Notes: a model not told the origin generated them from the sequence alone. A stretch of DNA of 64,000 nucleotides from Pseudomonadota bacterium (GCA_021777535.1 JAJYDN010000001.1:62001-126000); one strand, 5' to 3'; shown: positions 1-64,000, counted from the stretch's first letter. A program made the numbers and translations.

Positions 1-804
1 CTGGGCGACATGGCGCCGCGGGCGGTCGAGACGCTCAAATCCGTGGCGCTGATATGCGCCGAGGATACCCGGCATTCCCGCAAGCTGTGCGCGCAATTCG
101 GGATCGCGACGCCCTTGGTCTCGCTGCACGATTTCAACGAGCGCGAGCGGCAAGACGATCTGTTGGCGCGGCTGGCCGCCGGCGCCGATCTCGCCCTCAT
201 AAGCGATGCCGGCACGCCGCTTATCAGTGATCCCGGCTATCGGCTGGTCCGCGCCGTCCGCCGGGCCGGCATGCCCGTCTATGCCGTCGCCGGCCCCAGC
301 GCGCTCACCGCGGCCCTGTCGGTGGCCGGATTGCCGACCGACCGGTTTGTATTCGAAGGTTTCTTGCCGGCCCAGGCGGCTGCGCGCCGCGCCCACCTGG
401 GTACTTTGGCCGGGGAGACGCGTACGCTCGTTTTTTATGAATCCCCGCATCGTCTGGCAGCCAGCCTTGCCGACATGGCGGCGGTTCTCGGTGTCGAGCG
501 CGAGGCGGCGGTCGTCCGGGAGATCACCAAGCGCTTCGAAGAGGGGCGGCTCGAAACTTTGGGGTCGCTGAGCGCGTGGGCGGCTGCCGGAGTGCGGGGG
601 GAGTGCGTCATCATGGTGGCGGGCGTGCCCCCTTCGTCTGGTATCGGCGAGGAGGCGGTGCGCGTATTGACAGTGCTGCTCGGCGAGCTACCCTTGCGTC
701 AGGCCGCGTCACTTGCAAGCGAGATCACGGGCGTGTCACGAAAAGCGCTGTATGCGCACGCCTTGTCGCTCAAAGGTGGCGAGCAAGATTTGGACAAAGA
801 ATAA
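1..804 (+). CDS. rsmI: 16S rRNA (cytidine-1402 2'-O)-methyltransferase RsmI, 5'-truncated by the window edge
   Basis: Methylates the 2'-O of C1402 in the 16S rRNA decoding centre, using S-adenosylmethionine. The reading frame is open from base 1 (LGDMAPRAVE...), and family members have about 10 residues before this (a MATPIGNLGD-like start), so the true start lies just upstream of the window. Seen in the sequence: the tetrapyrrole-methylase fold signatures AEDTRHSRKL, SDAGTPLISDPG and VFYESPHR, and a C-terminal helical stretch (GVSRKALYAHAL) typical of RsmI. The gene is followed by about 210 bp before the cytochrome operon. Identification is firm; only the 5' end is missing. Confidence 0.95.
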   Translation: MGDMAPRAVETLKSVALICAEDTRHSRKLCAQFGIATPLVSLHDFNERERQDDLLARLAAGADLALISDAGTPLISDPGYRLVRAVRRAGMPVYAVAGPSALTAALSVAGLPTDRFVFEGFLPAQAAARRAHLGTLAGETRTLVFYESPHRLAASLADMAAVLGVEREAAVVREITKRFEEGRLETLGSLSAWAAAGVRGECVIMVAGVPPSSGIGEEAVRVLTVLLGELPLRQAASLASEITGVSRKALYAHALSLKGGEQDLDKE

Positions 805-1013
805 CACGAATGTCGGGTGTATACGACGATGCGCCCATCGTAACATATGAATGTGCTCAAATCTATGCGTACCCGCAAAGCGTTCGGGAGCTTGAATATA
901 ATAAATTATTAATGCGCGTGAATGGGTGCGACGCGGGCGATGGTGCGTGTCGCGATAAGTGAAGTCCTTAAATCAAGGGTGCCACGAGGCACGACCGTAT
1001 GGAGGTGGGCAGA
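805..1013. promoter_or_regulatory. Intergenic region, probable promoter of the petI-like operon
   Basis: This 209-bp gap is clearly more AT-rich than its surroundings around 890-915. A perfect TATAAT lies at 897-902, inside an AT-rich run. No good -35 lies 16-18 bp upstream, so the promoter is either activator-dependent or uses another element. A 6-bp perfect hairpin (ACGATG/CATCGT, 826-841) follows rsmI but has no T-run, so it is not a convincing terminator. No gene is supported here. Confidence 0.4.
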
Positions 1014-1625
1014 ATGATAAAGCGAAGCGCGATCGCCGCAGCGTTGGGATTGATGGTCATGGGGAATGCGGGTGCTGCGACCACGCATGTGCCGGCTATG
1101 GTGAGCACCGTCTGTTCCGCATGCCACGGTGTGAACGGTGTCTCCATGGTTCCGACGTTTCCGGATCTAGCCGGTCAGGGGGCCCCTTACCTCATCAAAC
1201 AGATCAATGATTTCCGCGATCATACGCGTGCCGACCCGCAGGCGCAGAGCATCATGTGGGGCATGGCGGCGACGATTCCCCCCAACAAGATCACGGAAAT
1301 CGCCGATTACTTTGCAAGTCAGAAGGGTGCGCCTGGCGCCCCCCAGAATCCGCAGCTCGTTGCAGCAGGCCGGAAGATTTTCCTCGGCGGCGTCGCCTCG
1401 AAGGAACTGCCGGCCTGCGCGGCCTGTCATGGTTCATCGGGACTGGGCGTCGAGCCGTTGTTCCCGCGCCTGGCCGGCCAGCATCAGGGCTATGTCGTGA
1501 CCCAGCTTCAGTACTTCAAGGCGAAGCAGCGCACGAACGACCCGCTGCAGATCATGCAGACGGTGGCGGGCAAGCTTACGCAGAAGGAAATGCAGGAACT
1601 GGCTGCCTACATTCGCACACTCTAA
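1014..1625 (+). CDS. cycA: Diheme cytochrome c4-type protein (CycA-like), periplasmic
   Basis: An electron-transfer cytochrome of 203 residues with two c-type haem sites, C34-SA-C37-H38 and C135-AA-C138-H139, giving the two-domain layout of cytochrome c4. A signal peptide (MIKRSAIAAALGLMVMGNAGA) predicts export to the periplasm. ATG 1014 is chosen because GGAGG at 1001-1005 sits 8 nt upstream and the signal peptide starts there; an in-frame ATG at 999 would put the Shine-Dalgarno inside the gene. It is the first gene of a cycA-sdrA-petA-petB-petC array. In Acidithiobacillus ferrooxidans (petI operon) the same order encodes the bc1 complex that works in reverse during iron oxidation. The exact electron partner here is inferred. 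Confidence 0.9.
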   Translation: MIKRSAIAAALGLMVMGNAGAATTHVPAMVSTVCSACHGVNGVSMVPTFPDLAGQGAPYLIKQINDFRDHTRADPQAQSIMWGMAATIPPNKITEIADYFASQKGAPGAPQNPQLVAAGRKIFLGGVASKELPACAACHGSSGLGVEPLFPRLAGQHQGYVVTQLQYFKAKQRTNDPLQIMQTVAGKLTQKEMQELAAYIRTL

Positions 1626-1637
1626 CGGTTGGGATGC

Positions 1638-2375
1638 ATGGTCGTGTCTGAAGCGGGCTGCCTTGCGGGCAGAGCGATACTGGTGACGGGAGCGGGCGAC
1701 GGTCTGGGTCGTGCCGTGGCCAAGGGCTTTGCGGCGCAGGGAGCGGAAGTGGTGTTGCTGGGCCGGACACCCTCCAAGCTCGAAGCGGTTTACGATGAAA
1801 TCGTGGCGGCGGGTGGTCCGCAGCCGGCCATTTATCCCCTTGATCTTGCGGGAGCCAGCGCCAAGGAGTACCGGGATCTGGCGAAGGCCCTGCGCGAGCA
1901 GGTCGGCCATCTCGAGGGTCTGTTGCACAACGCCGCGATCCTCGAGTTGCTCACGCCTCTCGATGTGCACCAGTTCGATGTGTGGGAGCGCACGATGCGG
2001 GCGAACCTGACCGGGCCCTTCCTGCTGACCCAGGCCTGTCTGCCGCTCCTGAAGGAGGCGGCGGACGCGTCGATCGTCTTCACGGGTGACGAGTGCATGA
2101 CAAAGCCCAAGGGATACTGGGGGGCCTACGGCGTCAGCAAGGCGGGCATGTACAACATGGCACTGATGCTGGCGCAGGAATTGGACCACACCCATGTCCG
2201 CGTCAATGTCGTCGATCCGGGTCCGGTGCGCACGGCAATGCGGTTGCGTACCCATCCCGGCGCACCCTTGTCATCGTGGCCGTTGCCGGAGGAACTGGTG
2301 GCCCCCTATGTCGCACTCATGCGCGCAGATAGCGGACAGACGGGCCAAGTGATTTCTGCGCAGGCCAGCGCGTAA
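1638..2375 (+). CDS. sdrA: Short-chain dehydrogenase/reductase (SdrA/YciK-like) lacking the usual catalytic Ser
   Basis: A 245-residue SDR with Rossmann motif TGAGDGLG (residues 17-24), the HNAA stretch (97-100), N123 and the YxxxK pair Y164/K168. At the position 13 residues before the Tyr, where classical SDRs have the catalytic Ser (YciK reads TSSSVG there), this protein reads TGDEC, placing D151 in that position. So the NAD(P) fold is intact but the catalytic triad is not canonical. ATG 1638 is preferred over the TTG at 1629; the Shine-Dalgarno is weak, suggesting coupling to cycA 12 bp upstream. An SDR gene is a known but unexplained member of petI operons. The substrate is unknown. Confidence 0.85.
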   Translation: MVVSEAGCLAGRAILVTGAGDGLGRAVAKGFAAQGAEVVLLGRTPSKLEAVYDEIVAAGGPQPAIYPLDLAGASAKEYRDLAKALREQVGHLEGLLHNAAILELLTPLDVHQFDVWERTMRANLTGPFLLTQACLPLLKEAADASIVFTGDECMTKPKGYWGAYGVSKAGMYNMALMLAQELDHTHVRVNVVDPGPVRTAMRLRTHPGAPLSSWPLPEELVAPYVALMRADSGQTGQVISAQASA

Positions 2376-2450
2376 CCGCCGGACTGGGTTTTCCGGCTCG
2401 ATTATCTTAACAAGCGCCACGGATGGCGGCTGAACGTAAGCGAGGTATAT

Positions 2451-3068
2451 ATGGTGACTTTGGACGATTCACAAGGTGAACCGGATTGGCGCCGCCGCCG
2501 CTTTTTGGTGGCGACGACTTCGGTTGTGGGTGCTGCCGCCGTCGCTGCCGTGGCCGGCGTCATGGTCGACAGTCTGGAGCCGACGGCAGCTGATGCCGCT
2601 GCGGCCTCCACGACAGTCAATCTTGCGCCTATCGAGGCCGGCATGCAGCTGACGGTACCGTGGCAGAAGAAACCGGTCGTTATCGTCAATCGCACTCCGG
2701 CCATGTTGGCGACCCTGAAGGAGACTGCGGACAAGGGTCTTCTCCGGGATCCCAACTGCGATGTTCCGCAGCAGCCGCCTTACTGCAAGAACGAATATCG
2801 TGCACGCAAGCCCGAGTGGTTGGTCATGATCCGCATCTGCAACCACCTGTGCTGTATTCCTCACTACCGGCCCAAGAAGGCGAGCGTCACGCCCTGGTGG
2901 CTCGGTGGGTTTCATTGTCCTTGTCACGGATCCATGTACGACCTTTCCGGCCGCGTCATCAAGGGATCTCCGGCGCCTCACAACATGGCGGTGCCTGAGT
3001 ACGACTTCGCGAAAGACGGGAAGACCGTGACTATCACGAAGATGTATCCGAAGGCACATTTGTGCTAG
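2451..3068 (+). CDS. petA: Rieske 2Fe-2S protein of the bc1 complex (PetA), with an extra Cys in the cluster loop
   Basis: The iron-sulfur subunit of ubiquinol-cytochrome c reductase, 205 residues. N-terminal R14-R17 followed by FL and a hydrophobic segment form a twin-arginine type signal/membrane anchor. Cluster box I is C130-N-H132-L-C134-C135 and box II is C156-P-C158-H159-G-S, giving ligands C130, H132, C156 and H159 and a C135-C158 disulfide. The box I residue that is normally Gly (CTHLGC) is Cys here. The stretch between the boxes is longer than usual (IPHYRPKKASVTPWWLGGFH). The start at ATG 2451 is supported by GAGG a few bases upstream. It is followed by petB 26 bp later. Confidence 0.95.
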   Translation: MVTLDDSQGEPDWRRRRFLVATTSVVGAAAVAAVAGVMVDSLEPTAADAAAASTTVNLAPIEAGMQLTVPWQKKPVVIVNRTPAMLATLKETADKGLLRDPNCDVPQQPPYCKNEYRARKPEWLVMIRICNHLCCIPHYRPKKASVTPWWLGGFHCPCHGSMYDLSGRVIKGSPAPHNMAVPEYDFAKDGKTVTITKMYPKAHLC

Positions 3069-3094
3069 TCGTTACGGCACGGTAGGGGGGTTAC

Positions 3095-4303
3095 ATGGCT
3101 ACTTTTGGTGACTGGCTCAACAAGCGGTTCCCGCTTCGCGAGCTCATGCGAGAACACTTGACGGAGTATTTTGCTCCGAAAAATTTCAATTTTCTGTACT
3201 ACACGGGCTCGTTGCTGCTGCTCATGATCGTGCTGCAGTTCGTGACGGGTTTCCTGCTCATGGCACATTACGTGCCGACGAGTCAGGACGCCTTCGCCTC
3301 CGTGCAGGGCATCATGTACGACGTGCGGTGGGGCTGGCTCATCCGCTACATGCACGTAGACGGTGTTTCGCTGATCTTCGTGTTGCTGTATCTCCACATC
3401 GGCCGGGGCATGCTCTATGGCTCCTACCGCAAACCACGCGAGCTTTTGTGGATCATCGGCTACACCATCTACATCCTGATGATGGGCGAGGCGTTCCTCG
3501 GCTACGTGCTGCCGTTCGGTAACCTGTCCTACTGGGCCGGCATGGTCATTACCTCGATCATCCATTCCGTCCCCTTCGTCGGTCCGGCCCTCTCCACGCT
3601 GGCCCGCGGCGGAGCCGGTATCGGCACGGCCACGCTCGAGCGGTTCCTTGCGCTCCATGCGGTGCTGTGGTTCTGGATCCTCGCAGCCGCCATCTTCATC
3701 CATATCCTGGCGCTGCATCAGGTGGGGTCGAACAATCCGGATGGCATCGAGATCAAGGACACGAAGGGCGCCGATGGCCATCCCCTCGACGGCATCCCGT
3801 TCCATCCGTACTACACCGTCAAGGATATCTTCGGGGTGGGCGTGTGGCTGACGATCTTCGCGGCCATCATCTTCTATGCCCCGACCATGCACGGCGTGTT
3901 TCTGGAGCGGACGACCTTCTCGCCGGCCAATCCCATGGTCAGCCTGCCGGACGTGACGCCGCCCTGGTATCTGGCGCCGTTCTACGCGATGCTGCGTGCG
4001 GTTCCGAACAAGATGGCCGGTATCGTGCTGATGGCGGTTGCGGTGGTTCTGCCTTTCTTCCTGCCCTGGCTGGACCGGTCGCCGGTGAAGTCGAGCCGTT
4101 ACCGGCCCGTCTACCGCATCATGATCCTGGTGATGGCGGTCACGTTCTTTACGCTGGCCTGGGTTGGCGAACAGCCGCCGCTGCCCAAGTACTTCCTGCT
4201 TGAGCGCGCAGGGGCCGCGATCTACGTGGGCTTCTATCTGCTGTTGCCAATCATTAGTCGGTGGGAGCCGACCCGCAAGGTGCCGGACCGGGTGACGTCA
4301 TGA
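3095..4303 (+). CDS. petB: Cytochrome b of the bc1 complex (PetB), Qo motif PPWY instead of PEWY
   Basis: The quinone-oxidising/reducing membrane core, 402 residues with eight expected transmembrane helices. Haem b ligand pairs are H87/H101 and H188/H203, with the 13- and 14-residue spacings of cytochrome b. The quinone Qo-site motif, usually P-E-W-Y, reads PPWY at residues 289-292 (bases 3959-3970), so the conserved Glu that takes part in quinol deprotonation is Pro. A G-rich Shine-Dalgarno (AGGGGGG) lies just before ATG 3095. It overlaps petC by 4 nt (ATGA), so the subunits are translationally coupled. The petI-type neighbourhood suggests a complex adapted to uphill electron flow; that is inference. 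Confidence 0.97.
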   Translation: MATFGDWLNKRFPLRELMREHLTEYFAPKNFNFLYYTGSLLLLMIVLQFVTGFLLMAHYVPTSQDAFASVQGIMYDVRWGWLIRYMHVDGVSLIFVLLYLHIGRGMLYGSYRKPRELLWIIGYTIYILMMGEAFLGYVLPFGNLSYWAGMVITSIIHSVPFVGPALSTLARGGAGIGTATLERFLALHAVLWFWILAAAIFIHILALHQVGSNNPDGIEIKDTKGADGHPLDGIPFHPYYTVKDIFGVGVWLTIFAAIIFYAPTMHGVFLERTTFSPANPMVSLPDVTPPWYLAPFYAMLRAVPNKMAGIVLMAVAVVLPFFLPWLDRSPVKSSRYRPVYRIMILVMAVTFFTLAWVGEQPPLPKYFLLERAGAAIYVGFYLLLPIISRWEPTRKVPDRVTS

Positions 4304-5022
4304 AGATAATGAGAAAATACGCAATTGTGGCGGTTTTGGTGGCCGGCGTGGCCGGCCTGTCGGTGCGGGCGAACGCAGATACCCTGCTGTCGCTTCCGGC
4401 CGGGTATTTCAACAAGCCGGCGGTCATTGCGGGCGCCAAGCTCTTCGCGCGGCACTGCAGTGCCTGCCACTCGGTGCAGTCATTGCGTTTCAACCGGCTG
4501 GCGAGCCTCGGCATGACGAAGGCCGAGATCCAGAAGGATGTGATGCTCGAAAGTGGCGCGAACTACCTCCAGGGCATGCAGCCGGCGATGACGCTGGCGC
4601 AGGCGAAGGGCTGGTTTGGGATGCCGCCACCGGATCTGAGCCACATGGTCCGCAATCTGGGCGCGGGTTTCATCTACAACTATCTGCAGTCCTTCTATTG
4701 GGATCCGAGCCGGCCGTCCGGATGGAACAATCATTTGTTCCCGAAGGTGGCCATGCCCAATGTGCTGCAGCCGTGGAGCGGTATTGTCACCAAGCAGGGT
4801 AAGGTGATCGAGCCGGGACGCGTGACGCCGGCGGCGTTCCACAAGAAGGTCGCCGATATCGTGGCCTTCCTCCGCTACGCGAGCGACCCGTCTGTGTTCA
4901 CGCGGTACAAGCTCGGGGGCTACGTGCTGGGTGCGCTGATCGCGTTCTCGCTGATTGCCTACTGGCTCAAGAAGGAGTACTGGAAGGACGTTCACAGCGA
5001 TAGCGCAAAGCACAAGAAATAG
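4300..5022 (+). CDS. petC: Cytochrome c1 of the bc1 complex (PetC)
   Basis: A membrane-anchored monohaem cytochrome, 240 residues: N-terminal signal (MKIMRKYAIVAVLVAGVAGL), haem site C53-SA-C56-H57, a probable Met ligand in KVAMPNVLQP, and a C-terminal transmembrane helix (LGALIAFSLIAYWL) followed by a lysine-rich cytoplasmic tail. It accepts electrons from the Rieske protein and passes them to soluble or diheme cytochromes; in reverse mode the flow is opposite. ATG 4300 overlaps the petB stop (ATGA). It is the last gene of the operon, closed by the terminator at 5040-5075. Confidence 0.96.
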   Translation: MKIMRKYAIVAVLVAGVAGLSVRANADTLLSLPAGYFNKPAVIAGAKLFARHCSACHSVQSLRFNRLASLGMTKAEIQKDVMLESGANYLQGMQPAMTLAQAKGWFGMPPPDLSHMVRNLGAGFIYNYLQSFYWDPSRPSGWNNHLFPKVAMPNVLQPWSGIVTKQGKVIEPGRVTPAAFHKKVADIVAFLRYASDPSVFTRYKLGGYVLGALIAFSLIAYWLKKEYWKDVHSDSAKHKK

Positions 5023-5039
5023 GTGTCAAGGTGCGATGG

Positions 5040-5075
5040 GGCCTGGGCCTTCGAAAGGGGCCCGGGCCTTTTTTT
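5040..5075 (+). terminator. Rho-independent terminator after petC
   Basis: A 10-bp GC stem (5040-5049 pairing with 5059-5068, one G-T wobble) closes a short loop and is followed by seven T (5069-5075). This is a textbook intrinsic terminator and closes the cytochrome operon. Confidence 0.93.
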
Positions 5076-5357
5076 GTTTACAGCCCTTCGCGCAGGTGGG
5101 CGTCTGCGCGGCACCGGCGTGTATGCGGCGCCCGGGCGAGGGCCGGCGTATAATCCCCGTGAAGCTGCCGGGCGCGCGGCGCAAAGGGTGCGGGAGCCCG
5201 CCGCAAGCGCGGGGCGTGGTGTGCGCTCGAGGTCGCCGGGCTTTCGCCTGCGGGCGAAGATGGCGATGCCTCGGCGCTTGGGCCGTTTCCGGGCCCTGGT
5301 TCCTGCGGGAAAATGGGAAACGACAGAGAAGATGCGTATCGTCCCGATGGAGACACA
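5076..5357 (+). promoter_or_regulatory. Promoter and long structured leader before the transaldolase gene
   Basis: A perfect TATAAT lies at 5149-5154 with no clear -35. A start near 5161 would give a leader of almost 200 nt. The leader is very GC-rich and contains several hairpins, for example TTCGCC/GGCGAA at 5243-5258. I do not recognise a known riboswitch, 6S RNA, SRP RNA or tmRNA in it, and no convincing ORF. The Shine-Dalgarno GGAG at 5350-5353 serves the gene downstream. Confidence 0.4.
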
Positions 5358-6482
5358 ATGAATTCGGTCCAGCGCATAGCGGAGCTAGGTCAGCGGATCT
5401 GGTACGACAGCATCAGCCGGGAGCTGCTCAGCAGTGGCGCGCTCAAGAACCTGGTCGCCCAGGGGATCCGGGGTGTCACGACGAACCCGACGATTTTTGA
5501 AAAAGCGGTGCGGGACGGCGCGCAGTACGACGATGATTTGCGGCGCGCCAGCGAAAAGGAGACGGACCCGGCGGCCTGGGTGCGGGCCTTGATGGTCGCC
5601 GACGTACGGCAGGCTGCCGACATCCTGCGGCCGGTCTACGACCGCAGCCTCGGGGACGACGGTTACGTCAGCATCGAGGTCGATCCCCACAAGGCGAACG
5701 ACACGGACGCCACCATTGCGGAGGCGGCCCTTTTGTGGCGCGAAGTGGGGCGGCCCAATATCATGATCAAAATCCCTGGCACGGCGGCGGGACTGGAGGC
5801 CATCCGCCAGACCCTGCGTGCAGGGATCAATGTGAATGCGACGTTGCTTTTCAGTCCGGCCCGCTATGACGAGGTGGCGGCCGCCTATCTGGCGGCGCTC
5901 GATGACCGCCTGCAAGACGGACAGGCGATCGACCGGGTGGCATCGGTTGCCAGTGTCTTCGTCAGCCGTGTCGATACGGAGGTCGACGCGCTCCTGCGGG
6001 CCCGGATCAAAACCGCTCCGACGGCCGAGGCCAAACGCCTGCAGGCCCTGTTGGGCCGCGCCGGCACCGCCAATGCGCAGCGGATCTACCAGCGGTACAA
6101 GGATACCTTCCGCAGCAAGGGGTTTGCGCGCCTGCGCGCCCGCGGCGCAAGACCACAGTGGCCGCTGTGGGCGAGCACCAGCGCAAAGGACCGCGCCTAT
6201 GGTCCGGTCTGGTATATCGACCGCCTCATCGCACCGGATACCATCAATACGGTGCCCCCCGCCACCTTCGAGGCGATTCTCGCGCACACGCGTCCCCATG
6301 CGCTCCTGGAGGCAGAGCTTCCTCAGGTGCGCGGAATTCTCGACGGCCTGCGCCGCGAAGGCATCGATCTGGGCGCGATCCTGGATGAGCTGGCGGTGCG
6401 GGGCGTGGAGGCCTTTGCCGCGTCCCATGAATCCCTGAAGCAGGTGCTCGTGAGCAGGCAGGCGGCGCTCGTGCGTGCGTAA
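5358..6482 (+). CDS. tal: Transaldolase (long, about 370-residue subfamily)
   Basis: Transfers a dihydroxyacetone unit between sugar phosphates in the non-oxidative pentose phosphate pathway, and could support pentose regeneration in an autotroph. The protein has 374 residues, the length of the subfamily found in actinobacteria and cyanobacteria rather than the roughly 317-residue E. coli TalB. Visible motifs: GVTTNPTIFEKA near the N-terminus, IEVDP, the Schiff-base lysine in NIMIKIPGT, and LWASTSAKD. ATG 5358 (MNSVQRIAELGQ) has GGAG 5 nt upstream and fits the family start; the open frame extends upstream to 5313 without family similarity. It stands alone between a terminator and rnpB. Confidence 0.93.
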   Translation: MNSVQRIAELGQRIWYDSISRELLSSGALKNLVAQGIRGVTTNPTIFEKAVRDGAQYDDDLRRASEKETDPAAWVRALMVADVRQAADILRPVYDRSLGDDGYVSIEVDPHKANDTDATIAEAALLWREVGRPNIMIKIPGTAAGLEAIRQTLRAGINVNATLLFSPARYDEVAAAYLAALDDRLQDGQAIDRVASVASVFVSRVDTEVDALLRARIKTAPTAEAKRLQALLGRAGTANAQRIYQRYKDTFRSKGFARLRARGARPQWPLWASTSAKDRAYGPVWYIDRLIAPDTINTVPPATFEAILAHTRPHALLEAELPQVRGILDGLRREGIDLGAILDELAVRGVEAFAASHESLKQVLVSRQAALVRA

Positions 6483-6527
6483 CCAGCAGCAAGGTGGCGG
6501 GCATGCCGCGTGAAAACCAAAAAGGCG

Positions 6528-6533
6528 TATACT
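6528..6533 (+). promoter_or_regulatory. -10 element of rnpB
   Basis: TATACT ends 7 bp before the expected RNase P RNA 5' end (6541). No good -35 was found. Placement relative to the RNA start is the main support. Confidence 0.55.
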
Positions 6534-6540
6534 CCCATCC

Positions 6541-6886
6541 GGGAATCGGCCAGGCAGTCGCTGTCCCGACAGCTGTCGGGATGGAGGAAAGTCCGGGCTC
6601 CACAGGGCAAGGTGCCAGGTAACGCCTGGGAGGCGCGAGCCTACGGAAAGTGCCACAGAAAATATACCGCCCCGCAAGGGGTAAGGGTGAAATGGTGCGG
6701 TAAGAGCGCACCGCGCCGATGGCAACATCGGTGGCAGGGCAAACCCCACCTGGAGCAAGACCGAATAGGGGGACCATGATGCGGCCCGTATCGTCCCCGG
6801 GTAGGTTGCTAGAGGCGTCTGGTGACAGGCGTCCCAGAGGAATGACTGCCCACGACAGAACCCGGCTTACCGGCCGATTCCCACCT
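6541..6886 (+). ncRNA. rnpB: RNase P RNA, bacterial type A
   Basis: The catalytic RNA that matures tRNA 5' ends. The 5' strand GGGAATCGGCC (6541-6551) pairs over 11 bp with GGCCGATTCCC (6872-6882) to form helix P1. The universal core GAGGAAAGTCCGGGCTCC is at 6584-6601, the GGGTGCCAGGTAACGCCTGG-like region follows (here with GGTGCCAGGTAACGCC), then GGTAAGAGCGCACCG, and the 3' core ACAGAACCCGGCTTA is at 6855-6869. The order and spacing match the gammaproteobacterial M1 RNA. The 3' end is approximate; no T-rich terminator is evident. Confidence 0.97.
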
Positions 6887-6953
6887 TTCGTCCGTATGGC
6901 TCCCATCCCGCGTAATTCCCCGTATATCGTTGGTCCTGTTTCCCGTTTTCTGC

Positions 6954-7016
6954 TTGACACCGCTTTTTCCTGCTCTCTATAGTGTCATTAAGTGGGTAAA
7001 TGTGGGTTTTTGTGGG
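6954..7016 (+). promoter_or_regulatory. Sigma-70 promoter and MraZ operator in front of the dcw cluster
   Basis: TTGACA (6954-6959), an 18-bp spacer and TATAGT (6978-6983) form a strong promoter. Downstream lie three direct GTGGG repeats at 6992-6996, 7002-7006 and 7012-7016, exactly 10 bp apart. E. coli MraZ binds TGGGN repeats separated by 5 nt, so this is the autoregulatory operator, placed so that bound MraZ would sit over the start of transcription. Confidence 0.88.
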
Positions 7017-7028
7017 AGCTGATCCCGG

Positions 7029-7484
7029 ATGACCATGTTCCGTGGCGTTACCAGTCTCAGCCTTGACAGCAAGGGACGTGCGGCGATCCCGACGCGTTAC
7101 AGGGAAGGGCTGCTGGCGCAATGCGAAGGACACATGATCGTGACCGTCGACCCCGACCATTGTCTTTTGCTGTACCCGTTGCCGGCGTGGGAAGAGATCG
7201 AAACCAAGCTGAATCGTCTGCCGAGTCTCAATGTGCAGGCGCGGCGACTCCAGCGGCTGCTCATCGGGCACGCGACGGAATGCGACATGGACGGCGCCGG
7301 GCGGATCCTGCTGCCGGCGCCATTGCGCGCGTTCGCTTCGCTGGACAAGGACATCGTGTTGATCGGGCAGGGCAACAAGTTCGAAGTATGGGATGCGGCG
7401 ACCTGGGATATCCGGCGCAGTGCATGGCTGGCGGAGGCGGAGAGCGAGGAGCTGCCGCCTGAACTTCAGTCTCTTTCGCTGTGA
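7029..7484 (+). CDS. mraZ: Transcriptional regulator MraZ
   Basis: A 151-residue DNA-binding protein with two AbrB-like (SpoVT/MraZ) halves that forms ring oligomers and represses the dcw operon. Sequence hallmarks: FRGVTSLSLDSKGRAAIPTRYRE in the first half and ECDMDGAGRILLPAPLR in the second. Two starts are possible: ATG 7029, or ATG 7035, which matches the E. coli MFRG start. GGAG at 7014-7017 could serve either. Its own operator repeats lie just upstream. The stop overlaps the rsmH GTG start (GTGA). Confidence 0.95.
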   Translation: MTMFRGVTSLSLDSKGRAAIPTRYREGLLAQCEGHMIVTVDPDHCLLLYPLPAWEEIETKLNRLPSLNVQARRLQRLLIGHATECDMDGAGRILLPAPLRAFASLDKDIVLIGQGNKFEVWDAATWDIRRSAWLAEAESEELPPELQSLSL

Positions 7485-8419
7485 CCGGCGCGCATGCGCC
7501 GGTGCTGTTGGCCGAGGCGATCGAGGCGCTCGCCATCACGCCGGACGGACGCTATATCGATGCGACGTTTGGGCGCGGAGGGCATAGCGCGGCCATTCTT
7601 GCCCGGCTGTCGCCGCGTGGACGACTGCTGGTCATAGACCGCGACGAAAGCGCGATTGCGGCGGCATTAAAGGGAATTGGCGCAGATTCGCGCGTGACGG
7701 CGGTCAAGGGGCGATTCTCCATGATGGAGAACATACAGGCAAACGCGGGTTGGTCGGGCGCCGTCGATGGCGTGCTCTTCGACCTTGGCGTGTCATCGCC
7801 CCAGCTCGACGAGCCTGGGCGCGGATTCAGTTTTCGTGCCGAAGGGCCGCTTGATATGCGCATGGAGCAAGATCGCGGCGAGCCCGCGAGCGCCTGGCTT
7901 GGCCGTGCCAGCGAGGCCGACATTGCCCATGTGCTGCGCGATTTCGGCGAAGAGCGGTTTGCCAGGCGGGTGGCGCGCGCCATCGTCCGCGCGCGCAGCG
8001 AAGGTCCCGTCACGACGACCCGCGCGCTTGCAGAAATCGTCAGCCGTGCCATCCCGTCCAGGGAACCGGGGATGCATCCGGCAACCCGCAGTTTCCAGGC
8101 GATCCGTATCTTCATCAACGACGAGCTCGGTGAGCTTGCCGCCGCACTGCCCGTTGCCCTGCGCCTGCTGCGCCCGGGAGGCCGGTTGGCGGTCATCAGT
8201 TTCCATTCCCTCGAAGACCGTTGCGTGAAGCGTTTTTTTCAGGAGGAGGCGCGTGGCGATCCCCACCCCAGCCGCCTGCCTGTCCTGGCGAGCGCAGCGC
8301 ATCCGCGACTGCGTGTCATCGGTCGCGCCCAGCGCCCCGCCGCCGGGGAAATCGCCCATAACCCCCGCGCGCGCAGTGCCGTCCTGCGGGCCGCCGAACG
8401 GATTGGGGGACCCCTATGA
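7481..8419 (+). CDS. rsmH: 16S rRNA (cytosine-1402 N4)-methyltransferase RsmH
   Basis: Methylates N4 of C1402 in 16S rRNA, the same nucleotide that RsmI (also in this window) methylates on the ribose. 312 residues, with the SAM-binding motif TFGRGGHSAAIL near residue 27, FDLGVSSPQLDEPGRGFSF, and HPATRSFQAIRIFINDEL in the C-terminal half. The start is a GTG overlapping the mraZ stop by 4 nt. Typical second gene of the dcw cluster. Confidence 0.96.
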   Translation: MTGAHAPVLLAEAIEALAITPDGRYIDATFGRGGHSAAILARLSPRGRLLVIDRDESAIAAALKGIGADSRVTAVKGRFSMMENIQANAGWSGAVDGVLFDLGVSSPQLDEPGRGFSFRAEGPLDMRMEQDRGEPASAWLGRASEADIAHVLRDFGEERFARRVARAIVRARSEGPVTTTRALAEIVSRAIPSREPGMHPATRSFQAIRIFINDELGELAAALPVALRLLRPGGRLAVISFHSLEDRCVKRFFQEEARGDPHPSRLPVLASAAHPRLRVIGRAQRPAAGEIAHNPRARSAVLRAAERIGGPL

Positions 8420-8697
8420 GCAACAGGATGCTGCTCGGTCTGGTTACCTTCCTGTTGGTGTCCGCGCTCGCGCTCGTCGACATACGGACGCACTATCTGC
8501 TGCTGTTCAAGCATGAGCAGCAGCTGGCCATGCGCCGCGATGCGTTGCGTGTCGAGTGGGGACGTCTGTTGCTGGAACAGGGTACGCTGACCCAACAGCA
8601 GCGGGTGGAGCGGATTGCGCGCCATCGCCTCGACATGGTCATGCCCGATCCGCGCCATATTGTCCTGCTGTATACGCAGGCGGCGTCGGCGCCATGA
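8416..8697 (+). CDS. ftsL: Cell division protein FtsL
   Basis: A small bitopic divisome protein, 93 residues: short cytoplasmic N-terminus, one transmembrane helix (about residues 5-22), then a periplasmic heptad-like segment (LLLFKHEQQLAMRRDALR...) that pairs with FtsB in known systems to activate FtsW/FtsI. Identification rests mainly on size, topology and position between rsmH and ftsI, with overlaps of 4 nt on both sides (ATGA). Confidence 0.9.
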   Translation: MSNRMLLGLVTFLLVSALALVDIRTHYLLLFKHEQQLAMRRDALRVEWGRLLLEQGTLTQQQRVERIARHRLDMVMPDPRHIVLLYTQAASAP

Positions 8698-10436
8698 GCA
8701 TGTGGCGGCGGCCCGGCCGCGACGATGCACGCACCTCTCCCGGTGGGGGCCGCCGCCGTTTCGTGCAGTGGAGCCTGCTTGGCGTGTTTGCCCTCATGAT
8801 CGCGCGTGCCTTCTACCTGCAGATCATCGACGCGCCATTCCTGTCCCGCGAAGCCGGCCGCCAGGCGGTCCAGATGATCCAGGAACAAGGCCATCGCGGC
8901 ATGATCCTCGACCGCTATGGCCGCCCGCTTGCGATCAGTACGCCCGTCGATTCCCTGTGGGGCAATCCCCAGCTGCTTTTGAAGGAGCCGGCCGCCTGGC
9001 CTGCGCTCGCGCACGCCATCGGCTGGACGCTGGGCCAATTCCGGCGCGCCCTTCATGCCCAGCGGCACGAGCAGTTCATGTACCTGCGCCGGGACGCAGA
9101 TCCGCGGTTTGCCAAAAAAGTACTCGATTTGCGCATCCGCGGTGTGGCCTCGCAGCGCGAATACCGGCGCTATTACCCGACCGGTTCGGCCGACGCCACC
9201 GTGATCGGCTTTACGAATATCGATGATCAGGGACAGGACGGGATCGAGCTCGCCTACAACTCGTGGCTGAGTCCGCGCCCGGGTCACGCAACCGTTATCC
9301 GGGACGGGCTCGGGGAACCGATCGCCGTGCACTACGGGCACACGCGGCCGCAGCGGGGCAAGAATCTCGTTCTGACGCTCGACCAGCGCATACAATATCT
9401 CGCTTACCACGCACTGAAAAAGGCGGTCCGCTACCATGGGGCGCGCAGCGGCTCGGTCATCGTCCTGAACCCCTATACGGGATCCATCCTCGCGCTGGCG
9501 AACGTGCCGAGCTTTAATCCCAATACCCGCGCCGATCTGGACAGCGTATACTACCGCGATCGGGCCGTTACGGACGTGATCGAACCGGGCTCGTCCTTAA
9601 AGCCCCTCACTGTGGCCCTCGATTTGCAGACGGGGCGCGTTACCCCGCATACGTTGGTGAATACATCTCCTGGCTATTACTGGGTTGGGCCCGACAAGAT
9701 CAGTGATGTCGCTGACTTCGGGCTGATCGACGTGAATCACGTCATTGCCGAGTCGAGCAACGTGGGCGCCTCGAAAATCGCGTTGACGACGCTCACGCGC
9801 CGCGCGATGTATGCGAACTTCCGGCGCCTTGGCCTGGGTCATTCCACGCACAGTGGATTGCCCGGGGAGTCGCCGGGCTTCCTTGCGCCGCCCGGCACCT
9901 GGGAGCCCATCCAGAAGGCGACGCTCTCCTTCGGGTACGGCATTTCGGTCACGCCGATGCAGCTTGCGCGGGCCTACACGGCGCTCGCCAACGGCGGCAT
10001 TCTGGAACCGATTTCGATCGTGCACCACGAAAAGCCCGTCAAGGGGCGGCGCGTATTCTCGCGGCGGGTCGTTCTGGAGATGCGCCGCATGCTTGAGATG
10101 GCGGCGAGCCCCGTCGGCACGGGCGCTACCGCCGACATCGTGAACTATCGTGTTGCCGGCAAGACGGGTACGGCCCACATCGCCGACGCGACGGGGTATC
10201 ATCGTCACGAGTATGTCGCGTCGTTTGCAGGCTTCGCGCCGGCCACCGATCCGCGCCTCGTCGCCGTGGTGGTGATCCGCGATCCGACCCGTCACGGCTA
10301 TTATGGTGCCCAATGCGCGGCGCCCGTGTTCCGTGAGGTGATGACCGGTGCCTTGCGTATCCTGAACATCCCGCCGGACAATCCGGAGACGCTGATGGCG
10401 CAGACGGCGGGCGCAAGGGGGACAGGCCATGGCTAG
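8694..10436 (+). CDS. ftsI: Septal peptidoglycan transpeptidase FtsI (PBP3)
   Basis: Cross-links septal peptidoglycan as partner of FtsW. 580 residues from ATG 8694, which overlaps the ftsL stop; the frame is open further upstream but those bases are ftsL. One N-terminal transmembrane helix (WSLLGVFALMIARAFYL), then the dimerisation domain with the GHRGMILDRYGRPLA motif, then the transpeptidase domain. Catalytic motifs: S300-SL-K303, S354-S-N356 and K490-TGT. Inner membrane, periplasmic catalytic domain. The 3' end overlaps murE by 8 nt. Confidence 0.97.
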   Translation: MSMWRRPGRDDARTSPGGGRRRFVQWSLLGVFALMIARAFYLQIIDAPFLSREAGRQAVQMIQEQGHRGMILDRYGRPLAISTPVDSLWGNPQLLLKEPAAWPALAHAIGWTLGQFRRALHAQRHEQFMYLRRDADPRFAKKVLDLRIRGVASQREYRRYYPTGSADATVIGFTNIDDQGQDGIELAYNSWLSPRPGHATVIRDGLGEPIAVHYGHTRPQRGKNLVLTLDQRIQYLAYHALKKAVRYHGARSGSVIVLNPYTGSILALANVPSFNPNTRADLDSVYYRDRAVTDVIEPGSSLKPLTVALDLQTGRVTPHTLVNTSPGYYWVGPDKISDVADFGLIDVNHVIAESSNVGASKIALTTLTRRAMYANFRRLGLGHSTHSGLPGESPGFLAPPGTWEPIQKATLSFGYGISVTPMQLARAYTALANGGILEPISIVHHEKPVKGRRVFSRRVVLEMRRMLEMAASPVGTGATADIVNYRVAGKTGTAHIADATGYHRHEYVASFAGFAPATDPRLVAVVVIRDPTRHGYYGAQCAAPVFREVMTGALRILNIPPDNPETLMAQTAGARGTGHG

Positions 10437-11895
10437 AACCATGCACCTGTCTGCCCTGCTGCAGGGTTGGGTCGATGTACCGGCCGACCTCGATCGTCCC
10501 ATTACGGCGGTGAGTCTCGACAGCCGCGCCGTTCAGGCCGGCGGACTGTTTCTCGCGCTCACCGGCCACGCCCAGGATGGCGGGCGTTTCATAGGCGATG
10601 CGATCGCGCGGGGGGCCACCTGTGTCTTGAGTGAAACCGGCGTCTCCACAATGGCGGGCTCCGTTCCCGTTCTGGCCTGCGCGGGCCTGCGGTCGTGCGC
10701 AGGCCGGATCGCCGCCCGCTTTTATGGAGAGCCATCGCGTGCCCTGCAGGTGGTGGGCGTTACCGGGACCAACGGCAAGACGACGGTCACCCATGCGCTC
10801 GCAAGAGCGCTCGGAACCCGGGCGCCCTGCGGCGTGATGGGCACACTCGGCAACGGCCTGCCGGGCGCGCTGACGCCCAGTGCGCGGACTACACCGGATG
10901 CCGTTACCGTCCAGCAGTGGCTCGCCCGGTTTCGGGAGGAAGGCGCGACCGCTGTCGCCGCCGAGGTCTCATCGCATGCGCTGGATCAGGATCGCGTCGG
11001 CGGCGTGCATTTCACGGGCGCGGTCTTCACCAATCTCACACGCGACCATCTCGATTACCACCGCAGCATGGCCGCATACGGGGCGGCGAAGGCGAAACTG
11101 TTTGCCGTGCCGGGGCTGCGTTTTGCGGTACTGAATGCCGACGATCCCTTTGCGGCGGCATTGGCGGCCCAGCTGGATCCCGCGATCGATGTGTGGCGCT
11201 ATGGCTTTGCGGACGCCGCCGTGCGCATCCGGGCCATCGAGCCGCTGCCGCATGGCCTGCGCCTGCGCGCCGCGACGCCCGCGGGGGAGGCGCTGCTCGA
11301 GAGTCCTTTGTTGGGGGATTTCAACGCCCACAACCTGGCGGCAGTGCTCGCCGTGCTTTTGGCCATGGGCTGGCGGCTGCCGGAGGCCGTGGGGGCGTTG
11401 CGTACGGTCACCCCGGTGCCGGGGCGGATGGAGCGTTTTCTACTGGGCCCGTCGCGGCCCCTTGTGGTCGTGGATTATGCCCACACGCCCGACGCCCTGG
11501 AGCAGGCCTTGAAGGCCGTACGCCGCCATACAGTGGGTGCTGTGTGGTGTGTATTCGGCTGCGGCGGCGATCGTGACCAGGGCAAGCGGCCCCTGATGGG
11601 CGCCTGCGCCGGCCGCCTCGCCGACCACGTCGTGATCACCCACGACAACCCCCGCCACGAGGACCCCGCCCGCATCGTGGCCGACATTTTGCTGGGTATC
11701 GACGCGCCACGGCGGGCGCATGTGCAGGTGATCGAAGACCGCCGCGCGGCGATTGCCTATGCCGTCGCGCACGCTGGCGCCGGAGACGTCGTACTGGTCG
11801 CGGGCAAAGGGCACGAGGATTACCAGCAGTTCGGCGACGCCTGCCTGCCTTACAGCGATCGCCATACCGTAGAGCATCTGATGGGGGCCGCATGA
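10429..11895 (+). CDS. murE: UDP-MurNAc-tripeptide synthetase MurE (meso-diaminopimelate-adding)
   Basis: ATP-dependent addition of the third stem residue to UDP-MurNAc-L-Ala-D-Glu in the cytoplasm. 488 residues; ATP loop GTNGKTT at 113-119. The amino-acid specificity motif D406-NPR409 (DNPRHEDP) is the one of meso-DAP enzymes, so the peptidoglycan is of the ordinary Gram-negative type. The meso-DAP precursor pathway is represented here by dapA at 52430. Confidence 0.97.
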   Translation: MARTMHLSALLQGWVDVPADLDRPITAVSLDSRAVQAGGLFLALTGHAQDGGRFIGDAIARGATCVLSETGVSTMAGSVPVLACAGLRSCAGRIAARFYGEPSRALQVVGVTGTNGKTTVTHALARALGTRAPCGVMGTLGNGLPGALTPSARTTPDAVTVQQWLARFREEGATAVAAEVSSHALDQDRVGGVHFTGAVFTNLTRDHLDYHRSMAAYGAAKAKLFAVPGLRFAVLNADDPFAAALAAQLDPAIDVWRYGFADAAVRIRAIEPLPHGLRLRAATPAGEALLESPLLGDFNAHNLAAVLAVLLAMGWRLPEAVGALRTVTPVPGRMERFLLGPSRPLVVVDYAHTPDALEQALKAVRRHTVGAVWCVFGCGGDRDQGKRPLMGACAGRLADHVVITHDNPRHEDPARIVADILLGIDAPRRAHVQVIEDRRAAIAYAVAHAGAGDVVLVAGKGHEDYQQFGDACLPYSDRHTVEHLMGAA

Positions 11896-13259
11896 TGACG
11901 CTTCGGGAGATTGCCCGCGCCGTGGGTGGCCGGCTGATCGGTCCGGATGCCGTCTGTCACGGGGTCGTCACGGACACGCGCGTGCCGGCAGCTGGCGCCC
12001 TGTTTGTTGCGCTTGCCGGTCAGCGCTTTGATGGCCACAGCTTCCTCGCCCTCGCAAAGGAGCGCGGTGTTGCGGGCGCACTCGCTGCGCGGCCACCGGC
12101 AGCCGATGAGCCATCGGCGGTGGTGGTCGGCGACACCCGGCTTGCGCTTGGCCAGTTGGCTGCCTACTGGCGGCGCAAGCACGGCGCACGGGTCGTCGCG
12201 ATCACGGGCAGCAATGGCAAAACGACGGTCAAGGAGATGGTTTCCCTGATCCTGGCCCGGGCTGGATCGACGATTGCCACGGCCGGCAATCTGAATAACG
12301 ACATCGGCATGCCGCTTACGTTGTTGCGGTTGCGGCCGGAGCACCGCTATGCGGTGATCGAGATCGGCATGAACCATCCCGGCGAGATCGCGGCGCTCGC
12401 CGCCATCGCAAGCCCCGACGTGGCGCTCGTCACCAATGCGGGCCACGCCCATCTGGAGGGGCTCGGCACGACGGGCGCGGTGGCGTTCGAAAAAGGGCAG
12501 ATCTACGGTGCGCTGCGCGCCGGCGGCGTCGCCGTCATAAACGCCGATCAGCCCTACGCGGATGCCTGGCGGCGCAACTTCGGGGGGCGGCTCATTACCT
12601 ATGGTCTGGAAGCGGCGGCCGATGTGTCGGCCACCTATGCGCTTACCGCAGGCGGCAGCGACATGACCATTCGGGGCCCCTTCGAAGGCGGTCCGCTGCA
12701 TGTCGCCCTCTCCATCCTCGGCCGCCACAATGTCGCCAATGCGCTTGCTGCCAGCGCCGTGGCGCTGGCGTGCGGTGTACCGTCCCCGGCGATCGTGGCG
12801 GGGCTTGAGGCGATGCATCCGGTACATGGCCGCCTGGAGCCTCTGGTCGGGCTGCATGGCCTGCAACTCATCGACGACACCTACAATGCCAATCCCGATT
12901 CGGCGCGGGCCGCAGTCGATGTCCTCGCCAACGTCCCCGGCGAGCGGTTTTTCGTTCTCGGGGATATGGCAGAACTGGGGCCGGATGCCGGAACGCTGCA
13001 TGCGGAGCTCGGCGCCCGGGCGGCGAGCGCCGGCATCGAGCATATCTGGACGCTCGGGGCGCTCGCGGCCCGCGCGAGCCAGGCGGCGGGACATCGTGGC
13101 CGCCATTACGAACGCCTGGAATCGCTGATCGGCGATCTTCAGCAAGCCGCGCATCCGGAGTGCGCGGTGCTCGTCAAAGGATCGCGGATGATGCGTATGG
13201 AACGGGTGGTGGAAGCCTTGCGCGAGGAGGGAAAGATAGATGCTCCCGTGGCTGGCTAA
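11892..13259 (+). CDS. murF: UDP-MurNAc-tripeptide:D-Ala-D-Ala ligase MurF
   Basis: Adds D-Ala-D-Ala (made by Ddl, encoded downstream) to complete the UDP-MurNAc pentapeptide. 455 residues, ATP loop GSNGKTT at 106-112, the Mur ligase signature EIGMNHPGEI, and DDTYNANPDS in the C-terminal domain. Overlaps murE by 4 nt and mraY by 20 nt. Confidence 0.97.
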   Translation: MMTLREIARAVGGRLIGPDAVCHGVVTDTRVPAAGALFVALAGQRFDGHSFLALAKERGVAGALAARPPAADEPSAVVVGDTRLALGQLAAYWRRKHGARVVAITGSNGKTTVKEMVSLILARAGSTIATAGNLNNDIGMPLTLLRLRPEHRYAVIEIGMNHPGEIAALAAIASPDVALVTNAGHAHLEGLGTTGAVAFEKGQIYGALRAGGVAVINADQPYADAWRRNFGGRLITYGLEAAADVSATYALTAGGSDMTIRGPFEGGPLHVALSILGRHNVANALAASAVALACGVPSPAIVAGLEAMHPVHGRLEPLVGLHGLQLIDDTYNANPDSARAAVDVLANVPGERFFVLGDMAELGPDAGTLHAELGARAASAGIEHIWTLGALAARASQAAGHRGRHYERLESLIGDLQQAAHPECAVLVKGSRMMRMERVVEALREEGKIDAPVAG

Positions 13260-14319
13260 TCTGTTTGGCGCGCAGAGCTCACTGTCGGCGGATCTCGTTC
13301 TGCGGGCCGTATTCGCCCTGTTTACCGCCTTCGTGGTCGGGCTGTTCGTCGGGCCCTTCATGATTCGTCGCCTCACGGAACGGCTGATCGGCCAGACGGT
13401 CCGCAAGGACGGACCGCAAACTCATTACCAGAAAGCCGGCACACCCACCATGGGTGGCGTCTTGATGCTGTTTGGGACCACCGTGTCCACCCTCCTGTGG
13501 GCGCAGCTTGGCAACGTGGATGTGTGGATCGCGCTCGCCACATTGCTCGCTTTCGGGGCCATCGGTCTTGCGGACGATACCATCAAGCTGCTGCGCAAGA
13601 ATCCGCGCGGAATCGGTGCGCGCGCCAAGTTTGCCTGGCAGACGGCGGCCTCCGTGGTCTCGGCGCTCGCGGTTTTCCTGACCGCAAAAGGTCCCGCCGA
13701 AACGGTTTTTCACGTGCCTTTGCTTGTGCGCCCGGTGGCATCGCTCGGGATCGCGGGCTTCACGATCCTGGGTTATCTGGTAGTGACGGGGGCGAGCAAT
13801 GCCGTCAACCTCACCGATGGCCTTGACGGTCTCGCAGCCGTTCCGACGGCGCTGGTGGCGAGCGCGCTTGGGTTGCTCGCCTACCTCGCCGGCTCACCAC
13901 ACTGGGCAGCGGCGATGTACGTGCCGTTCGTGCCCGGGGCCGGCGAGCTGCTGGTCTTTTGTTGTGCCATGGCGGGTTCGGCGCTCGGGTTTTTGTGGTT
14001 CAACGCCTATCCCGCGCAGGTCTTCATGGGCGACGTCGGCGCGCTCGCACTGGGGGGGGCGCTTGGTATCGTCGCCGTGATGATCCGCCAGGAAATCCTT
14101 CTGTTCGTGATGGGCGGCGTCTTCGTTGCCGAAACGGTCTCGGTGATGCTGCAGGTCGGATCATTCAAGCTCACGCGGCGGCGGATTTTCCGGATGGCGC
14201 CTTTGCACCATCACTTCGAGCTGAAGGGGTGGCCGGAATCGCGTGTCATCGTGCGTTTCTGGATCGCAAGCCTCCTTCTGGTCGTGCTCGGCCTGTCGAC
14301 GCTGGGGGTGCGGATATGA
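13240..14319 (+). CDS. mraY: Phospho-MurNAc-pentapeptide transferase MraY
   Basis: An integral membrane enzyme that moves phospho-MurNAc-pentapeptide to undecaprenyl phosphate, making lipid I. 359 residues, about ten transmembrane helices. Motifs: KDGPQTHYQKAGTPTMGG, the catalytic Asp-rich stretch NLTDGLDGLA, FMGDVGALALGG and the His-rich loop APLHHHFELKGW. ATG 13240 has a GGAGGGAA Shine-Dalgarno upstream and lies 20 nt inside murF. Confidence 0.97.
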   Translation: MLPWLANLFGAQSSLSADLVLRAVFALFTAFVVGLFVGPFMIRRLTERLIGQTVRKDGPQTHYQKAGTPTMGGVLMLFGTTVSTLLWAQLGNVDVWIALATLLAFGAIGLADDTIKLLRKNPRGIGARAKFAWQTAASVVSALAVFLTAKGPAETVFHVPLLVRPVASLGIAGFTILGYLVVTGASNAVNLTDGLDGLAAVPTALVASALGLLAYLAGSPHWAAAMYVPFVPGAGELLVFCCAMAGSALGFLWFNAYPAQVFMGDVGALALGGALGIVAVMIRQEILLFVMGGVFVAETVSVMLQVGSFKLTRRRIFRMAPLHHHFELKGWPESRVIVRFWIASLLLVVLGLSTLGVRI

Positions 14320-15665
14320 AACGCCATGCCATCGTTCTCGGGCTGGGTGAGACGGGTCTTTCCAGCGTGCCTTATTTGCTCGGCAGCGGTTATCGCGTGA
14401 CCGTCTGTGACAGCCGCGAAGCGCCGCCTTTCCAGGAGCGCCTGCGCGAGACGCATCCCGAAGTGCCGCTCCTGTGCGGACCGTTTTCTGCGGCGCTGCT
14501 TGCGGATGCCGATCTGCTGGTCGTAAGCCCCGGCGTGGCGCTGAAGGAGCCGGCCATTGCGGAGGCCACGGCGCTGGGCGTGCCCGTAGTCGGTGACGTC
14601 GAACTTTTTGCGCGCGTCTGTCAGGCGCCGGTCATCGCGATCACCGGCGCCAACGGCAAGAGCACGGTCACTACGCTTGTGGGTGACATGCTGCGCGCCT
14701 GCGGGCGGCGCGTCGAAGTCGCCGGCAACATCGGCGTACCGGTGCTGTCTTTGCTGGGCGGGCCCGTACCCGACGTCTATGTGCTGGAACTGTCGAGTTT
14801 CCAGCTGGAAACGACCATGAGCCTGAACGCCGTTGCGGCGACCGTTCTGAACATCACCCCCGATCACATGGATCGTTACGGCGATCTGACGGAGTACGCC
14901 CACGCAAAGGCACGCATCTTCTCCGGATCGGGCCGCATGGTCATCAACCGCGAGGACTCATGGGTCACCGCCATGGCGCGCGCCGAGCGGGAGGTGGTCA
15001 GCTTCGGGCTCGACCGTCCGATCGGGCACGATTTCGGTCTTGCGGTCGAGAACGGGCGTACATGGATCTGTCAGGGGCGCCAGCACATCATGCCGGTCGA
15101 CGCGATTGGGGTGCCCGGTCTGCACAACGTCGCCAACGTTCTGGCGGCATTTGCGCTCGCCACCGCCGTAAGTCGCGACACCGCGGCGATGGTGGGCGCC
15201 GTGACGGCATTCCGCGGGCTTGCGCATCGCACCACGATGGTGGGCATCCGGGATGGCGTCGCCTGGATCGACGACTCGAAGGGCACGAATGTCGGCGCGA
15301 CCGTGGCGGCACTCACGGGCCTGCCCGGCCAGGTCGTCCTCATCGCCGGCGGCGATGGCAAAGGGGCCGATTTCAGCGCGCTTAGGCCCGCCGTGAGCGG
15401 CAAGGCGCGCGCCGTGATCCTGATCGGGCGCGATGCGGATCTTCTGGAGGCGGCCCTGGCGGGATGTTGCCCCATCCTCCGGGCAGCAGACCTCGATCAG
15501 GCCGTACTGGCGGCGCGGACAGCGGCGCAATCCGGCGACTCCGTCCTGTTGTCGCCTGCCTGCGCAAGTTTCGACATGTTCCGCAATTACAAGCACCGGG
15601 GCGAGGCGTTTGCGGACGCGGTCCGCCGCCATATTCTGGGCCCGGCGGGGAGGCAGCATGGCTGA
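14316..15665 (+). CDS. murD: UDP-MurNAc-L-Ala:D-Glu ligase MurD
   Basis: Adds D-glutamate to UDP-MurNAc-L-Ala. 449 residues; N-terminal Rossmann-like GLGETGLSS, ATP loop GANGKST at 111-117, ELSSFQLE and the C-terminal DDSKGTN motif. ATG 14316 overlaps the mraY stop by 4 nt; the frame runs open further upstream into mraY, but family alignment starts at MKRHAIVLGLG. Overlaps ftsW by 8 nt. Confidence 0.97.
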   Translation: MKRHAIVLGLGETGLSSVPYLLGSGYRVTVCDSREAPPFQERLRETHPEVPLLCGPFSAALLADADLLVVSPGVALKEPAIAEATALGVPVVGDVELFARVCQAPVIAITGANGKSTVTTLVGDMLRACGRRVEVAGNIGVPVLSLLGGPVPDVYVLELSSFQLETTMSLNAVAATVLNITPDHMDRYGDLTEYAHAKARIFSGSGRMVINREDSWVTAMARAEREVVSFGLDRPIGHDFGLAVENGRTWICQGRQHIMPVDAIGVPGLHNVANVLAAFALATAVSRDTAAMVGAVTAFRGLAHRTTMVGIRDGVAWIDDSKGTNVGATVAALTGLPGQVVLIAGGDGKGADFSALRPAVSGKARAVILIGRDADLLEAALAGCCPILRAADLDQAVLAARTAAQSGDSVLLSPACASFDMFRNYKHRGEAFADAVRRHILGPAGRQHG

Positions 15666-16806
15666 GATTGCCGCACAGATCGGCCGCCGCCACCTGCCGG
15701 CGCTCGACAAGACGCTTTTGTACGATGTCGTGCTGTTGCTTGCGATCGGCCTCGTGATGGTCTATTCGGCGTCGGCCTTTGTGGCGGCGCACAGGATGGG
15801 TTACGACTCGTATTATCTCCTGCATGATTGCGTCAACATCGTCGTCAGCCTGATTACGCTTTCATTCGTGGTGCAGATTCCCATGCGGACATGGCAGCGC
15901 TGGTCCCCCTACCTGTTGCTTGCCGGCATGGGCGCGCTGGTCCTGGTCCTCGTTCCCCACATCGGCGTGCGCGTCAATGGATCGGCGCGCTGGCTCACGC
16001 TTGGGGTCGGCCATGTCCAGCCTTCCGAATTCTTCAAGCTGCTGCTCGTCTTGTATCTCGCCGGCTATCTCGTGCGCCGCCAGGACCGGTTGAGTGAATT
16101 CACCTACGGGATCATGACGGTAGCCTTCCTGCTCATGGTCACGGGCGTGTTGCTCCTGCTGGAGCCGGACATGGGCAGCGAGGTGATCTTGTGGGCCGTG
16201 GCGTTCGGCATGCTCTTCATGGGCGGCGTGCGGCTGACCCACTTTCTGGCCGTGGTGGTATCGGGCATAGGCGCTGCGGTGGCGCTTACGCTCGTGTCCC
16301 ATTACCGCGAAAGCCGCATCGTCGGCTTTCTGCACCCGTTCGCACAGGCACGCGGTGACGGCTACCAGCTGGTGCAGTCGCTGATGGCCTTCGGCCGGGG
16401 CGGCCTGTGGGGGCGCGGTCTGGGGCGCAGCCTGCAGAAGCTGTACTACCTGCCTGCGGCGCATACGGATTTCCTGTTTGCCATCATCGCCGAGGAACTG
16501 GGTTTCGTCGGGGTGCTTTTCGTTGCCTTCCTGTTCGCGGTGATCCTGGTGCGCGCCTTCCAGATCGCGGAGGCCGCGCGCCGTCATGATCTGTATTCGG
16601 CGTATGTGGCCAACGGCATTGGACTGCTCATAAGCCTGGAAGCGCTTATCAATATGGGCGTCAACATGGGCGTGTTGCCGACCAAGGGCCTTGCACTGCC
16701 TCTTTTGAGCTACGGAGGTTCGAGTACGCTTGTGAGCTGCGCTGCGATGGGCATCTTGCTGCGCATCGATCGCGAAACGCGCGCCCAGGGGGCATCCCGA
16801 TCATGA
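15658..16806 (+). CDS. ftsW: Septal peptidoglycan glycosyltransferase FtsW
   Basis: SEDS-family polymerase of lipid II in the divisome, partner of FtsI. 382 residues, about ten transmembrane helices. Typical stretches: VMVYSASAF in the first helix region, GARWL-like NGSARWLTLG, LLLEPDMGS, AHTDFLFAIIAEELGF and the C-terminal LPLLSYGGSS. ATG 15658 overlaps murD by 8 nt; the longer upstream frame belongs to murD. Confidence 0.97.
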   Translation: MAEIAAQIGRRHLPALDKTLLYDVVLLLAIGLVMVYSASAFVAAHRMGYDSYYLLHDCVNIVVSLITLSFVVQIPMRTWQRWSPYLLLAGMGALVLVLVPHIGVRVNGSARWLTLGVGHVQPSEFFKLLLVLYLAGYLVRRQDRLSEFTYGIMTVAFLLMVTGVLLLLEPDMGSEVILWAVAFGMLFMGGVRLTHFLAVVVSGIGAAVALTLVSHYRESRIVGFLHPFAQARGDGYQLVQSLMAFGRGGLWGRGLGRSLQKLYYLPAAHTDFLFAIIAEELGFVGVLFVAFLFAVILVRAFQIAEAARRHDLYSAYVANGIGLLISLEALINMGVNMGVLPTKGLALPLLSYGGSSTLVSCAAMGILLRIDRETRAQGASRS

Positions 16807-17879
16807 AGACGGTGATGATATTTGCGGGCGGTACCGGAGGGCATGTGTTTCCGGCGCTTGCCGTCGCCGACGCCCTGCGCGCGATCCATGTCGGTGTCGT
16901 ATGGGTCGGCACGGAAAAGGGTCTCGAGGCCCGGGTCGTGCCGGCCGCCGGATTCCCGATCGAGTGGATTCGTATCCGCGGCCTGCGCCGCCAATCGGTT
17001 GCCGACCGCCTCCTGCTGCCGGCCCGTCTGGCGCTCTCCGTGATGCAGGCGTGGCGCATATTCCGCCGCCACCGGCCCAACGCAGCTCTTGCGCTCGGCG
17101 GCTTTGTCGCCGGACCAGGCGGCATTGCCGCGTGGCTTACGGGCACCCCCCTCATCATCCACGAACAGAACGCGCGCGCGGGACTGACAAACCGCTGGCT
17201 CGCGCTCGTGGCCACCCGCGTGCTGACGGGTTTTCCGGGCGCCTTTAAAGAGGTACCTGGTGCGGTCCAGATCGGTAACCCCGTGCGTGCCGACATCCTG
17301 CGTCTGCCAAAGCCCGAGGAGCGGCTGCGCGAGCACACGCCGCCGCTGCGCCTGCTCGTCATCGGCGGCAGCCAGGGTGCCATGGCCCTGAATCAGACGG
17401 TACCGGCGGCGCTTGCACTGATGCCGCCCGATGCACGTCCGGTCGTGCGCCATCAGTGCGGCATCCGGCATCTGGATCCAACGCAAGCCGATTACGCGCG
17501 TCATGGCGTTCAGGCGGAGATCGTGCCGTTCTTCGACGACATGGCGGCAGCCTATGCCTGGGCCGATGTCGTCATCTGCCGGGCCGGCGCCATGACCATA
17601 AGCGAGATATGTGCCGTTGGTGTCGCGGCGGTGCTGGTTCCTTTTCCGCATGCGGCAGACGATCATCAGACGGCCAATGCGCGCTTCCTGGCGGACCGGG
17701 GGGCGGCCCTCTATGTGCCGCAAGACGAGTTTACGGCCACGCGCGTCGCGGAAATCCTGAGCGGCTTCGTGCACAACCCTGCCGTCGCGCACAACATGGC
17801 TCTCGCAAGCCATGCCTGCGCCATTCCCGACGCGACCGACAGGATCGTGCAGTCCTGTCTCGAGGTGATGCATGCATAA
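16803..17879 (+). CDS. murG: Lipid II synthase MurG (GlcNAc transferase)
   Basis: Transfers GlcNAc from UDP-GlcNAc to lipid I on the inner face of the membrane. 358 residues; glycine-rich N-terminal loop [16 protein letters not shown], second loop [14 protein letters not shown], and the UDP-GlcNAc-binding RAGAMTISE. Starts 4 nt inside ftsW and ends 8 nt inside murC. Confidence 0.97.
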
Positions 17880-19259
17880 AGTACACAAGATTCACTTCGT
17901 GGGCATCGGCGGGGCGGGTATGTGCGGCATTGCCGAGGTTCTGCACAACCTGAAGTTCGAGGTTTCCGGCTCGGACGCCCAGGAGAGCGCCAATACGAGG
18001 CGGCTCGCGAGTCTTGGCATTCGCGTCCACATCGGCCACGACCAGAGCTATGTCGATAACCAGGACGTGGTGGTCGTGTCTTCGGCCATTGCGCCGGACA
18101 ATCCGGAGATCCTGGCGGCGCGAGAGGCCAAGATCCCGGTCATTCCGCGTGCGGAGATGCTGGGGGAACTCATGCGTCTCCAGAGGGGCGTGGCCGTTGC
18201 CGGTACGCATGGAAAAACGACGACCACGAGCCTGGTTGCGAGCGTGCTCGCGCAGGCCGGGCTCGACCCGACCTTTGTCGTCGGCGGCCGCCTGAACAGC
18301 ATCGGCAGTCACGCGCGTCTTGGGCATGGCCGCTATCTGGTCGCCGAAGCCGACGAAAGTGACGCCTCTTTTCTTCATCTTCAGCCGCTGATCGCGATCG
18401 TCACCAACATAGATGCCGACCACATGGGTACGTATGGCGGCGATTTTGCGCGACTAAAGCAGGCCTTTCTCGCGTTTCTGCACAATCTGCCGTTCTACGG
18501 GCTTGCGATCGTTTGCGTCGATGACCCGGTCATTCGCGGCATGCTGACGGAAATCCACAAGCCCGTGCTGACATACGGCATAAGCGAGGACGCGCAGCTG
18601 CGGGCGCACCATGTCACGCAAAACGGCCAGCAGATGCAATTTACGGTCGCGTGTGACGGTGACGAGGACTGGCTGCAGGTGACGCTGCGGCAACCCGGAC
18701 ACCACAATGTATTGAACGCGCTCGCCGCCATTGCGGTGGGCCGGGAACTCGGTGCCCAGCCGGCGGATATCGCGGCCGGTCTCGCGGCTTTTGCCGGAAT
18801 CGGGCGGCGGTTCCAGATCAACGCCACGCAGACACAAGGTGGAACAGACGTCATATTCGTCGACGACTACGCACATCATCCACGGGAAATCCAGGCAACG
18901 CTGCGCGCCGCCCGCGAGGGCTGGCCTGACCGCCGTCTGGTGGTGGCCTTCCAGCCGCACCGCTACAGCCGCACGCACGATCTGCTCGAGGATTTCAGCG
19001 CCGTGCTGTCGGAAATCGACAATCTGTTCATCACCGAGGTCTATGCAGCGGGCGAAGCCCCTATCAGTGGGGCCGACGGACGCGCGTTGTGCCGCTCGAT
19101 CCGGGCGCGAGGGCGTCATCCGGTGTTCGTCGAGGACATTGGCGCCCTGGGCGGCGTGCTGAATGGTGTTGTACAGGACAAGGATCTCGTGTTGACGCTC
19201 GGCGCCGGCAATATCGGCCAGGTCGCGCTCGGTCTGCCCGGGCAATGCGGGAGGGGCCG

Positions 19260-19263
<4 letters not shown>
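17872..19263 (+). CDS. murC: UDP-MurNAc:L-alanine ligase MurC
   Basis: The first Mur ligase, adding L-Ala to UDP-MurNAc made by MurB. 463 residues; N-terminal [17 protein letters not shown] loop GTHGKTT at 111-117, [10 protein letters not shown], and [10 protein letters not shown] in the C-terminal domain. Overlaps murB by 4 nt (ATGATGG). Confidence 0.97.
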
Positions 19264-21826
<2,563 letters not shown>

Positions 21827-21834
<8 letters not shown>

Positions 21835-23068
21835 GAAAAGCGACTCGCGGCTGGTGGTTGGACTCGATATCGGTACGTCGAAGGTCCTGGCGATCGTCGG
21901 CGAAATGACCGACAACGGCGAAATCGAGATCATCGGTGTCGGTCATCAGCCGTCCCGTGGCCTGAAAAAAGGGGTGGTGGTCAACATCGAATCGACCGTG
22001 CAGTCGATCCAGCGGGCGGTCGAGGAGGCCGAACTCATGGCCGGCTGCCAGATTCATTCGGTCTACGCCGGCATCGCCGGCAGCCACATCAGCTCGCTCA
22101 ACTCCCACGGCATCGTCGCCATCAAGAACAAGGAGGTGGCAGACAGCGATGTCGCCCGCGTCCTGGAGGCGGCGCGGGCCCTGCCCATCCCCGCCGACCA
22201 GAAGATTCTTCATATCCTGCCGCAGGAATACATCATCGACCGGCAGGAAGGTGTGCGCGAGCCGATCGGGATGTCGGGCGTGCGCCTCGAGGCCAAGGTG
22301 CATATCGTGACCGGGGCCGTGAGCGCGGCCCAGAACATCATCAAGTGTGTGGTTCGCTGCGGGCTCGAGGTGGACGACATCATCCTTGAGCAGCTGGCTT
22401 CCAGCATGTCCGTACTGACGGAAGACGAAAAGGAGCTCGGCGTGTGCCTGGTCGACATCGGTGGGGGCACCACGGATATCTCGGTGTTCACCCAGGGGGC
22501 GATCCGGCATACCGCGGTCATTCCGATCGCCGGCGATCAGGTAACCAACGACATCGCCGTGGCTTTGCGCACGCCGACCCAGCACGCCGAAGAGATCAAG
22601 AAAAAGTATGGCTGCGCCTATGGCCAGCTGGTGGAAGACGGTGTGGTCGAGGTCCCAAGCGTAGGAGAGAGAGCCCCGCGCAAGCTTTCCCGCCGAACGC
22701 TTGCCGAAGTGGTCGAGCCGCGCGTTACAGAACTTTATGAACTGATCGCCGAAGATCTGCGCAAGAGCGGGTTCGCGGATTTGCTCGGCTCCGGCATCGT
22801 GCTGACGGGCGGCAGCGCGAAGATGGAGGGCATGGTGGAACTCGCCGAAGAGGTCTTTCATGCGCCGGTACGGCTCGGCGCTCCGCAATATGTGGGCGGT
22901 CTAAGTGGCGTCGTACACAACCCGATCTTCGCAACCGGGGTCGGGCTCGTGCTCTTTGGCAACAAGCAGGCCGGCGGGGCGAAGTTCGAGCCGGCGGGGC
23001 GGCCGCTGCCGGGCCGTATGCAGGACATCTGGGGACGCATGAAGAGCTGGTTCCAGGGGAATTTTTAA
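21827..23068 (+). CDS. ftsA: Cell division protein FtsA
   Basis: An actin-like ATPase that tethers FtsZ to the membrane. 413 residues; GLDIGTSKVLAIVGE near the N-terminus, DIGGGTTDISVF in the phosphate-2 loop, LTGGSAKMEG, and a C-terminal amphipathic stretch (IWGRMKSWFQGNF) that acts as the membrane targeting helix. ATG 21827 overlaps ftsQ by 8 nt. It is followed by a 61-bp gap to ftsZ, the first non-overlapping junction of the cluster. Confidence 0.97.
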
Positions 23069-23129
23069 GACGGGCGGGGCAGGGGTGATTGGATAAAAGA
23101 AGCGCATTCTGCTAATAGGAGACGAGGAC

Positions 23130-24257
23130 ATGTTCGAAATAGTGGACGCGGGCGGCCAGCAGGCCGTCATAAAGGTTATCGGTGTGGGCGGGGGTGGCGG
23201 CAACGCCATCGATTACATGATGCGCTCGAACATCGAAGGGGTGGAGTTCATCGTTGCCAATACGGACGCGCAAGCCATCAGGCGGTCGTCGGCGAATGTC
23301 GTCCTGCAGCTCGGCTCCAACCTGACGAAAGGGCTTGGGGCGGGGGCCGATCCGGCCATAGGCCGCCAGGCTGCAGTTGAGGACCGGGACCGAATAGCGG
23401 AAGCCCTGTCCGGCTCGGACATGGTATTCATAACCGCCGGGATGGGTGGCGGCACGGGTACGGGCGCGGCTCCGGTGGTGGCTCAGATTGCCAAGGATCA
23501 GGGTATTTTGACGGTGGCGGTCATCACCAAGCCCTTCCCGTTCGAAGGCCGCAAGCGGATGGGGGTCGCCGAACAGGGAATTCGCGACCTGAGCGAGTAT
23601 GTTGATTCGATCATCACGATACCGAACGAGAAGCTGCTCGCTGTCGTCGGCCGTGACATGACTCTGCTCGAGGCGTTCGGGCGCGCCAATCAGGTTCTGC
23701 AGGGTGCCGTCCAGGGCATCGCGGAACTCATCACCCGGCCCGGCCACATCAACGTCGACTTCGCGGATGTCCGCACGGTGATGTCGGAGATGGGCATGGC
23801 GATGATGGGATCGGCCGTTTGCCGCGGGCCGGAGCGCGCCCAGGAGGCGGCCAGGGCGGCCATTTCCAGTCCGCTCCTGGAGGATATCGATATCGCTGGA
23901 GCGCGCGGCATGCTGGTCAATGTCACGGCAGGCGCCAACATGTCGCTCGGTGAGTTTGCCGAGGTGGGCGATACCATCAAGGAGTTCGCCTCGGAAGACG
24001 CGACGGTTGTGATGGGCACGGCCTTCGACCCGGACATGAACGACGAAATGCGGGTCACGGTGGTGGCAACCGGTCTGGGTCAGGGCCAGAAGCGCCCCGC
24101 CCTGAAGGTGGCCGCCAAGGGAGGCATGGCGCCGGACTATGAACAGCTGGATACGCCGACGATCATCCGGAACCGGCGGGACAAGGGGCAGTCGCCCGAG
24201 ACAATGGGCGCCGACTACCTTGACATTCCGGCATTTTTGCGCAGGCAGGCGGACTAG
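23130..24257 (+). CDS. ftsZ: Cell division GTPase FtsZ
   Basis: A tubulin-like GTPase forming the Z-ring. 375 residues; the tubulin signature GGGTGTG is at 106-112, the N-terminal GVGGGGGNAIDYM loop binds nucleotide, and the conserved C-terminal peptide DYLDIPAFLRRQ binds FtsA/ZipA. An own Shine-Dalgarno (TAGGAGACGAGG) precedes ATG 23130, fitting the higher expression FtsZ needs. Confidence 0.98.
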   Translation: MFEIVDAGGQQAVIKVIGVGGGGGNAIDYMMRSNIEGVEFIVANTDAQAIRRSSANVVLQLGSNLTKGLGAGADPAIGRQAAVEDRDRIAEALSGSDMVFITAGMGGGTGTGAAPVVAQIAKDQGILTVAVITKPFPFEGRKRMGVAEQGIRDLSEYVDSIITIPNEKLLAVVGRDMTLLEAFGRANQVLQGAVQGIAELITRPGHINVDFADVRTVMSEMGMAMMGSAVCRGPERAQEAARAAISSPLLEDIDIAGARGMLVNVTAGANMSLGEFAEVGDTIKEFASEDATVVMGTAFDPDMNDEMRVTVVATGLGQGQKRPALKVAAKGGMAPDYEQLDTPTIIRNRRDKGQSPETMGADYLDIPAFLRRQAD

Positions 24258-24434
24258 ATCCGTTTGTCGGGCGAGGTTCGCCGCTCGCGCCCCGGCCGGG
24301 GACCGTCCTAGACAGGGGGGCAGTTTGTCTTTAAAGTTTAACATGACGCCGGTCGCGTAAGTCTGCTGTTTCGGGGGGGCCTCCGCGGGGTTGGCAGGCC
24401 GCTAGTGTATGGTTTTTATTGCTCGGAAGTACCC
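24258..24434. other. Intergenic region ftsZ-lpxC (177 bp)
   Basis: Contains GC-rich inverted repeats (for example CCCCGGCCGGGG at 24290-24301), none followed by a T-run, so no clear terminator. An AT-richer patch (TTTGTCTTTAAAGTTTAACAT, about 24324-24344) could hold a promoter for lpxC, but -35 and -10 spacing is not convincing. No gene seen. Confidence 0.3.
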
Positions 24435-25346
24435 ATGATCAAACAAAGAACATTGAAGAATGTGATTCGGGCGACGGGCGTCGGATTGCATACGGGGGAG
24501 AAAGTCTATTTAACGCTGCGGCCTGCGCCGGTCGACAGTGGCATCATTTTCCGGCGCGTCGATACACCGAGCCTCATCGAGGTGCGGGCGTGTCCGGAGA
24601 ATGTCAGTGACACGCGCCTGTCGACAACACTGGAGCACAACGGTGCGCGCATCTCCACGGTCGAGCACCTCATGTCGGCCTTTGCGGGCCTTGGCATAGA
24701 CAACGCCTATGTGGACCTGACGGCGCCGGAAGTGCCCATCATGGACGGCAGTGCCGGCCCTTTCGTTTTCCTCATCCAGTCCGCCGGCATCGAGGAACAG
24801 AATACGCCCAAGCGTTTCATGCGCATCCGCAAGGCGATCGAGATCGAGGAGGGCGGAAAGTGGGTGCGCTTCGAGCCGTGGGACGGCTTCAAGGTGGCTT
24901 TTTCCATCGATTTCGATCACCCGATATTCCGCAATTCCACGCAGGTCGCCTGCGTCGATTTCTCGACGACGTCTTTCGTCAAGGAGATCAGCCGGGCCCG
25001 TACCTTCGGATTCATGAAGGAACTCGAAGCGCTGCGCGCGGATGGTCTTGCGCGCGGGGGCGGTCTCGACAACGCGGTCGTCATGGACGATTTCCGTATC
25101 CTGAATGAAGACGGCCTCCGTTATGAGGACGAGTTCGTCAAGCACAAGATTCTGGACGCGATCGGCGATCTGTATCTGTTGGGGCACCCGCTGATCGGAT
25201 CCTTCAGCGCCTACAAGTCTGGGCACGCGCTGAACAACCGCCTGTTGCGCACGTTGATTGCCGATGCGGATGCATGGGAGCTCGTGTCGTTCGCAGAGTC
25301 GGACCGCACGGCCGTTTCGTTTACCGAGGTCGTCCCGGCCGTGTAG
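24435..25346 (+). CDS. lpxC: UDP-3-O-acyl-N-acetylglucosamine deacetylase LpxC
   Basis: A zinc deacetylase committing UDP-GlcNAc to lipid A synthesis. 303 residues; metal/catalytic signatures [25 protein letters not shown], and [14 protein letters not shown] (His and Asp zinc ligands). ATG 24435 ([15 protein letters not shown]) matches the family start; the frame is open to 24405 upstream but without a Shine-Dalgarno. End of the classical dcw cluster. Confidence 0.97.
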
Positions 25347-25366
25347 CCGCGGGGAGTGGTAAGAGC

Positions 25367-25885
25367 ATGAAAGGGCCGCAACGCGAGCAAGTCCGGACCA
25401 CCATCCTGATCGTAGGGCGCCGCCGTCCCTGGAAGAAACAGTTCCAGCTGACGGGGCAGCGGTGGCGCTTTGGTCTTCTGGGCGCCGCCGTCCTGGTGCC
25501 CCTTCTGCTTACGGCGGTTACCTACCGCATGTGGAGCGACTGGCAGGCGCAGGCGATTGCGGCGAACCCCGGTTCGGATTACAAGACGCTCGCCCGCCAG
25601 GTTGCCGCTATCTCGACCAGCACCCAGGCCGGTCTGGTCGTCCTGAGCGGCCAGCTGGACGCGCTGGCGAGCAATGCGGCCCGGTTATCGGAGTTGCGCA
25701 ACCGGCTCGTCGGAACGGTGGGGCTTGCGCCCGTGATCTTCCGGACCCATGCCGTGCAGGCCCCGCAATCGGCGAAGGGCGGCGTGTCCGGGCATAGCCC
25801 AGGCCCCGGCCTCATGACTTCCCTGCGTCAGCTCGCCGCGCAGTTGCGTCAGCAGACGCATGGCGGCGGGCCGAGGTCTTTATGA
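25367..25885 (+). CDS. Small bitopic membrane protein resembling the N-terminus of its M23 neighbour
   Basis: 172 residues: a short polar N-terminal segment (TTILIVGRRRPWKKQFQLTG), one transmembrane helix (about residues 29-49), then a periplasmic, probably helical region rich in Ala/Gln (TLARQVAAISTSTQAG...). No catalytic motif. The N-terminal plan (IIV-type strand, basic patch, TM helix, heptad-like region) is the same as in the M23 peptidase that starts 4 nt before this stop, so it looks like a peptidase-less paralogue or partner. ATG 25367 has GGGGAG 10 nt upstream; the frame upstream belongs to the lpxC end. Function not known. Confidence 0.75.
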   Translation: MKGPQREQVRTTILIVGRRRPWKKQFQLTGQRWRFGLLGAAVLVPLLLTAVTYRMWSDWQAQAIAANPGSDYKTLARQVAAISTSTQAGLVVLSGQLDALASNAARLSELRNRLVGTVGLAPVIFRTHAVQAPQSAKGGVSGHSPGPGLMTSLRQLAAQLRQQTHGGGPRSL

Positions 25886-26805
25886 ACATTATCGTCATGC
25901 GCGACGGGCTTGCGCGCCCGATTATGCTATCGATCGAGCGCGTGGCGGCCATGGCGGCCCTGTTGCTGTTTCTGCCGGTGGTGGCGGGCACTGCCCTTTT
26001 CTGGGCGCATGCCTGGCATGTCCGCCGGGTCGGTGGCGTGACGGGACAGGCTGCACCGGCTGTCCAGCAGGAAGCGCGGGAGGTGCAAAAACTCGCATCC
26101 AGCAGCCACCAGACCATAGGACGGCTCGCGCGTGAGGTGGGGCGCCTGACCGCCCAGACGAGCCAGCTCGATGCCATGGGCGCCCGGCTGAGCCAGCTTG
26201 CGGGCGTGCCGGTCAGTTCGCTCGGTTCGGCCGTGGTGGCGCCGCTGCAAGTCGCGACGCACGCCGCCGGCACCGGTCAGGACGTCAGCGTGGCCAGTCT
26301 CCAGGTGCTCGCCGCCGAGTTGAAGCAGCAGCTGGGCCAGCGGCAGATGGAGCTTGCCGCCTTGACGCAGGTGCTCGCGGCCCACGCCGTGCGCACCATG
26401 ACGACACCGGGCGGCTGGCCGGTGCGCGGCGGCTGGATTTCGTCTCCTTTCGGGCCGCGGCCGGACCCGTTCACGGGGCGCCCGGGCTTTCATCCGGGGG
26501 TCGATATTGCAGCGCCTGTCGGGACTCCGGTCCATGCGATGGCGGCCGGCATTGTCATTTTTGCGCAGACGGATGGCGGTTTCGGACGGCTGGTCAAGGT
26601 ATTCGATGGCCACGGTGAGGTGACGATGTACGCGCATCTCAGCGCGGATTATGTGCACACCGGTGAGATCGTCCATAAGGGGATGCTGATCGGCCGCGTC
26701 GGCGATACCGGATATTCGACGGGTCCCCACCTGCATTTCGAAGTCATGCTCCACGGCGTGCCGATCAATCCCATCGGCTTTCTGGATCTCGCCGACCGCC
26801 ATTAG
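25882..26805 (+). CDS. M23 (LytM-type) metallopeptidase, membrane-anchored
   Basis: A peptidoglycan endopeptidase or amidase activator of the periplasm. 307 residues: TM helix near residues 15-40, heptad-like region up to about 170 (REVQKLASSSHQTIGRLARE...), then a complete LytM domain with zinc ligands in HPGVDIAAP (HxxxD) and HLHFEV (HxH), so it is probably catalytically active rather than an EnvC/NlpD-like dead form. Translationally coupled to the small membrane protein upstream (ATGA). M23 genes between lpxC and secA are common in beta- and gammaproteobacteria. Confidence 0.93.
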   Translation: MNIIVMRDGLARPIMLSIERVAAMAALLLFLPVVAGTALFWAHAWHVRRVGGVTGQAAPAVQQEAREVQKLASSSHQTIGRLAREVGRLTAQTSQLDAMGARLSQLAGVPVSSLGSAVVAPLQVATHAAGTGQDVSVASLQVLAAELKQQLGQRQMELAALTQVLAAHAVRTMTTPGGWPVRGGWISSPFGPRPDPFTGRPGFHPGVDIAAPVGTPVHAMAAGIVIFAQTDGGFGRLVKVFDGHGEVTMYAHLSADYVHTGEIVHKGMLIGRVGDTGYSTGPHLHFEVMLHGVPINPIGFLDLADRH

Positions 26806-26839
26806 GGGTCCAAGTGTTCAAGTAGCCGCGCTTTTCCGC

Positions 26840-26874
26840 CATAATGCGCACTTTACTCAAGTGCGCGGAAAAAA
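26840..26874 (+). promoter_or_regulatory. secA promoter -10 and palindromic leader
   Basis: CATAAT at 26840-26845 fits a -10 element; the -35 is poor. Immediately downstream lies a perfect 8-bp inverted repeat, GCGCACTT (26846-26853) and AAGTGCGC (26859-26866), with a 5-nt loop. It ends 8 nt before the secA ATG and touches the Shine-Dalgarno (GGA at 26867-26869). A second pairing, TTTTCCGC (26832-26839) with GCGGAAAA (26865-26872), would cover the Shine-Dalgarno. Confidence 0.5.
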
Positions 26875-29556
26875 ATGGCCGTAAACGTCTTCAGCAGATT
26901 GTTTGGTAGTCGCAACGACCGGCTTATCCGCCGCATGCGGCAGAAGGTTGGGCTCGTCAATGCCCTCGAAAGCCAAATCTCCCCGCTTTCCGACGAGGCG
27001 CTGGCCGCCAAGACGGCAGAGTTCCGGGAGCGGCTCACCCGCGGCGAGTCGCCCGACAGTCTCCTGCCCGAGGCGTTTGCCACCGTTCGCGAAGCGGCCA
27101 AGCGCACTCTGGGCATGCGCCATTTCGATGTGCAGCTGATAGGCGGCATGGCCCTGCATGGGGGCAAGATCGCCGAGATGCGCACCGGCGAGGGCAAGAC
27201 CCTCGTGGCCACGCTCGCCGCCTATCTCAATGCGCTCTCCGGGAAGGGTGTACACGTCGTCACCGTCAATGACTATCTGGCGCACCGCGATGCGGAGTGG
27301 ATGGGCCGCATCTACCGTTTCCTCGGTCTGACCGTCGGTACGGTCATTTCGACCCTGGACGGGCCCGCACGGCGCGAGGCCTATGCGGCCGACATCACGT
27401 ACGGTACCAACAACGAGTTCGGCTTCGATTATCTGCGCGACAACATGGCGTTCAGCGCGGAGGACCGGGTCCAGAGGCCGCTTCATTTCGCGATCGTCGA
27501 TGAGGTCGACTCGATCCTGATCGACGAAGCGCGTACGCCGCTCATCATTTCGGGACCCACGGAAGAGAATACGGATCTCTATTCGCGCATCGATGCCATC
27601 GTCCCCAAGTTGAAGCGCCAGGACAATGAAGAGGAGGGTGGCGACTTCACGGTCGACGAGAAGGCCAAGCAGGTCTATCTCACGGAGACCGGACACGAGA
27701 CTGCCGAGCATCTTCTCGCACAAGCCGGCCTGCTCGCGGAAAACAGTGCGCTGTATGATGTGGCCAACATCAGTCTCCTGCATCACCTCAATGCAGCGCT
27801 GCGGGCCCGCGTCCTGTTTCACCGCGAAGTGGATTACATCGTGGCCGACGGCCAGATCGTCATCGTCGATGAGTTCACCGGCCGCATGATGCCGGGGCGC
27901 CGGTGGAGCGATGGCCTTCACCAGGCCATCGAGGCAAAGGAACACGTGGCCATTCAAAACGAGAATCAAACGCTCGCCTCGATCACGTTTCAGAATTACT
28001 TCCGGCTCTACGAAAAGCTCGCTGGCATGACCGGTACCGCCGACACCGAGGCTGCGGAGTTCCAGGAGATCTATAATCTCGAGGTCACGATAATCCCGAC
28101 GCACAGGGCGGCCATCCGCCAGGACATGGGCGACAAGGTCTATCGGACCACTACAGAGAAGTACGCGGCGATCATCGGCGAGATCCGCGAAGCGCACACG
28201 CGCGGGCAGCCCGTGCTCGTAGGTACCGCATCCATCGAGAACTCGGAACACCTGTCGGCGCTTTTAAAGCGGGACAAGATTCCCCACGAAGTGCTCAATG
28301 CCAAACAGCATGAGCGGGAAGCGCACATCATCGCCGAGGCCGGTCGCGAGGGCGCCGTGACGATTGCGACCAACATGGCCGGCCGGGGTACGGACATCGT
28401 GCTCGGGGGCAGTCCGGAAATGGAGCTCGCTGGCGCCGCCACCGACAGCGAACGCAACGAAATCCGTGTCCGCTGGCAGGAAAGGCACGATCGCGTGATC
28501 GCGGCAGGCGGCCTGCGCGTCATCGGCACGGAGCGTCACGAATCCCGGCGCATCGACAACCAGCTGCGCGGGCGTTCCGGCCGCCAGGGTGACCCCGGGA
28601 TGACGCGGTTCTATCTGTCGCTCGAAGACAACCTGATGCGTATTTTCGGCTCCGATCGGGTGGCGGGGCTCATGGAGCGCCTGGGCATGGAGGAAGGGGA
28701 GGCCATCGAGCATCCCTGGGTCACCAAGGCCATCGAGAACGCCCAGCGCAAGGTCGAGGCCCACAACTTCGACATGCGCAAGCAGCTGCTCGAGTACGAC
28801 GATGTCGCCAACGATCAACGCAAGGTCATCTACGATCAGCGTAACAAGTTGCTCGTTGCGGAAGATGTGAGCACAAGCGTCGCTGCGATTTTGCGGGACG
28901 TGGTATCGGATGTCATCGGCGAGCATGTGCCGCCAGAGAGCTTCGAGGAGCAGTGGGACATCGCGGGTCTCACAGAGACGCTTTCGCGCGAACTTACGCT
29001 GAATCTGCCCATCGGCCAATGGCTGAAGGAAGAGCCGTCACTGGACGAAGAGCAGCTGCGCGGCCGCATCCAGGAGGCTGCGGAAAAGAGTTACGCGCTG
29101 AAGACGGCGGCCCTTGGGGCAGAGACGATGCGCCATCTCGAGAAGGCCGTGATGCTGCAGGTCCTCGACCTGCAATGGAAAGACCACCTTGCGGCCATGG
29201 ATCACCTGCGGCAGGGGATCCATCTTCGCGGCTACGCGCAGAAGAGCCCCCAGCAGGAATTCAAGCGGGAGGCATTCGAGCTTTTCTCGGAAATGCTCGA
29301 CCGGATCAAGCGTGAAGTCATCATCACCATTCTGCAGGTACAGCTGCAGGATGAAGCCGACATCGAGTTGTTCGACGAGCAGCGGCGCATGCCGGAGGCG
29401 GCCATCTACGAGCATCCGAGCGTCCTCGTGGAGGAGGGCGAGGGCAATGCAGCGGTCCAGACTGTCGTGCGCATGACGCCCAAGGTTGGGCGCAATGACC
29501 CGTGTCCCTGCGGGTCCGGCAGGAAATACAAGCAGTGCCACGGCAAGTTGGCCTAG
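26875..29556 (+). CDS. secA: Preprotein translocase ATPase SecA
   Basis: The motor that drives unfolded preproteins through SecYEG. 893 residues, usual length. Seen: Walker A TGEGKT at 104-109, the DEAD-type [20 protein letters not shown] region, the NMAGRGTDI motif of the second nucleotide-binding fold, and the C-terminal zinc site [14 protein letters not shown] used for SecB and phospholipid binding. No secM-like gene precedes it; the leader instead has a palindrome. Confidence 0.98.
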
Positions 29557-29574
29557 GCGGTAAGGAGGGCGCTC

Positions 29575-30789
29575 ATGGCGGTTGGTATCAAGGGTCTTTC
29601 GTCTCTGCGGCCGGTCCACGGTGTGCGTCTGGGGACGGTGATGGCGGGCATTCGCAAGGCCGACCGGCGCGATCTGGTGATTATCCAGTGCGATGAGGGA
29701 ACGGCAGGCGCGGCCGTTTTTACGCAAAGCCAGTTTGCGGCGCCGCCCGTTCTGCTTGCGAAGGCGCATCTCGGCCTTGCTGCGCCGCGCGCGCTCATCA
29801 TCAATACGGGTTACGCGAATGCCGCAACGGGCGAGCAGGGGCTTGAGGATGCGCGGGCGTGCTGCCAGGCCGTGGCGAGCCACCTGAACTGCGCCGTCGA
29901 GGAAGTGCTGCCGTTTTCGACCGGCGTCATCGGCGAGCGCATTCCGGTGGATCGCATCGTTTCTGCGGTTCCGGCCGCCCTTGCGGCCGCCTCGGCCGAG
30001 GGGTGGAACGAGGCCGCATCCGGCATCATGACCACCGACACCGTGCCCAAGGGCGTCTCTGTCACGCTGACGGCCGGCGGCCGCGAAGTCACCATAACAG
30101 GGATCGCCAAGGGGTCCGGCATGATCCATCCCAACATGGCCACCATGCTGTCTTTCGTGGCCACCGATGTGGCGGCGGAGGCAGCCGTCTTGCAGGCCGC
30201 GTTAAAGCGGGTGGTCGCGACGACGTTCAATGCGATTACCGTCGACGGCGATACGTCCACGAACGATGCCCTCGTGCTGCTCGCGACCGGCCGTTCGGAT
30301 GTCCTGCTCGAATCGTCCGGACCGGTATGGGATGCCTTCGTGGAAGCGCTTGAGCGTGTATGTAGGACGCTTGCCCAGGCGATCGTGCGTGACGGCGAAG
30401 GCGCCACGAAGTTTGTCGAGATCCAGGTAACGGGGGGCCGCTCGGCCGAAGAGTGCCGTGCCGTCGCCGACACGATCGCGCTGTCGCCGCTTGTGAAGAC
30501 CGCGCTCTTTGCCAGTGATCCGAACTGGGGCCGTATCCTCGCGGCCATCGGGAGGGCGCCGATCGCACCTCTCGATACGCGCGACATCGTTGTCATGCTG
30601 GGCGATGCCTGCGTCTTCCGCAATGGCGCGGTCGATCCCGGATACAGTGAAGAATGGGGCCGCCGCGCCTTTGCGGGCGAAGAGATCCACATTCGTGTCG
30701 ACCTCGGGCAAGGCGACGCCAGTGCCACGGTATTTACGAGCGATCTCTCGTACGAATACGTGCGCATCAATGGTTCCTATCGCACTTAA
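29575..30789 (+). CDS. argJ: Bifunctional glutamate N-acetyltransferase / ornithine acetyltransferase ArgJ
   Basis: Recycles the acetyl group from N-acetylornithine to glutamate in arginine synthesis. 404 residues. The self-cleavage site that generates alpha and beta chains is visible in HPNMATMLSF, with T190 as nucleophile. Other motifs: FSTGVIGERIP, TTDTVPKG, and TVDGDTSTND. Strong Shine-Dalgarno TAAGGAGGG upstream. The last 20 nt overlap the Nudix fusion gene. Confidence 0.96.
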   Translation: MAVGIKGLSSLRPVHGVRLGTVMAGIRKADRRDLVIIQCDEGTAGAAVFTQSQFAAPPVLLAKAHLGLAAPRALIINTGYANAATGEQGLEDARACCQAVASHLNCAVEEVLPFSTGVIGERIPVDRIVSAVPAALAAASAEGWNEAASGIMTTDTVPKGVSVTLTAGGREVTITGIAKGSGMIHPNMATMLSFVATDVAAEAAVLQAALKRVVATTFNAITVDGDTSTNDALVLLATGRSDVLLESSGPVWDAFVEALERVCRTLAQAIVRDGEGATKFVEIQVTGGRSAEECRAVADTIALSPLVKTALFASDPNWGRILAAIGRAPIAPLDTRDIVVMLGDACVFRNGAVDPGYSEEWGRRAFAGEEIHIRVDLGQGDASATVFTSDLSYEYVRINGSYRT

Positions 30790-31744
30790 GCCGCGCCAGG
30801 TAGTCGTAGCGGCGCTCATCCGGGATACGCAAGGGCGGTATCTGGCGAGCCAGCGTCCGTCCGGCAAGCAGGGCGCCGGCATGTGGGAGTTTCCGGGCGG
30901 CAAGCTGGAACGTGGCGAAAGCGAGCAGGGCGCGCTGGTGCGAGAGCTGCGCGAGGAGCTTGGCATCGAGGCGATCGCCATGCAGCCCCTGCCCGGGTGG
31001 CGGGGGCGCGATCCCGACGGCATACGTCTCTCGTTCTGGGGTGTCGACGCATTTCGCGGCACGGCCACGCCGCGCGAGGGCCAGGGCATCCGCTGGTGCC
31101 GGCCCTCCGAACTGGCCACCATGGCCTTCCTGCCGGCGGATGCGCCGATTGTCGCGCGGCTGCATCTGCCCCCCTACTATCTCATCAGTACGGCCGCCGA
31201 GATCGGCGAGGACGCGTTCCTGGCACGGCTGCAGGCGGTGCTCGCCGAACGGCCCGTCCTGGTCCAGCTGCGGGAACCATGGCCGCTGGCGCAACTGCAG
31301 GCCTTTGCGCGCGTCGTCGGCGATTTATGCCACCGCCACGGCGCACGTCTCCTCGTCAATGCGGCCGCCGATGAGGCCACCGGTTGTGCCGATGGCGTCC
31401 ATCTGCCGGCGCGCCGCCTCCTGGATCTGCATAGGCGGCCGGCGCCACAATCCGTCCTGGTCGGCGCATCCTGCCACACCCTGGCGGAACTGGAACACGC
31501 CGACCGCATCGGCTGCGACTTCGCAGTCCTTTCACCAGTCAAGGCAACCCCATCACACCCGGATGCCATTGCGCTCGGGTGGGGCGCGTTTCAGGACCTG
31601 GCGGCAGCGGTGTCCCTGCCCGTCTATGCCCTCGGCGGCATGGTCTGGGACGATCTGGCGCGGGCCCGGGAGGCGGGCGGGCACGGTGTTGCCGTGCGCA
31701 GCGGTGCTTTTTCTGCAGGCGGGGACACCGGCGGGCAAGACTGA
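30770..31744 (+). CDS. Nudix hydrolase (MutT-like) fused to a thiamine phosphate synthase-like domain
   Basis: 324 residues. The N-terminal half (about 1-135) carries a complete Nudix box, GGKLERGE followed by RELREELGI, as in MutT (8-oxo-dGTP hydrolysis). The C-terminal half (about 145-320) is a TIM-barrel of the ThiE/TenI family with VLVQLREP, LLVNAAADEATGCADGVHLP, VGASCHT and FAVLSPVKATPSHP, though whether it is active is unclear. This fusion is known in gammaproteobacteria next to argJ. ATG 30770 lies 20 nt inside argJ. Confidence 0.9.
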   Translation: MVPIALKPRQVVVAALIRDTQGRYLASQRPSGKQGAGMWEFPGGKLERGESEQGALVRELREELGIEAIAMQPLPGWRGRDPDGIRLSFWGVDAFRGTATPREGQGIRWCRPSELATMAFLPADAPIVARLHLPPYYLISTAAEIGEDAFLARLQAVLAERPVLVQLREPWPLAQLQAFARVVGDLCHRHGARLLVNAAADEATGCADGVHLPARRLLDLHRRPAPQSVLVGASCHTLAELEHADRIGCDFAVLSPVKATPSHPDAIALGWGAFQDLAAAVSLPVYALGGMVWDDLARAREAGGHGVAVRSGAFSAGGDTGGQD

Positions 31745-31836
31745 GGGCGCATGCCGCAGCCATCGTCTATGCTTTGGGGGGCATCCTTGCTGCAATGCAC
31801 AACCAAACGCATCGGCAGCTTCCAGGAGGTACCACC

Positions 31837-32613
31837 ATGATTGCCTTTTCGTTTCTCGTTTTCATCATCGCCTTTTTGCTGGTCTTTGTCTGGTCCTTGC
31901 ACGTCATTTACGAATACCAGCGGGCCGTTGTTTTCACATTCGGCCGGTTTACCAGCGTAAAGGGCCCGGGTCTCATCGTCATCGTCCCCGTCGCCCAGCG
32001 GATGGTGCGGGTGGATCTGCGCACACAGGTGCACGATGTCCCGGTACAGGAGGCCATTTCCCGGGACAACGTATCCGTCAAAGTGGATGCAGTACTGTAT
32101 TTCCGGGTGATCGATGCCGCCAAGGCCTTCATTCACGTGGAGAATTATTTTGCAGCCACCAGCAAGCTTGCGCAGACGACGCTGCGTTCGGTCATCGGCA
32201 ATCACGAACTCGACGAAATGCTGGCCGAACGCAACAAGCTAAACGGCGACATCCAGATGATCCTCGAAAAACAGGTCGACGCCTGGGGTATCGAGGTCAT
32301 CAACGTCGAGGTGCGCGACATCCTGTTGAGCGACGACATGATAAGGGCGATCGCCAAGCAGGCCGAGGCGGAGCGTGATCGCCGTGCCAAGGTCATCCAC
32401 GCCGAGGCGGAGTTCCAGGCGGCGCAGACGCTGACCAACGCCGCGAGAATCCTCGCGGCGACGCCCGGAGGCATGCAGTTGCGTTACCTGCAGACCTTGA
32501 GCGAGATTGCGCGCGAGAACAATTCCACGGTCGTATTCCCCATGCCGATCGACATCGTCAGGCCGATCCTGGACATCCTCGAGCGCGGCGCCGGTTCGCG
32601 CGAGGGCGGGTAA
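31837..32613 (+). CDS. Slipin / stomatin-like SPFH protein
   Basis: 258 residues: an N-terminal membrane segment (AFSFLVFIIAFLLVFVWSL), then the SPFH/band-7 domain (YEYQRAVVFTFGRFTSVKGPG..., LRTQVHDVPVQEAISRDNV...) and a C-terminal coiled coil (AKQAEAERDRRAKVIHAEAE). Slipins scaffold membrane microdomains and usually pair with NfeD, which is not found next to it. Strong Shine-Dalgarno AGGAGGT before ATG 31837; the longer upstream frame has no support. About 92 bp separate it from the Nudix gene. Confidence 0.93.
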   Translation: MIAFSFLVFIIAFLLVFVWSLHVIYEYQRAVVFTFGRFTSVKGPGLIVIVPVAQRMVRVDLRTQVHDVPVQEAISRDNVSVKVDAVLYFRVIDAAKAFIHVENYFAATSKLAQTTLRSVIGNHELDEMLAERNKLNGDIQMILEKQVDAWGIEVINVEVRDILLSDDMIRAIAKQAEAERDRRAKVIHAEAEFQAAQTLTNAARILAATPGGMQLRYLQTLSEIARENNSTVVFPMPIDIVRPILDILERGAGSREGG

Positions 32614-32625
32614 GACCGTGCTGGT

Positions 32626-33243
32626 TCAGCCGGTGGCCTTTTGCGCGGCCTGCCGGTAGCGTGCGTCGAGCGCCGCCACGGCACTGCGCAGTTTGCCCAA
32701 ACCTTCGTTGTTGGGAAGAACATCGTCCGCCAGGGCGAGGCGCTGCGCGCGGCCTGCCTGGATCGCCAGTAACCGGCCGGTCAGCGCGGGGCCCAGCTGA
32801 CGGCCGCGCAGACGCTCGCGTTGTATCGAGGGGTCGGTATCGATCACCACGACGCGGTTCACAAAAGGGGGCCGCCCGGTTTCCGCAAGAAGCGGTATGA
32901 CGAGCAGGGCGTAAGGCCGGGCCCCCGCGGACCGCGCCTCCATGGCCGCGCGGATCAGGGGATGCAGGATCGCCTCGAGGGCGCGGCGCGCCTTCTCGTC
33001 GGCAAAGACGATCCGCCGGAGCGCGGGTCTGTCGATGCGGCCCTCGCTGTCGGCGATCTGCGCACCAAAGAGGGCCTGGATGCGGGCGTTGGCCTCTTGC
33101 CCCGGTTCCATGAATTCATGCGCAAGGGCATCGGCGTCGAAGACCGGCACCCCGCGTTCGGCAAACATCTGGGCGGCCGTGGATTTGCCGGTGCCGGCGC
33201 CGCCCGTGAGGGCGACCCGCCAGCTGCGGGTTTCAGTGACCAT
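32626..33243 (-). CDS. coaE: Dephospho-CoA kinase
   Basis: Last step of coenzyme A synthesis. 205 residues; P-loop TGGAGTGKST close to the N-terminus, VFDADALAHEF, HPLIRAAME and VVVIDTDPSIQRERLRGR. The start is ATG at 33243, 11 nt inside pilD, and not the longer upstream frame, because the family begins with this P-loop strand. The pilD-coaE pairing is conserved in gammaproteobacteria. Converges with the slipin gene (12 bp gap). Confidence 0.95.
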   Translation of the reverse strand: MVTETRSWRVALTGGAGTGKSTAAQMFAERGVPVFDADALAHEFMEPGQEANARIQALFGAQIADSEGRIDRPALRRIVFADEKARRALEAILHPLIRAAMEARSAGARPYALLVIPLLAETGRPPFVNRVVVIDTDPSIQRERLRGRQLGPALTGRLLAIQAGRAQRLALADDVLPNNEGLGKLRSAVAALDARYRQAAQKATG

Positions 33244-34096
33244 GTGCGAGACGCAGGTACGTGAACAGCAGAGGGTGGCCGTAGAAGAGCGCCAGCCAGA
33301 AGGCGCCAGCGAGATAGGGTCCAAATGGTATGGGTGTCCCGCGGCCATGCCGTTTCAGGGCAATGAGCGCAAGGCCGGTGATCGCGCCGACCAGCGATGC
33401 GAGCAGCAGCAGCACGGGAAGCAGCTCCCAGCCGATCCAGGCCCCTGCGGCAGCAAACAGCTTGAAGTCCCCAAAACCCATGCCTTCCTTGCCGGTGAGC
33501 AGCCGGAAGGCGTGATAGATGAGCCAGAGAAACAGATAGCCGCTTGCCGCACCGATCACGGCCGCCTCAAGGCTCGTAAAAAGCCCGCCGACGTTGGCGA
33601 GCAGGCCCAGCCACAACAAAGGCAGGGTGATCGCGTCCGGGAGAAGTTGTTCTTCGAGATCGATGAATGTGAGGGCGATCAGGCATGCCGAGGCGATGAA
33701 GGCCAGAATGCCCATTGGGGTCGCGCCAAAACGGGCGAGACTGAACCCGGCCGCCACGGTCGTGATGAGTTCGATCAGAAAATAGCGAAGCGGGATTCGC
33801 GTATGGCAATGGCGGCAGCGGCCCCCGAGCGCGATGAAGCCGATCAGGGGAATATTTTCCATCCACCCCAGCGGGGCTTCGCAATGGGGGCAATGGGATG
33901 CCGGCAGGGCCAGATTGAAGGTTTCGCGCCGTCCTGGGGTCTTGTGGCGGGCGGTAAGCGCCTCGCAGTCTTCTTCCCACCGGCGTTTCAACATAATGGG
34001 CAGCCGGTACACGAGCATGCTGAGGAAGCTGCCGATGATGGCGCCGAATGCCAGTACGAGAAGGTACAGGATGAAGGGGTGGGCAAGGAGTCTCAT
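33233..34096 (-). CDS. pilD: Type IV prepilin peptidase / N-methyltransferase PilD
   Basis: Cleaves prepilin leaders and N-methylates the new N-terminus at the inner membrane. 287 residues, about eight transmembrane helices. The zinc-binding pairs CPHC and CRHC of the N-methyltransferase loop are present, as are the two aspartates of the aspartyl protease in FIDLEEQLLPD and GMGFGDFKL. The chosen start (ATG 34096, MRLLAHPFILYLL) gives the usual length. The gene lies 57 bp after pilB, where pilC would normally be. Confidence 0.95.
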   Translation of the reverse strand: MRLLAHPFILYLLVLAFGAIIGSFLSMLVYRLPIMLKRRWEEDCEALTARHKTPGRRETFNLALPASHCPHCEAPLGWMENIPLIGFIALGGRCRHCHTRIPLRYFLIELITTVAAGFSLARFGATPMGILAFIASACLIALTFIDLEEQLLPDAITLPLLWLGLLANVGGLFTSLEAAVIGAASGYLFLWLIYHAFRLLTGKEGMGFGDFKLFAAAGAWIGWELLPVLLLLASLVGAITGLALIALKRHGRGTPIPFGPYLAGAFWLALFYGHPLLFTYLRLAHGH

Positions 34097-34153
34097 GCGG
34101 ACATTATAGAGGGATGCGAGACCGACGTGCAGCCAACCAGGCACGGCCCGCTC

Positions 34154-35884
<1,731 letters not shown>

Positions 35885-35915
35885 ATAACGGGCACTCAGG
35901 CCTTTATCGCGATCA

Positions 35916-35934
35916 TTGACACATTGTGTTTCAA
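35916..35934. repeat. Imperfect palindrome between pilB and rubrerythrin
   Basis: TTGACACATTGTGTTTCAA is an inverted repeat (TTGA-N-ACA-N3-TGT-N-TCAA), 32 bp upstream of the pilB start and 124 bp upstream of rubrerythrin. It may be a regulator site; no known consensus is matched. Confidence 0.3.
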
Positions 35935-35992
35935 GGCAGTCACTCCCATAGTAGATCAGTTCGCGCGAGAAGCCAGTTTTTGCGGTGAAGAC

Positions 35993-36021
35993 TTGACGGG
36001 CTTTCCCGACACTTTTAGACT
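35993..36021 (+). promoter_or_regulatory. Probable sigma-70 promoter of the rubrerythrin gene
   Basis: TTGACG (35993-35998), exactly 17 bp, TAGACT (36016-36021). This gives a leader of about 30 nt before ATG 36058, with AAGGAG at 36042-36047 as Shine-Dalgarno. Confidence 0.65.
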
Positions 36022-36057
36022 ACTTCTAAACCAACGGGCACAAGGAGTCCTGACGTC

Positions 36058-36477
36058 ATGGAACTTAAAGGTAGCAAAACTCACGAGAATCTGAAGGCGG
36101 CGTTTGCCGGCGAATCGCAGGCCAATCGCCGGTACCTGTATTTCGCAGCCAAGGCGGACGTCGAGGGATATAACGATGTCTCTACCGTATTCCGCTCGAC
36201 GGCCGAGGGCGAGACAGGCCATGCGCATGGCCATCTCGAGTATATGGAAAAAGTCGGCGATCCGGCCACGGGCCTGCCCATCGGCTCGACGAGCGACAAT
36301 CTGAAAGCCGCCATTGCCGGTGAAACCCATGAGTACACGGACATGTATCCGGGCATGGCCAAGACCGCGCGCAGCGAGGGCTTCGAGGAGATCGCGGACT
36401 GGTTCGAGACCCTGGCCAAGGCTGAGCGGTCGCACGCCAATCGTTTCCAGAAGGCTCTCGACGGTCTCGGCAAATAG
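36058..36477 (+). CDS. Rubrerythrin-type diiron protein without a rubredoxin domain
   Basis: 139 residues, only the four-helix ferritin-like domain. Diiron ligands can be read off: E19, E52 with H55, E89, E92 and E123 with H126 (motifs GESQAN, EGETGH, GETHEY, AERSH). The C-terminal rubredoxin domain of classical rubrerythrins (two CxxC) is missing, so an external electron donor is needed; the Fe-S protein encoded next is a candidate. Likely a cytoplasmic peroxidase/ferroxidase protecting against peroxide. It is followed by an intrinsic terminator, so it is probably made in excess over the downstream genes. Confidence 0.93.
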
Positions 36478-36491
36478 GGTCTACTCTATAG

Positions 36492-36517
36492 GGACCGGCA
36501 GCCGCCGGTCCTTTTTT
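36492..36517 (+). terminator. Intrinsic terminator (attenuator) between rubrerythrin and the HdrD-like gene
   Basis: An 8-bp perfect stem GGACCGGC (36492-36499) / GCCGGTCC (36504-36511) with a 4-nt loop is followed by six T (36512-36517). The next ATG is only 20 bp further on, so readthrough is the most economical way to express the downstream genes. Confidence 0.88.
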
Positions 36518-36537
36518 GTGCCCGAAGGAGCCCGGAG

Positions 36538-37884
36538 ATGACAACAAACAATGACGATTCCGAGCCGCGTGAGGGTAATCTCGTTGCACCGACGCGTCAC
36601 CCCATTCCCTGGCGGGATCCCGGTTTCTTCGATACCGCAGCGATCGAGGCCGAGCTCCATCGGGTTTTCGAGATTTGCCATGGGTGCCGCCGCTGCTTCA
36701 ATCTCTGCCAGGCCTTTCCGACCCTTTTTGACCTGATCGACAATTCCGCGGGCATGGAGCTTGCCGATGTTGCGGTGGCCGACTACGGGAAGGTGGTCGA
36801 GCAGTGCTATCTGTGCGACCTCTGTTACATGACGAAATGCCCGTACGTGCCGCCGCATCCGTGGAATGTGGACTTTCCGCACCTGATGCTGCGCGCGAAG
36901 GCCGCCAACTTCCGGGCCGGCAAGGTGCGGCGGCGTGATCGCCTGTTGACCGGCACCGACATGGTCGGGCGTCTCGCGGGCATCCCGGTCGTAGCCGAGA
37001 TCGTCAACACCCTGAATCGTACCGCTCCCGCGCGCAAGATACTCGAGGGTGTGCTGGGGGTCGACCATCGGGCCATCGTGCCGCCTTATCACCATAAATG
37101 GTTCCGCAAGACCTTCGTTCCTGACGAAGCCATTGCGCCGGTTGCCGCTGCCGGCACGCGCGGCCAGGTTGTCGTGTTCGGGACCTGCTACAGCAATTAC
37201 AACGATGCCAGTCTCGCGCGCGATCTGGCGGCGGTGTTCGAGCACAACCAGATCCGCGTCCGCGCGCTCGATGATGAGCGTTGCTGCGGGATGCCAAAGC
37301 TCGAGCTCGGAGATTTCGACAGCATCCAGCGCCTGAAGGAGTTCAACATTCCGCGCCTGGCCGAGGCGGTGGATGCCGGCTACGACATCGTGGCGCCCGT
37401 ACCCTCCTGCGTGCTCATGTTCAAGCAGGAACTGCCGCTCCTGTTTCCGGAAGATACGGCAGTCGCCAAGGTCAAGGCCGCGATTTTCGACCCGTTCGAA
37501 TACCTGATGCTCCGTCATAAGGCGGGTCTGCTGAAAACGGCTTTTGCGACGCCGCTCGGTAAAATCAGTTATCATGTCCCCTGTCATCAGCGCGTCCAGA
37601 ACATCGGATTGAAGACGCGCGATGTGCTCATGCTCGTGCCGGGGACCACGGTGGATGTCATCGAGCGCTGCGCCGGGCACGACGGGACCTATGGCGTCAA
37701 GAGCGAGCATTACGAGGATGCCGTGAAGATCGGGCGCCCGGTGGTCCGCCGTATAGCCGACGCCGACCCCGCCTATTTCACGAGCGACTGCCCGATCGCC
37801 GGCCATCATCTGGCGTCGGGTCTCGATGGCAAGGACAGGCTGCTGACGCCGTTTGCCTTGCTCAGGCGCGCGTACGGCATATAA
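36538..37884 (+). CDS. HdrD/GlpC-like Fe-S oxidoreductase with two 4Fe-4S clusters and CCG domains
   Basis: 448 residues. N-terminal dicluster ferredoxin part: C47, C50, C53, C57 and C90, C93, C96, C101. Then two cysteine-rich CCG-type domains: first with RCCGMPK and PSCVLMFK; second with PCHQRVQ, a degenerate RCAGHDG where CCG would be, and SDCPIAGHH. Such heterodisulfide reductase-related proteins occur next to rubrerythrin and DUF3501 in many proteobacteria and are likely electron carriers or thiol/quinone reductases; the real substrate is unknown. No transmembrane helix. AAGGAG about 7 nt before ATG 36538. Followed 37 bp later by the ferritin-like gene. Confidence 0.88.
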   Translation: MTTNNDDSEPREGNLVAPTRHPIPWRDPGFFDTAAIEAELHRVFEICHGCRRCFNLCQAFPTLFDLIDNSAGMELADVAVADYGKVVEQCYLCDLCYMTKCPYVPPHPWNVDFPHLMLRAKAANFRAGKVRRRDRLLTGTDMVGRLAGIPVVAEIVNTLNRTAPARKILEGVLGVDHRAIVPPYHHKWFRKTFVPDEAIAPVAAAGTRGQVVVFGTCYSNYNDASLARDLAAVFEHNQIRVRALDDERCCGMPKLELGDFDSIQRLKEFNIPRLAEAVDAGYDIVAPVPSCVLMFKQELPLLFPEDTAVAKVKAAIFDPFEYLMLRHKAGLLKTAFATPLGKISYHVPCHQRVQNIGLKTRDVLMLVPGTTVDVIERCAGHDGTYGVKSEHYEDAVKIGRPVVRRIADADPAYFTSDCPIAGHHLASGLDGKDRLLTPFALLRRAYGI

Positions 37885-37921
37885 CGGCCGGGCAGCCGGG
37901 AGAACGAAAAAGGAGGCACTC

Positions 37922-38227
37922 ATGGCACACGAGGGTTTACACGAGGATCGCAAGGATCTGAGCAATGCGACCCTGGACATGCACCGCGCCATCATCTCCC
38001 TGATGGAGGAGCTCGAGGCGGTCGACTGGTACCAGCAGCGGGTCGACGCCAGCATGGACCCCGAACTGAAGGCCATATTGGCCCACAATCGCGACGAGGA
38101 AAAGGAACACGCGGCGATGGTGTTCGAGTGGATCCGTCGCCACGATCCGGCGTTTGACAAGGAATTGCGGGAGTATCTGTTCAAAAATGGTAGCATCGTT
38201 GCAAAGGAACATGCAGGAAAGGGGTGA
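37922..38227 (+). CDS. EncFtn-like (encapsulated-ferritin-type) diiron protein, lacking an encapsulation tail
   Basis: 101 residues. The core MEELEAVDWYQQRVD...AHNRDEEKEHAAM closely matches the encapsulated ferritin of Rhodospirillum rubrum as I recall it. Its ferroxidase residues E32, W38, Y39, E62 and H65 correspond here to E30, W36, Y37, E60 and H63. EncFtn forms a ring-shaped decamer whose diiron sites lie between subunits. The protein ends at ...SIVAKEHAGKG, without the C-terminal shell-targeting peptide, and no encapsulin gene is present in the window. AGGAGG 5 nt before ATG 37922 fixes the start; the longer upstream frame overlaps the Fe-S protein. Only 3 bp separate it from DUF3501. 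Confidence 0.88.
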   Translation: MAHEGLHEDRKDLSNATLDMHRAIISLMEELEAVDWYQQRVDASMDPELKAILAHNRDEEKEHAAMVFEWIRRHDPAFDKELREYLFKNGSIVAKEHAGKG

Positions 38228-38230
38228 TCC

Positions 38231-38809
38231 ATGACCGCGCTCGTTCGTGCCGATTTGATGCCGCTCGAGGAGTATGCGCGCCAACGCAGCGCCTTCCGCG
38301 CCCGCGTGCTTGGCCACAAGCGGGACAGGCAGGTGGCGATCGGCGGGCATGCGCGTCTCTACTTCGAGGATCGTCTTACGGTCCTGTACCAGATCCAGGA
38401 GATGTTGCGCATCGAGCGGATCTTCGAGGCAGATGAAATCGAGGCAGAACTTGCCGCCTACAATCCCCTGATCCCCGACGGCGGCAACTGGAAGGCCACC
38501 TTCATGCTCGAGTATGAGGACGTCGAGGAGCGCAAGTTCGCGCTTGCGCGTCTCCATGGTGTCGCCGAAAAGGTGTGGGCCGAAGTGGGTGGTGACCGGG
38601 TATTCGCCGTGGCCGACGAGGACATGGAGCGGGAAGATCCGGACAAGACCTCGTCGGTGCATTTTCTGCGGTTTGACCTCACCGATGCCATGATCGGCGC
38701 GGCACGGGCCGGCCAGCCCATCCGCATGGGCATCGATCATCCCCATTATCGCCATGACACGGTCGTGCCCGAGACCGTGCGGGCCTCTCTGGTAGCCGAT
38801 TTGCGCTGA
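38231..38809 (+). CDS. DUF3501 family protein
   Basis: 192 residues, no signal peptide or membrane segment. Recognised from its conserved frame: ADLMPLEEYARQR near the N-terminus, LYFEDRLTVLYQIQEMLRIE, YNPLIPDGGNWKATFMLEY, and SSVHFLRFDL. The family has no assigned function but repeatedly sits with rubrerythrin and HdrD-like genes, as here. The stop TGA shares its last base with the parE ATG, so translation of topoisomerase IV is coupled to it. Confidence 0.85.
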   Translation: MTALVRADLMPLEEYARQRSAFRARVLGHKRDRQVAIGGHARLYFEDRLTVLYQIQEMLRIERIFEADEIEAELAAYNPLIPDGGNWKATFMLEYEDVEERKFALARLHGVAEKVWAEVGGDRVFAVADEDMEREDPDKTSSVHFLRFDLTDAMIGAARAGQPIRMGIDHPHYRHDTVVPETVRASLVADLR

Positions 38810-40704
38810 TGTCCCGGTATGACGCTTCAGACATAGAGGTCTTGACGGGGCTCGAGCCCGTGCGCCGCCGGCCCGGCATGTATACGGAGACGGACCGGCC
38901 CAATCACCTCGCGCAGGAAGTGATCGACAACAGCGTCGACGAGGCGATGGCGGGGCATGCCCGCTCCATCGTGGTGACGCTCCATGCGGACGAGTCCCTG
39001 TCGGTGACCGATGATGGCCGCGGGATGCCGGTCGACATCCATCCGGAAGAAGGCGTGAGCGGGGTCGAGCTGATCCTCACGCGCCTGCACGCGGGAGGAA
39101 AATTTTCCCATAAGAATTATGCCTTTTCGGGCGGTCTTCACGGTGTCGGCGTGTCCGTGGTGAATGCCCTGTCGAAGCGGCTGGATGTGTACGTCAGGCG
39201 GTCCGGGAAGATTCACCACATGGCCTTCGCGCATGGCGAGAAGGTCGAGGATTTGCATGTCATCGGCACCGCAGGCCGCAAAGAGACGGGCACGACAGTC
39301 CGCTTTTCGCCCGAGGCGCGTTATTTCGATAATCCGAAGTTTCAGGTCAGCCGCCTGAAACCTCTGCTGAAGGCGAAGGCCGTCCTTTGTCCGGGGCTGC
39401 ACGTGAGCTTCCGTAATGAAGCGGATCCCCAGGATGATGCCGACTGGTTCTACGAGGACGGCCTCGGCCAGTATCTGGCCGAGGCGTTGCAGGAGCGGTC
39501 CTTTGTGCCCCCGGCGCCCTTTGTCGGCCGCATGACCGGTGGCGACGAGGAGGTCGAGTGGGCCGTGTCCTGGCAGCTCGAGGAAGACCCGCTGCTCGTG
39601 CGGGAAAGCTACGTGAATCTCATTCCGACGCCCCAGGAAGGTACCCATGTCAATGGTTTCCGGCTGGGATTGACGGAAGCCCTGCGGGAATTTTGCGAGC
39701 TGCGCAACCTGCTGCCGCGCGGCCTGAAGCTTGCGAGCGAGGACGTCTGGGAACGGGTCGCATTCGTGCTGTCTGCCAAACTGAAGGAACCGCAATTCTC
39801 CGGGCAGACAAAGGAGCGCCTGACTTCGCGGGCGACCGCCGCATTTGTCGCGGGTGTCACCAAGGATGGCTTTGCGCTGTGGCTGAACGCCCATGTGGCC
39901 GATGCGACGGAGATCGCGCGCATCGCCATCGACTGCGCCCAGCAGCGGGAGCGGCGGGCCAAACGCGTGGAGCGCAAGAAGGCGGTAAATGGACCCGACC
40001 TGCCCGGCAAGCTCGCGGATTGCACGAGCCAGGATCTGGCGCGCACCGAATTGTTCCTGGTGGAAGGGGATTCTGCGGGCGGCTCGGCCAAGCAGGCGCG
40101 TGATCGCGAGTTCCAGGCCATCATGCCCTTGCGCGGCAAGATCCTGAACACCTGGGAGGTCGAATCCGCGGATGTTCTGGCATCGCAGGAGGTCCATGAC
40201 ATTGCCGTGGCGCTGGGCGTCGACCCCGGATCGCCCGCCCTGGAGAGCCTCCGTTACGGGAAGGTGTGTATTCTTGCCGATGCGGATTCGGACGGCGCGC
40301 ATATTGCCACTTTGCTATGCGCCCTGTTTGTCCGTCACTTCCGCCCGCTGGTGCTGGCCGGGCGGGTCTATGTGGCCATGCCGCCCCTGTATCGTATCGA
40401 TGTCGGCAAAGAGGTTTCCTACGCGCTGGATGAGGAGGAAAAGCAAGGGATCCTCGACAAGATTGCCGGCACGCAGTCCCGGGTCCGGCCGACCGTGCAG
40501 CGCTTCAAGGGGCTTGGCGAAATGAATCCTCTGCAGTTGCGCGAAACGACCATGAGCCCGGAGACACGGCGTCTCGTCTGTCTCACTCTTGACGAGGCAG
40601 ACGGAACGGATGCCTCGCTCGACATGCTGCTTGCGAAGAAGCGTGCGGCCGATCGGAGGAGGTGGCTGGAGAGCCACGGCGACAAGGCGGAGCCCGCGGT
40701 ATGA
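38809..40704 (+). CDS. parE: DNA topoisomerase IV subunit B (ParE)
   Basis: The ATPase subunit of topoisomerase IV, which unlinks sister chromosomes. 631 residues. GHKL ATPase: [60 protein letters not shown] and [11 protein letters not shown]. The compact length and [15 protein letters not shown] favour ParE over GyrB (about 800 residues). The start overlaps DUF3501 by one base and the end overlaps parC by 4 nt. Confidence 0.95.
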
Positions 40705-42914
40705 GTGAACCGGTAAATTTCGTCGTCGAGCGCATGCCTCTCATGGGCTTTACCGAAAAGGCGTACCTCGATTACTCGATGTACGTGATTCTCGACCGTG
40801 CGCTGCCGCATATCGCCGACGGCCTGAAGCCTGTGCAGCGGCGCATCGTGTACGCGATGAGCGAGCTTGCGTTGGCGGCCGGCGCCAAGTTCAAGAAGTC
40901 GGCCCGCACCGTCGGTGACGTGCTGGGCAAGTTCCATCCTCATGGAGACACGGCCTGTTACGAAGCCATGGTCCTCATGGCGCAGCCCTTCAGTTACCGC
41001 TACCCCTTGATCGAGGGGCAGGGAAACTGGGGATCCCCGGATGACCCGAAGTCTTTTGCGGCGATGCGGTATACGGAGGCGCGCCTGTCGCGCTTCGCCG
41101 ACTTGCTGCTGTCGGAGCTCGGACAGGGCACCGTGGACTGGGTCCCGAACTTCGACGGGACCCTCGATGAGCCAAGGCTCCTGCCGGCGCGGCTGCCCCA
41201 TGTGCTGCTGAATGGGGCGACGGGGATCGCCGTGGGCATGGCCACGGACATTCCTCCGCACAATGCGGCGGAAGTGGCGGGTGCCTGCATTGCGCTGCTC
41301 GACGATCCAAAGGCCTCTGTCGAGACCCTTCTCGAACACGTGCAGGGTCCCGATTACCCGACCGGCGCGGAGATCATTACGCCGCGCGAGGAAATTGCCG
41401 CCTGCTACCGCTCGGGGACGGGTTCGATCCGGGCCCGCGCGCGATGGGAACGCGAGGACGGCCTGATCGTCATCACCGCATTGCCCTACCAGGCGTCGGG
41501 TTCGCGGATCCTGGAGCAGATCGCCGAGCAAATGCGCAACAAGAAGTTGCCGATGGTCGAAGATCTGCGTGACGAATCGGATCACGAGAATCCGACGAGG
41601 CTCGTGATAGTGCCCCGCTCGTCGCGCATCGACGTCGATGCCCTCATGGGGCACCTCTTCGCGACGACCGATCTTGAGCGCAGCTACCGGGTGAACCTGA
41701 ATGTCATCGGTCGTGATGGCAAGCCGCGCGTCTATGGGTTGCGTGAATTGCTGACCGAGTGGCTCGAGTTCCGGATCGACACCGTGCGGCGCCGGTTGCA
41801 GTTCCGGCTCGAGAAGATCAATGACCGCCTGCATATCCTCGAGGGATTGCTTGCGGTATTTGCCTCGCTCGACGAGATCATCCGGATCATCCGCACGGAG
41901 GATGAGCCGCGCGATGCCCTTATGGGCCGCTTCAAGATAAGCGAGCGGCAGGCAGACGCCGTCCTCGAAATCCGGCTGCGGCAGCTGGCCAGGCTCGAGG
42001 AGATCAAGCTGCGTGACGAACACGCGAGATTGAGCGAGGAGCGCACCGGCATCGAGCGGATCCTTGGCACGGGCGCCAAGCTGCGCCGTTTCGTGCGGGG
42101 GGAACTGGCGCGTGACGCCAAGGATTTCGGCGATGCCCGGCGTTCGCCGCTGTGCGCCCGGCCGGTGGCGCGCGCGATCGATGTCACGGAACTTGCGGTG
42201 GAGCCGGTTACCGTCATCCTGTCGGAAAACGGCTGGGTACGGCAGGCGCGGGGCCATGAGATCGATGGCGCGGGGCTTCCCTTCCGGACCGGCGATGGCT
42301 TTCTGCAGGCGGTGCGCGGGCGCAGTACGCAGAACGCCCTGTTCATCGATGCCGCCGGCCGCAGCTACGCGGTAGCGGCCGGCCGGCTGCCATCGGCACG
42401 CGGCTTTGGTGAGCCCCTGTCGAAAACCTTCGAGCCGGGGCCGGGCGTGGGTTTCGTTGGCGTGTTGATGGGCGAGGATGCCGATCTGGCCGCGCTGGTC
42501 AGCAACAGGGGCTACGGTTTCAAGGTGGCGCTTGCGGATCTGGTGGCGCGCAACAAGGCAGGCAAGGTGGTGGCGAAGACCGAGGAGGGGACATCGCTGC
42601 TGGCGCCGGCGCTGCTGGTACCAGGCGGATGGCTGGCGATGGCGACGGCGGAGCGGCTGCTGGTGATCTCCGCAGAGGAGCTGCCCATGATGGCGCGCGG
42701 CAGGGGCGTGAAGCTTTTCGGTCTCGAGGAGGGTGAGGTGCTGATCGCGATCGCGGCGCTTGGCCCCGATCAGGGCCTCGCCCTCACCAGTGCCCGCCGC
42801 ACACAGGTGCTGGCGCCCAAGGACTGGCGGCGCTATCAGGGCAAGCGCGGCGGCCGTGGACGCGTGCTGCCGGACGGCGTGCGCAATATCATCAAGATCG
42901 CCACCCAGTCGTGA
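40701..42914 (+). CDS. parC: DNA topoisomerase IV subunit A (ParC)
   Basis: The DNA-cleaving subunit, 737 residues. Active-site tyrosine Y124 in [10 protein letters not shown]. The quinolone-resistance region reads [15 protein letters not shown], where E. coli ParC has Ser80/Glu84 in HPHGDSACYEAM. Here the residue after HPHGD is Thr and the Glu is kept. The C-terminal blades begin near residue 490 ([13 protein letters not shown]). Forms A2B2 with ParE. Coupled to truA by GTGA. Confidence 0.96.
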
Positions 42915-43714
42915 CCCGTTTTGCACTGGGCGTGGAGTACAGCGGTACGGGTTTCGCGGGGTGGCAGAGGCAGGCCGGCGTGCGGACCGTGCAGGACGCC
43001 GTTGAGGAGGCCCTGAGCCGTGTTGCCGACGAGCCGGTACGGGTTGCCGCGGCAGGGCGCACCGATACGGGTGTGCATGCCCTGGGCCAGGTCGTTCATT
43101 TCGATTGCGCGAAGACGCGGTCACCCGAGGCCTTTCGCCGCGGCGGGAATGCGCATCTGCCGCCTGACGTGAGCCTGATCTGGGGGCGCGTGGTCGATGA
43201 CGGATTCCACGCGCGCTTTAGCGCCGTTTCCCGTACCTACCGCTATGTGATCCTGAACCGTCCCACCCGGTCGGCCGTGTGGGCGGGGCGGGTGGCCTTC
43301 GACTATCGCCCGCTTCAGGTGGCGCGCATGCAGGAGGCGGCGGCCGCGCTGGTTGGCCGGCACGACTTCAGCGCCTATCGGGCGGTCGGCTGTCAGGCAA
43401 AATCGCCCATCCGCGAGGTGTACGCGCTCACTGTCGAGCGGCGAGACGCCTTTGTCATCCTGACCATCCGGGCGAACGCCTTTTTGCATCATATGGTCCG
43501 TAATGTCGCCGGGGTGCTGATGGCGATCGGCGCAGGAGAGCGGCCGGTGCGATGGGCTTTTGATGTACTGGCAGGCCGGGACCGCAACCTCGGCGGGGTT
43601 ACGGCGCCCCCGGGCGGGTTGTATTTCGTCTCGGCTTCTTATCCCCCGGATTTTGGGATACCATGGGTCGCCGCGCATGCATGGTCATACGGCGGCGCGC
43701 CGCTGCCGGATTAG
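42911..43714 (+). CDS. truA: tRNA pseudouridine(38-40) synthase TruA
   Basis: Converts U38-U40 of tRNA anticodon arms to pseudouridine. 267 residues, catalytic D52 in [17 protein letters not shown], plus [14 protein letters not shown] and [14 protein letters not shown]. The GTG start at 42911 overlaps parC by 4 nt, ending this co-directional run. Confidence 0.96.
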
Positions 43715-43752
43715 CAGCCCGTGATCTGCCCTCCGTGGCCCTTTGGAACAGC

Positions 43753-45063
43753 ATGATCCTTGCCATTACCGTTTTTCTTTTCACGTTGCTGCTTGTCATA
43801 GTCCAGCCGCGCGGCCTTGGTATCGGATGGGGGGCGGCGATCGGCGCGGGTCTCGATCTTGCCCTGGGAATCGTGCACTGGCGCAACATCCCGGTTGTCT
43901 GGCATATCGTCTGGAATGCCACCTTTACCTTCGTGGGCCTCATCGTCATATCGCTCCTGCTCGACGAGGCCGGCTTTTTCCATTGGGCCGCATTGCACAT
44001 GGCGCGCCTGGGGCGCGGGCGCGGGCACCGTCTCTTTACGCTCATCATCCTGCTCGGCGCCCTGGTCTCGGCCTTTTTCGCCAACGATGGTGCCGCTCTC
44101 ATTCTGACGCCGATCGTCTTGGCGATGCTGCTTGCGCTCGGCCTGCCGGCAGAGGTGGCGTTTGCTTTTGTCATCGGCACAGGCTTTGTGGCGGACACCA
44201 CCTCGCTGCCGTTTGTGATCTCCAATCTCGTCAATATCGTCTCCGCCGATTTTTTCAGGGTACCGTTTCATCGCTACGCAGAGGTCATGATCCCTGTGGA
44301 TCTGGTGTCCGGACTCGCGACGCTGTCGGTACTGACGCTCTATTTCCGGCGGACGCTCCCGCAACGCTACGATGTGGCGCTTCTGGAGGCGCCTTCCGCC
44401 GCCATTCGCGATCCGCTCCTTTTCGGGTTGAGCTGGCCGGTTCTCGCCTTGTTGCTCGGGAGCTACTTTGCGGCCGGCGCACTGCACCTGCCGGTTTCCT
44501 ATCTGACCGGTTCCGCCGCAGTCTTTCTGCTGGGGATCGCGGCCCGCGTGTGGCGGCGTGGCAGCGGTGCCATCATCCCGGTGCGGCGTGTTCTCCATGA
44601 GGCCCCCTGGCAGATCGTGGTTTTCAGTCTGGGCATGTATCTCGTGGTGTACGGTCTGCGCAATGAAGGCCTGACCCATCTCCTTGCCCGCCTGCTCACG
44701 GCGCTTGCGCACCAGGGTTTGCTGGCGGCAACCGTCGGTACCGGCTTCCTGACCGCCATTCTCTCGTCGGTTTTAAACAACATGCCCACGGTGCTCGTCG
44801 GTGCGCTTGCGGTTCACGGCGCCAGGGTGACCCCGTTGATCCGTGAGGCGATGATTTACGCAAACGTGATCGGTTGTGACATTGGCCCAAAGTTCACGCC
44901 GCTTGGCAGTCTCGCGACACTTCTGTGGCTGCACGTGCTGGCGCGCAAGGGCCAGACGGTCCACTGGGGGACTTACATGCGCATCGGCTTGCTGCTGACG
45001 CCACCCGTGCTGCTGGCAAGCCTGTTGACGCTGGCCGGCTGGCTCGTCGCGATCAAGGCCTAG
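43753..45063 (+). CDS. arsB: Arsenite efflux transporter ArsB
   Basis: An arsenite/antimonite:proton antiporter of the inner membrane. 436 residues, 12 transmembrane helices expected; agrees with E. coli ArsB (429) along its whole length: [52 protein letters not shown], and [14 protein letters not shown] 43753 matches the family start ([14 protein letters not shown]); no clear Shine-Dalgarno. There is no arsR, arsC or arsA next to it, which is unusual. The stop lies in CTAG shared with the phoH stop on the other strand. Confidence 0.94.
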
Positions 45064-46424
45064 AGCGTCGCTGCGGCGTAGTCGGCAAGGCGGGACCGTT
45101 CGCCGCGCTGCAAGGTGATATGGCCGCTGTGCATCCACGACTTGAACCGGTCGACGACGTAGGTCATGCCGGATGTGGTTTCGGTGAGATAGGGCGTGTC
45201 GATCTGGGCGATGTTCCCCAGACAGACGATCTTGGTGCCGGGGCCGGCGCGCGTCACGAGGGTCTTGATTTGATGCGCGCTCAGGTTCTGGGCCTCATCG
45301 ATTATGAGAAACTTTTGCTGGAACGTGCGTCCGCGCATGAAATTCAGTGACTTGATCTTCAGGCGCGACCGTACGAGATCATGGGCCGCTGCCCGCGCCC
45401 ACTGCGAATGCGCCGGTGTGCCCAGTTCGGTCCGGTTCAGCACGTCGAGATTGTCTTCGAACGCGCCCATCCAGGGGCTCATCTTTTCCTCTTCGGTGCC
45501 GGGCAGAAAACCGATGTCTTCGCCGACCGGGATGGTCACGCGGGTCACTATGATCTCGCTGTAGCGTTTTTGCTCGATTACCTGTTCAAGCGCCGCCGCC
45601 AAGGTGAGCAGGGTCTTTCCGGTGCCCGCCTGTCCCAGCAGCGATACGAAGTCCACATCGGGATCCATGAGCAGGTTCAGGGCCAGATTCTGCTCCAGAT
45701 TGCGCGCGGTAATGCCCCAGATGCGCGTGCGGCCATAATCCACGATGGGGTCGGCCGTGACGTAGTCATCGGTCTGCTCGCGGACGCGCAGCGCCTGGAC
45801 GGAGACCGGCACGGGAGCGCCCACCAGAAACTCATTCGGAAACCAGGAGCGGGCGCCGGCCGGACGAATCAGGTAGGGCATGCCGGATTCCCGGGGCGCC
45901 TCGATGACCATAGAATCAGGCAGATTGTCGATGCCCCGGTAGAGGAGCTCGGCGTCATCCAGCACCCGCTCCTTGGTGTAATCCTCCGTCTTGAGCCCGA
46001 GCGTGCGCGCCTTGATGCGCAGATTGATGTCCTGGGAGACGAGGACGACGGTCCGTTCCTTGTGCGCCTGCGCCAGGCTTTGCGTGAGGGCAAGCAGCCG
46101 GTTGTCGGCGGTCGGGGCCGTAAATCCCGCCAGCAGTGGCTCTTCGCCGACAGGAATGAAGAGCCGGCCGCCGGGCCGCCGGGCGCTGCCGGGAAGCCGC
46201 GCGCCGGCAGTCAGGTCGGCTGTCAGGGTCAGGGTTTCATCGATAAAGCGGCTCGCCTGGCGCGCATTGCGGGCAAGCTCGGACACGCCTTTTTTATGCG
46301 TGTCGAGTTCTTCAAGGACGGCTACCGGTATGTAGACGTCATGCTCCTCGAACCGGAAGAGGGCAGCCGGGTCATGCATCAGGACGTTCGTGTCGAGGAC
46401 GAACAGCTTGGTTGCCGTGGTCAT
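45060..46424 (-). CDS. PhoH-family ATPase with N-terminal PIN ribonuclease domain
   Basis: 454 residues. N-terminal PIN domain (about 5-140) with acidic residues in [10 protein letters not shown] and [16 protein letters not shown]-terminal PhoH ATPase with Walker A GQAGTGKT and Walker [12 protein letters not shown]. PhoH2-type proteins are RNA helicases/ribonucleases in characterised cases. Start at ATG 46424, directly abutting the stop of the peroxiredoxin gene upstream, so the two form an operon. Converges on arsB with a 4-nt overlap. Confidence 0.93.
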
Positions 46425-46898
46425 TTAGCCTTTGAGTGCGCGCAGATCCTTCAGAATGGTCAGGACATGGTTTTCGACCTTCACCTTCCGGTATTCCTGC
46501 CGCAGGGTGCCGTTCTCGTCGAAGATGAAGGTGCTGCGCTCGATTCCGAGCGACTTCTTTCCGTAGAGGGTCTTTTCCCTGATGACGTCGAACGCGGCAC
46601 ACAGCGCGCCCCCGGTGTCGGCTATGAGATCAAAAGGAAAACATTGCTTGCTCTTGAAGCTTTCGTGCGATTTCAGGTCGTCGCGGGAGATTCCCAGCAC
46701 GACGGCATTCAGGGCCTCGAATTCGTCATAGTGATCGCGAAAATCCTGGCCTTCGGTGGTGCAGCCCGGCGTGTTGTCTTTGGGATAAAAATACAAGACG
46801 ACATTCTTACCCTTGAGCTCCGTCAGCCGGAATACGTGATCATCGGTGGCCTCTACGTTCAGGTCAGGGATGGGCTGGCCGATTTCTACCTTGTTCAT
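46425..46898 (-). CDS. bcp: Peroxiredoxin of the BCP/PrxQ family
   Basis: A thiol peroxidase, 157 residues. Peroxidatic cysteine C46 in NTPGCTTEGQDF. The resolving Cys found five residues later in E. coli BCP is Gln51 here; other cysteines are C86 and C100, so it is either a 1-Cys enzyme or uses one of these. Start ATG 46898 (MNKVEIGQPIPD) with CGGAGA upstream on the minus strand; the longer frame upstream is intergenic. Co-oriented with phoH, with no gap. Confidence 0.94.
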   Translation of the reverse strand: MNKVEIGQPIPDLNVEATDDHVFRLTELKGKNVVLYFYPKDNTPGCTTEGQDFRDHYDEFEALNAVVLGISRDDLKSHESFKSKQCFPFDLIADTGGALCAAFDVIREKTLYGKKSLGIERSTFIFDENGTLRQEYRKVKVENHVLTILKDLRALKG

Positions 46899-47199
46899 GC
46901 AATCTCCGGTATAGGGTTCTGTCTGTTCGCGGAAGTATTGTAACAAGATCGGCAGCGTCGGCCACAGGCGCATATCCGGCTTTTGCACCCTACGCTTTGG
47001 TTCGGCTACAATGTGTCCAGGGCGGAGGCGGTGCCGCAAAAAATCCTAATTCCCTCTCGAAAGTCGGCCCGCACACATCGGAACAAGCGCAACGACGCCG
47101 GATGGACATCCGGAGATCGCGTGCGTCCTTAAATTGGCGGCCAAGTTTCCCGGCAGCCTGGTTCCCGGTGGTGGCAGCTCAAACAATGAGGAGAAGGAT
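46899..47199. promoter_or_regulatory. Divergent promoter region bcp / hybrid kinase
   Basis: A 301-bp gap. Candidate -10 elements: TACAAT at 47007-47012 (plus strand, for the kinase) and TACAAT on the minus strand (46942-46937, for bcp); both lack a good -35. The end of the gap contains the alternative TTG start of the kinase at 47134 and its Shine-Dalgarno GAGGAGAAGG (47189-47198). No RNA gene recognised. Confidence 0.35.
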
Positions 47200-49893
47200 G
47201 TGGCGATCGTGGCAAAGGCACGAGGCGGGCGGATGGCCGCGCGTGTGTCTCGCGGACGCAACCGGCACGCCGTTGATGGCGCATGCCCTGAATCCGCCGT
47301 GGCCGGAATCCGGGAGGCGGATTGGCAGCAGGTGCTCGCTGGCCTCGAGCGTCTTTGCCGGGGTGATTTCGGCGCGCGTCTGCGCCTGCGGGGATCCGGG
47401 CTCCCGCAGGAGGTCGCAAATGTGTTCAACGAGCTCGCTGAGCGCAATCAAAGGCTGGCACGGGAATTCGTGCGGGTGGCAAACCTGGTCGGCCGCCAGG
47501 GGCGGACCGCCGAACGCGTCCGTACGGAGGGCATGGAGGGGTCGTGGGCGGCCGTGGTCCATGCCCACAATAGCCTGATCGGGGATCTTGTCAATGCGCT
47601 GGCCGAGATCTCGCGCGTCATCCGCGCGGTGGCTGCCGGGGATCTCACCCAGGCGGTGCCCGCAGAACTCGACGGGCATCCCCTCAAGGGCGATCTCGTC
47701 CGGGTCGGGCGCTACGTGAACGCCATGGTCGGCCAGTTGCGCTCATTCGCCGCCGAAGTCACGCGGGTCGCCAAGGAGGTGGGCATCGAGGGCAAGCTCG
47801 GTGGCCAGGCGCAGGTGCCGGGCGTATCCGGCACCTGGAAAGATCTCACGGAAAACGTCAATCAACTGGCGGGCAATCTGACCGCACAGGTACGTGCGAT
47901 CGCCGAGGTGTCCACCTCTGTCACCAGGGGCGACCTCACCCGCTCGATCACCGTGCGGGCGCAGGGCGAGGTGCTGGCCCTGAAAGACAACCTGAACCAG
48001 ATGATCGAGAACCTGAGGGAAACGACAGAGAAGGGCATGGAGCAGGACTGGCTGAAGACCAATCTGGCCCGTTTTTCGGCGATGATGCAGGGCCAGAAAA
48101 ATCTTTCGGCGGTATCCCGTCTCATCATGAGCGAGCTTACCCCCCTTGTTTCCGCGCAGTATGGTGCCTTCTACACGGTCAATTTCGAGGAAAACCGTCT
48201 GGATCTCATCGCATCGTATGCGTACAGCAGGACGGCGGGGGAATCGCCGAGCTTTGAGTTCGGCGAGGGGATAGTGGGCCAATGCGCAGCCGACAAGAAG
48301 CCTATCCTGCTTGCGCAGGTGCCGGAGGATTACATCCGTATCGCGTCCGGGACCGGCCGCGCATCGCCGGCCTGCGTCCTCGTGTTGCCGGTTCTGTTCG
48401 AAGGTGACGTCCTCGCGGTCATCGAGCTCGCCTCGTTGCAGGCCTTCAATCCGATCCACAGGGTGTTTCTCGACCAGTTGATGGTCAGTGTCGGGGTGGT
48501 GCTCAACATCATCGGCGCCTCCATGCGGACCGAGGAGCTTCTGCAGGAGCTGCAGAATTCCAATGCGGAGCTCGAGGTACAGGCAAAGGAGCTCGAGGAA
48601 AAGGCGACCTTGCTCGAGATCAAGAATCAGGAGATCGAGATGGCCAGCCTGTCTCTCGAAGAGAAGGCGGAACAGCTGGCCATGATCTCGAAGTACAAAT
48701 CGGAATTCCTCGCCAACATGTCGCACGAGCTGCGTACACCCTTGAACAGCCTGCTCATCATGGCCAAGCTGCTTGCGGAAAACCGGGATCTCAATCTGAA
48801 CGCCAAGCAGATCCAGTTTGCCAGCACGATCTACGCATCCGGGCGCGATCTTTTGAACCTCATCAATGAGATTCTGGACCTGTCCAAGGTTGAAGCCGGC
48901 AAGATGCCGATCGTCCCGAGCGAAACGCCGATGAACGACCTCATCGAGTATGTCGCGCGGGATTTCCCGCATATTGCCCAGCAAAAGGAGATTGATTTTT
49001 CCATCGACCGCGCAGAGGACCTGCCGCAGTCCCTGTATACGGACGGCCAGCGCCTGCAGCAGGTTTTAAAGAATCTCCTGTCCAATGCCTTCAAGTTCAC
49101 GCAACACGGTTCGGTCACGCTCCGGGTGTCCAGATTCCCCAAGGATGCTGCCGTGTTTCATGCAGATGCGTTGCGTGAGGCCAACACGGTCCTGGCATTT
49201 ACGGTCAAGGATACGGGTATCGGCATTGCCGAAGGCAAGCAGAGGCTGATATTCGAAGCTTTCCAGCAGGTGGATGCCACGACGAGCCGCAAATACGGAG
49301 GCACCGGTCTTGGGCTTACCATAAGCCGCGAGATCGCCCGGCTCCTGGGCGGCGAGATCCATCTGCAGAGCGCGGAAGGCCGGGGCAGCGAATTCACCCT
49401 GTATCTGCCGGCGACGTATGCGGGCCCGGACGACGAGCGGGGGGACACCGGCGCCATGGCAATGGAGGGGCATGATGCCGGCGACGACACGCATCCCGGC
49501 ACCGGCGACTTCGATGGCGAAAAGATTCTGGTCGTCGATGACGATGTGCGCAATGTTTTTGCCGTCTCGAGCATTCTCGAAAACCACAAGCTGAATGTGC
49601 TGTTTGCCGAAAGCGGCGAAGCCGCCCTGGTCATGCTCGATTCGTATGACGACATCGAACTCGTCCTGATGGACCTGATGATGCCGGATATGGATGGCTA
49701 TGAGACCACGCGGACCATAAGGAAGGCAGATCGTTACCGCAATCTCCCCGTCATTGCGCTGACCGCCAAGGCGATGAAGGGGGACCGGGAGAAGTGTCTC
49801 GAGGCCGGCCTGTCGGATTACATCACAAAGCCGGTCGACAGCGAGGTGTTGTTGCACGTGATACGGAAGTGGTTACGTACACAAGGAGGATAA
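47200..49893 (+). CDS. Soluble hybrid histidine kinase: poly-HAMP, GAF, HisKA, HATPase, receiver
   Basis: 897 residues from GTG 47200, chosen for the Shine-Dalgarno GAGGAGAAGG just upstream; the frame is open to a TTG at 47134. No transmembrane segment or signal peptide, so cytoplasmic sensing. Order: at least three HAMP-like repeats (about 50-275, e.g. [12 protein letters not shown] and [13 protein letters not shown]), GAF domain (about 295-435), long coiled coil (445-495), HisKA with H509 in SHELRTPLN, HATPase with LLSNAFKFT and [12 protein letters not shown], and a receiver with phospho-acceptor D825 ([11 protein letters not shown]). The poly-HAMP layout recalls fungal Nik1/Os-1 group III kinases. 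The signal is unknown; it is coupled to the next kinase. Confidence 0.9.
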
Positions 49894-49898
49894 AAAAC

Positions 49899-52256
49899 AT
49901 GGATGCAGCGGCCAAGGAAGGCGCGGTGCAGGATCCGATAAAGATCCTGGTCGTGGACGATCATCTGGAAAATGTGATGGCGCTGGAGGCGATACTCGAC
50001 AATCCCGAGTACCAGATCGTCCGGGCGCTGTCTGGCGAATCGGCGCTGAAGGAAGTCTTGCAGGACGAATTTGCGTTGATTTTGCTCGACGTGCAGATGC
50101 CGGGGCTCGATGGCTTTGAGACCGCCGAACTGATCCGCAAGCGCCGCAAGTCGAGATCCCTTCCTATCATCTTCATCACGGCAATCGACAAGGAAGAGCG
50201 CTATGTGTCCAAGGGCTACAGGCTGGGTGCGGTCGATTATCTGTTCAAGCCTTTCGATGTCGACATTCTGCGCGCAAAGGTCGCGGTATTTGCCGAGCTG
50301 TACAACAAAAATCATCAGTTGAAGGAACAGGCGCGGCTGCTGCGGGAAAGCGAGCGCCGGGAGCGGGCGCGGCAGATTGCCGAGACGGAGCGCCGCTGTG
50401 ACCGCCGCTACCGGAATCTCGCGGATTTCGTGCCGCATATCATCTGGACTGCCGATAGCGAGGGCCGGATCGACTATCTCAACCGGGGAGCCATGCGCTA
50501 CCTGGGCGGGGAGTCTGCCATGGGCGAGCTGCCGCTGCTGGAGGGGCTGCTGCATCCGGATGATGTGGCCGCGCATCTTCCGCAATGGGAGCGGATCCTC
50601 CGCGCGGGAGGCGATCTGACCGCCGAGATGCGCCTCAAGTGCGGGAGTGACCAGACGTACCGCTGGCATCTTGTCCATATCCAGTGCGACCAGGATACGC
50701 TCGGGCGGCCGCGTTCGTGGCTCGGTACGGCGACCGATATCGATGATCAGCGCCGAATGGCGGAGGCGCTCGTCGCCGAGAAGGAGCAGCTCGCCGTGAC
50801 CTTGCGGTCCATCGGGGACGGCGTCATCACGACAGACGAGAATGGGCTGATCGTTCTGATGAATAACGCGGCAGAGAATCTGACGGGATGGACGCAGGAA
50901 GAGGCGCTCGGGCGGCCGCTCCCGGAAATCTTTGCGCTGCGCGAGGGGCCGCTCGTCGGTTCCGGGGAGGCGGCCGATGACAACGATTTCTGTTACCGGG
51001 CGATACTGGTCGACCGTCATGGCCGCGAACGTTGGGTTGCCGATTGCGTGGCGCCGATTCGCGATAAAGGGGGAGTGCGGCGGGGGACCGTGGTCGTGTT
51101 CCGGGACGTGACGGACATTCAGCGCCTTGAGGAAGAGCGGCAGAAGGCGAGCCGCCTCGAATCGGTTGGATTGCTGGCCGGCGCCATCGCGCATGATTTC
51201 AACAACATACTCACGGCCATCATGGGCAATATATCGCTCGCGAAACTCTATTCCCCATCTGGCGGGAAGATCTTTGAGCGTCTGGACGAGGCCGAGCGAG
51301 CAGCGTATTGGGCGAAAGACCTGACCCAGCAGCTCTTGACGTTCGCCAAGGGCGGGGCACCGGTGAAAAAGTCGATTGAGATCGCCTCCGTCGTCCGCGA
51401 CGCCGCGGAATTCGCCTGCCGCGGATCCAGCGTGCTCTGCGAAGTGGAGATCGGCGGCAACCCGGTGGTCGAGGCCGACGAGGGGCAGATCCGGCAGGTG
51501 GTGCACAACCTCGTGCTGAATGCCCAGCAGGCGATGCCGTCCGGCGGGCGCGTGGTGGTCAGGGTGCGCGAAGTGAGGCTGTGCAGCCAGGACACGCAGC
51601 CCATGCCGGCGGGGCGCTATGCGGAGATCCGCTGCGAGGATCAAGGCGTCGGTATCAAGGCAGAAGACCTGCCGCGGATTTTTGATCCGTATTTCACGAC
51701 CAAGCAAAAGGGCAGTGGGCTCGGCCTTGCGACGAGCTACTCGATCATCCGCAAACACGGCGGATTCATCAAAGTGGAGTCGCAGGTCGATGTGGGGACG
51801 ACCTTTCGCTTTTATCTGCCCCTGTCCGGCAAGGCGGCGGCCAAGGACGACGTGGTGCGCCCTTGCGCGCACTCCGGGTGCGGACGCATTCTGGTGATGG
51901 ATGATGAATGCTTCATTCGCGACATCCTGGGTCGCCTGTTCATGCATTGCGGCTATGAGGTCGGCTACGCCAAGGATGGGCGCGAGGCGCTTGCGCTGTA
52001 CAAGGACGCGTGCGCCGAGGGGCGGCCCTATCACCTCGTTATCATGGATCTGGTAATTCCAGGCGGGCTGGGCGGCCGGGAAACCATCAATCAGCTCCTC
52101 GAATTCGATCCCCAGGCGAAGGTCGTGGTTTCGAGTGGCTACTCAAACGACCCGATCATGGCCGATTACCGGCGCTACGGTTTTTGCGAGGCGGTCGCCA
52201 AACCGTACCGCAACGAGGAGTTGCGGTCGGTGGTGCAGCGGTTGCTGGGCGGCTGA
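49899..52256 (+). CDS. Soluble hybrid sensor: receiver, two PAS, HisKA, HATPase, receiver
   Basis: 785 residues, no transmembrane segment. Order: receiver 1 with D64 (LLDVQMPGLDG) and K in LFKPFD; coiled linker (about 135-165); PAS 1 (about 170-290, HIIWTADSEGRIDYLN); PAS 2 (about 300-415, GDGVITTDENGLIVLMN); HisKA with H432 in AHDFNNILTA; HATPase with VHNLVLNAQQAMP and GSGLGLATSYS; receiver 2 with D717. ATG 49899 lies 5 bp after the upstream kinase; its Shine-Dalgarno AAGGAGG is inside that gene. Receiver 1 may take phosphate from the upstream kinase, making a relay; this is inference. No DNA-binding output domain. Confidence 0.9.
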   Translation: MDAAAKEGAVQDPIKILVVDDHLENVMALEAILDNPEYQIVRALSGESALKEVLQDEFALILLDVQMPGLDGFETAELIRKRRKSRSLPIIFITAIDKEERYVSKGYRLGAVDYLFKPFDVDILRAKVAVFAELYNKNHQLKEQARLLRESERRERARQIAETERRCDRRYRNLADFVPHIIWTADSEGRIDYLNRGAMRYLGGESAMGELPLLEGLLHPDDVAAHLPQWERILRAGGDLTAEMRLKCGSDQTYRWHLVHIQCDQDTLGRPRSWLGTATDIDDQRRMAEALVAEKEQLAVTLRSIGDGVITTDENGLIVLMNNAAENLTGWTQEEALGRPLPEIFALREGPLVGSGEAADDNDFCYRAILVDRHGRERWVADCVAPIRDKGGVRRGTVVVFRDVTDIQRLEEERQKASRLESVGLLAGAIAHDFNNILTAIMGNISLAKLYSPSGGKIFERLDEAERAAYWAKDLTQQLLTFAKGGAPVKKSIEIASVVRDAAEFACRGSSVLCEVEIGGNPVVEADEGQIRQVVHNLVLNAQQAMPSGGRVVVRVREVRLCSQDTQPMPAGRYAEIRCEDQGVGIKAEDLPRIFDPYFTTKQKGSGLGLATSYSIIRKHGGFIKVESQVDVGTTFRFYLPLSGKAAAKDDVVRPCAHSGCGRILVMDDECFIRDILGRLFMHCGYEVGYAKDGREALALYKDACAEGRPYHLVIMDLVIPGGLGGRETINQLLEFDPQAKVVVSSGYSNDPIMADYRRYGFCEAVAKPYRNEELRSVVQRLLGG

Positions 52257-52429
52257 TCCGCTGCGGCCCTTTGCCTGTCTGATCTTGTGTGCGCCCCGCT
52301 TCCTGCGGGTTTGCCGCCGTTTCTGGGCATAGAAGCCCCGAAGCGGTACAATACCGCGCAGGGGTTTCTCCGCAGCTTGCGTGTGCTGGCGGGCCCAAGT
52401 AGTATCGCGTTTTTCCCATGGGGCAGGCT
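52257..52429 (+). promoter_or_regulatory. Intergenic region with dapA promoter candidate and palindrome
   Basis: A weak hairpin CCCGC/GCGGG followed by TTT (52295-52312) could end the kinase operon. Further on, TACAAT (52347-52352) is a -10 candidate and lies inside a perfect palindrome GCGGTA-CAA-TACCGC (52343-52357), a possible operator. No good -35. Confidence 0.35.
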
Positions 52430-53308
52430 ATGTTTCGCGGAAGTATGGTGGCCCTGGTTACGCCGATGCGTGACGACGGGGCCGTGGATTTCGCTGCTCT
52501 GGACAGGCTGGTCGATTTTCATCTCCAAAGCGGTACACACGCGATCGTCGCCGTCGGGACCACCGGCGAAGCGTCGACCCTCGACGTCGATGAGCATATC
52601 GGGGTCGTCGAGGCGGTCGTGAAGCGCGTTGGCGGCCGGATACCGGTGATTGCCGGCACGGGCGCCAATGCGACGCGGGAGGCCATCGAGCTTACCCAGC
52701 GTGCCACGGATGCCGGCGCGGATGCTTGCCTGCTCGTTACGCCCTACTACAATAAGCCGACGCAGGAAGGGCTTTATCGGCATTTCCGCGCCATCGCGCA
52801 GGCGACGTCGGTGCCGATCATTTTGTACAACGTGCCCGGGCGGACCGCCTGCGACATGCTGGCCGAGACGGTGATCCGGCTTGCGAATGTGCCCCGCATT
52901 GTCGGCATCAAGGAAGCCACGGGGGATATCGGCCGCGGCGTTGCGATCCGGGCGTCGGTGGGGCCGGATTTCGTGCTCCTTTCCGGCGACGACGCGAGTG
53001 CCGTTGAACTGGCGGCGATCGGCGCGACGGGTGTCATCTCCGTGACCGCCAATGTTGCGCCGGAGCGCATGCACGCGGTCTGGGAAGCGGTGGGAGCGGG
53101 GGACATCGGGCGGGCGCGCGAGCTGGATCGGCCGCTTGCCGGGCTCCACAAGAACCTTTTTGTCGAGTCGAATCCGATTCCGGTCAAATGGGCTCTGCAA
53201 CAGATGGGATTGTGCGGCGGACATCTGCGCTTACCGCTGACGCCGCTCGCCGCTGACAAGGTCGTATACGTGCGCGAGGCGCTCGCACAAGGGGGGATTT
53301 CGGCATGA
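52430..53308 (+). CDS. dapA: 4-hydroxy-tetrahydrodipicolinate synthase DapA
   Basis: Condenses pyruvate with aspartate semialdehyde in lysine and meso-DAP synthesis. The start at ATG 52430 (MFRGSMVALVTPM) gives 292 residues, exactly the E. coli length and alignment; an ATG at 52418 is in frame but adds residues absent from the family. Schiff-base K161 in GIKEATG, GTTGE phosphate/pyruvate loop, the catalytic Tyr in YNVPGRT, GDDASA. Overlaps the lipoprotein gene by 4 nt. Confidence 0.97.
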   Translation: MFRGSMVALVTPMRDDGAVDFAALDRLVDFHLQSGTHAIVAVGTTGEASTLDVDEHIGVVEAVVKRVGGRIPVIAGTGANATREAIELTQRATDAGADACLLVTPYYNKPTQEGLYRHFRAIAQATSVPIILYNVPGRTACDMLAETVIRLANVPRIVGIKEATGDIGRGVAIRASVGPDFVLLSGDDASAVELAAIGATGVISVTANVAPERMHAVWEAVGAGDIGRARELDRPLAGLHKNLFVESNPIPVKWALQQMGLCGGHLRLPLTPLAADKVVYVREALAQGGISA

Positions 53309-53667
53309 AGCAGATGTGGTTGTTCGCGGGGCTCGTGGCAGGCGTGACGCTGGGCGGTTGCGGGATGTTTGGCGGGGGCGGCCACTGCACCGGCCCCGCC
53401 TATGTCGTACCGTCGCCCATGCCGCCGCTCAAGATTCCCGCCGGATTGAGCACACCGGCAGATCATAGCCGCTATCACATCGACGGTGCGTTGCTGCCGA
53501 AATCGGCGGTGGCGCCCGCGCCTGGCGTGCGCCGTGAAGCGCACCCGCCGGGAGGATCGATTGCGCCGCTTCCTTCACAGCAGCCGCCGGCGGTGGCGCC
53601 CGGGATCGCTGGTCCCCCGCTCAGCAGCAGCCAGTCTGCGGTTACCAGTCCCAACAACGGCTCCTGA
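53305..53667 (+). CDS. Short BamC-like outer-membrane lipoprotein
   Basis: 120 residues. Signal peptide with lipobox LGGC, acylated Cys at residue 19. Then an extended Pro-rich tail with [20 protein letters not shown], which resembles the unstructured segment of BamC (NlpB/DapX) that wraps around BamD. In E. coli bamC also follows dapA. The two helix-grip domains of BamC (about 340 residues in total) are absent; the rest is low-complexity Pro/Ser/Ala. So it is a minimal BamC or a remnant. Starts 4 nt inside dapA. Confidence 0.75.
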
Positions 53668-53699
53668 GCGGATTCGGCGGGCAGGCGCGGGAGCGGATC

Positions 53700-56600
53700 G
53701 TGCACACAGGTGAGTTTGCCGGCGGCAATACACTGACATTGCCGGGGCCCGGCGCTTTGCCGCTCTTTCGGGCCGAGCGCCTGCGCCGCCAGTTGAGCAG
53801 TTTCATTCCGCTTACCGGAATCTTCGCGCAGTATTGGCATTTTCTGCAGGTCGAAACGCCGCTCGACGCAGACGAGCGGCGCAAGCTCGCCTCCCTTCTC
53901 CATTATGGCGAGCCCCCCGTTCTTCCGGAGACGGTCGATGTAACGTTCCTCGTCGTGCCGCGCCTTGGCACCATATCCCCCTGGTCCAGCAAGGCCGCTG
54001 ACATCGTCGCGCGCTGCGGACTGGCGAAGGTGTTGCGCATCGAGCGCGGTGTGTTGTGGCATCTGGCCACGGAACGGCCGCTGACCGGGGCGGAGCGCGC
54101 CAAGGTCGAAGGTCTGCTGCATGATCGGATGACGGAATCCGTATTGCCGGATCTGGCGGCCGCCGGCGGCCTGTGGGATCACGCGGCTGCGGGGGTGCTG
54201 GCCTTCGTCGGTGTGCTGGAAGGGGGTGCGGCGGCCTTGGCGGAGGCCGATCAGCGCCTGGGCCTTGCGTTGTCTGCCGACGAGAGCCGCTATCTCCTGG
54301 AGTATTTCCAGGGTGTCAAGCGCAATCCTACCGATGCCGAGCTGATGATGTTCGCCCAGGCGAACTCCGAGCATTGCCGGCACAAGATCTTCAACGCCCG
54401 ATTCTTTCTCGACGGGAAGCCGGCTGAACACTCGCTTTTCGGCATGATCCGGAACACGTCTGCCGTAAGTCCCGAGGGGTTGCTGAGCGCGTATGCCGAC
54501 AATGCGGCGGTGATCGCGGGGGCGGCGGAGGCGACATGGCTTTTCATCGATCCCGAGCGCCGGCACTACCACTTCACGCGTGAAGCGATGCCGCTCCTTG
54601 CCAAGGTGGAGACACATAATCACCCGACCGCCATTTCCCCGTATCCGGGAGCAGCCACGGGTGCCGGCGGCGAGATTCGTGACGAAGGGGCGACCGGCCG
54701 GGGTGGCCATCCCAAGGCGGGTCTGGTCGGCTTTTCCGTATCCGATCTGCGCCTGCCCGATGCCCTGCGTCCGTGGGAGATCGACCGGGGAGCGCCGTCG
54801 CGCCTGGCGACGGCGCTCGAGATCATGCTCGAGGGTCCACTCGGCGCGGCCGCGTTCAATAACGAATTCGGGCGGCCGGCGATCAACGGCTATTTCCGCA
54901 CCTATGAGCTGACGGCTCCCGATGGCGTGTTCGGTTACCGCAAGCCGGTGATGCTTGCCGGTGGCGTGGGTGCTGTCCGGCGGGCTCATGTCAGAAAGCA
55001 GGAGTTGCCCGCCGGTACACCGCTCGTCGTTCTTGGCGGTCCGGCCTTCCTGATCGGTCTGGGTGGTGGCGCCGCCTCCAGCGTTGGCAGCGGCAGCGGG
55101 CAGGAAGAGCTCGATTTCGCCTCGGTTCAGCGGGGTAACGCCGAGATGCAGCGGCGCGCCCAGGAGGTTATCGAAGCCTGTATCGCGCTCGGCGACGACA
55201 ACCCTATCCTGTCGATTCACGATGTGGGCGCGGGGGGCCTGTCGAATGCCTTGCCGGAGCTGGTGCATGGGGCACACTGCGGCGGGGAGATCGATCTCGC
55301 TGCGGTGCCCAATGCGCAGCCCGCGATGTCGCCCATGCAGATCTGGTCGAACGAGGCGCAGGAGCGCTATGTGCTGGCGGTAACCGCTGAGCGCATGGAC
55401 CGGTTTCTCGCCCTCTGTGCCCGCGAAAAGTGTCCTGCCGCCATCGTCGGGCATGCCACCGAGGGCGAGCGGTTGCGCGTGTCGGATAGCCACCCGGACC
55501 GATCGGCCACCGACCCTATCGATCTGCCCTTGTCCATGTTCCTCGGCGACGTGCCGCGCATGGAGCGGCAGGCCCGGTCCGTCCGCCGCCGTGCAAGAAG
55601 GCTTGCGACACGGCGGCTCGATCTCGAGGATTGTGTCGCGCGCGTACTGACCTTGCCGGGCGTAGCCAGCAAGGAATTTCTCATCACCATCGGCGACCGC
55701 AGCATCACGGGCCTTGTGTGCCGCGATCAGATGGTGGGCCGCTGGCAGGTGCCCGTGGCCGATTGTGGCGTCACCGCCACGGGGTATGGCGATGTGACCG
55801 GCGAGGCCATCGCCATCGGCGAGCGCGCGCCGATCGCCGTCATCGACGCCTCGGCGGCGGCGCGGATGACGGTCGGCGAGGCCATCACCAATATCGCTGC
55901 GGCGCGCATCCGTTGTCTCCCGGATGTCAAGCTTTCGGCAAACTGGATGGCGAGCGCGGGCAGCGAGGGCGAGGACGCGGCCCTCTACGCGGCAGTACGC
56001 GCCGTAGGCCTGGAGCTTTGTCCGGCCCTTGGCGTGGCGATTCCGGTGGGCAAGGACTCGCTGTCGATGCGCGCGTCCTGGATGGAAAACGGGACGGCGC
56101 GCGAAGTGCGTTCGCCCGTGACACTCATCGCCAGCGCCTTCGCGCCCGTGACCGATGTGCGCAAGACGCTGACGCCGGCACTGCGGCTCGCCGAAGAAAC
56201 CGATTTGCTGCTGATCGACTGTGGCCGGGGCCAGAATCGCCTCGGTGGTTCGGCGCTTGCGCAGGTTCATGGCGTGGAAGGCGGCGCACCGCCGGATCTC
56301 GATGATCCGCGCGTCCTGAAGCTGTTCTTCGGAGTCATCCAGGCACTGAATGAACTGGGCCTTCTGTACGCCTATCACGATCGCTCGGACGGCGGTCTCT
56401 TTGTCACGTTGTGCGAGATGGCCTTCGCCGGGCACTGCGGACTCGACATCGACATCGGCGCGCTTGGGCGCGATCCGGTCGCGGCTTTGTTCAGCGAGGA
56501 ACTCGGGGCCGTTTTGCAGACACCCCGGGCGGCGCGCGCGGGGATCATGGGGGCCCTGAAGAAAAAGGGTCTGGCGCGATACGCGCGCATCATCGGCAGT

Positions 56601-57608
56601 ACCCGTGAGGACGATCAGATCGTTATCCGCCGCGGCGGGCGCACGCTGCTTGAGGGCGACCGCGTCAGCTACCAGAGCCTGTGGACGGAAACGTCGTTCC
56701 GCATGCAGGTCCTGCGCGACGAACCCGAGAGTGCCGCGGAATCCTATGAACTGATTGCCGACCGGAAGGATCCCGGACTGAGTTGCGAGACCGGCTTCGA
56801 TGTGACGCAGCCGCTTGCCCCCGCGTTGCTGTCGACAAAACCGAAGGTCGCCATCTTGCGTGAGCAGGGCGTGAACGGCCACCGGGAGATGGCGGCCGCC
56901 TTTATGGCCGCGGGCTTCGAGGCAGTGGACGTCACCATGACCGATCTCCTCGAGCGCCGCGAGGGTCTCGCGGGTTTCCAGGGATTGGCTGCATGTGGCG
57001 GGTTTTCGTTCGGTGACGTCCTCGGTGCGGGGGGCGGCTGGGCCAAGTCGATCCTCTTCAATGCGCGTCTGCGCGATGAGTTCGCACACTTTTTTGGGCG
57101 TCCGGAGACTTTTACGCTCGGTGTCTGCAACGGCTGCCAGATGCTGGCCCATTTGCGGGATCTGATTCCCGGCGCCGAGCATTGGCCGACCTTCATCAAT
57201 AACCGCTCCGCCCAGTTTGAAGCGCGTACCGTCCTGGTCGAGATACCAAAGAGTCCTTCCGTACTGCTCGCGGGCATGGCCGGATCACGGCTTCCGGTCC
57301 CGGTCGCCCACGGCGAGGGACGGCTGATCCTCGATGCTCCGGTCCTGCAGATGTTCGAGGAACGGCAGATCATCGCGGCGCGGTATATCGATCACTATGG
57401 CCGGCCCACCGAAACCTATCCGCGTAACCCGAATGGCTCGACCGGGGGCGTGACAGGACTGACGTCGGCGGATGGCCGCGCGACCATCCTGATGCCGCAC
57501 CCCGAGCGCGCGGTGTATGCCGCTTCCAACTCATGGCTGCCCCGGGACACGGGCGTATTCGGTCCGTGGTTCGAATTATTCCGCAATGCCCGGCGTCACG
57601 CCGGCTGA
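53700..57608 (+). CDS. purL: Phosphoribosylformylglycinamidine synthase PurL (large, single-chain)
   Basis: The ATP- and glutamine-dependent fourth step of purine synthesis. 1302 residues, the large proteobacterial form (E. coli 1295). N-terminal PurS-like part, the synthase halves with [22 protein letters not shown] and GGAASS, and a C-terminal class I glutaminase with LGVCNGCQM and HPERAVY. Starts with GTG 53700, preceded by GGGAGCGG. Its 3' end overlaps the lipoate ligase gene on the other strand by 33 bp. Confidence 0.96.
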
Positions 57609-58619
57609 GTCCGGCGGACCGAAAAGACACGCGATCAAGCTGTCGGTGGTGATGCCCAGACACCGGGCCGCATTGCAAAGCGGAAGCGTGTCTGCCGCAA
57701 AGCGCGCGCCTGTCCACTCTTTCATCCATGCAGACACGTCGCGGTCGGCGCCGGCGATCGCGCGAACCGATACGACGATGTCGTCGCGGATGCTGATCGA
57801 CAGGGCGATCGGCCCAGGCGGCGTGGCGACCACCCGCTGGCACAGGTACAGGCCTTCCTGGATTTTGAAGAGCGGCCGGGAGCGGGGTTCGTCGTCCTCG
57901 TGGACGCTCGCGGCGAGCTCCTTGGTTACCAGGCGTGCCTCACGAAGAAGCGCATCGGACACGGGCGCCATCTCGAGGCCGCCTACGAGCGGGCGAAAGG
58001 CCTGGATGAGGTACTCCTTGATGCGGTCGGCGGAAGGCGTGTGGCCGGTTTCGCGGCGGATCGATGTCATGTGGGACGCGAGGGCGCCCTTCAGGGCCAC
58101 CTTGAGGCGCGGGTCGGAAAGCCGCACGATGCGATGCATGAGGTCGTGATCGAAATCGAGGAGGATGCTGCCGACGAAGCAGAAATGGCCGTTGATGTCG
58201 GCCGCCCCCTGGCCGCCGATCTTGTGGCCTTGTTCCGTGACGATGTCATTGATCGGCCGCAGCCGGGCACGGATCCCCATCCTGCCGTACACGGCAACGG
58301 GCGCCTGCGACAAATGCCGGTACGCATCCTGCACGCCATTGGGAATCGGCGGATGCGGGCGCCTCATGACCAGCGTGTAGAAGACCTGGCCCGGGCCCAG
58401 CAGTACCATGCCTCCACCCGTCTCCCGCCGCATGACGGGAATGCCCTGTTCGCGGCAATACGCGAGGTCGACGGTCTCCTTCGCATCGAAGTAGCCAAGA
58501 CTCACGAAGGACTGCGACGGTTCGACGAGAACGAGCCCTTCCTGCCCAAGGCGCGCGAGCGCGTGGAAATAGCTTATGGGCAACAGGCCGGTGTTGTCGC
58601 GGGGCAGCAATAGTTGCAC
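57576..58619 (-). CDS. Lipoate-protein ligase with C-terminal accessory domain (LplA/sLpl-like)
   Basis: 347 residues. The N-terminal catalytic domain has the lipoate ligase signature [12 protein letters not shown] (RRxxGGG), [16 protein letters not shown] with the adenylate-binding Lys, and [10 protein letters not shown]. The C-terminal 90 or so residues ([15 protein letters not shown]...[19 protein letters not shown]) resemble the LplA accessory domain (LplB). The start is GTG 58619. It lies 63 bp from the divergent Crp/Fnr gene and near the LbpA/GcvH-like protein (59455), a plausible substrate. Sulfur oxidisers use dedicated ligases to load LbpA of the sHdr system; this assignment is inference. 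Confidence 0.85.
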
Positions 58620-58682
58620 GCCAAAGGCTCTTGTGGGCGATGGTTGGGGCTATATTAGTCTATCGGTCACAAAGAGGGGTAA

Positions 58683-59372
58683 ATGATGCAGGATAGCCTG
58701 CTTGTCGTCCGCAAGGCCGCGTTGTTTGCGAACCTTCTGCCCGAAGACCTCGAGCAGATTCTGAAGAACGCCCGGGTCCGCCAGTTCAAGAGCCATGAGC
58801 CGATTTTCTCGGCCGGCAGCGAGGCCCGGGCATTTTATTTCCTTGTATCCGGCAGTGTGCGGCTGTTTCGGCTGTCGCCCCAGGGCGAGGAGAAGGTCAT
58901 AGAAGTCATCATGCCGGATTCGACATTTGGCGAGGGCGTCGTGTTTCTGGGTGGCCGCTATCCGGTTCATGCGGCGGCCGTGACCGACAGCGAGGTCGTG
59001 GAGCTCGCCACGAACCATTTCAGCAGTGTGCTCGCCAGCAATCACGACACGGCCTTGCGCATGCTGGCGGGCCTTAGTACGCGGCTGCATCAGCTCATTC
59101 AGGACGTGGCATCGCTGACGCTGGAGTCGGCTGGCCAGCGGGTGGCGGGCTATCTCTTGTCCCAGTGCCCGCCTGGCGGTGGCCAGGCGGCCATCCATAT
59201 GATGATCCCGAAGAATGTCATCGCGTCACGCATCGGCGTCAAGGCGGAGACGTTCTCGCGGGTGCTGGCGGTCTTGCGTAGCGGCGGGCTCATTCACGTG
59301 GCCGGCAATGATATCCAGATACTCGACCGCGAAGCCCTCATGCGCTGGCGCGACGGTGTCGGGCGTCCGTGA
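58683..59372 (+). CDS. DNR-like Crp/Fnr family transcription regulator
   Basis: 229 residues. Cyclic-nucleotide-type beta-roll (about 10-125), dimerisation helix (ALRMLAGLSTRLHQLIQDV) and winged HTH (ASRIGVKAETFSRVLAVL). It aligns along its length with Pseudomonas DNR (for example FYFLVSGSVRLFRLSPQGEEKVIEV and LSTRLHQ), a haem-dependent NO sensor. There is no N-terminal cysteine cluster, so it does not sense oxygen like FNR. Two matching TTGA-type boxes lie downstream at 59388 and 60938. ATG 58683 (or 58686) has AGAGGGG upstream; TATATT at 58651-58656 is a -10 candidate. Confidence 0.9.
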   Translation: MMQDSLLVVRKAALFANLLPEDLEQILKNARVRQFKSHEPIFSAGSEARAFYFLVSGSVRLFRLSPQGEEKVIEVIMPDSTFGEGVVFLGGRYPVHAAAVTDSEVVELATNHFSSVLASNHDTALRMLAGLSTRLHQLIQDVASLTLESAGQRVAGYLLSQCPPGGGQAAIHMMIPKNVIASRIGVKAETFSRVLAVLRSGGLIHVAGNDIQILDREALMRWRDGVGRP

Positions 59373-59387
59373 GCGCCACCGGCCCTC

Positions 59388-59401
59388 TTGACCTGGGTCA
59401 A
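59388..59401. promoter_or_regulatory. FNR/DNR-type box upstream of the LbpA-like gene
   Basis: TTGACCTGGGTCAA is a perfect inverted repeat TTGAC-N4-GTCAA, extended to CTTGAC...GTCAAG. Its centre is about 60 bp before ATG 59455. CATGCT at 59425-59430 could be the -10, which would put the box near -41.5, the class II activator position. Confidence 0.75.
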
Positions 59402-59454
59402 GGAAGCGGCCGTGGCCCCAAATGCATGCTGCCATCACAAGAGAGGGCCGGATT

Positions 59455-59904
59455 ATGGCGGAATACCGCGGTTGCGAATTGCCCGAGGACCTCTTCTATG
59501 ATCTCGACTATGTGTGGGCGAGGCCGGAGGACAATGGCCAGGTGACTCTCGGCATCACCGATGGCGCGCAGACCATGGCAGGGCGCGTCCAGAAGATCCG
59601 CATCAAGAAAGTCGGCTTTCATGTGGCGGCAGGGCGGCATGTGGCGACGCTCGAGAGCGGCAAATGGGCAGGCGGGGTGCCATGCCCGTTCGCCGGCACC
59701 GTCGAGGCCGTCAATGACCAGGTGCTGGCAGTGCCCCATCTCGTCAATGTCAGCCCCTATGGGGAGGCATGGCTTGTAAAGGTCCGTCCGGATGAGCCCC
59801 AGGGGGCCCTGCTGGGCCTTGCGACGGGGACGGCGGCGATAGCGGCGCTGCGCCAATGGCTCGATCGGTATGACGTGCAATGCATGCGCTGCGCAGAATC
59901 CTGA
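59455..59904 (+). CDS. Lipoyl-carrier protein, LbpA/GcvH-like
   Basis: 149 residues. A single lipoyl domain of the glycine-cleavage H type. The lipoylation site reads TLESGK70WAGGVPCPFAG, not the VESVKAASD context of true GcvH. The ESGKW motif is that of lipoate-binding proteins (LbpA) of the sulfur-oxidising sHdr pathway, as far as I recall. No gcvT/gcvP or hdr genes lie in the window. ATG 59455 has GAGAGGG before it, and the gene sits downstream of a DNR-type box. It is followed by a hemerythrin 10 bp later, probably in one operon. Alternative: an ordinary GcvH homologue. Confidence 0.8.
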   Translation: MAEYRGCELPEDLFYDLDYVWARPEDNGQVTLGITDGAQTMAGRVQKIRIKKVGFHVAAGRHVATLESGKWAGGVPCPFAGTVEAVNDQVLAVPHLVNVSPYGEAWLVKVRPDEPQGALLGLATGTAAIAALRQWLDRYDVQCMRCAES

Positions 59905-59914
59905 GGTGGCCGTC

Positions 59915-60466
59915 ATGATACGAATTGAGGAGCAGGGCACGGCGCGGGCGGCCGGTTTCGATGACCCCATCGGCCTGCTGGAGGCCTGCCATGCGCGTAT
60001 CGCGGCGCATTGCATGACGCTCGGGAAGCTCGCCCGGCATCTGCAGGATTCAGGAGATCCGGCGATGGCCCGTGAGGCAGCCACCCGCGTTTTGCATTAC
60101 TTCGATACGGCAGGGCCCTTGCATCACGCGGATGAGGAGGCGGATCTGCGCCCCCTTCTGCAGACGCGGCTTGAAGCCTGTGGCGACGAGGCCACCTTGC
60201 GGCGTCTCGATGCGCTCATGAATGAGCATGCCGCGCTCGCAGACGCCTATGGACCGCTGCGCGCGGCGCTCGCCCGGATCGTGGCCGGCGCTGCCGTTTC
60301 CGGGCTGCCCATCGAACCATACGTCGGCCTCATGCGCCGCCATTTCACCGAGGAAAACGACTTGCTGTTCGTGCGGGCCCGTGCGCTTTTGAGTCCCGCG
60401 GATCTGCGTGTCCTCGGGGCCGCCATGGCCCGGCGCCGGGGGGTTCAGGCGGGTGCGGTGAGCTGA
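59915..60466 (+). CDS. Hemerythrin-like (HHE) protein
   Basis: 183 residues. A four-helix HHE fold with metal ligands visible in CHARIAAHC, LHYFDTAGPLHHADEEADLRPLL, NEHAAL and RHFTEENDLLF. HHE proteins bind diiron sites and respond to or handle oxygen, NO or iron. Start ATG 59915 with GAGGTGG upstream; the frame is open from 59870 but overlaps the LbpA-like gene. Ends in convergent overlap (22 bp) with another hemerythrin on the minus strand. Confidence 0.87.
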   Translation: MIRIEEQGTARAAGFDDPIGLLEACHARIAAHCMTLGKLARHLQDSGDPAMAREAATRVLHYFDTAGPLHHADEEADLRPLLQTRLEACGDEATLRRLDALMNEHAALADAYGPLRAALARIVAGAAVSGLPIEPYVGLMRRHFTEENDLLFVRARALLSPADLRVLGAAMARRRGVQAGAVS

Positions 60467-60882
60467 CTCGCGGCTTTCTCCAGCATCCCTTCCGGCAGTA
60501 GGGGGTCGACTGCGGGATAGAATTCCGTTTCCTCCCTGGCATCATGATGTGCAATGATCTGTCGGGTCGTGCCGAGAAGCGCCTGAGTCTCATCTTTGTC
60601 GGCGCTGGCCAGGGATTCCTCGATCTCTGCAAAAAAACTCCGTAAATCCCGGTGTCCCTTGCGCAGAATGCCCGTCAGTGCGTTGTCGGCGCCGTGAACG
60701 GACTCATAGGCTGGGAAGAGAACCTCTTCTTCGGCGCGCATGTGCCGTTCTATGGCGTCGCGAAACGCGGCGAAGGCGCGCCTTGCCCCGGACCAGTCGG
60801 CGGTTCCGGCGTGCCTTTCCAGGTCCTCGTAGAGTCTGTCGAGGAGCCGATGATGTTCGCTGAACAGGGTCTGTGTGCGCAT
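60445..60882 (-). CDS. Hemerythrin (HHE) domain protein
   Basis: 145 residues. Canonical HHE ligands: EHH near residues 9-11, RHMRAEEEVLFP, KGHRDL and AHHDAREETEFYP, so a full diiron site is expected. ATG 60882 follows AGGAGG on the minus strand. TAGACT (60914-60909, minus) is a -10 candidate, and the DNR-type box at 60938-60951 would then lie about -42 from its start, a class II activation geometry. Confidence 0.9.
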   Translation of the reverse strand: MRTQTLFSEHHRLLDRLYEDLERHAGTADWSGARRAFAAFRDAIERHMRAEEEVLFPAYESVHGADNALTGILRKGHRDLRSFFAEIEESLASADKDETQALLGTTRQIIAHHDAREETEFYPAVDPLLPEGMLEKAASQLTAPA

Positions 60883-60937
60883 AGGGATAGGCCTCCTGCC
60901 CTGCATGGAGTCTAGGCGGCACTTGCCGACCAATCCC

Positions 60938-60951
60938 TTGATGGCGGTCAA
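60938..60951. promoter_or_regulatory. FNR/DNR-type box between hemerythrin and thioredoxin-like genes
   Basis: TTGATGGCGGTCAA (TTGAT-N4-GTCAA). It shares flanks with the box at 59388: both read CTTGA...GTCAAGGA. It can serve the minus-strand hemerythrin and, on the plus strand, a promoter with TAAAAT at 60981-60986. Confidence 0.7.
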
Positions 60952-61012
60952 GGAGCGGTGCGCGGGGTGCGCGTTAGCCTTAAAATAGTCTGTTTCCACG
61001 GAGGGTCATGCC

Positions 61013-61261
61013 ATGGAAGTCCGGTTGCTCGTGTCCCAATGGTGCCCGTCCTGTCCACGGGCCGAGGCCGTATGGGCGGACGTCGCCAGGCGCCATCAGC
61101 TCGATTACAGCGTGCTCGATATCAGCAAGCCCGAGGGGCGCGCGCTGGTGGCGGATCTGCACATCCGCACGGTACCGGCCGTCGTGGTCGATGGGCAGCT
61201 GAAGGCGGTCGGCGTGCAGTCGCCGAGCGAGGCCTTGGCGCTTGTCGGTCTGGCCGCATGA
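61013..61261 (+). CDS. Small thioredoxin/glutaredoxin-fold protein with CPSC active site
   Basis: 82 residues. Active site C11-PS-C14 in SQWCPSCPRAE and cis-proline P55 in IRTVPAVVVDG. It is about the size of a glutaredoxin and lacks extra domains. Likely a cytoplasmic thiol-disulfide carrier. GGAGGG 7 nt before ATG 61013 gives the start; another ATG at 61008 is out of frame. It lies downstream of a DNR-type box and a TAAAAT -10 candidate. Confidence 0.85.
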   Translation: MEVRLLVSQWCPSCPRAEAVWADVARRHQLDYSVLDISKPEGRALVADLHIRTVPAVVVDGQLKAVGVQSPSEALALVGLAA

Positions 61262-61376
61262 GGGTGTACCCGGGAGAGAGGTCTTTGCGCGCCGGGGAGG
61301 ATAAAGGGTCGTGGCCCGAAAACCGGCGTTCACTGCCCCGCACAGGGAACAGGCCGGATGGCGCCCGAGGGCGCCC

Positions 61377-61835
61377 ATGAGGGGGATCTTTTTTCTGCTG
61401 CTTGCCGTTCACCTGCTTGCGGCCATGGTGTGGGTAGGCGGTCTTGCGTTTTTCGTGCTCGTGGGTGTGCCGCTTGCCCGGAAAAACCCCGAATGGCAGC
61501 TCGCGTCCGCGCTCGGCAGGGCCTTCCGGCCGGTGGGCTGGGGCGCGCTCGCCGTTCTTCTTGTGACAGGGCCGCTTCTTCTTGCGCATCTTGGTGTCGG
61601 TTGGGCGATGCTGCGCGGGGACGTCTTCTGGGAGGGCGCGTTCGGGCGCACGCTGTTCGTGAAAATCCTGCTCGTCGCGGCGGTGACCGCCCTCACCGTG
61701 TGGCATGATGTCCGACTGGGCCCCCGCGCCGAACGCGGCGCGGCATCAGCGGCCGTCCGGTGGGCCGGACGCGCGATCGGACTGGGGTCCTTGCTTATTG
61801 TTGTGGCAGGGGTTGCGCTGGCTTCAGGTTATTAG
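61377..61835 (+). CDS. CopD-like four-helix membrane protein
   Basis: 152 residues, four hydrophobic helices. Features in common with the CopD/cytochrome b561-like family: first helix FLLLAVHLLAAMVWVGGLAFF with His and Trp, later FVKILLVAAVTALTVWHDVRLGPRA. Possible role in copper or haem-linked membrane function; not certain. ATG 61377 chosen by hydrophobicity and family start; the frame is open to 61311. The 3' end overlaps the ABC transporter gene on the other strand by 41 bp. Confidence 0.65.
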   Translation: MRGIFFLLLAVHLLAAMVWVGGLAFFVLVGVPLARKNPEWQLASALGRAFRPVGWGALAVLLVTGPLLLAHLGVGWAMLRGDVFWEGAFGRTLFVKILLVAAVTALTVWHDVRLGPRAERGAASAAVRWAGRAIGLGSLLIVVAGVALASGY

Positions 61836-63651
61836 GCTCGGCCAGCGCGGGATGGGGCGTTTCCTGCTGTAAAGTCCACAGATGCGCATACGCGCCACCT
61901 GCGGTCACCAGGTCGCGGTGGCGGCCGCGTTCGACTATGCGTCCGCCGACCATCACCAGAATCTGATCCGCGTGCTGGATGGTGGCCAGGCGGTGGGCGA
62001 TGACAAGCGTCGAGCGATTGGGCGCGAGCAGGGCGAGACCTTCCTGGACCACGCGTTCGGAGGCGGCATCGAGTGCGGAGGTGGCCTCGTCGAAGAGCAG
62101 GACCCGGGGATCCTTCAGCAAGGCGCGGGCAATGGCCACGCGCTGCTTCTCGCCGCCCGAGAGCTTCAGTCCGCGCTCCCCTACGCGCGTCTGGTAGCCG
62201 TCCGGCAGGCTGCGTACGAAGCTGTCCAGGTGCGCAAGCCGCGCCGCCTCCTCGACTTCGGTGCGCGGCGCATCGGGTCGTCCATAGGCGATGTTGGCGT
62301 ACAGCGTGTCATTGAAGAGCACCGGTTCCTGCGGGACCACCCCCAGGATGTGCCGCAGGCTCTTCTGGGTGATATCACGCAGGTCCTGCCCATCTATGGT
62401 GACGCGTCCGGCGGTGGGGTCGTAGAGGCGCACCAGCAGGCGCACGAGCGTCGACTTGCCGGCGCCGCTCGGGCCGACGATCGCCACCGTGGATCGCGGC
62501 GGAATCTCGAAATCGATGTCGGTGAGCAACGGCCGCTCCGGATGGTAAAAGAAACCGACGTGCTCAAACCGCACGCGGCCTTCGGTTACCGCAAGCGCGG
62601 GCGCATCGGGTTTGTCGGCAACCGTCAGCGGCTCCTTCAGCAGCGAAAACATTCTGTCCATGTCGACCAGGGCATGGCGGATTTCGCGGTAGACGAAACC
62701 CAGGAAATGCAGTGGCGTGTAGAGCTGGATCAGAAAGGCGTTGACCAGCACGAGGTCGCCCAGGCTCATCGTATGGTTGGCCACACCCTGGGCGGCCAGC
62801 ACCATGAGCATGGTGGCCCCGGCGGCAATGATGAGGGACTGGCCGACGTTCAGGAAGGCAAGGGAAACCTGATTGCGGACTGCGGCATTCTCCCATTTCT
62901 CGAGGAACGCGTCGTAGCGGCCAACCTCGTACTCTTCGTTGCCGAAGTATTTCACCGTCTCGTAGTTCAGCAGACTGTCGACCGCCTGACTGTTGGCGCG
63001 CGAATCCATGTCGTTCATGAACCGCCGGAATACCGTGCGCCATTCGGTGACGATCAGCGTGAAGGCGACGTAGACAAGCAAAGTCCCGATCGTCGTGATC
63101 GTGAAAATGGGGCGGAACTTGACGAGCAGGATACTGGTGACGAGCGCAATCTCCACCAGGGTCGGCGCGATGTTGAAGACGAAGAAGTTGAGCAGCATGG
63201 CGATCCCGCGGCTGCCGCGCTCGATGTCGCGTGCCACGGCACCCGTCTGCCGGCCGAGGTGGAATTGCAGGGGCAGGGCATGGAGATGCTTGAAGACCCG
63301 CAGGGCCGCCCGCCGCACGGCCCGGCGCGTGACCCGCGCAAAGACCACGTCGCGCAATTCCCCAAAGAGGGCGTTGCTGACGCGCAGAATGCCGTAGGCG
63401 GTGAGGAGCGCGACGGGGACGACGACGAGCGCATGGGCCTTGCCGTTCAGGGCATCGACGATGTCTTTCAGGACGAGCGGCACGCCGACATTGGCCACCT
63501 TCGCCAGCACCAGCGACACCAATGCCAGTGCGGCCCTGCCCCTGTATTCCCAGAGATAGGGCAGCAGCGTGCGCATCGTGGCGCGGAAAGATGCGTGGGC
63601 CCCGCCCCCCTCATCCGGCGGGGGCGTCGATCCGTGAAAGCCGCCTCTCAT
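61795..63651 (-). CDS. Atm1/HMT1-type ABC exporter (fused membrane and ATPase domains)
   Basis: 618 residues. Six-helix ABC exporter membrane domain with the Atm1 family signature LLNYETVKYFGNEEYEVGRY, then an ATPase with Walker A GPSGAGKST, signature LSGGEKQR and Walker B VLLFDEATSALD. Atm1-type half transporters export glutathione-bound sulfur or metal conjugates, linking to Fe-S assembly and metal tolerance; the substrate here is not known. Start ATG 63651. Only 5 bp separate it from the ettA stop, so the two are probably co-transcribed. Confidence 0.92.
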   Translation of the reverse strand: MRGGFHGSTPPPDEGGGAHASFRATMRTLLPYLWEYRGRAALALVSLVLAKVANVGVPLVLKDIVDALNGKAHALVVVPVALLTAYGILRVSNALFGELRDVVFARVTRRAVRRAALRVFKHLHALPLQFHLGRQTGAVARDIERGSRGIAMLLNFFVFNIAPTLVEIALVTSILLVKFRPIFTITTIGTLLVYVAFTLIVTEWRTVFRRFMNDMDSRANSQAVDSLLNYETVKYFGNEEYEVGRYDAFLEKWENAAVRNQVSLAFLNVGQSLIIAAGATMLMVLAAQGVANHTMSLGDLVLVNAFLIQLYTPLHFLGFVYREIRHALVDMDRMFSLLKEPLTVADKPDAPALAVTEGRVRFEHVGFFYHPERPLLTDIDFEIPPRSTVAIVGPSGAGKSTLVRLLVRLYDPTAGRVTIDGQDLRDITQKSLRHILGVVPQEPVLFNDTLYANIAYGRPDAPRTEVEEAARLAHLDSFVRSLPDGYQTRVGERGLKLSGGEKQRVAIARALLKDPRVLLFDEATSALDAASERVVQEGLALLAPNRSTLVIAHRLATIQHADQILVMVGGRIVERGRHRDLVTAGGAYAHLWTLQQETPHPALAEPNNLKPAQPLPQQ

Positions 63652-63656
63652 GCGGC

Positions 63657-64000
63657 CTATGCCAGACGCCGATACTTGACCCGGGTCGGCTGATCCGCGT
63701 CGACGCCGAGCCGGCGCTTGCGGTCCGCCTCGTAGTCGGCATAGTTGCCTTCGAACCAGACCACCTGGCTGTCTCCTTCAAAAGCAAGGATGTGCGTGGC
63801 GATGCGGTCGAGGAACCATCGGTCGTGAGAAATTACGATGGCGCATCCGGCAAATTCGAGCAATGCCTCCTCGAGCGCCCGCAGGGTGTCGACATCAAGG
63901 TCATTGGTCGGTTCGTCCAGAAGCAGCAGATTGCCGCCACTGCGCAGCAGTTTCGCGAGATGCACGCGGTTGCGCTCGCCGCCCGAGAGATCCTTGACGA
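63657..64000 (-). CDS. ettA: Energy-dependent translational throttle protein EttA, 3' part (5' end beyond window)
   Basis: The C-terminal ABC domain of an ABC-F protein that gates translation elongation according to ATP/ADP. Visible: signature [16 protein letters not shown], Walker [36 protein letters not shown], and the tail [16 protein letters not shown]. The frame stays open to base 64000; the N-terminal roughly 440 residues lie outside the window. Confidence 0.94.

Follow-up and report, generated by a model that had tools for sequence, protein, structure and literature searches.

Genes and regulatory sites at the locus

A gene for a DNR-like regulator of the Crp/Fnr family (58683..59372, plus strand), whose product has an ExxSR recognition helix and lacks FNR-type cysteines, opens the set described here, which lies in a window (the whole stretch of DNA analyzed) of 64,000 nucleotides. 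Between its stop codon and the following gene lies box 1, an inverted repeat read directly as TTGAC-CTGG-GTCAA (59388..59401; 16-bp form CTTGACCTGGGTCAAG, 59387-59402), followed 23 bp downstream by a −10-like element, CATGCT (59425..59430, plus strand; TAGACT or TACACT in relatives). The next gene (59455..59904, plus strand; PF01597) encodes a lipoyl carrier with the GcvH fold, an N-terminal cysteine (Cys7), an ESGKW motif (Lys70), and a C-terminal CMRC; LbpA3 is the name used here for the distinct subfamily to which this LbpA-like protein belongs. The gene for the conserved hemerythrin-domain protein Hr1 (59915..60466, plus strand) starts 10 bp after lbpA3 and is convergent with that for a second hemerythrin-domain protein, Hr2 (60445..60882, minus strand); their PF01814 scores are 44.4 and 72.9 bits, against a gathering score of 25.3. 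Box 2, likewise read directly (TTGAT-GGCG-GTCAA, 60938..60951; 16-bp form CTTGATGGCGGTCAAG, 60937-60952), is intergenic, between the divergent genes for Hr2 and an 82-amino-acid thioredoxin with a CPSC motif (61013..61261, plus strand; PF13192, Thioredoxin_3). It has a −10-like element at a distance of 23 bp in both directions: TAGCCT toward the thioredoxin gene (60975..60980, plus strand) and, in the window's own genus, TAGACT toward Hr2 (60909..60914, minus strand). No box is present upstream of the regulator gene itself in the window. The genes named in the first-pass annotation were borne out at these coordinates by Pfam and NCBIfam, as Crp/Fnr, GCV_H-like, two HHE hemerythrins, and Thioredoxin_3.

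The host is an acid-loving sulfur/iron oxidizer with a genome of 2.3 Mb in 76 contigs. Its family is taken to be Acidiferrobacteraceae, and the same locus is found in the relatives Acidiferrobacter sp. and Acidiferrobacteraceae bacterium. Divergent from the regulator gene is the genome's second lipoate-protein-ligase-like gene (57576..58619, minus strand), with an LplA-B catalytic domain (PF21948, E 1e-33). It is distinct from the sLpl(AB) of sHdr clusters (∼30% identity), has a paralogue in the sHdr clusters of relatives, and, across the loci compared, adjoins the regulator in the window's family only; it is possibly the dedicated ligase of LbpA3.

LbpA3 and its association with sulfur oxidation

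LbpA proteins were defined by a lipoyl lysine plus one N-terminal and one C-terminal cysteine missing from GcvH (eLife 37439), and LbpA3, with this lysine and both cysteines, falls within that definition. Scanning 84,980 species genomes with patterns derived from LbpA3 identified 96 relatives; the best 80 of these, with the window, make 81 loci, sixteen of them representing the window and its close family. The ESGKW lipoyl-lysine motif and a C-terminal CxxC (CMRC or CLRC) are present in 81 of 81 LbpA3 proteins in this set (best 80 of 96 plus the window). None of the LbpA1, LbpA2, and GcvH copies examined has the C-terminal CxxC: only one C-terminal cysteine occurs in the LbpA1 and LbpA2 encoded by relatives' sHdr clusters, and the examined GcvH copy has none. 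Cys7 is invariant and Cys143 nearly invariant in an alignment of 39 rows. Identity is 58 to 87% within LbpA3 and 42 to 47% between LbpA3 and LbpA1 or LbpA2. LbpA3 was weakly resolved as one group (support, 68/52) in a small tree of LbpA types in which four non-LbpA3 rows (G020, G028, G032, and G046) were mis-extracted, and the case for its distinctness therefore comes from the CxxC tail, identity values, and genomic context, not from the tree. In an AF2 model (pLDDT, 92.6), the protein adopts the GcvH fold, and the CxxC tail is unresolved.

LbpA3 genes are neither in nor beside the shdr cluster but at a separate locus, and boxes were found in none of the sHdr-LbpA or GcvH loci examined. The link to lipoate-dependent sulfur oxidation that had been proposed for the set is supported by co-occurrence: sHdrB2 (66 to 89% identity) is present in 32 of 36 LbpA3 genomes, versus 3 of 120 random Pseudomonadota, a comparison that spans several families and is uncorrected for shared ancestry. 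A close sHdrB2 is missing in three or four LbpA3 genomes. Neither sHdr-type LbpA genes nor sHdrB2 was found in the window's own assembly, probably because contig C46 (G000, L006:1-1910), which contains tusA, dsrE, an hdrC-like gene, and the start of a further reading frame, ends inside the sHdr cluster.

The gene neighborhood recurs well beyond the family. Among the 81 loci (best 80 of 96 plus the window), 78 have a thioredoxin, always with CxxC, within 4 kb of LbpA3, and nearby are a hemerythrin in 63, a DNR-like gene in 42, and a globin in 13; 63 loci have a box, with 87 boxes versus 0 for the reversed pattern. Betaproteobacteria are among the taxa in this set, as are Acidithiobacillus, Thioalkalivibrio, Sulfuriferula, Sideroxydans, Thiobacillus, Burkholderiales, and Paracoccaceae. 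Gene order varies: the Acidithiobacillus arrangement runs box, globin, FAD oxidoreductase, thioredoxin, hemerythrin, and LbpA3, while genus g7 of another family (f5) in the window's order has a DNR-like gene, a box, a small COX1-like membrane protein, LbpA3, and a fusion of thioredoxin with an NnrS-like domain. Plasmids of A. ferrooxidans, e.g., NZ_CP040512.1 (L175; globin-FAD oxidoreductase-thioredoxin-hemerythrin-LbpA3-DUF2249-hemerythrin, with two boxes), indicate that the globin-thioredoxin-hemerythrin-LbpA3-DUF2249 set can move. One genome of genus g3 (L051) has kept lbpA3 without a box and without a regulator nearby. A Pyr_redox_2 protein of ∼1,170 amino acids adjoins LbpA3 in genus g3 (L051:1781-5287) and in genus g7 of f5 (L063, low end) and might reoxidize the lipoyl carrier.

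Boxes, regulator, and wider regulon

Both inverted repeats, previously noted for their CTTGA context, are exact 16-bp CTTGAY-N4-GTCAAG palindromes, and nothing else in the window matches CTTGAYNNNNRTCAAG exactly. The genome-wide box scan proposed in the first-pass annotation gave 20 sites for the looser core TTGAYNNNNRTCAA in 2.3 Mb, versus 1 for the reversed pattern, and 5 full 16-bp boxes; at 20 cores per 2.3 Mb, the chance of both intergenic regions having one is p ∼2e-6. In 18 family genomes, the 16-bp box occurs 84 times, versus 2 for the reversed control. Of 15 family loci, 14 retain box 1 and 13 retain box 2, with positions unchanged, and this conservation across species makes a chance origin untenable.

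The spacing to putative promoter elements is equally regular. A TAnnnT element lies exactly 23 bp downstream of the edge of box 1 in 11 of 15 family loci and exactly 23 bp from the edge of box 2, toward the thioredoxin gene, in 12 of 14; norB promoters have CATAAT at the same offset, and outside the family the spacing peaks at 22 to 23 bp. Class II activators in FNR/CRP promoters bind with the box centered near −41.5. The 23-bp spacing would place the box centers at about −41.5, which fits class II activator sites and suggests that the boxes mediate activation.

In the window's family, norB, hcp-hcr, and DUF2249 genes likewise have the box in front of them, and elsewhere the module is found with globin and hemerythrins, which favors an NO-type regulon within the earlier proposal of an NO- or low-oxygen-induced set; DUF2249 is presumably the same as COG4309. 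The box-associated norB is of the quinol type, with COX1 and NorB cytochrome-c-like (PF22085) domains; Pfam identified this 772-amino-acid protein as NorB, while NCBIfam gave it no name. It is present in eight of 18 family genomes, six of the eight genes having an exact box at the same distance, and it is absent from the window's genus among the family genomes compared. Other genes behind boxes in relatives are nrdD, hemN, and a DsrC-like gene followed by Sulf_transp, and looser boxes in the window's genome precede hemN, nrdG, and others. The expectation of a small regulon held in part: orthologous boxes with fixed promoter spacing argue for a regulon, but the two boxes belong to a DNR-type regulon that is larger than a small two-box set. 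There is good support for a nitrosative-stress regulon of the DNR type whose conserved core contains a third LbpA linked to thioredoxin.

In the sister genus (L069, L072, L080, and L085), a CTTGAY-N4-RTCAAG box precedes the DsrC-like gene, followed by Sulf_transp (YeeE-like), hinting at more sulfur-transfer genes under the same control. A perfect TCCTTGACCGCGGTCAAGGA palindrome (C16:20805; L004:5001) lies ∼490 bp before the YeiH-like transporter gene. On contig C12 (L003:3850-5692), one of the FNR genes has NnrS and a third hemerythrin gene as neighbors, with a TTGAT-N4-GTCAA box between, forming a second NO-linked locus.

The regulator had been described as DNR-like, and its best solved relative is indeed DNR (PDB 3dkw, E 3e-38; next best, 3e-28). 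The genome encodes four Crp/Fnr proteins (the window's and those on C12, C73, and C16), and the N-terminal FeS cysteine motif of FNR is present in the C12 and C73 proteins and absent from the window regulator. His136, in an LSTRLH motif, is conserved in 39 of 42 relatives. The position of His187, which we take to be the heme ligand of Pseudomonas aeruginosa DNR, is Arg in the window regulator and in 31 of 42 relatives; because this residue is not conserved, the protein is classed as DNR-like and not as a proven DNR. All four Crp/Fnr proteins align with the same ExxSR recognition residues, so the boxes could be shared with the two FNR proteins, through which low oxygen may contribute to regulation.

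Interpretation and comparison with known systems

Chance or unrelated repeats can be dismissed with near certainty as the origin of the palindromes: cores of this type do occur in coding DNA of a single genome (C3:52965 and C10:26679), but orthologous conservation, excess over controls, and fixed −10 spacing contradict this reading, which was rejected on the controls and conservation. A more serious proposal, though still an unlikely one, is that the boxes are FNR sites, that the set is induced by oxygen limitation, and that the DNR-like gene is a neighbor with other or overlapping targets. The genome does encode two FNR-type proteins, ExxSR is common to all four regulators, and hemN, nrdD, and nrdG are also preceded by the looser core. 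However, the DNR gene is closely linked in 42 of 81 LbpA3 loci (best 80 of 96 plus the window) from several families, the companions are norB, globin, and DUF2249, and this genome has four C/G-rich CTTGA...GTCAAGGA boxes, which lie before lbpA3, between the Hr2 and thioredoxin genes, before hcp-hcr, and before the YeiH-like gene, not before hemN or nrd.

Regarding the carrier itself, its GcvH fold, its match to Pfam GCV_H, and its annotation on plasmids as a GcvH would suit an additional glycine-cleavage H protein, but this is highly improbable: LbpA3 scores under the NCBIfam GcvH cutoffs (71.7 versus 115.85 bits and 102.8 versus 117), has the LbpA-type cysteines together with ESGKW, and groups with LbpA1, apart from GcvH, and a separate GcvH gene exists. 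The cutoffs, the cysteines, and the separate gene led us to reject a GcvH identity. LbpA3 and thioredoxin might instead work as a dithiol system carried on protein, reducing S-nitrosothiols or other oxidized thiols under nitrosative stress, outside sHdr sulfur oxidation. Tight thioredoxin linkage and the CxxC tail are compatible with this, the neighbors of LbpA3 are NO-handling genes rather than sHdr genes, and the terms dihydrolipoic acid and thioredoxin co-occur in denitrosation literature (PMC9598160). We consider this role rather unlikely, since almost every LbpA3 genome also has sHdr (32/36 versus 3/120) and Cys7 and the C-terminal cysteine put LbpA3 in the LbpA family of sulfur oxidation.

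The reading that we favor, with some confidence as a whole, is that an NO-type DNR-like activator acts through the two boxes on LbpA3, thioredoxin, and hemerythrins, with LbpA3 serving sHdr under NO. The activator, most likely responding to NO through heme, would bind the two palindromes centered ∼41.5 bp before the predicted transcription starts and switch on lbpA3-hemerythrin, the divergent hemerythrin gene, and the thioredoxin gene. LbpA3 would carry a lipoyl group on Lys70, and the co-encoded thioredoxin would reduce the protein via its C-terminal CxxC; LbpA3 would then serve the sHdr sulfur-oxidation complex either as an isoform of the LbpA1/LbpA2 carriers for NO conditions or as their repair partner, and the hemerythrins would bind NO, O2, or iron. 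Whereas the genes, the boxes with their spacing and conservation, and the co-occurrence are observed, we infer NO as the signal, regulator binding, lipoylation, the redox relay between LbpA3 and thioredoxin with its chemistry, and the sHdr partnership. The absence of boxes from the sHdr-LbpA and GcvH loci examined speaks for this reading. Weighing against it are the Arg at the His187 position, the two FNR proteins with identical recognition residues and box type, the lack of norB in the window's genus, the g3 genome (L051) that has lbpA3 but no box or nearby regulator, the three or four LbpA3 genomes without a close sHdrB2, and the failure to find sHdr-type LbpA genes and sHdrB2 in the window's own assembly. 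More tentatively, and with the balance somewhat against it, LbpA3 could represent a functional class of its own, the third among lipoate carriers, NO induced and thioredoxin coupled. Its lipoyl arm and CxxC would then perform a thiol/NO chemistry, for instance denitrosation or an NO-resistant transfer of sulfur to sHdr, that is not known to have been assigned to any lipoyl protein.

Two conserved boxes beside an NO-type regulator apparently activate a lipoate carrier of a third, overlooked kind, along with thioredoxin and hemerythrins, and the recurrence of this set in many unrelated sulfur oxidizers points to a dedicated way to sustain sulfur oxidation under NO. If this is correct, lipoate, a cofactor whose part in sulfur oxidation is a recent discovery, comes under NO control, and there is a candidate answer to how lithotrophs sustain iron-sulfur- and thiol-based sulfur oxidation once NO appears, possibly from denitrifying neighbors or from nitrite at low pH. 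The literature searched, most subscription papers being outside its reach, contained no report of an LbpA under NO control. Why sulfur oxidizers have several LbpA proteins is a question left by a 2018 study (eLife 37439); with its own regulator, box, and thioredoxin, LbpA3 would make it partly testable in Acidithiobacillus and Thioalkalivibrio.

Among known systems, FNR/ANR regulons share the TTGAY half-site, in this genome too (hemN and nrd), but the window regulator is without the N-terminal cysteine motif of the two FNR proteins. HcpR regulons also place hcp under an NO-responsive Crp/Fnr regulator and often contain hemerythrin-like genes (PMC1274295), whereas the window regulator is closest to DNR by sequence. 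The DNR regulon of Pseudomonas (PMC1274295) has in common with the present one a DNR-like activator, a TTGAY-N4-RTCAA box, and the targets nor, hcp, and COG4309, and Rodionov et al. 2005 (PMC1274295) predicted DNR control of the A. ferrooxidans cgb-COG0543 operon, with which a dnr paralogue is clustered. It differs in that no denitrification operon is seen here, His187 is not conserved, and LbpA3 and thioredoxin are putative targets; that paper had 0 matches to the terms lipo- and thioredoxin. The LbpA1 and LbpA2 proteins of sHdr systems (eLife 37439; PLoS Biol 3002177) share with LbpA3 the GcvH-like fold, ESGKW, and the N- and C-terminal cysteines missing from GcvH. In contrast to these proteins, LbpA3 is encoded outside shdr clusters behind an NO-type box, has a second C-terminal cysteine that completes the CxxC, and has thioredoxin and hemerythrins as its partners.
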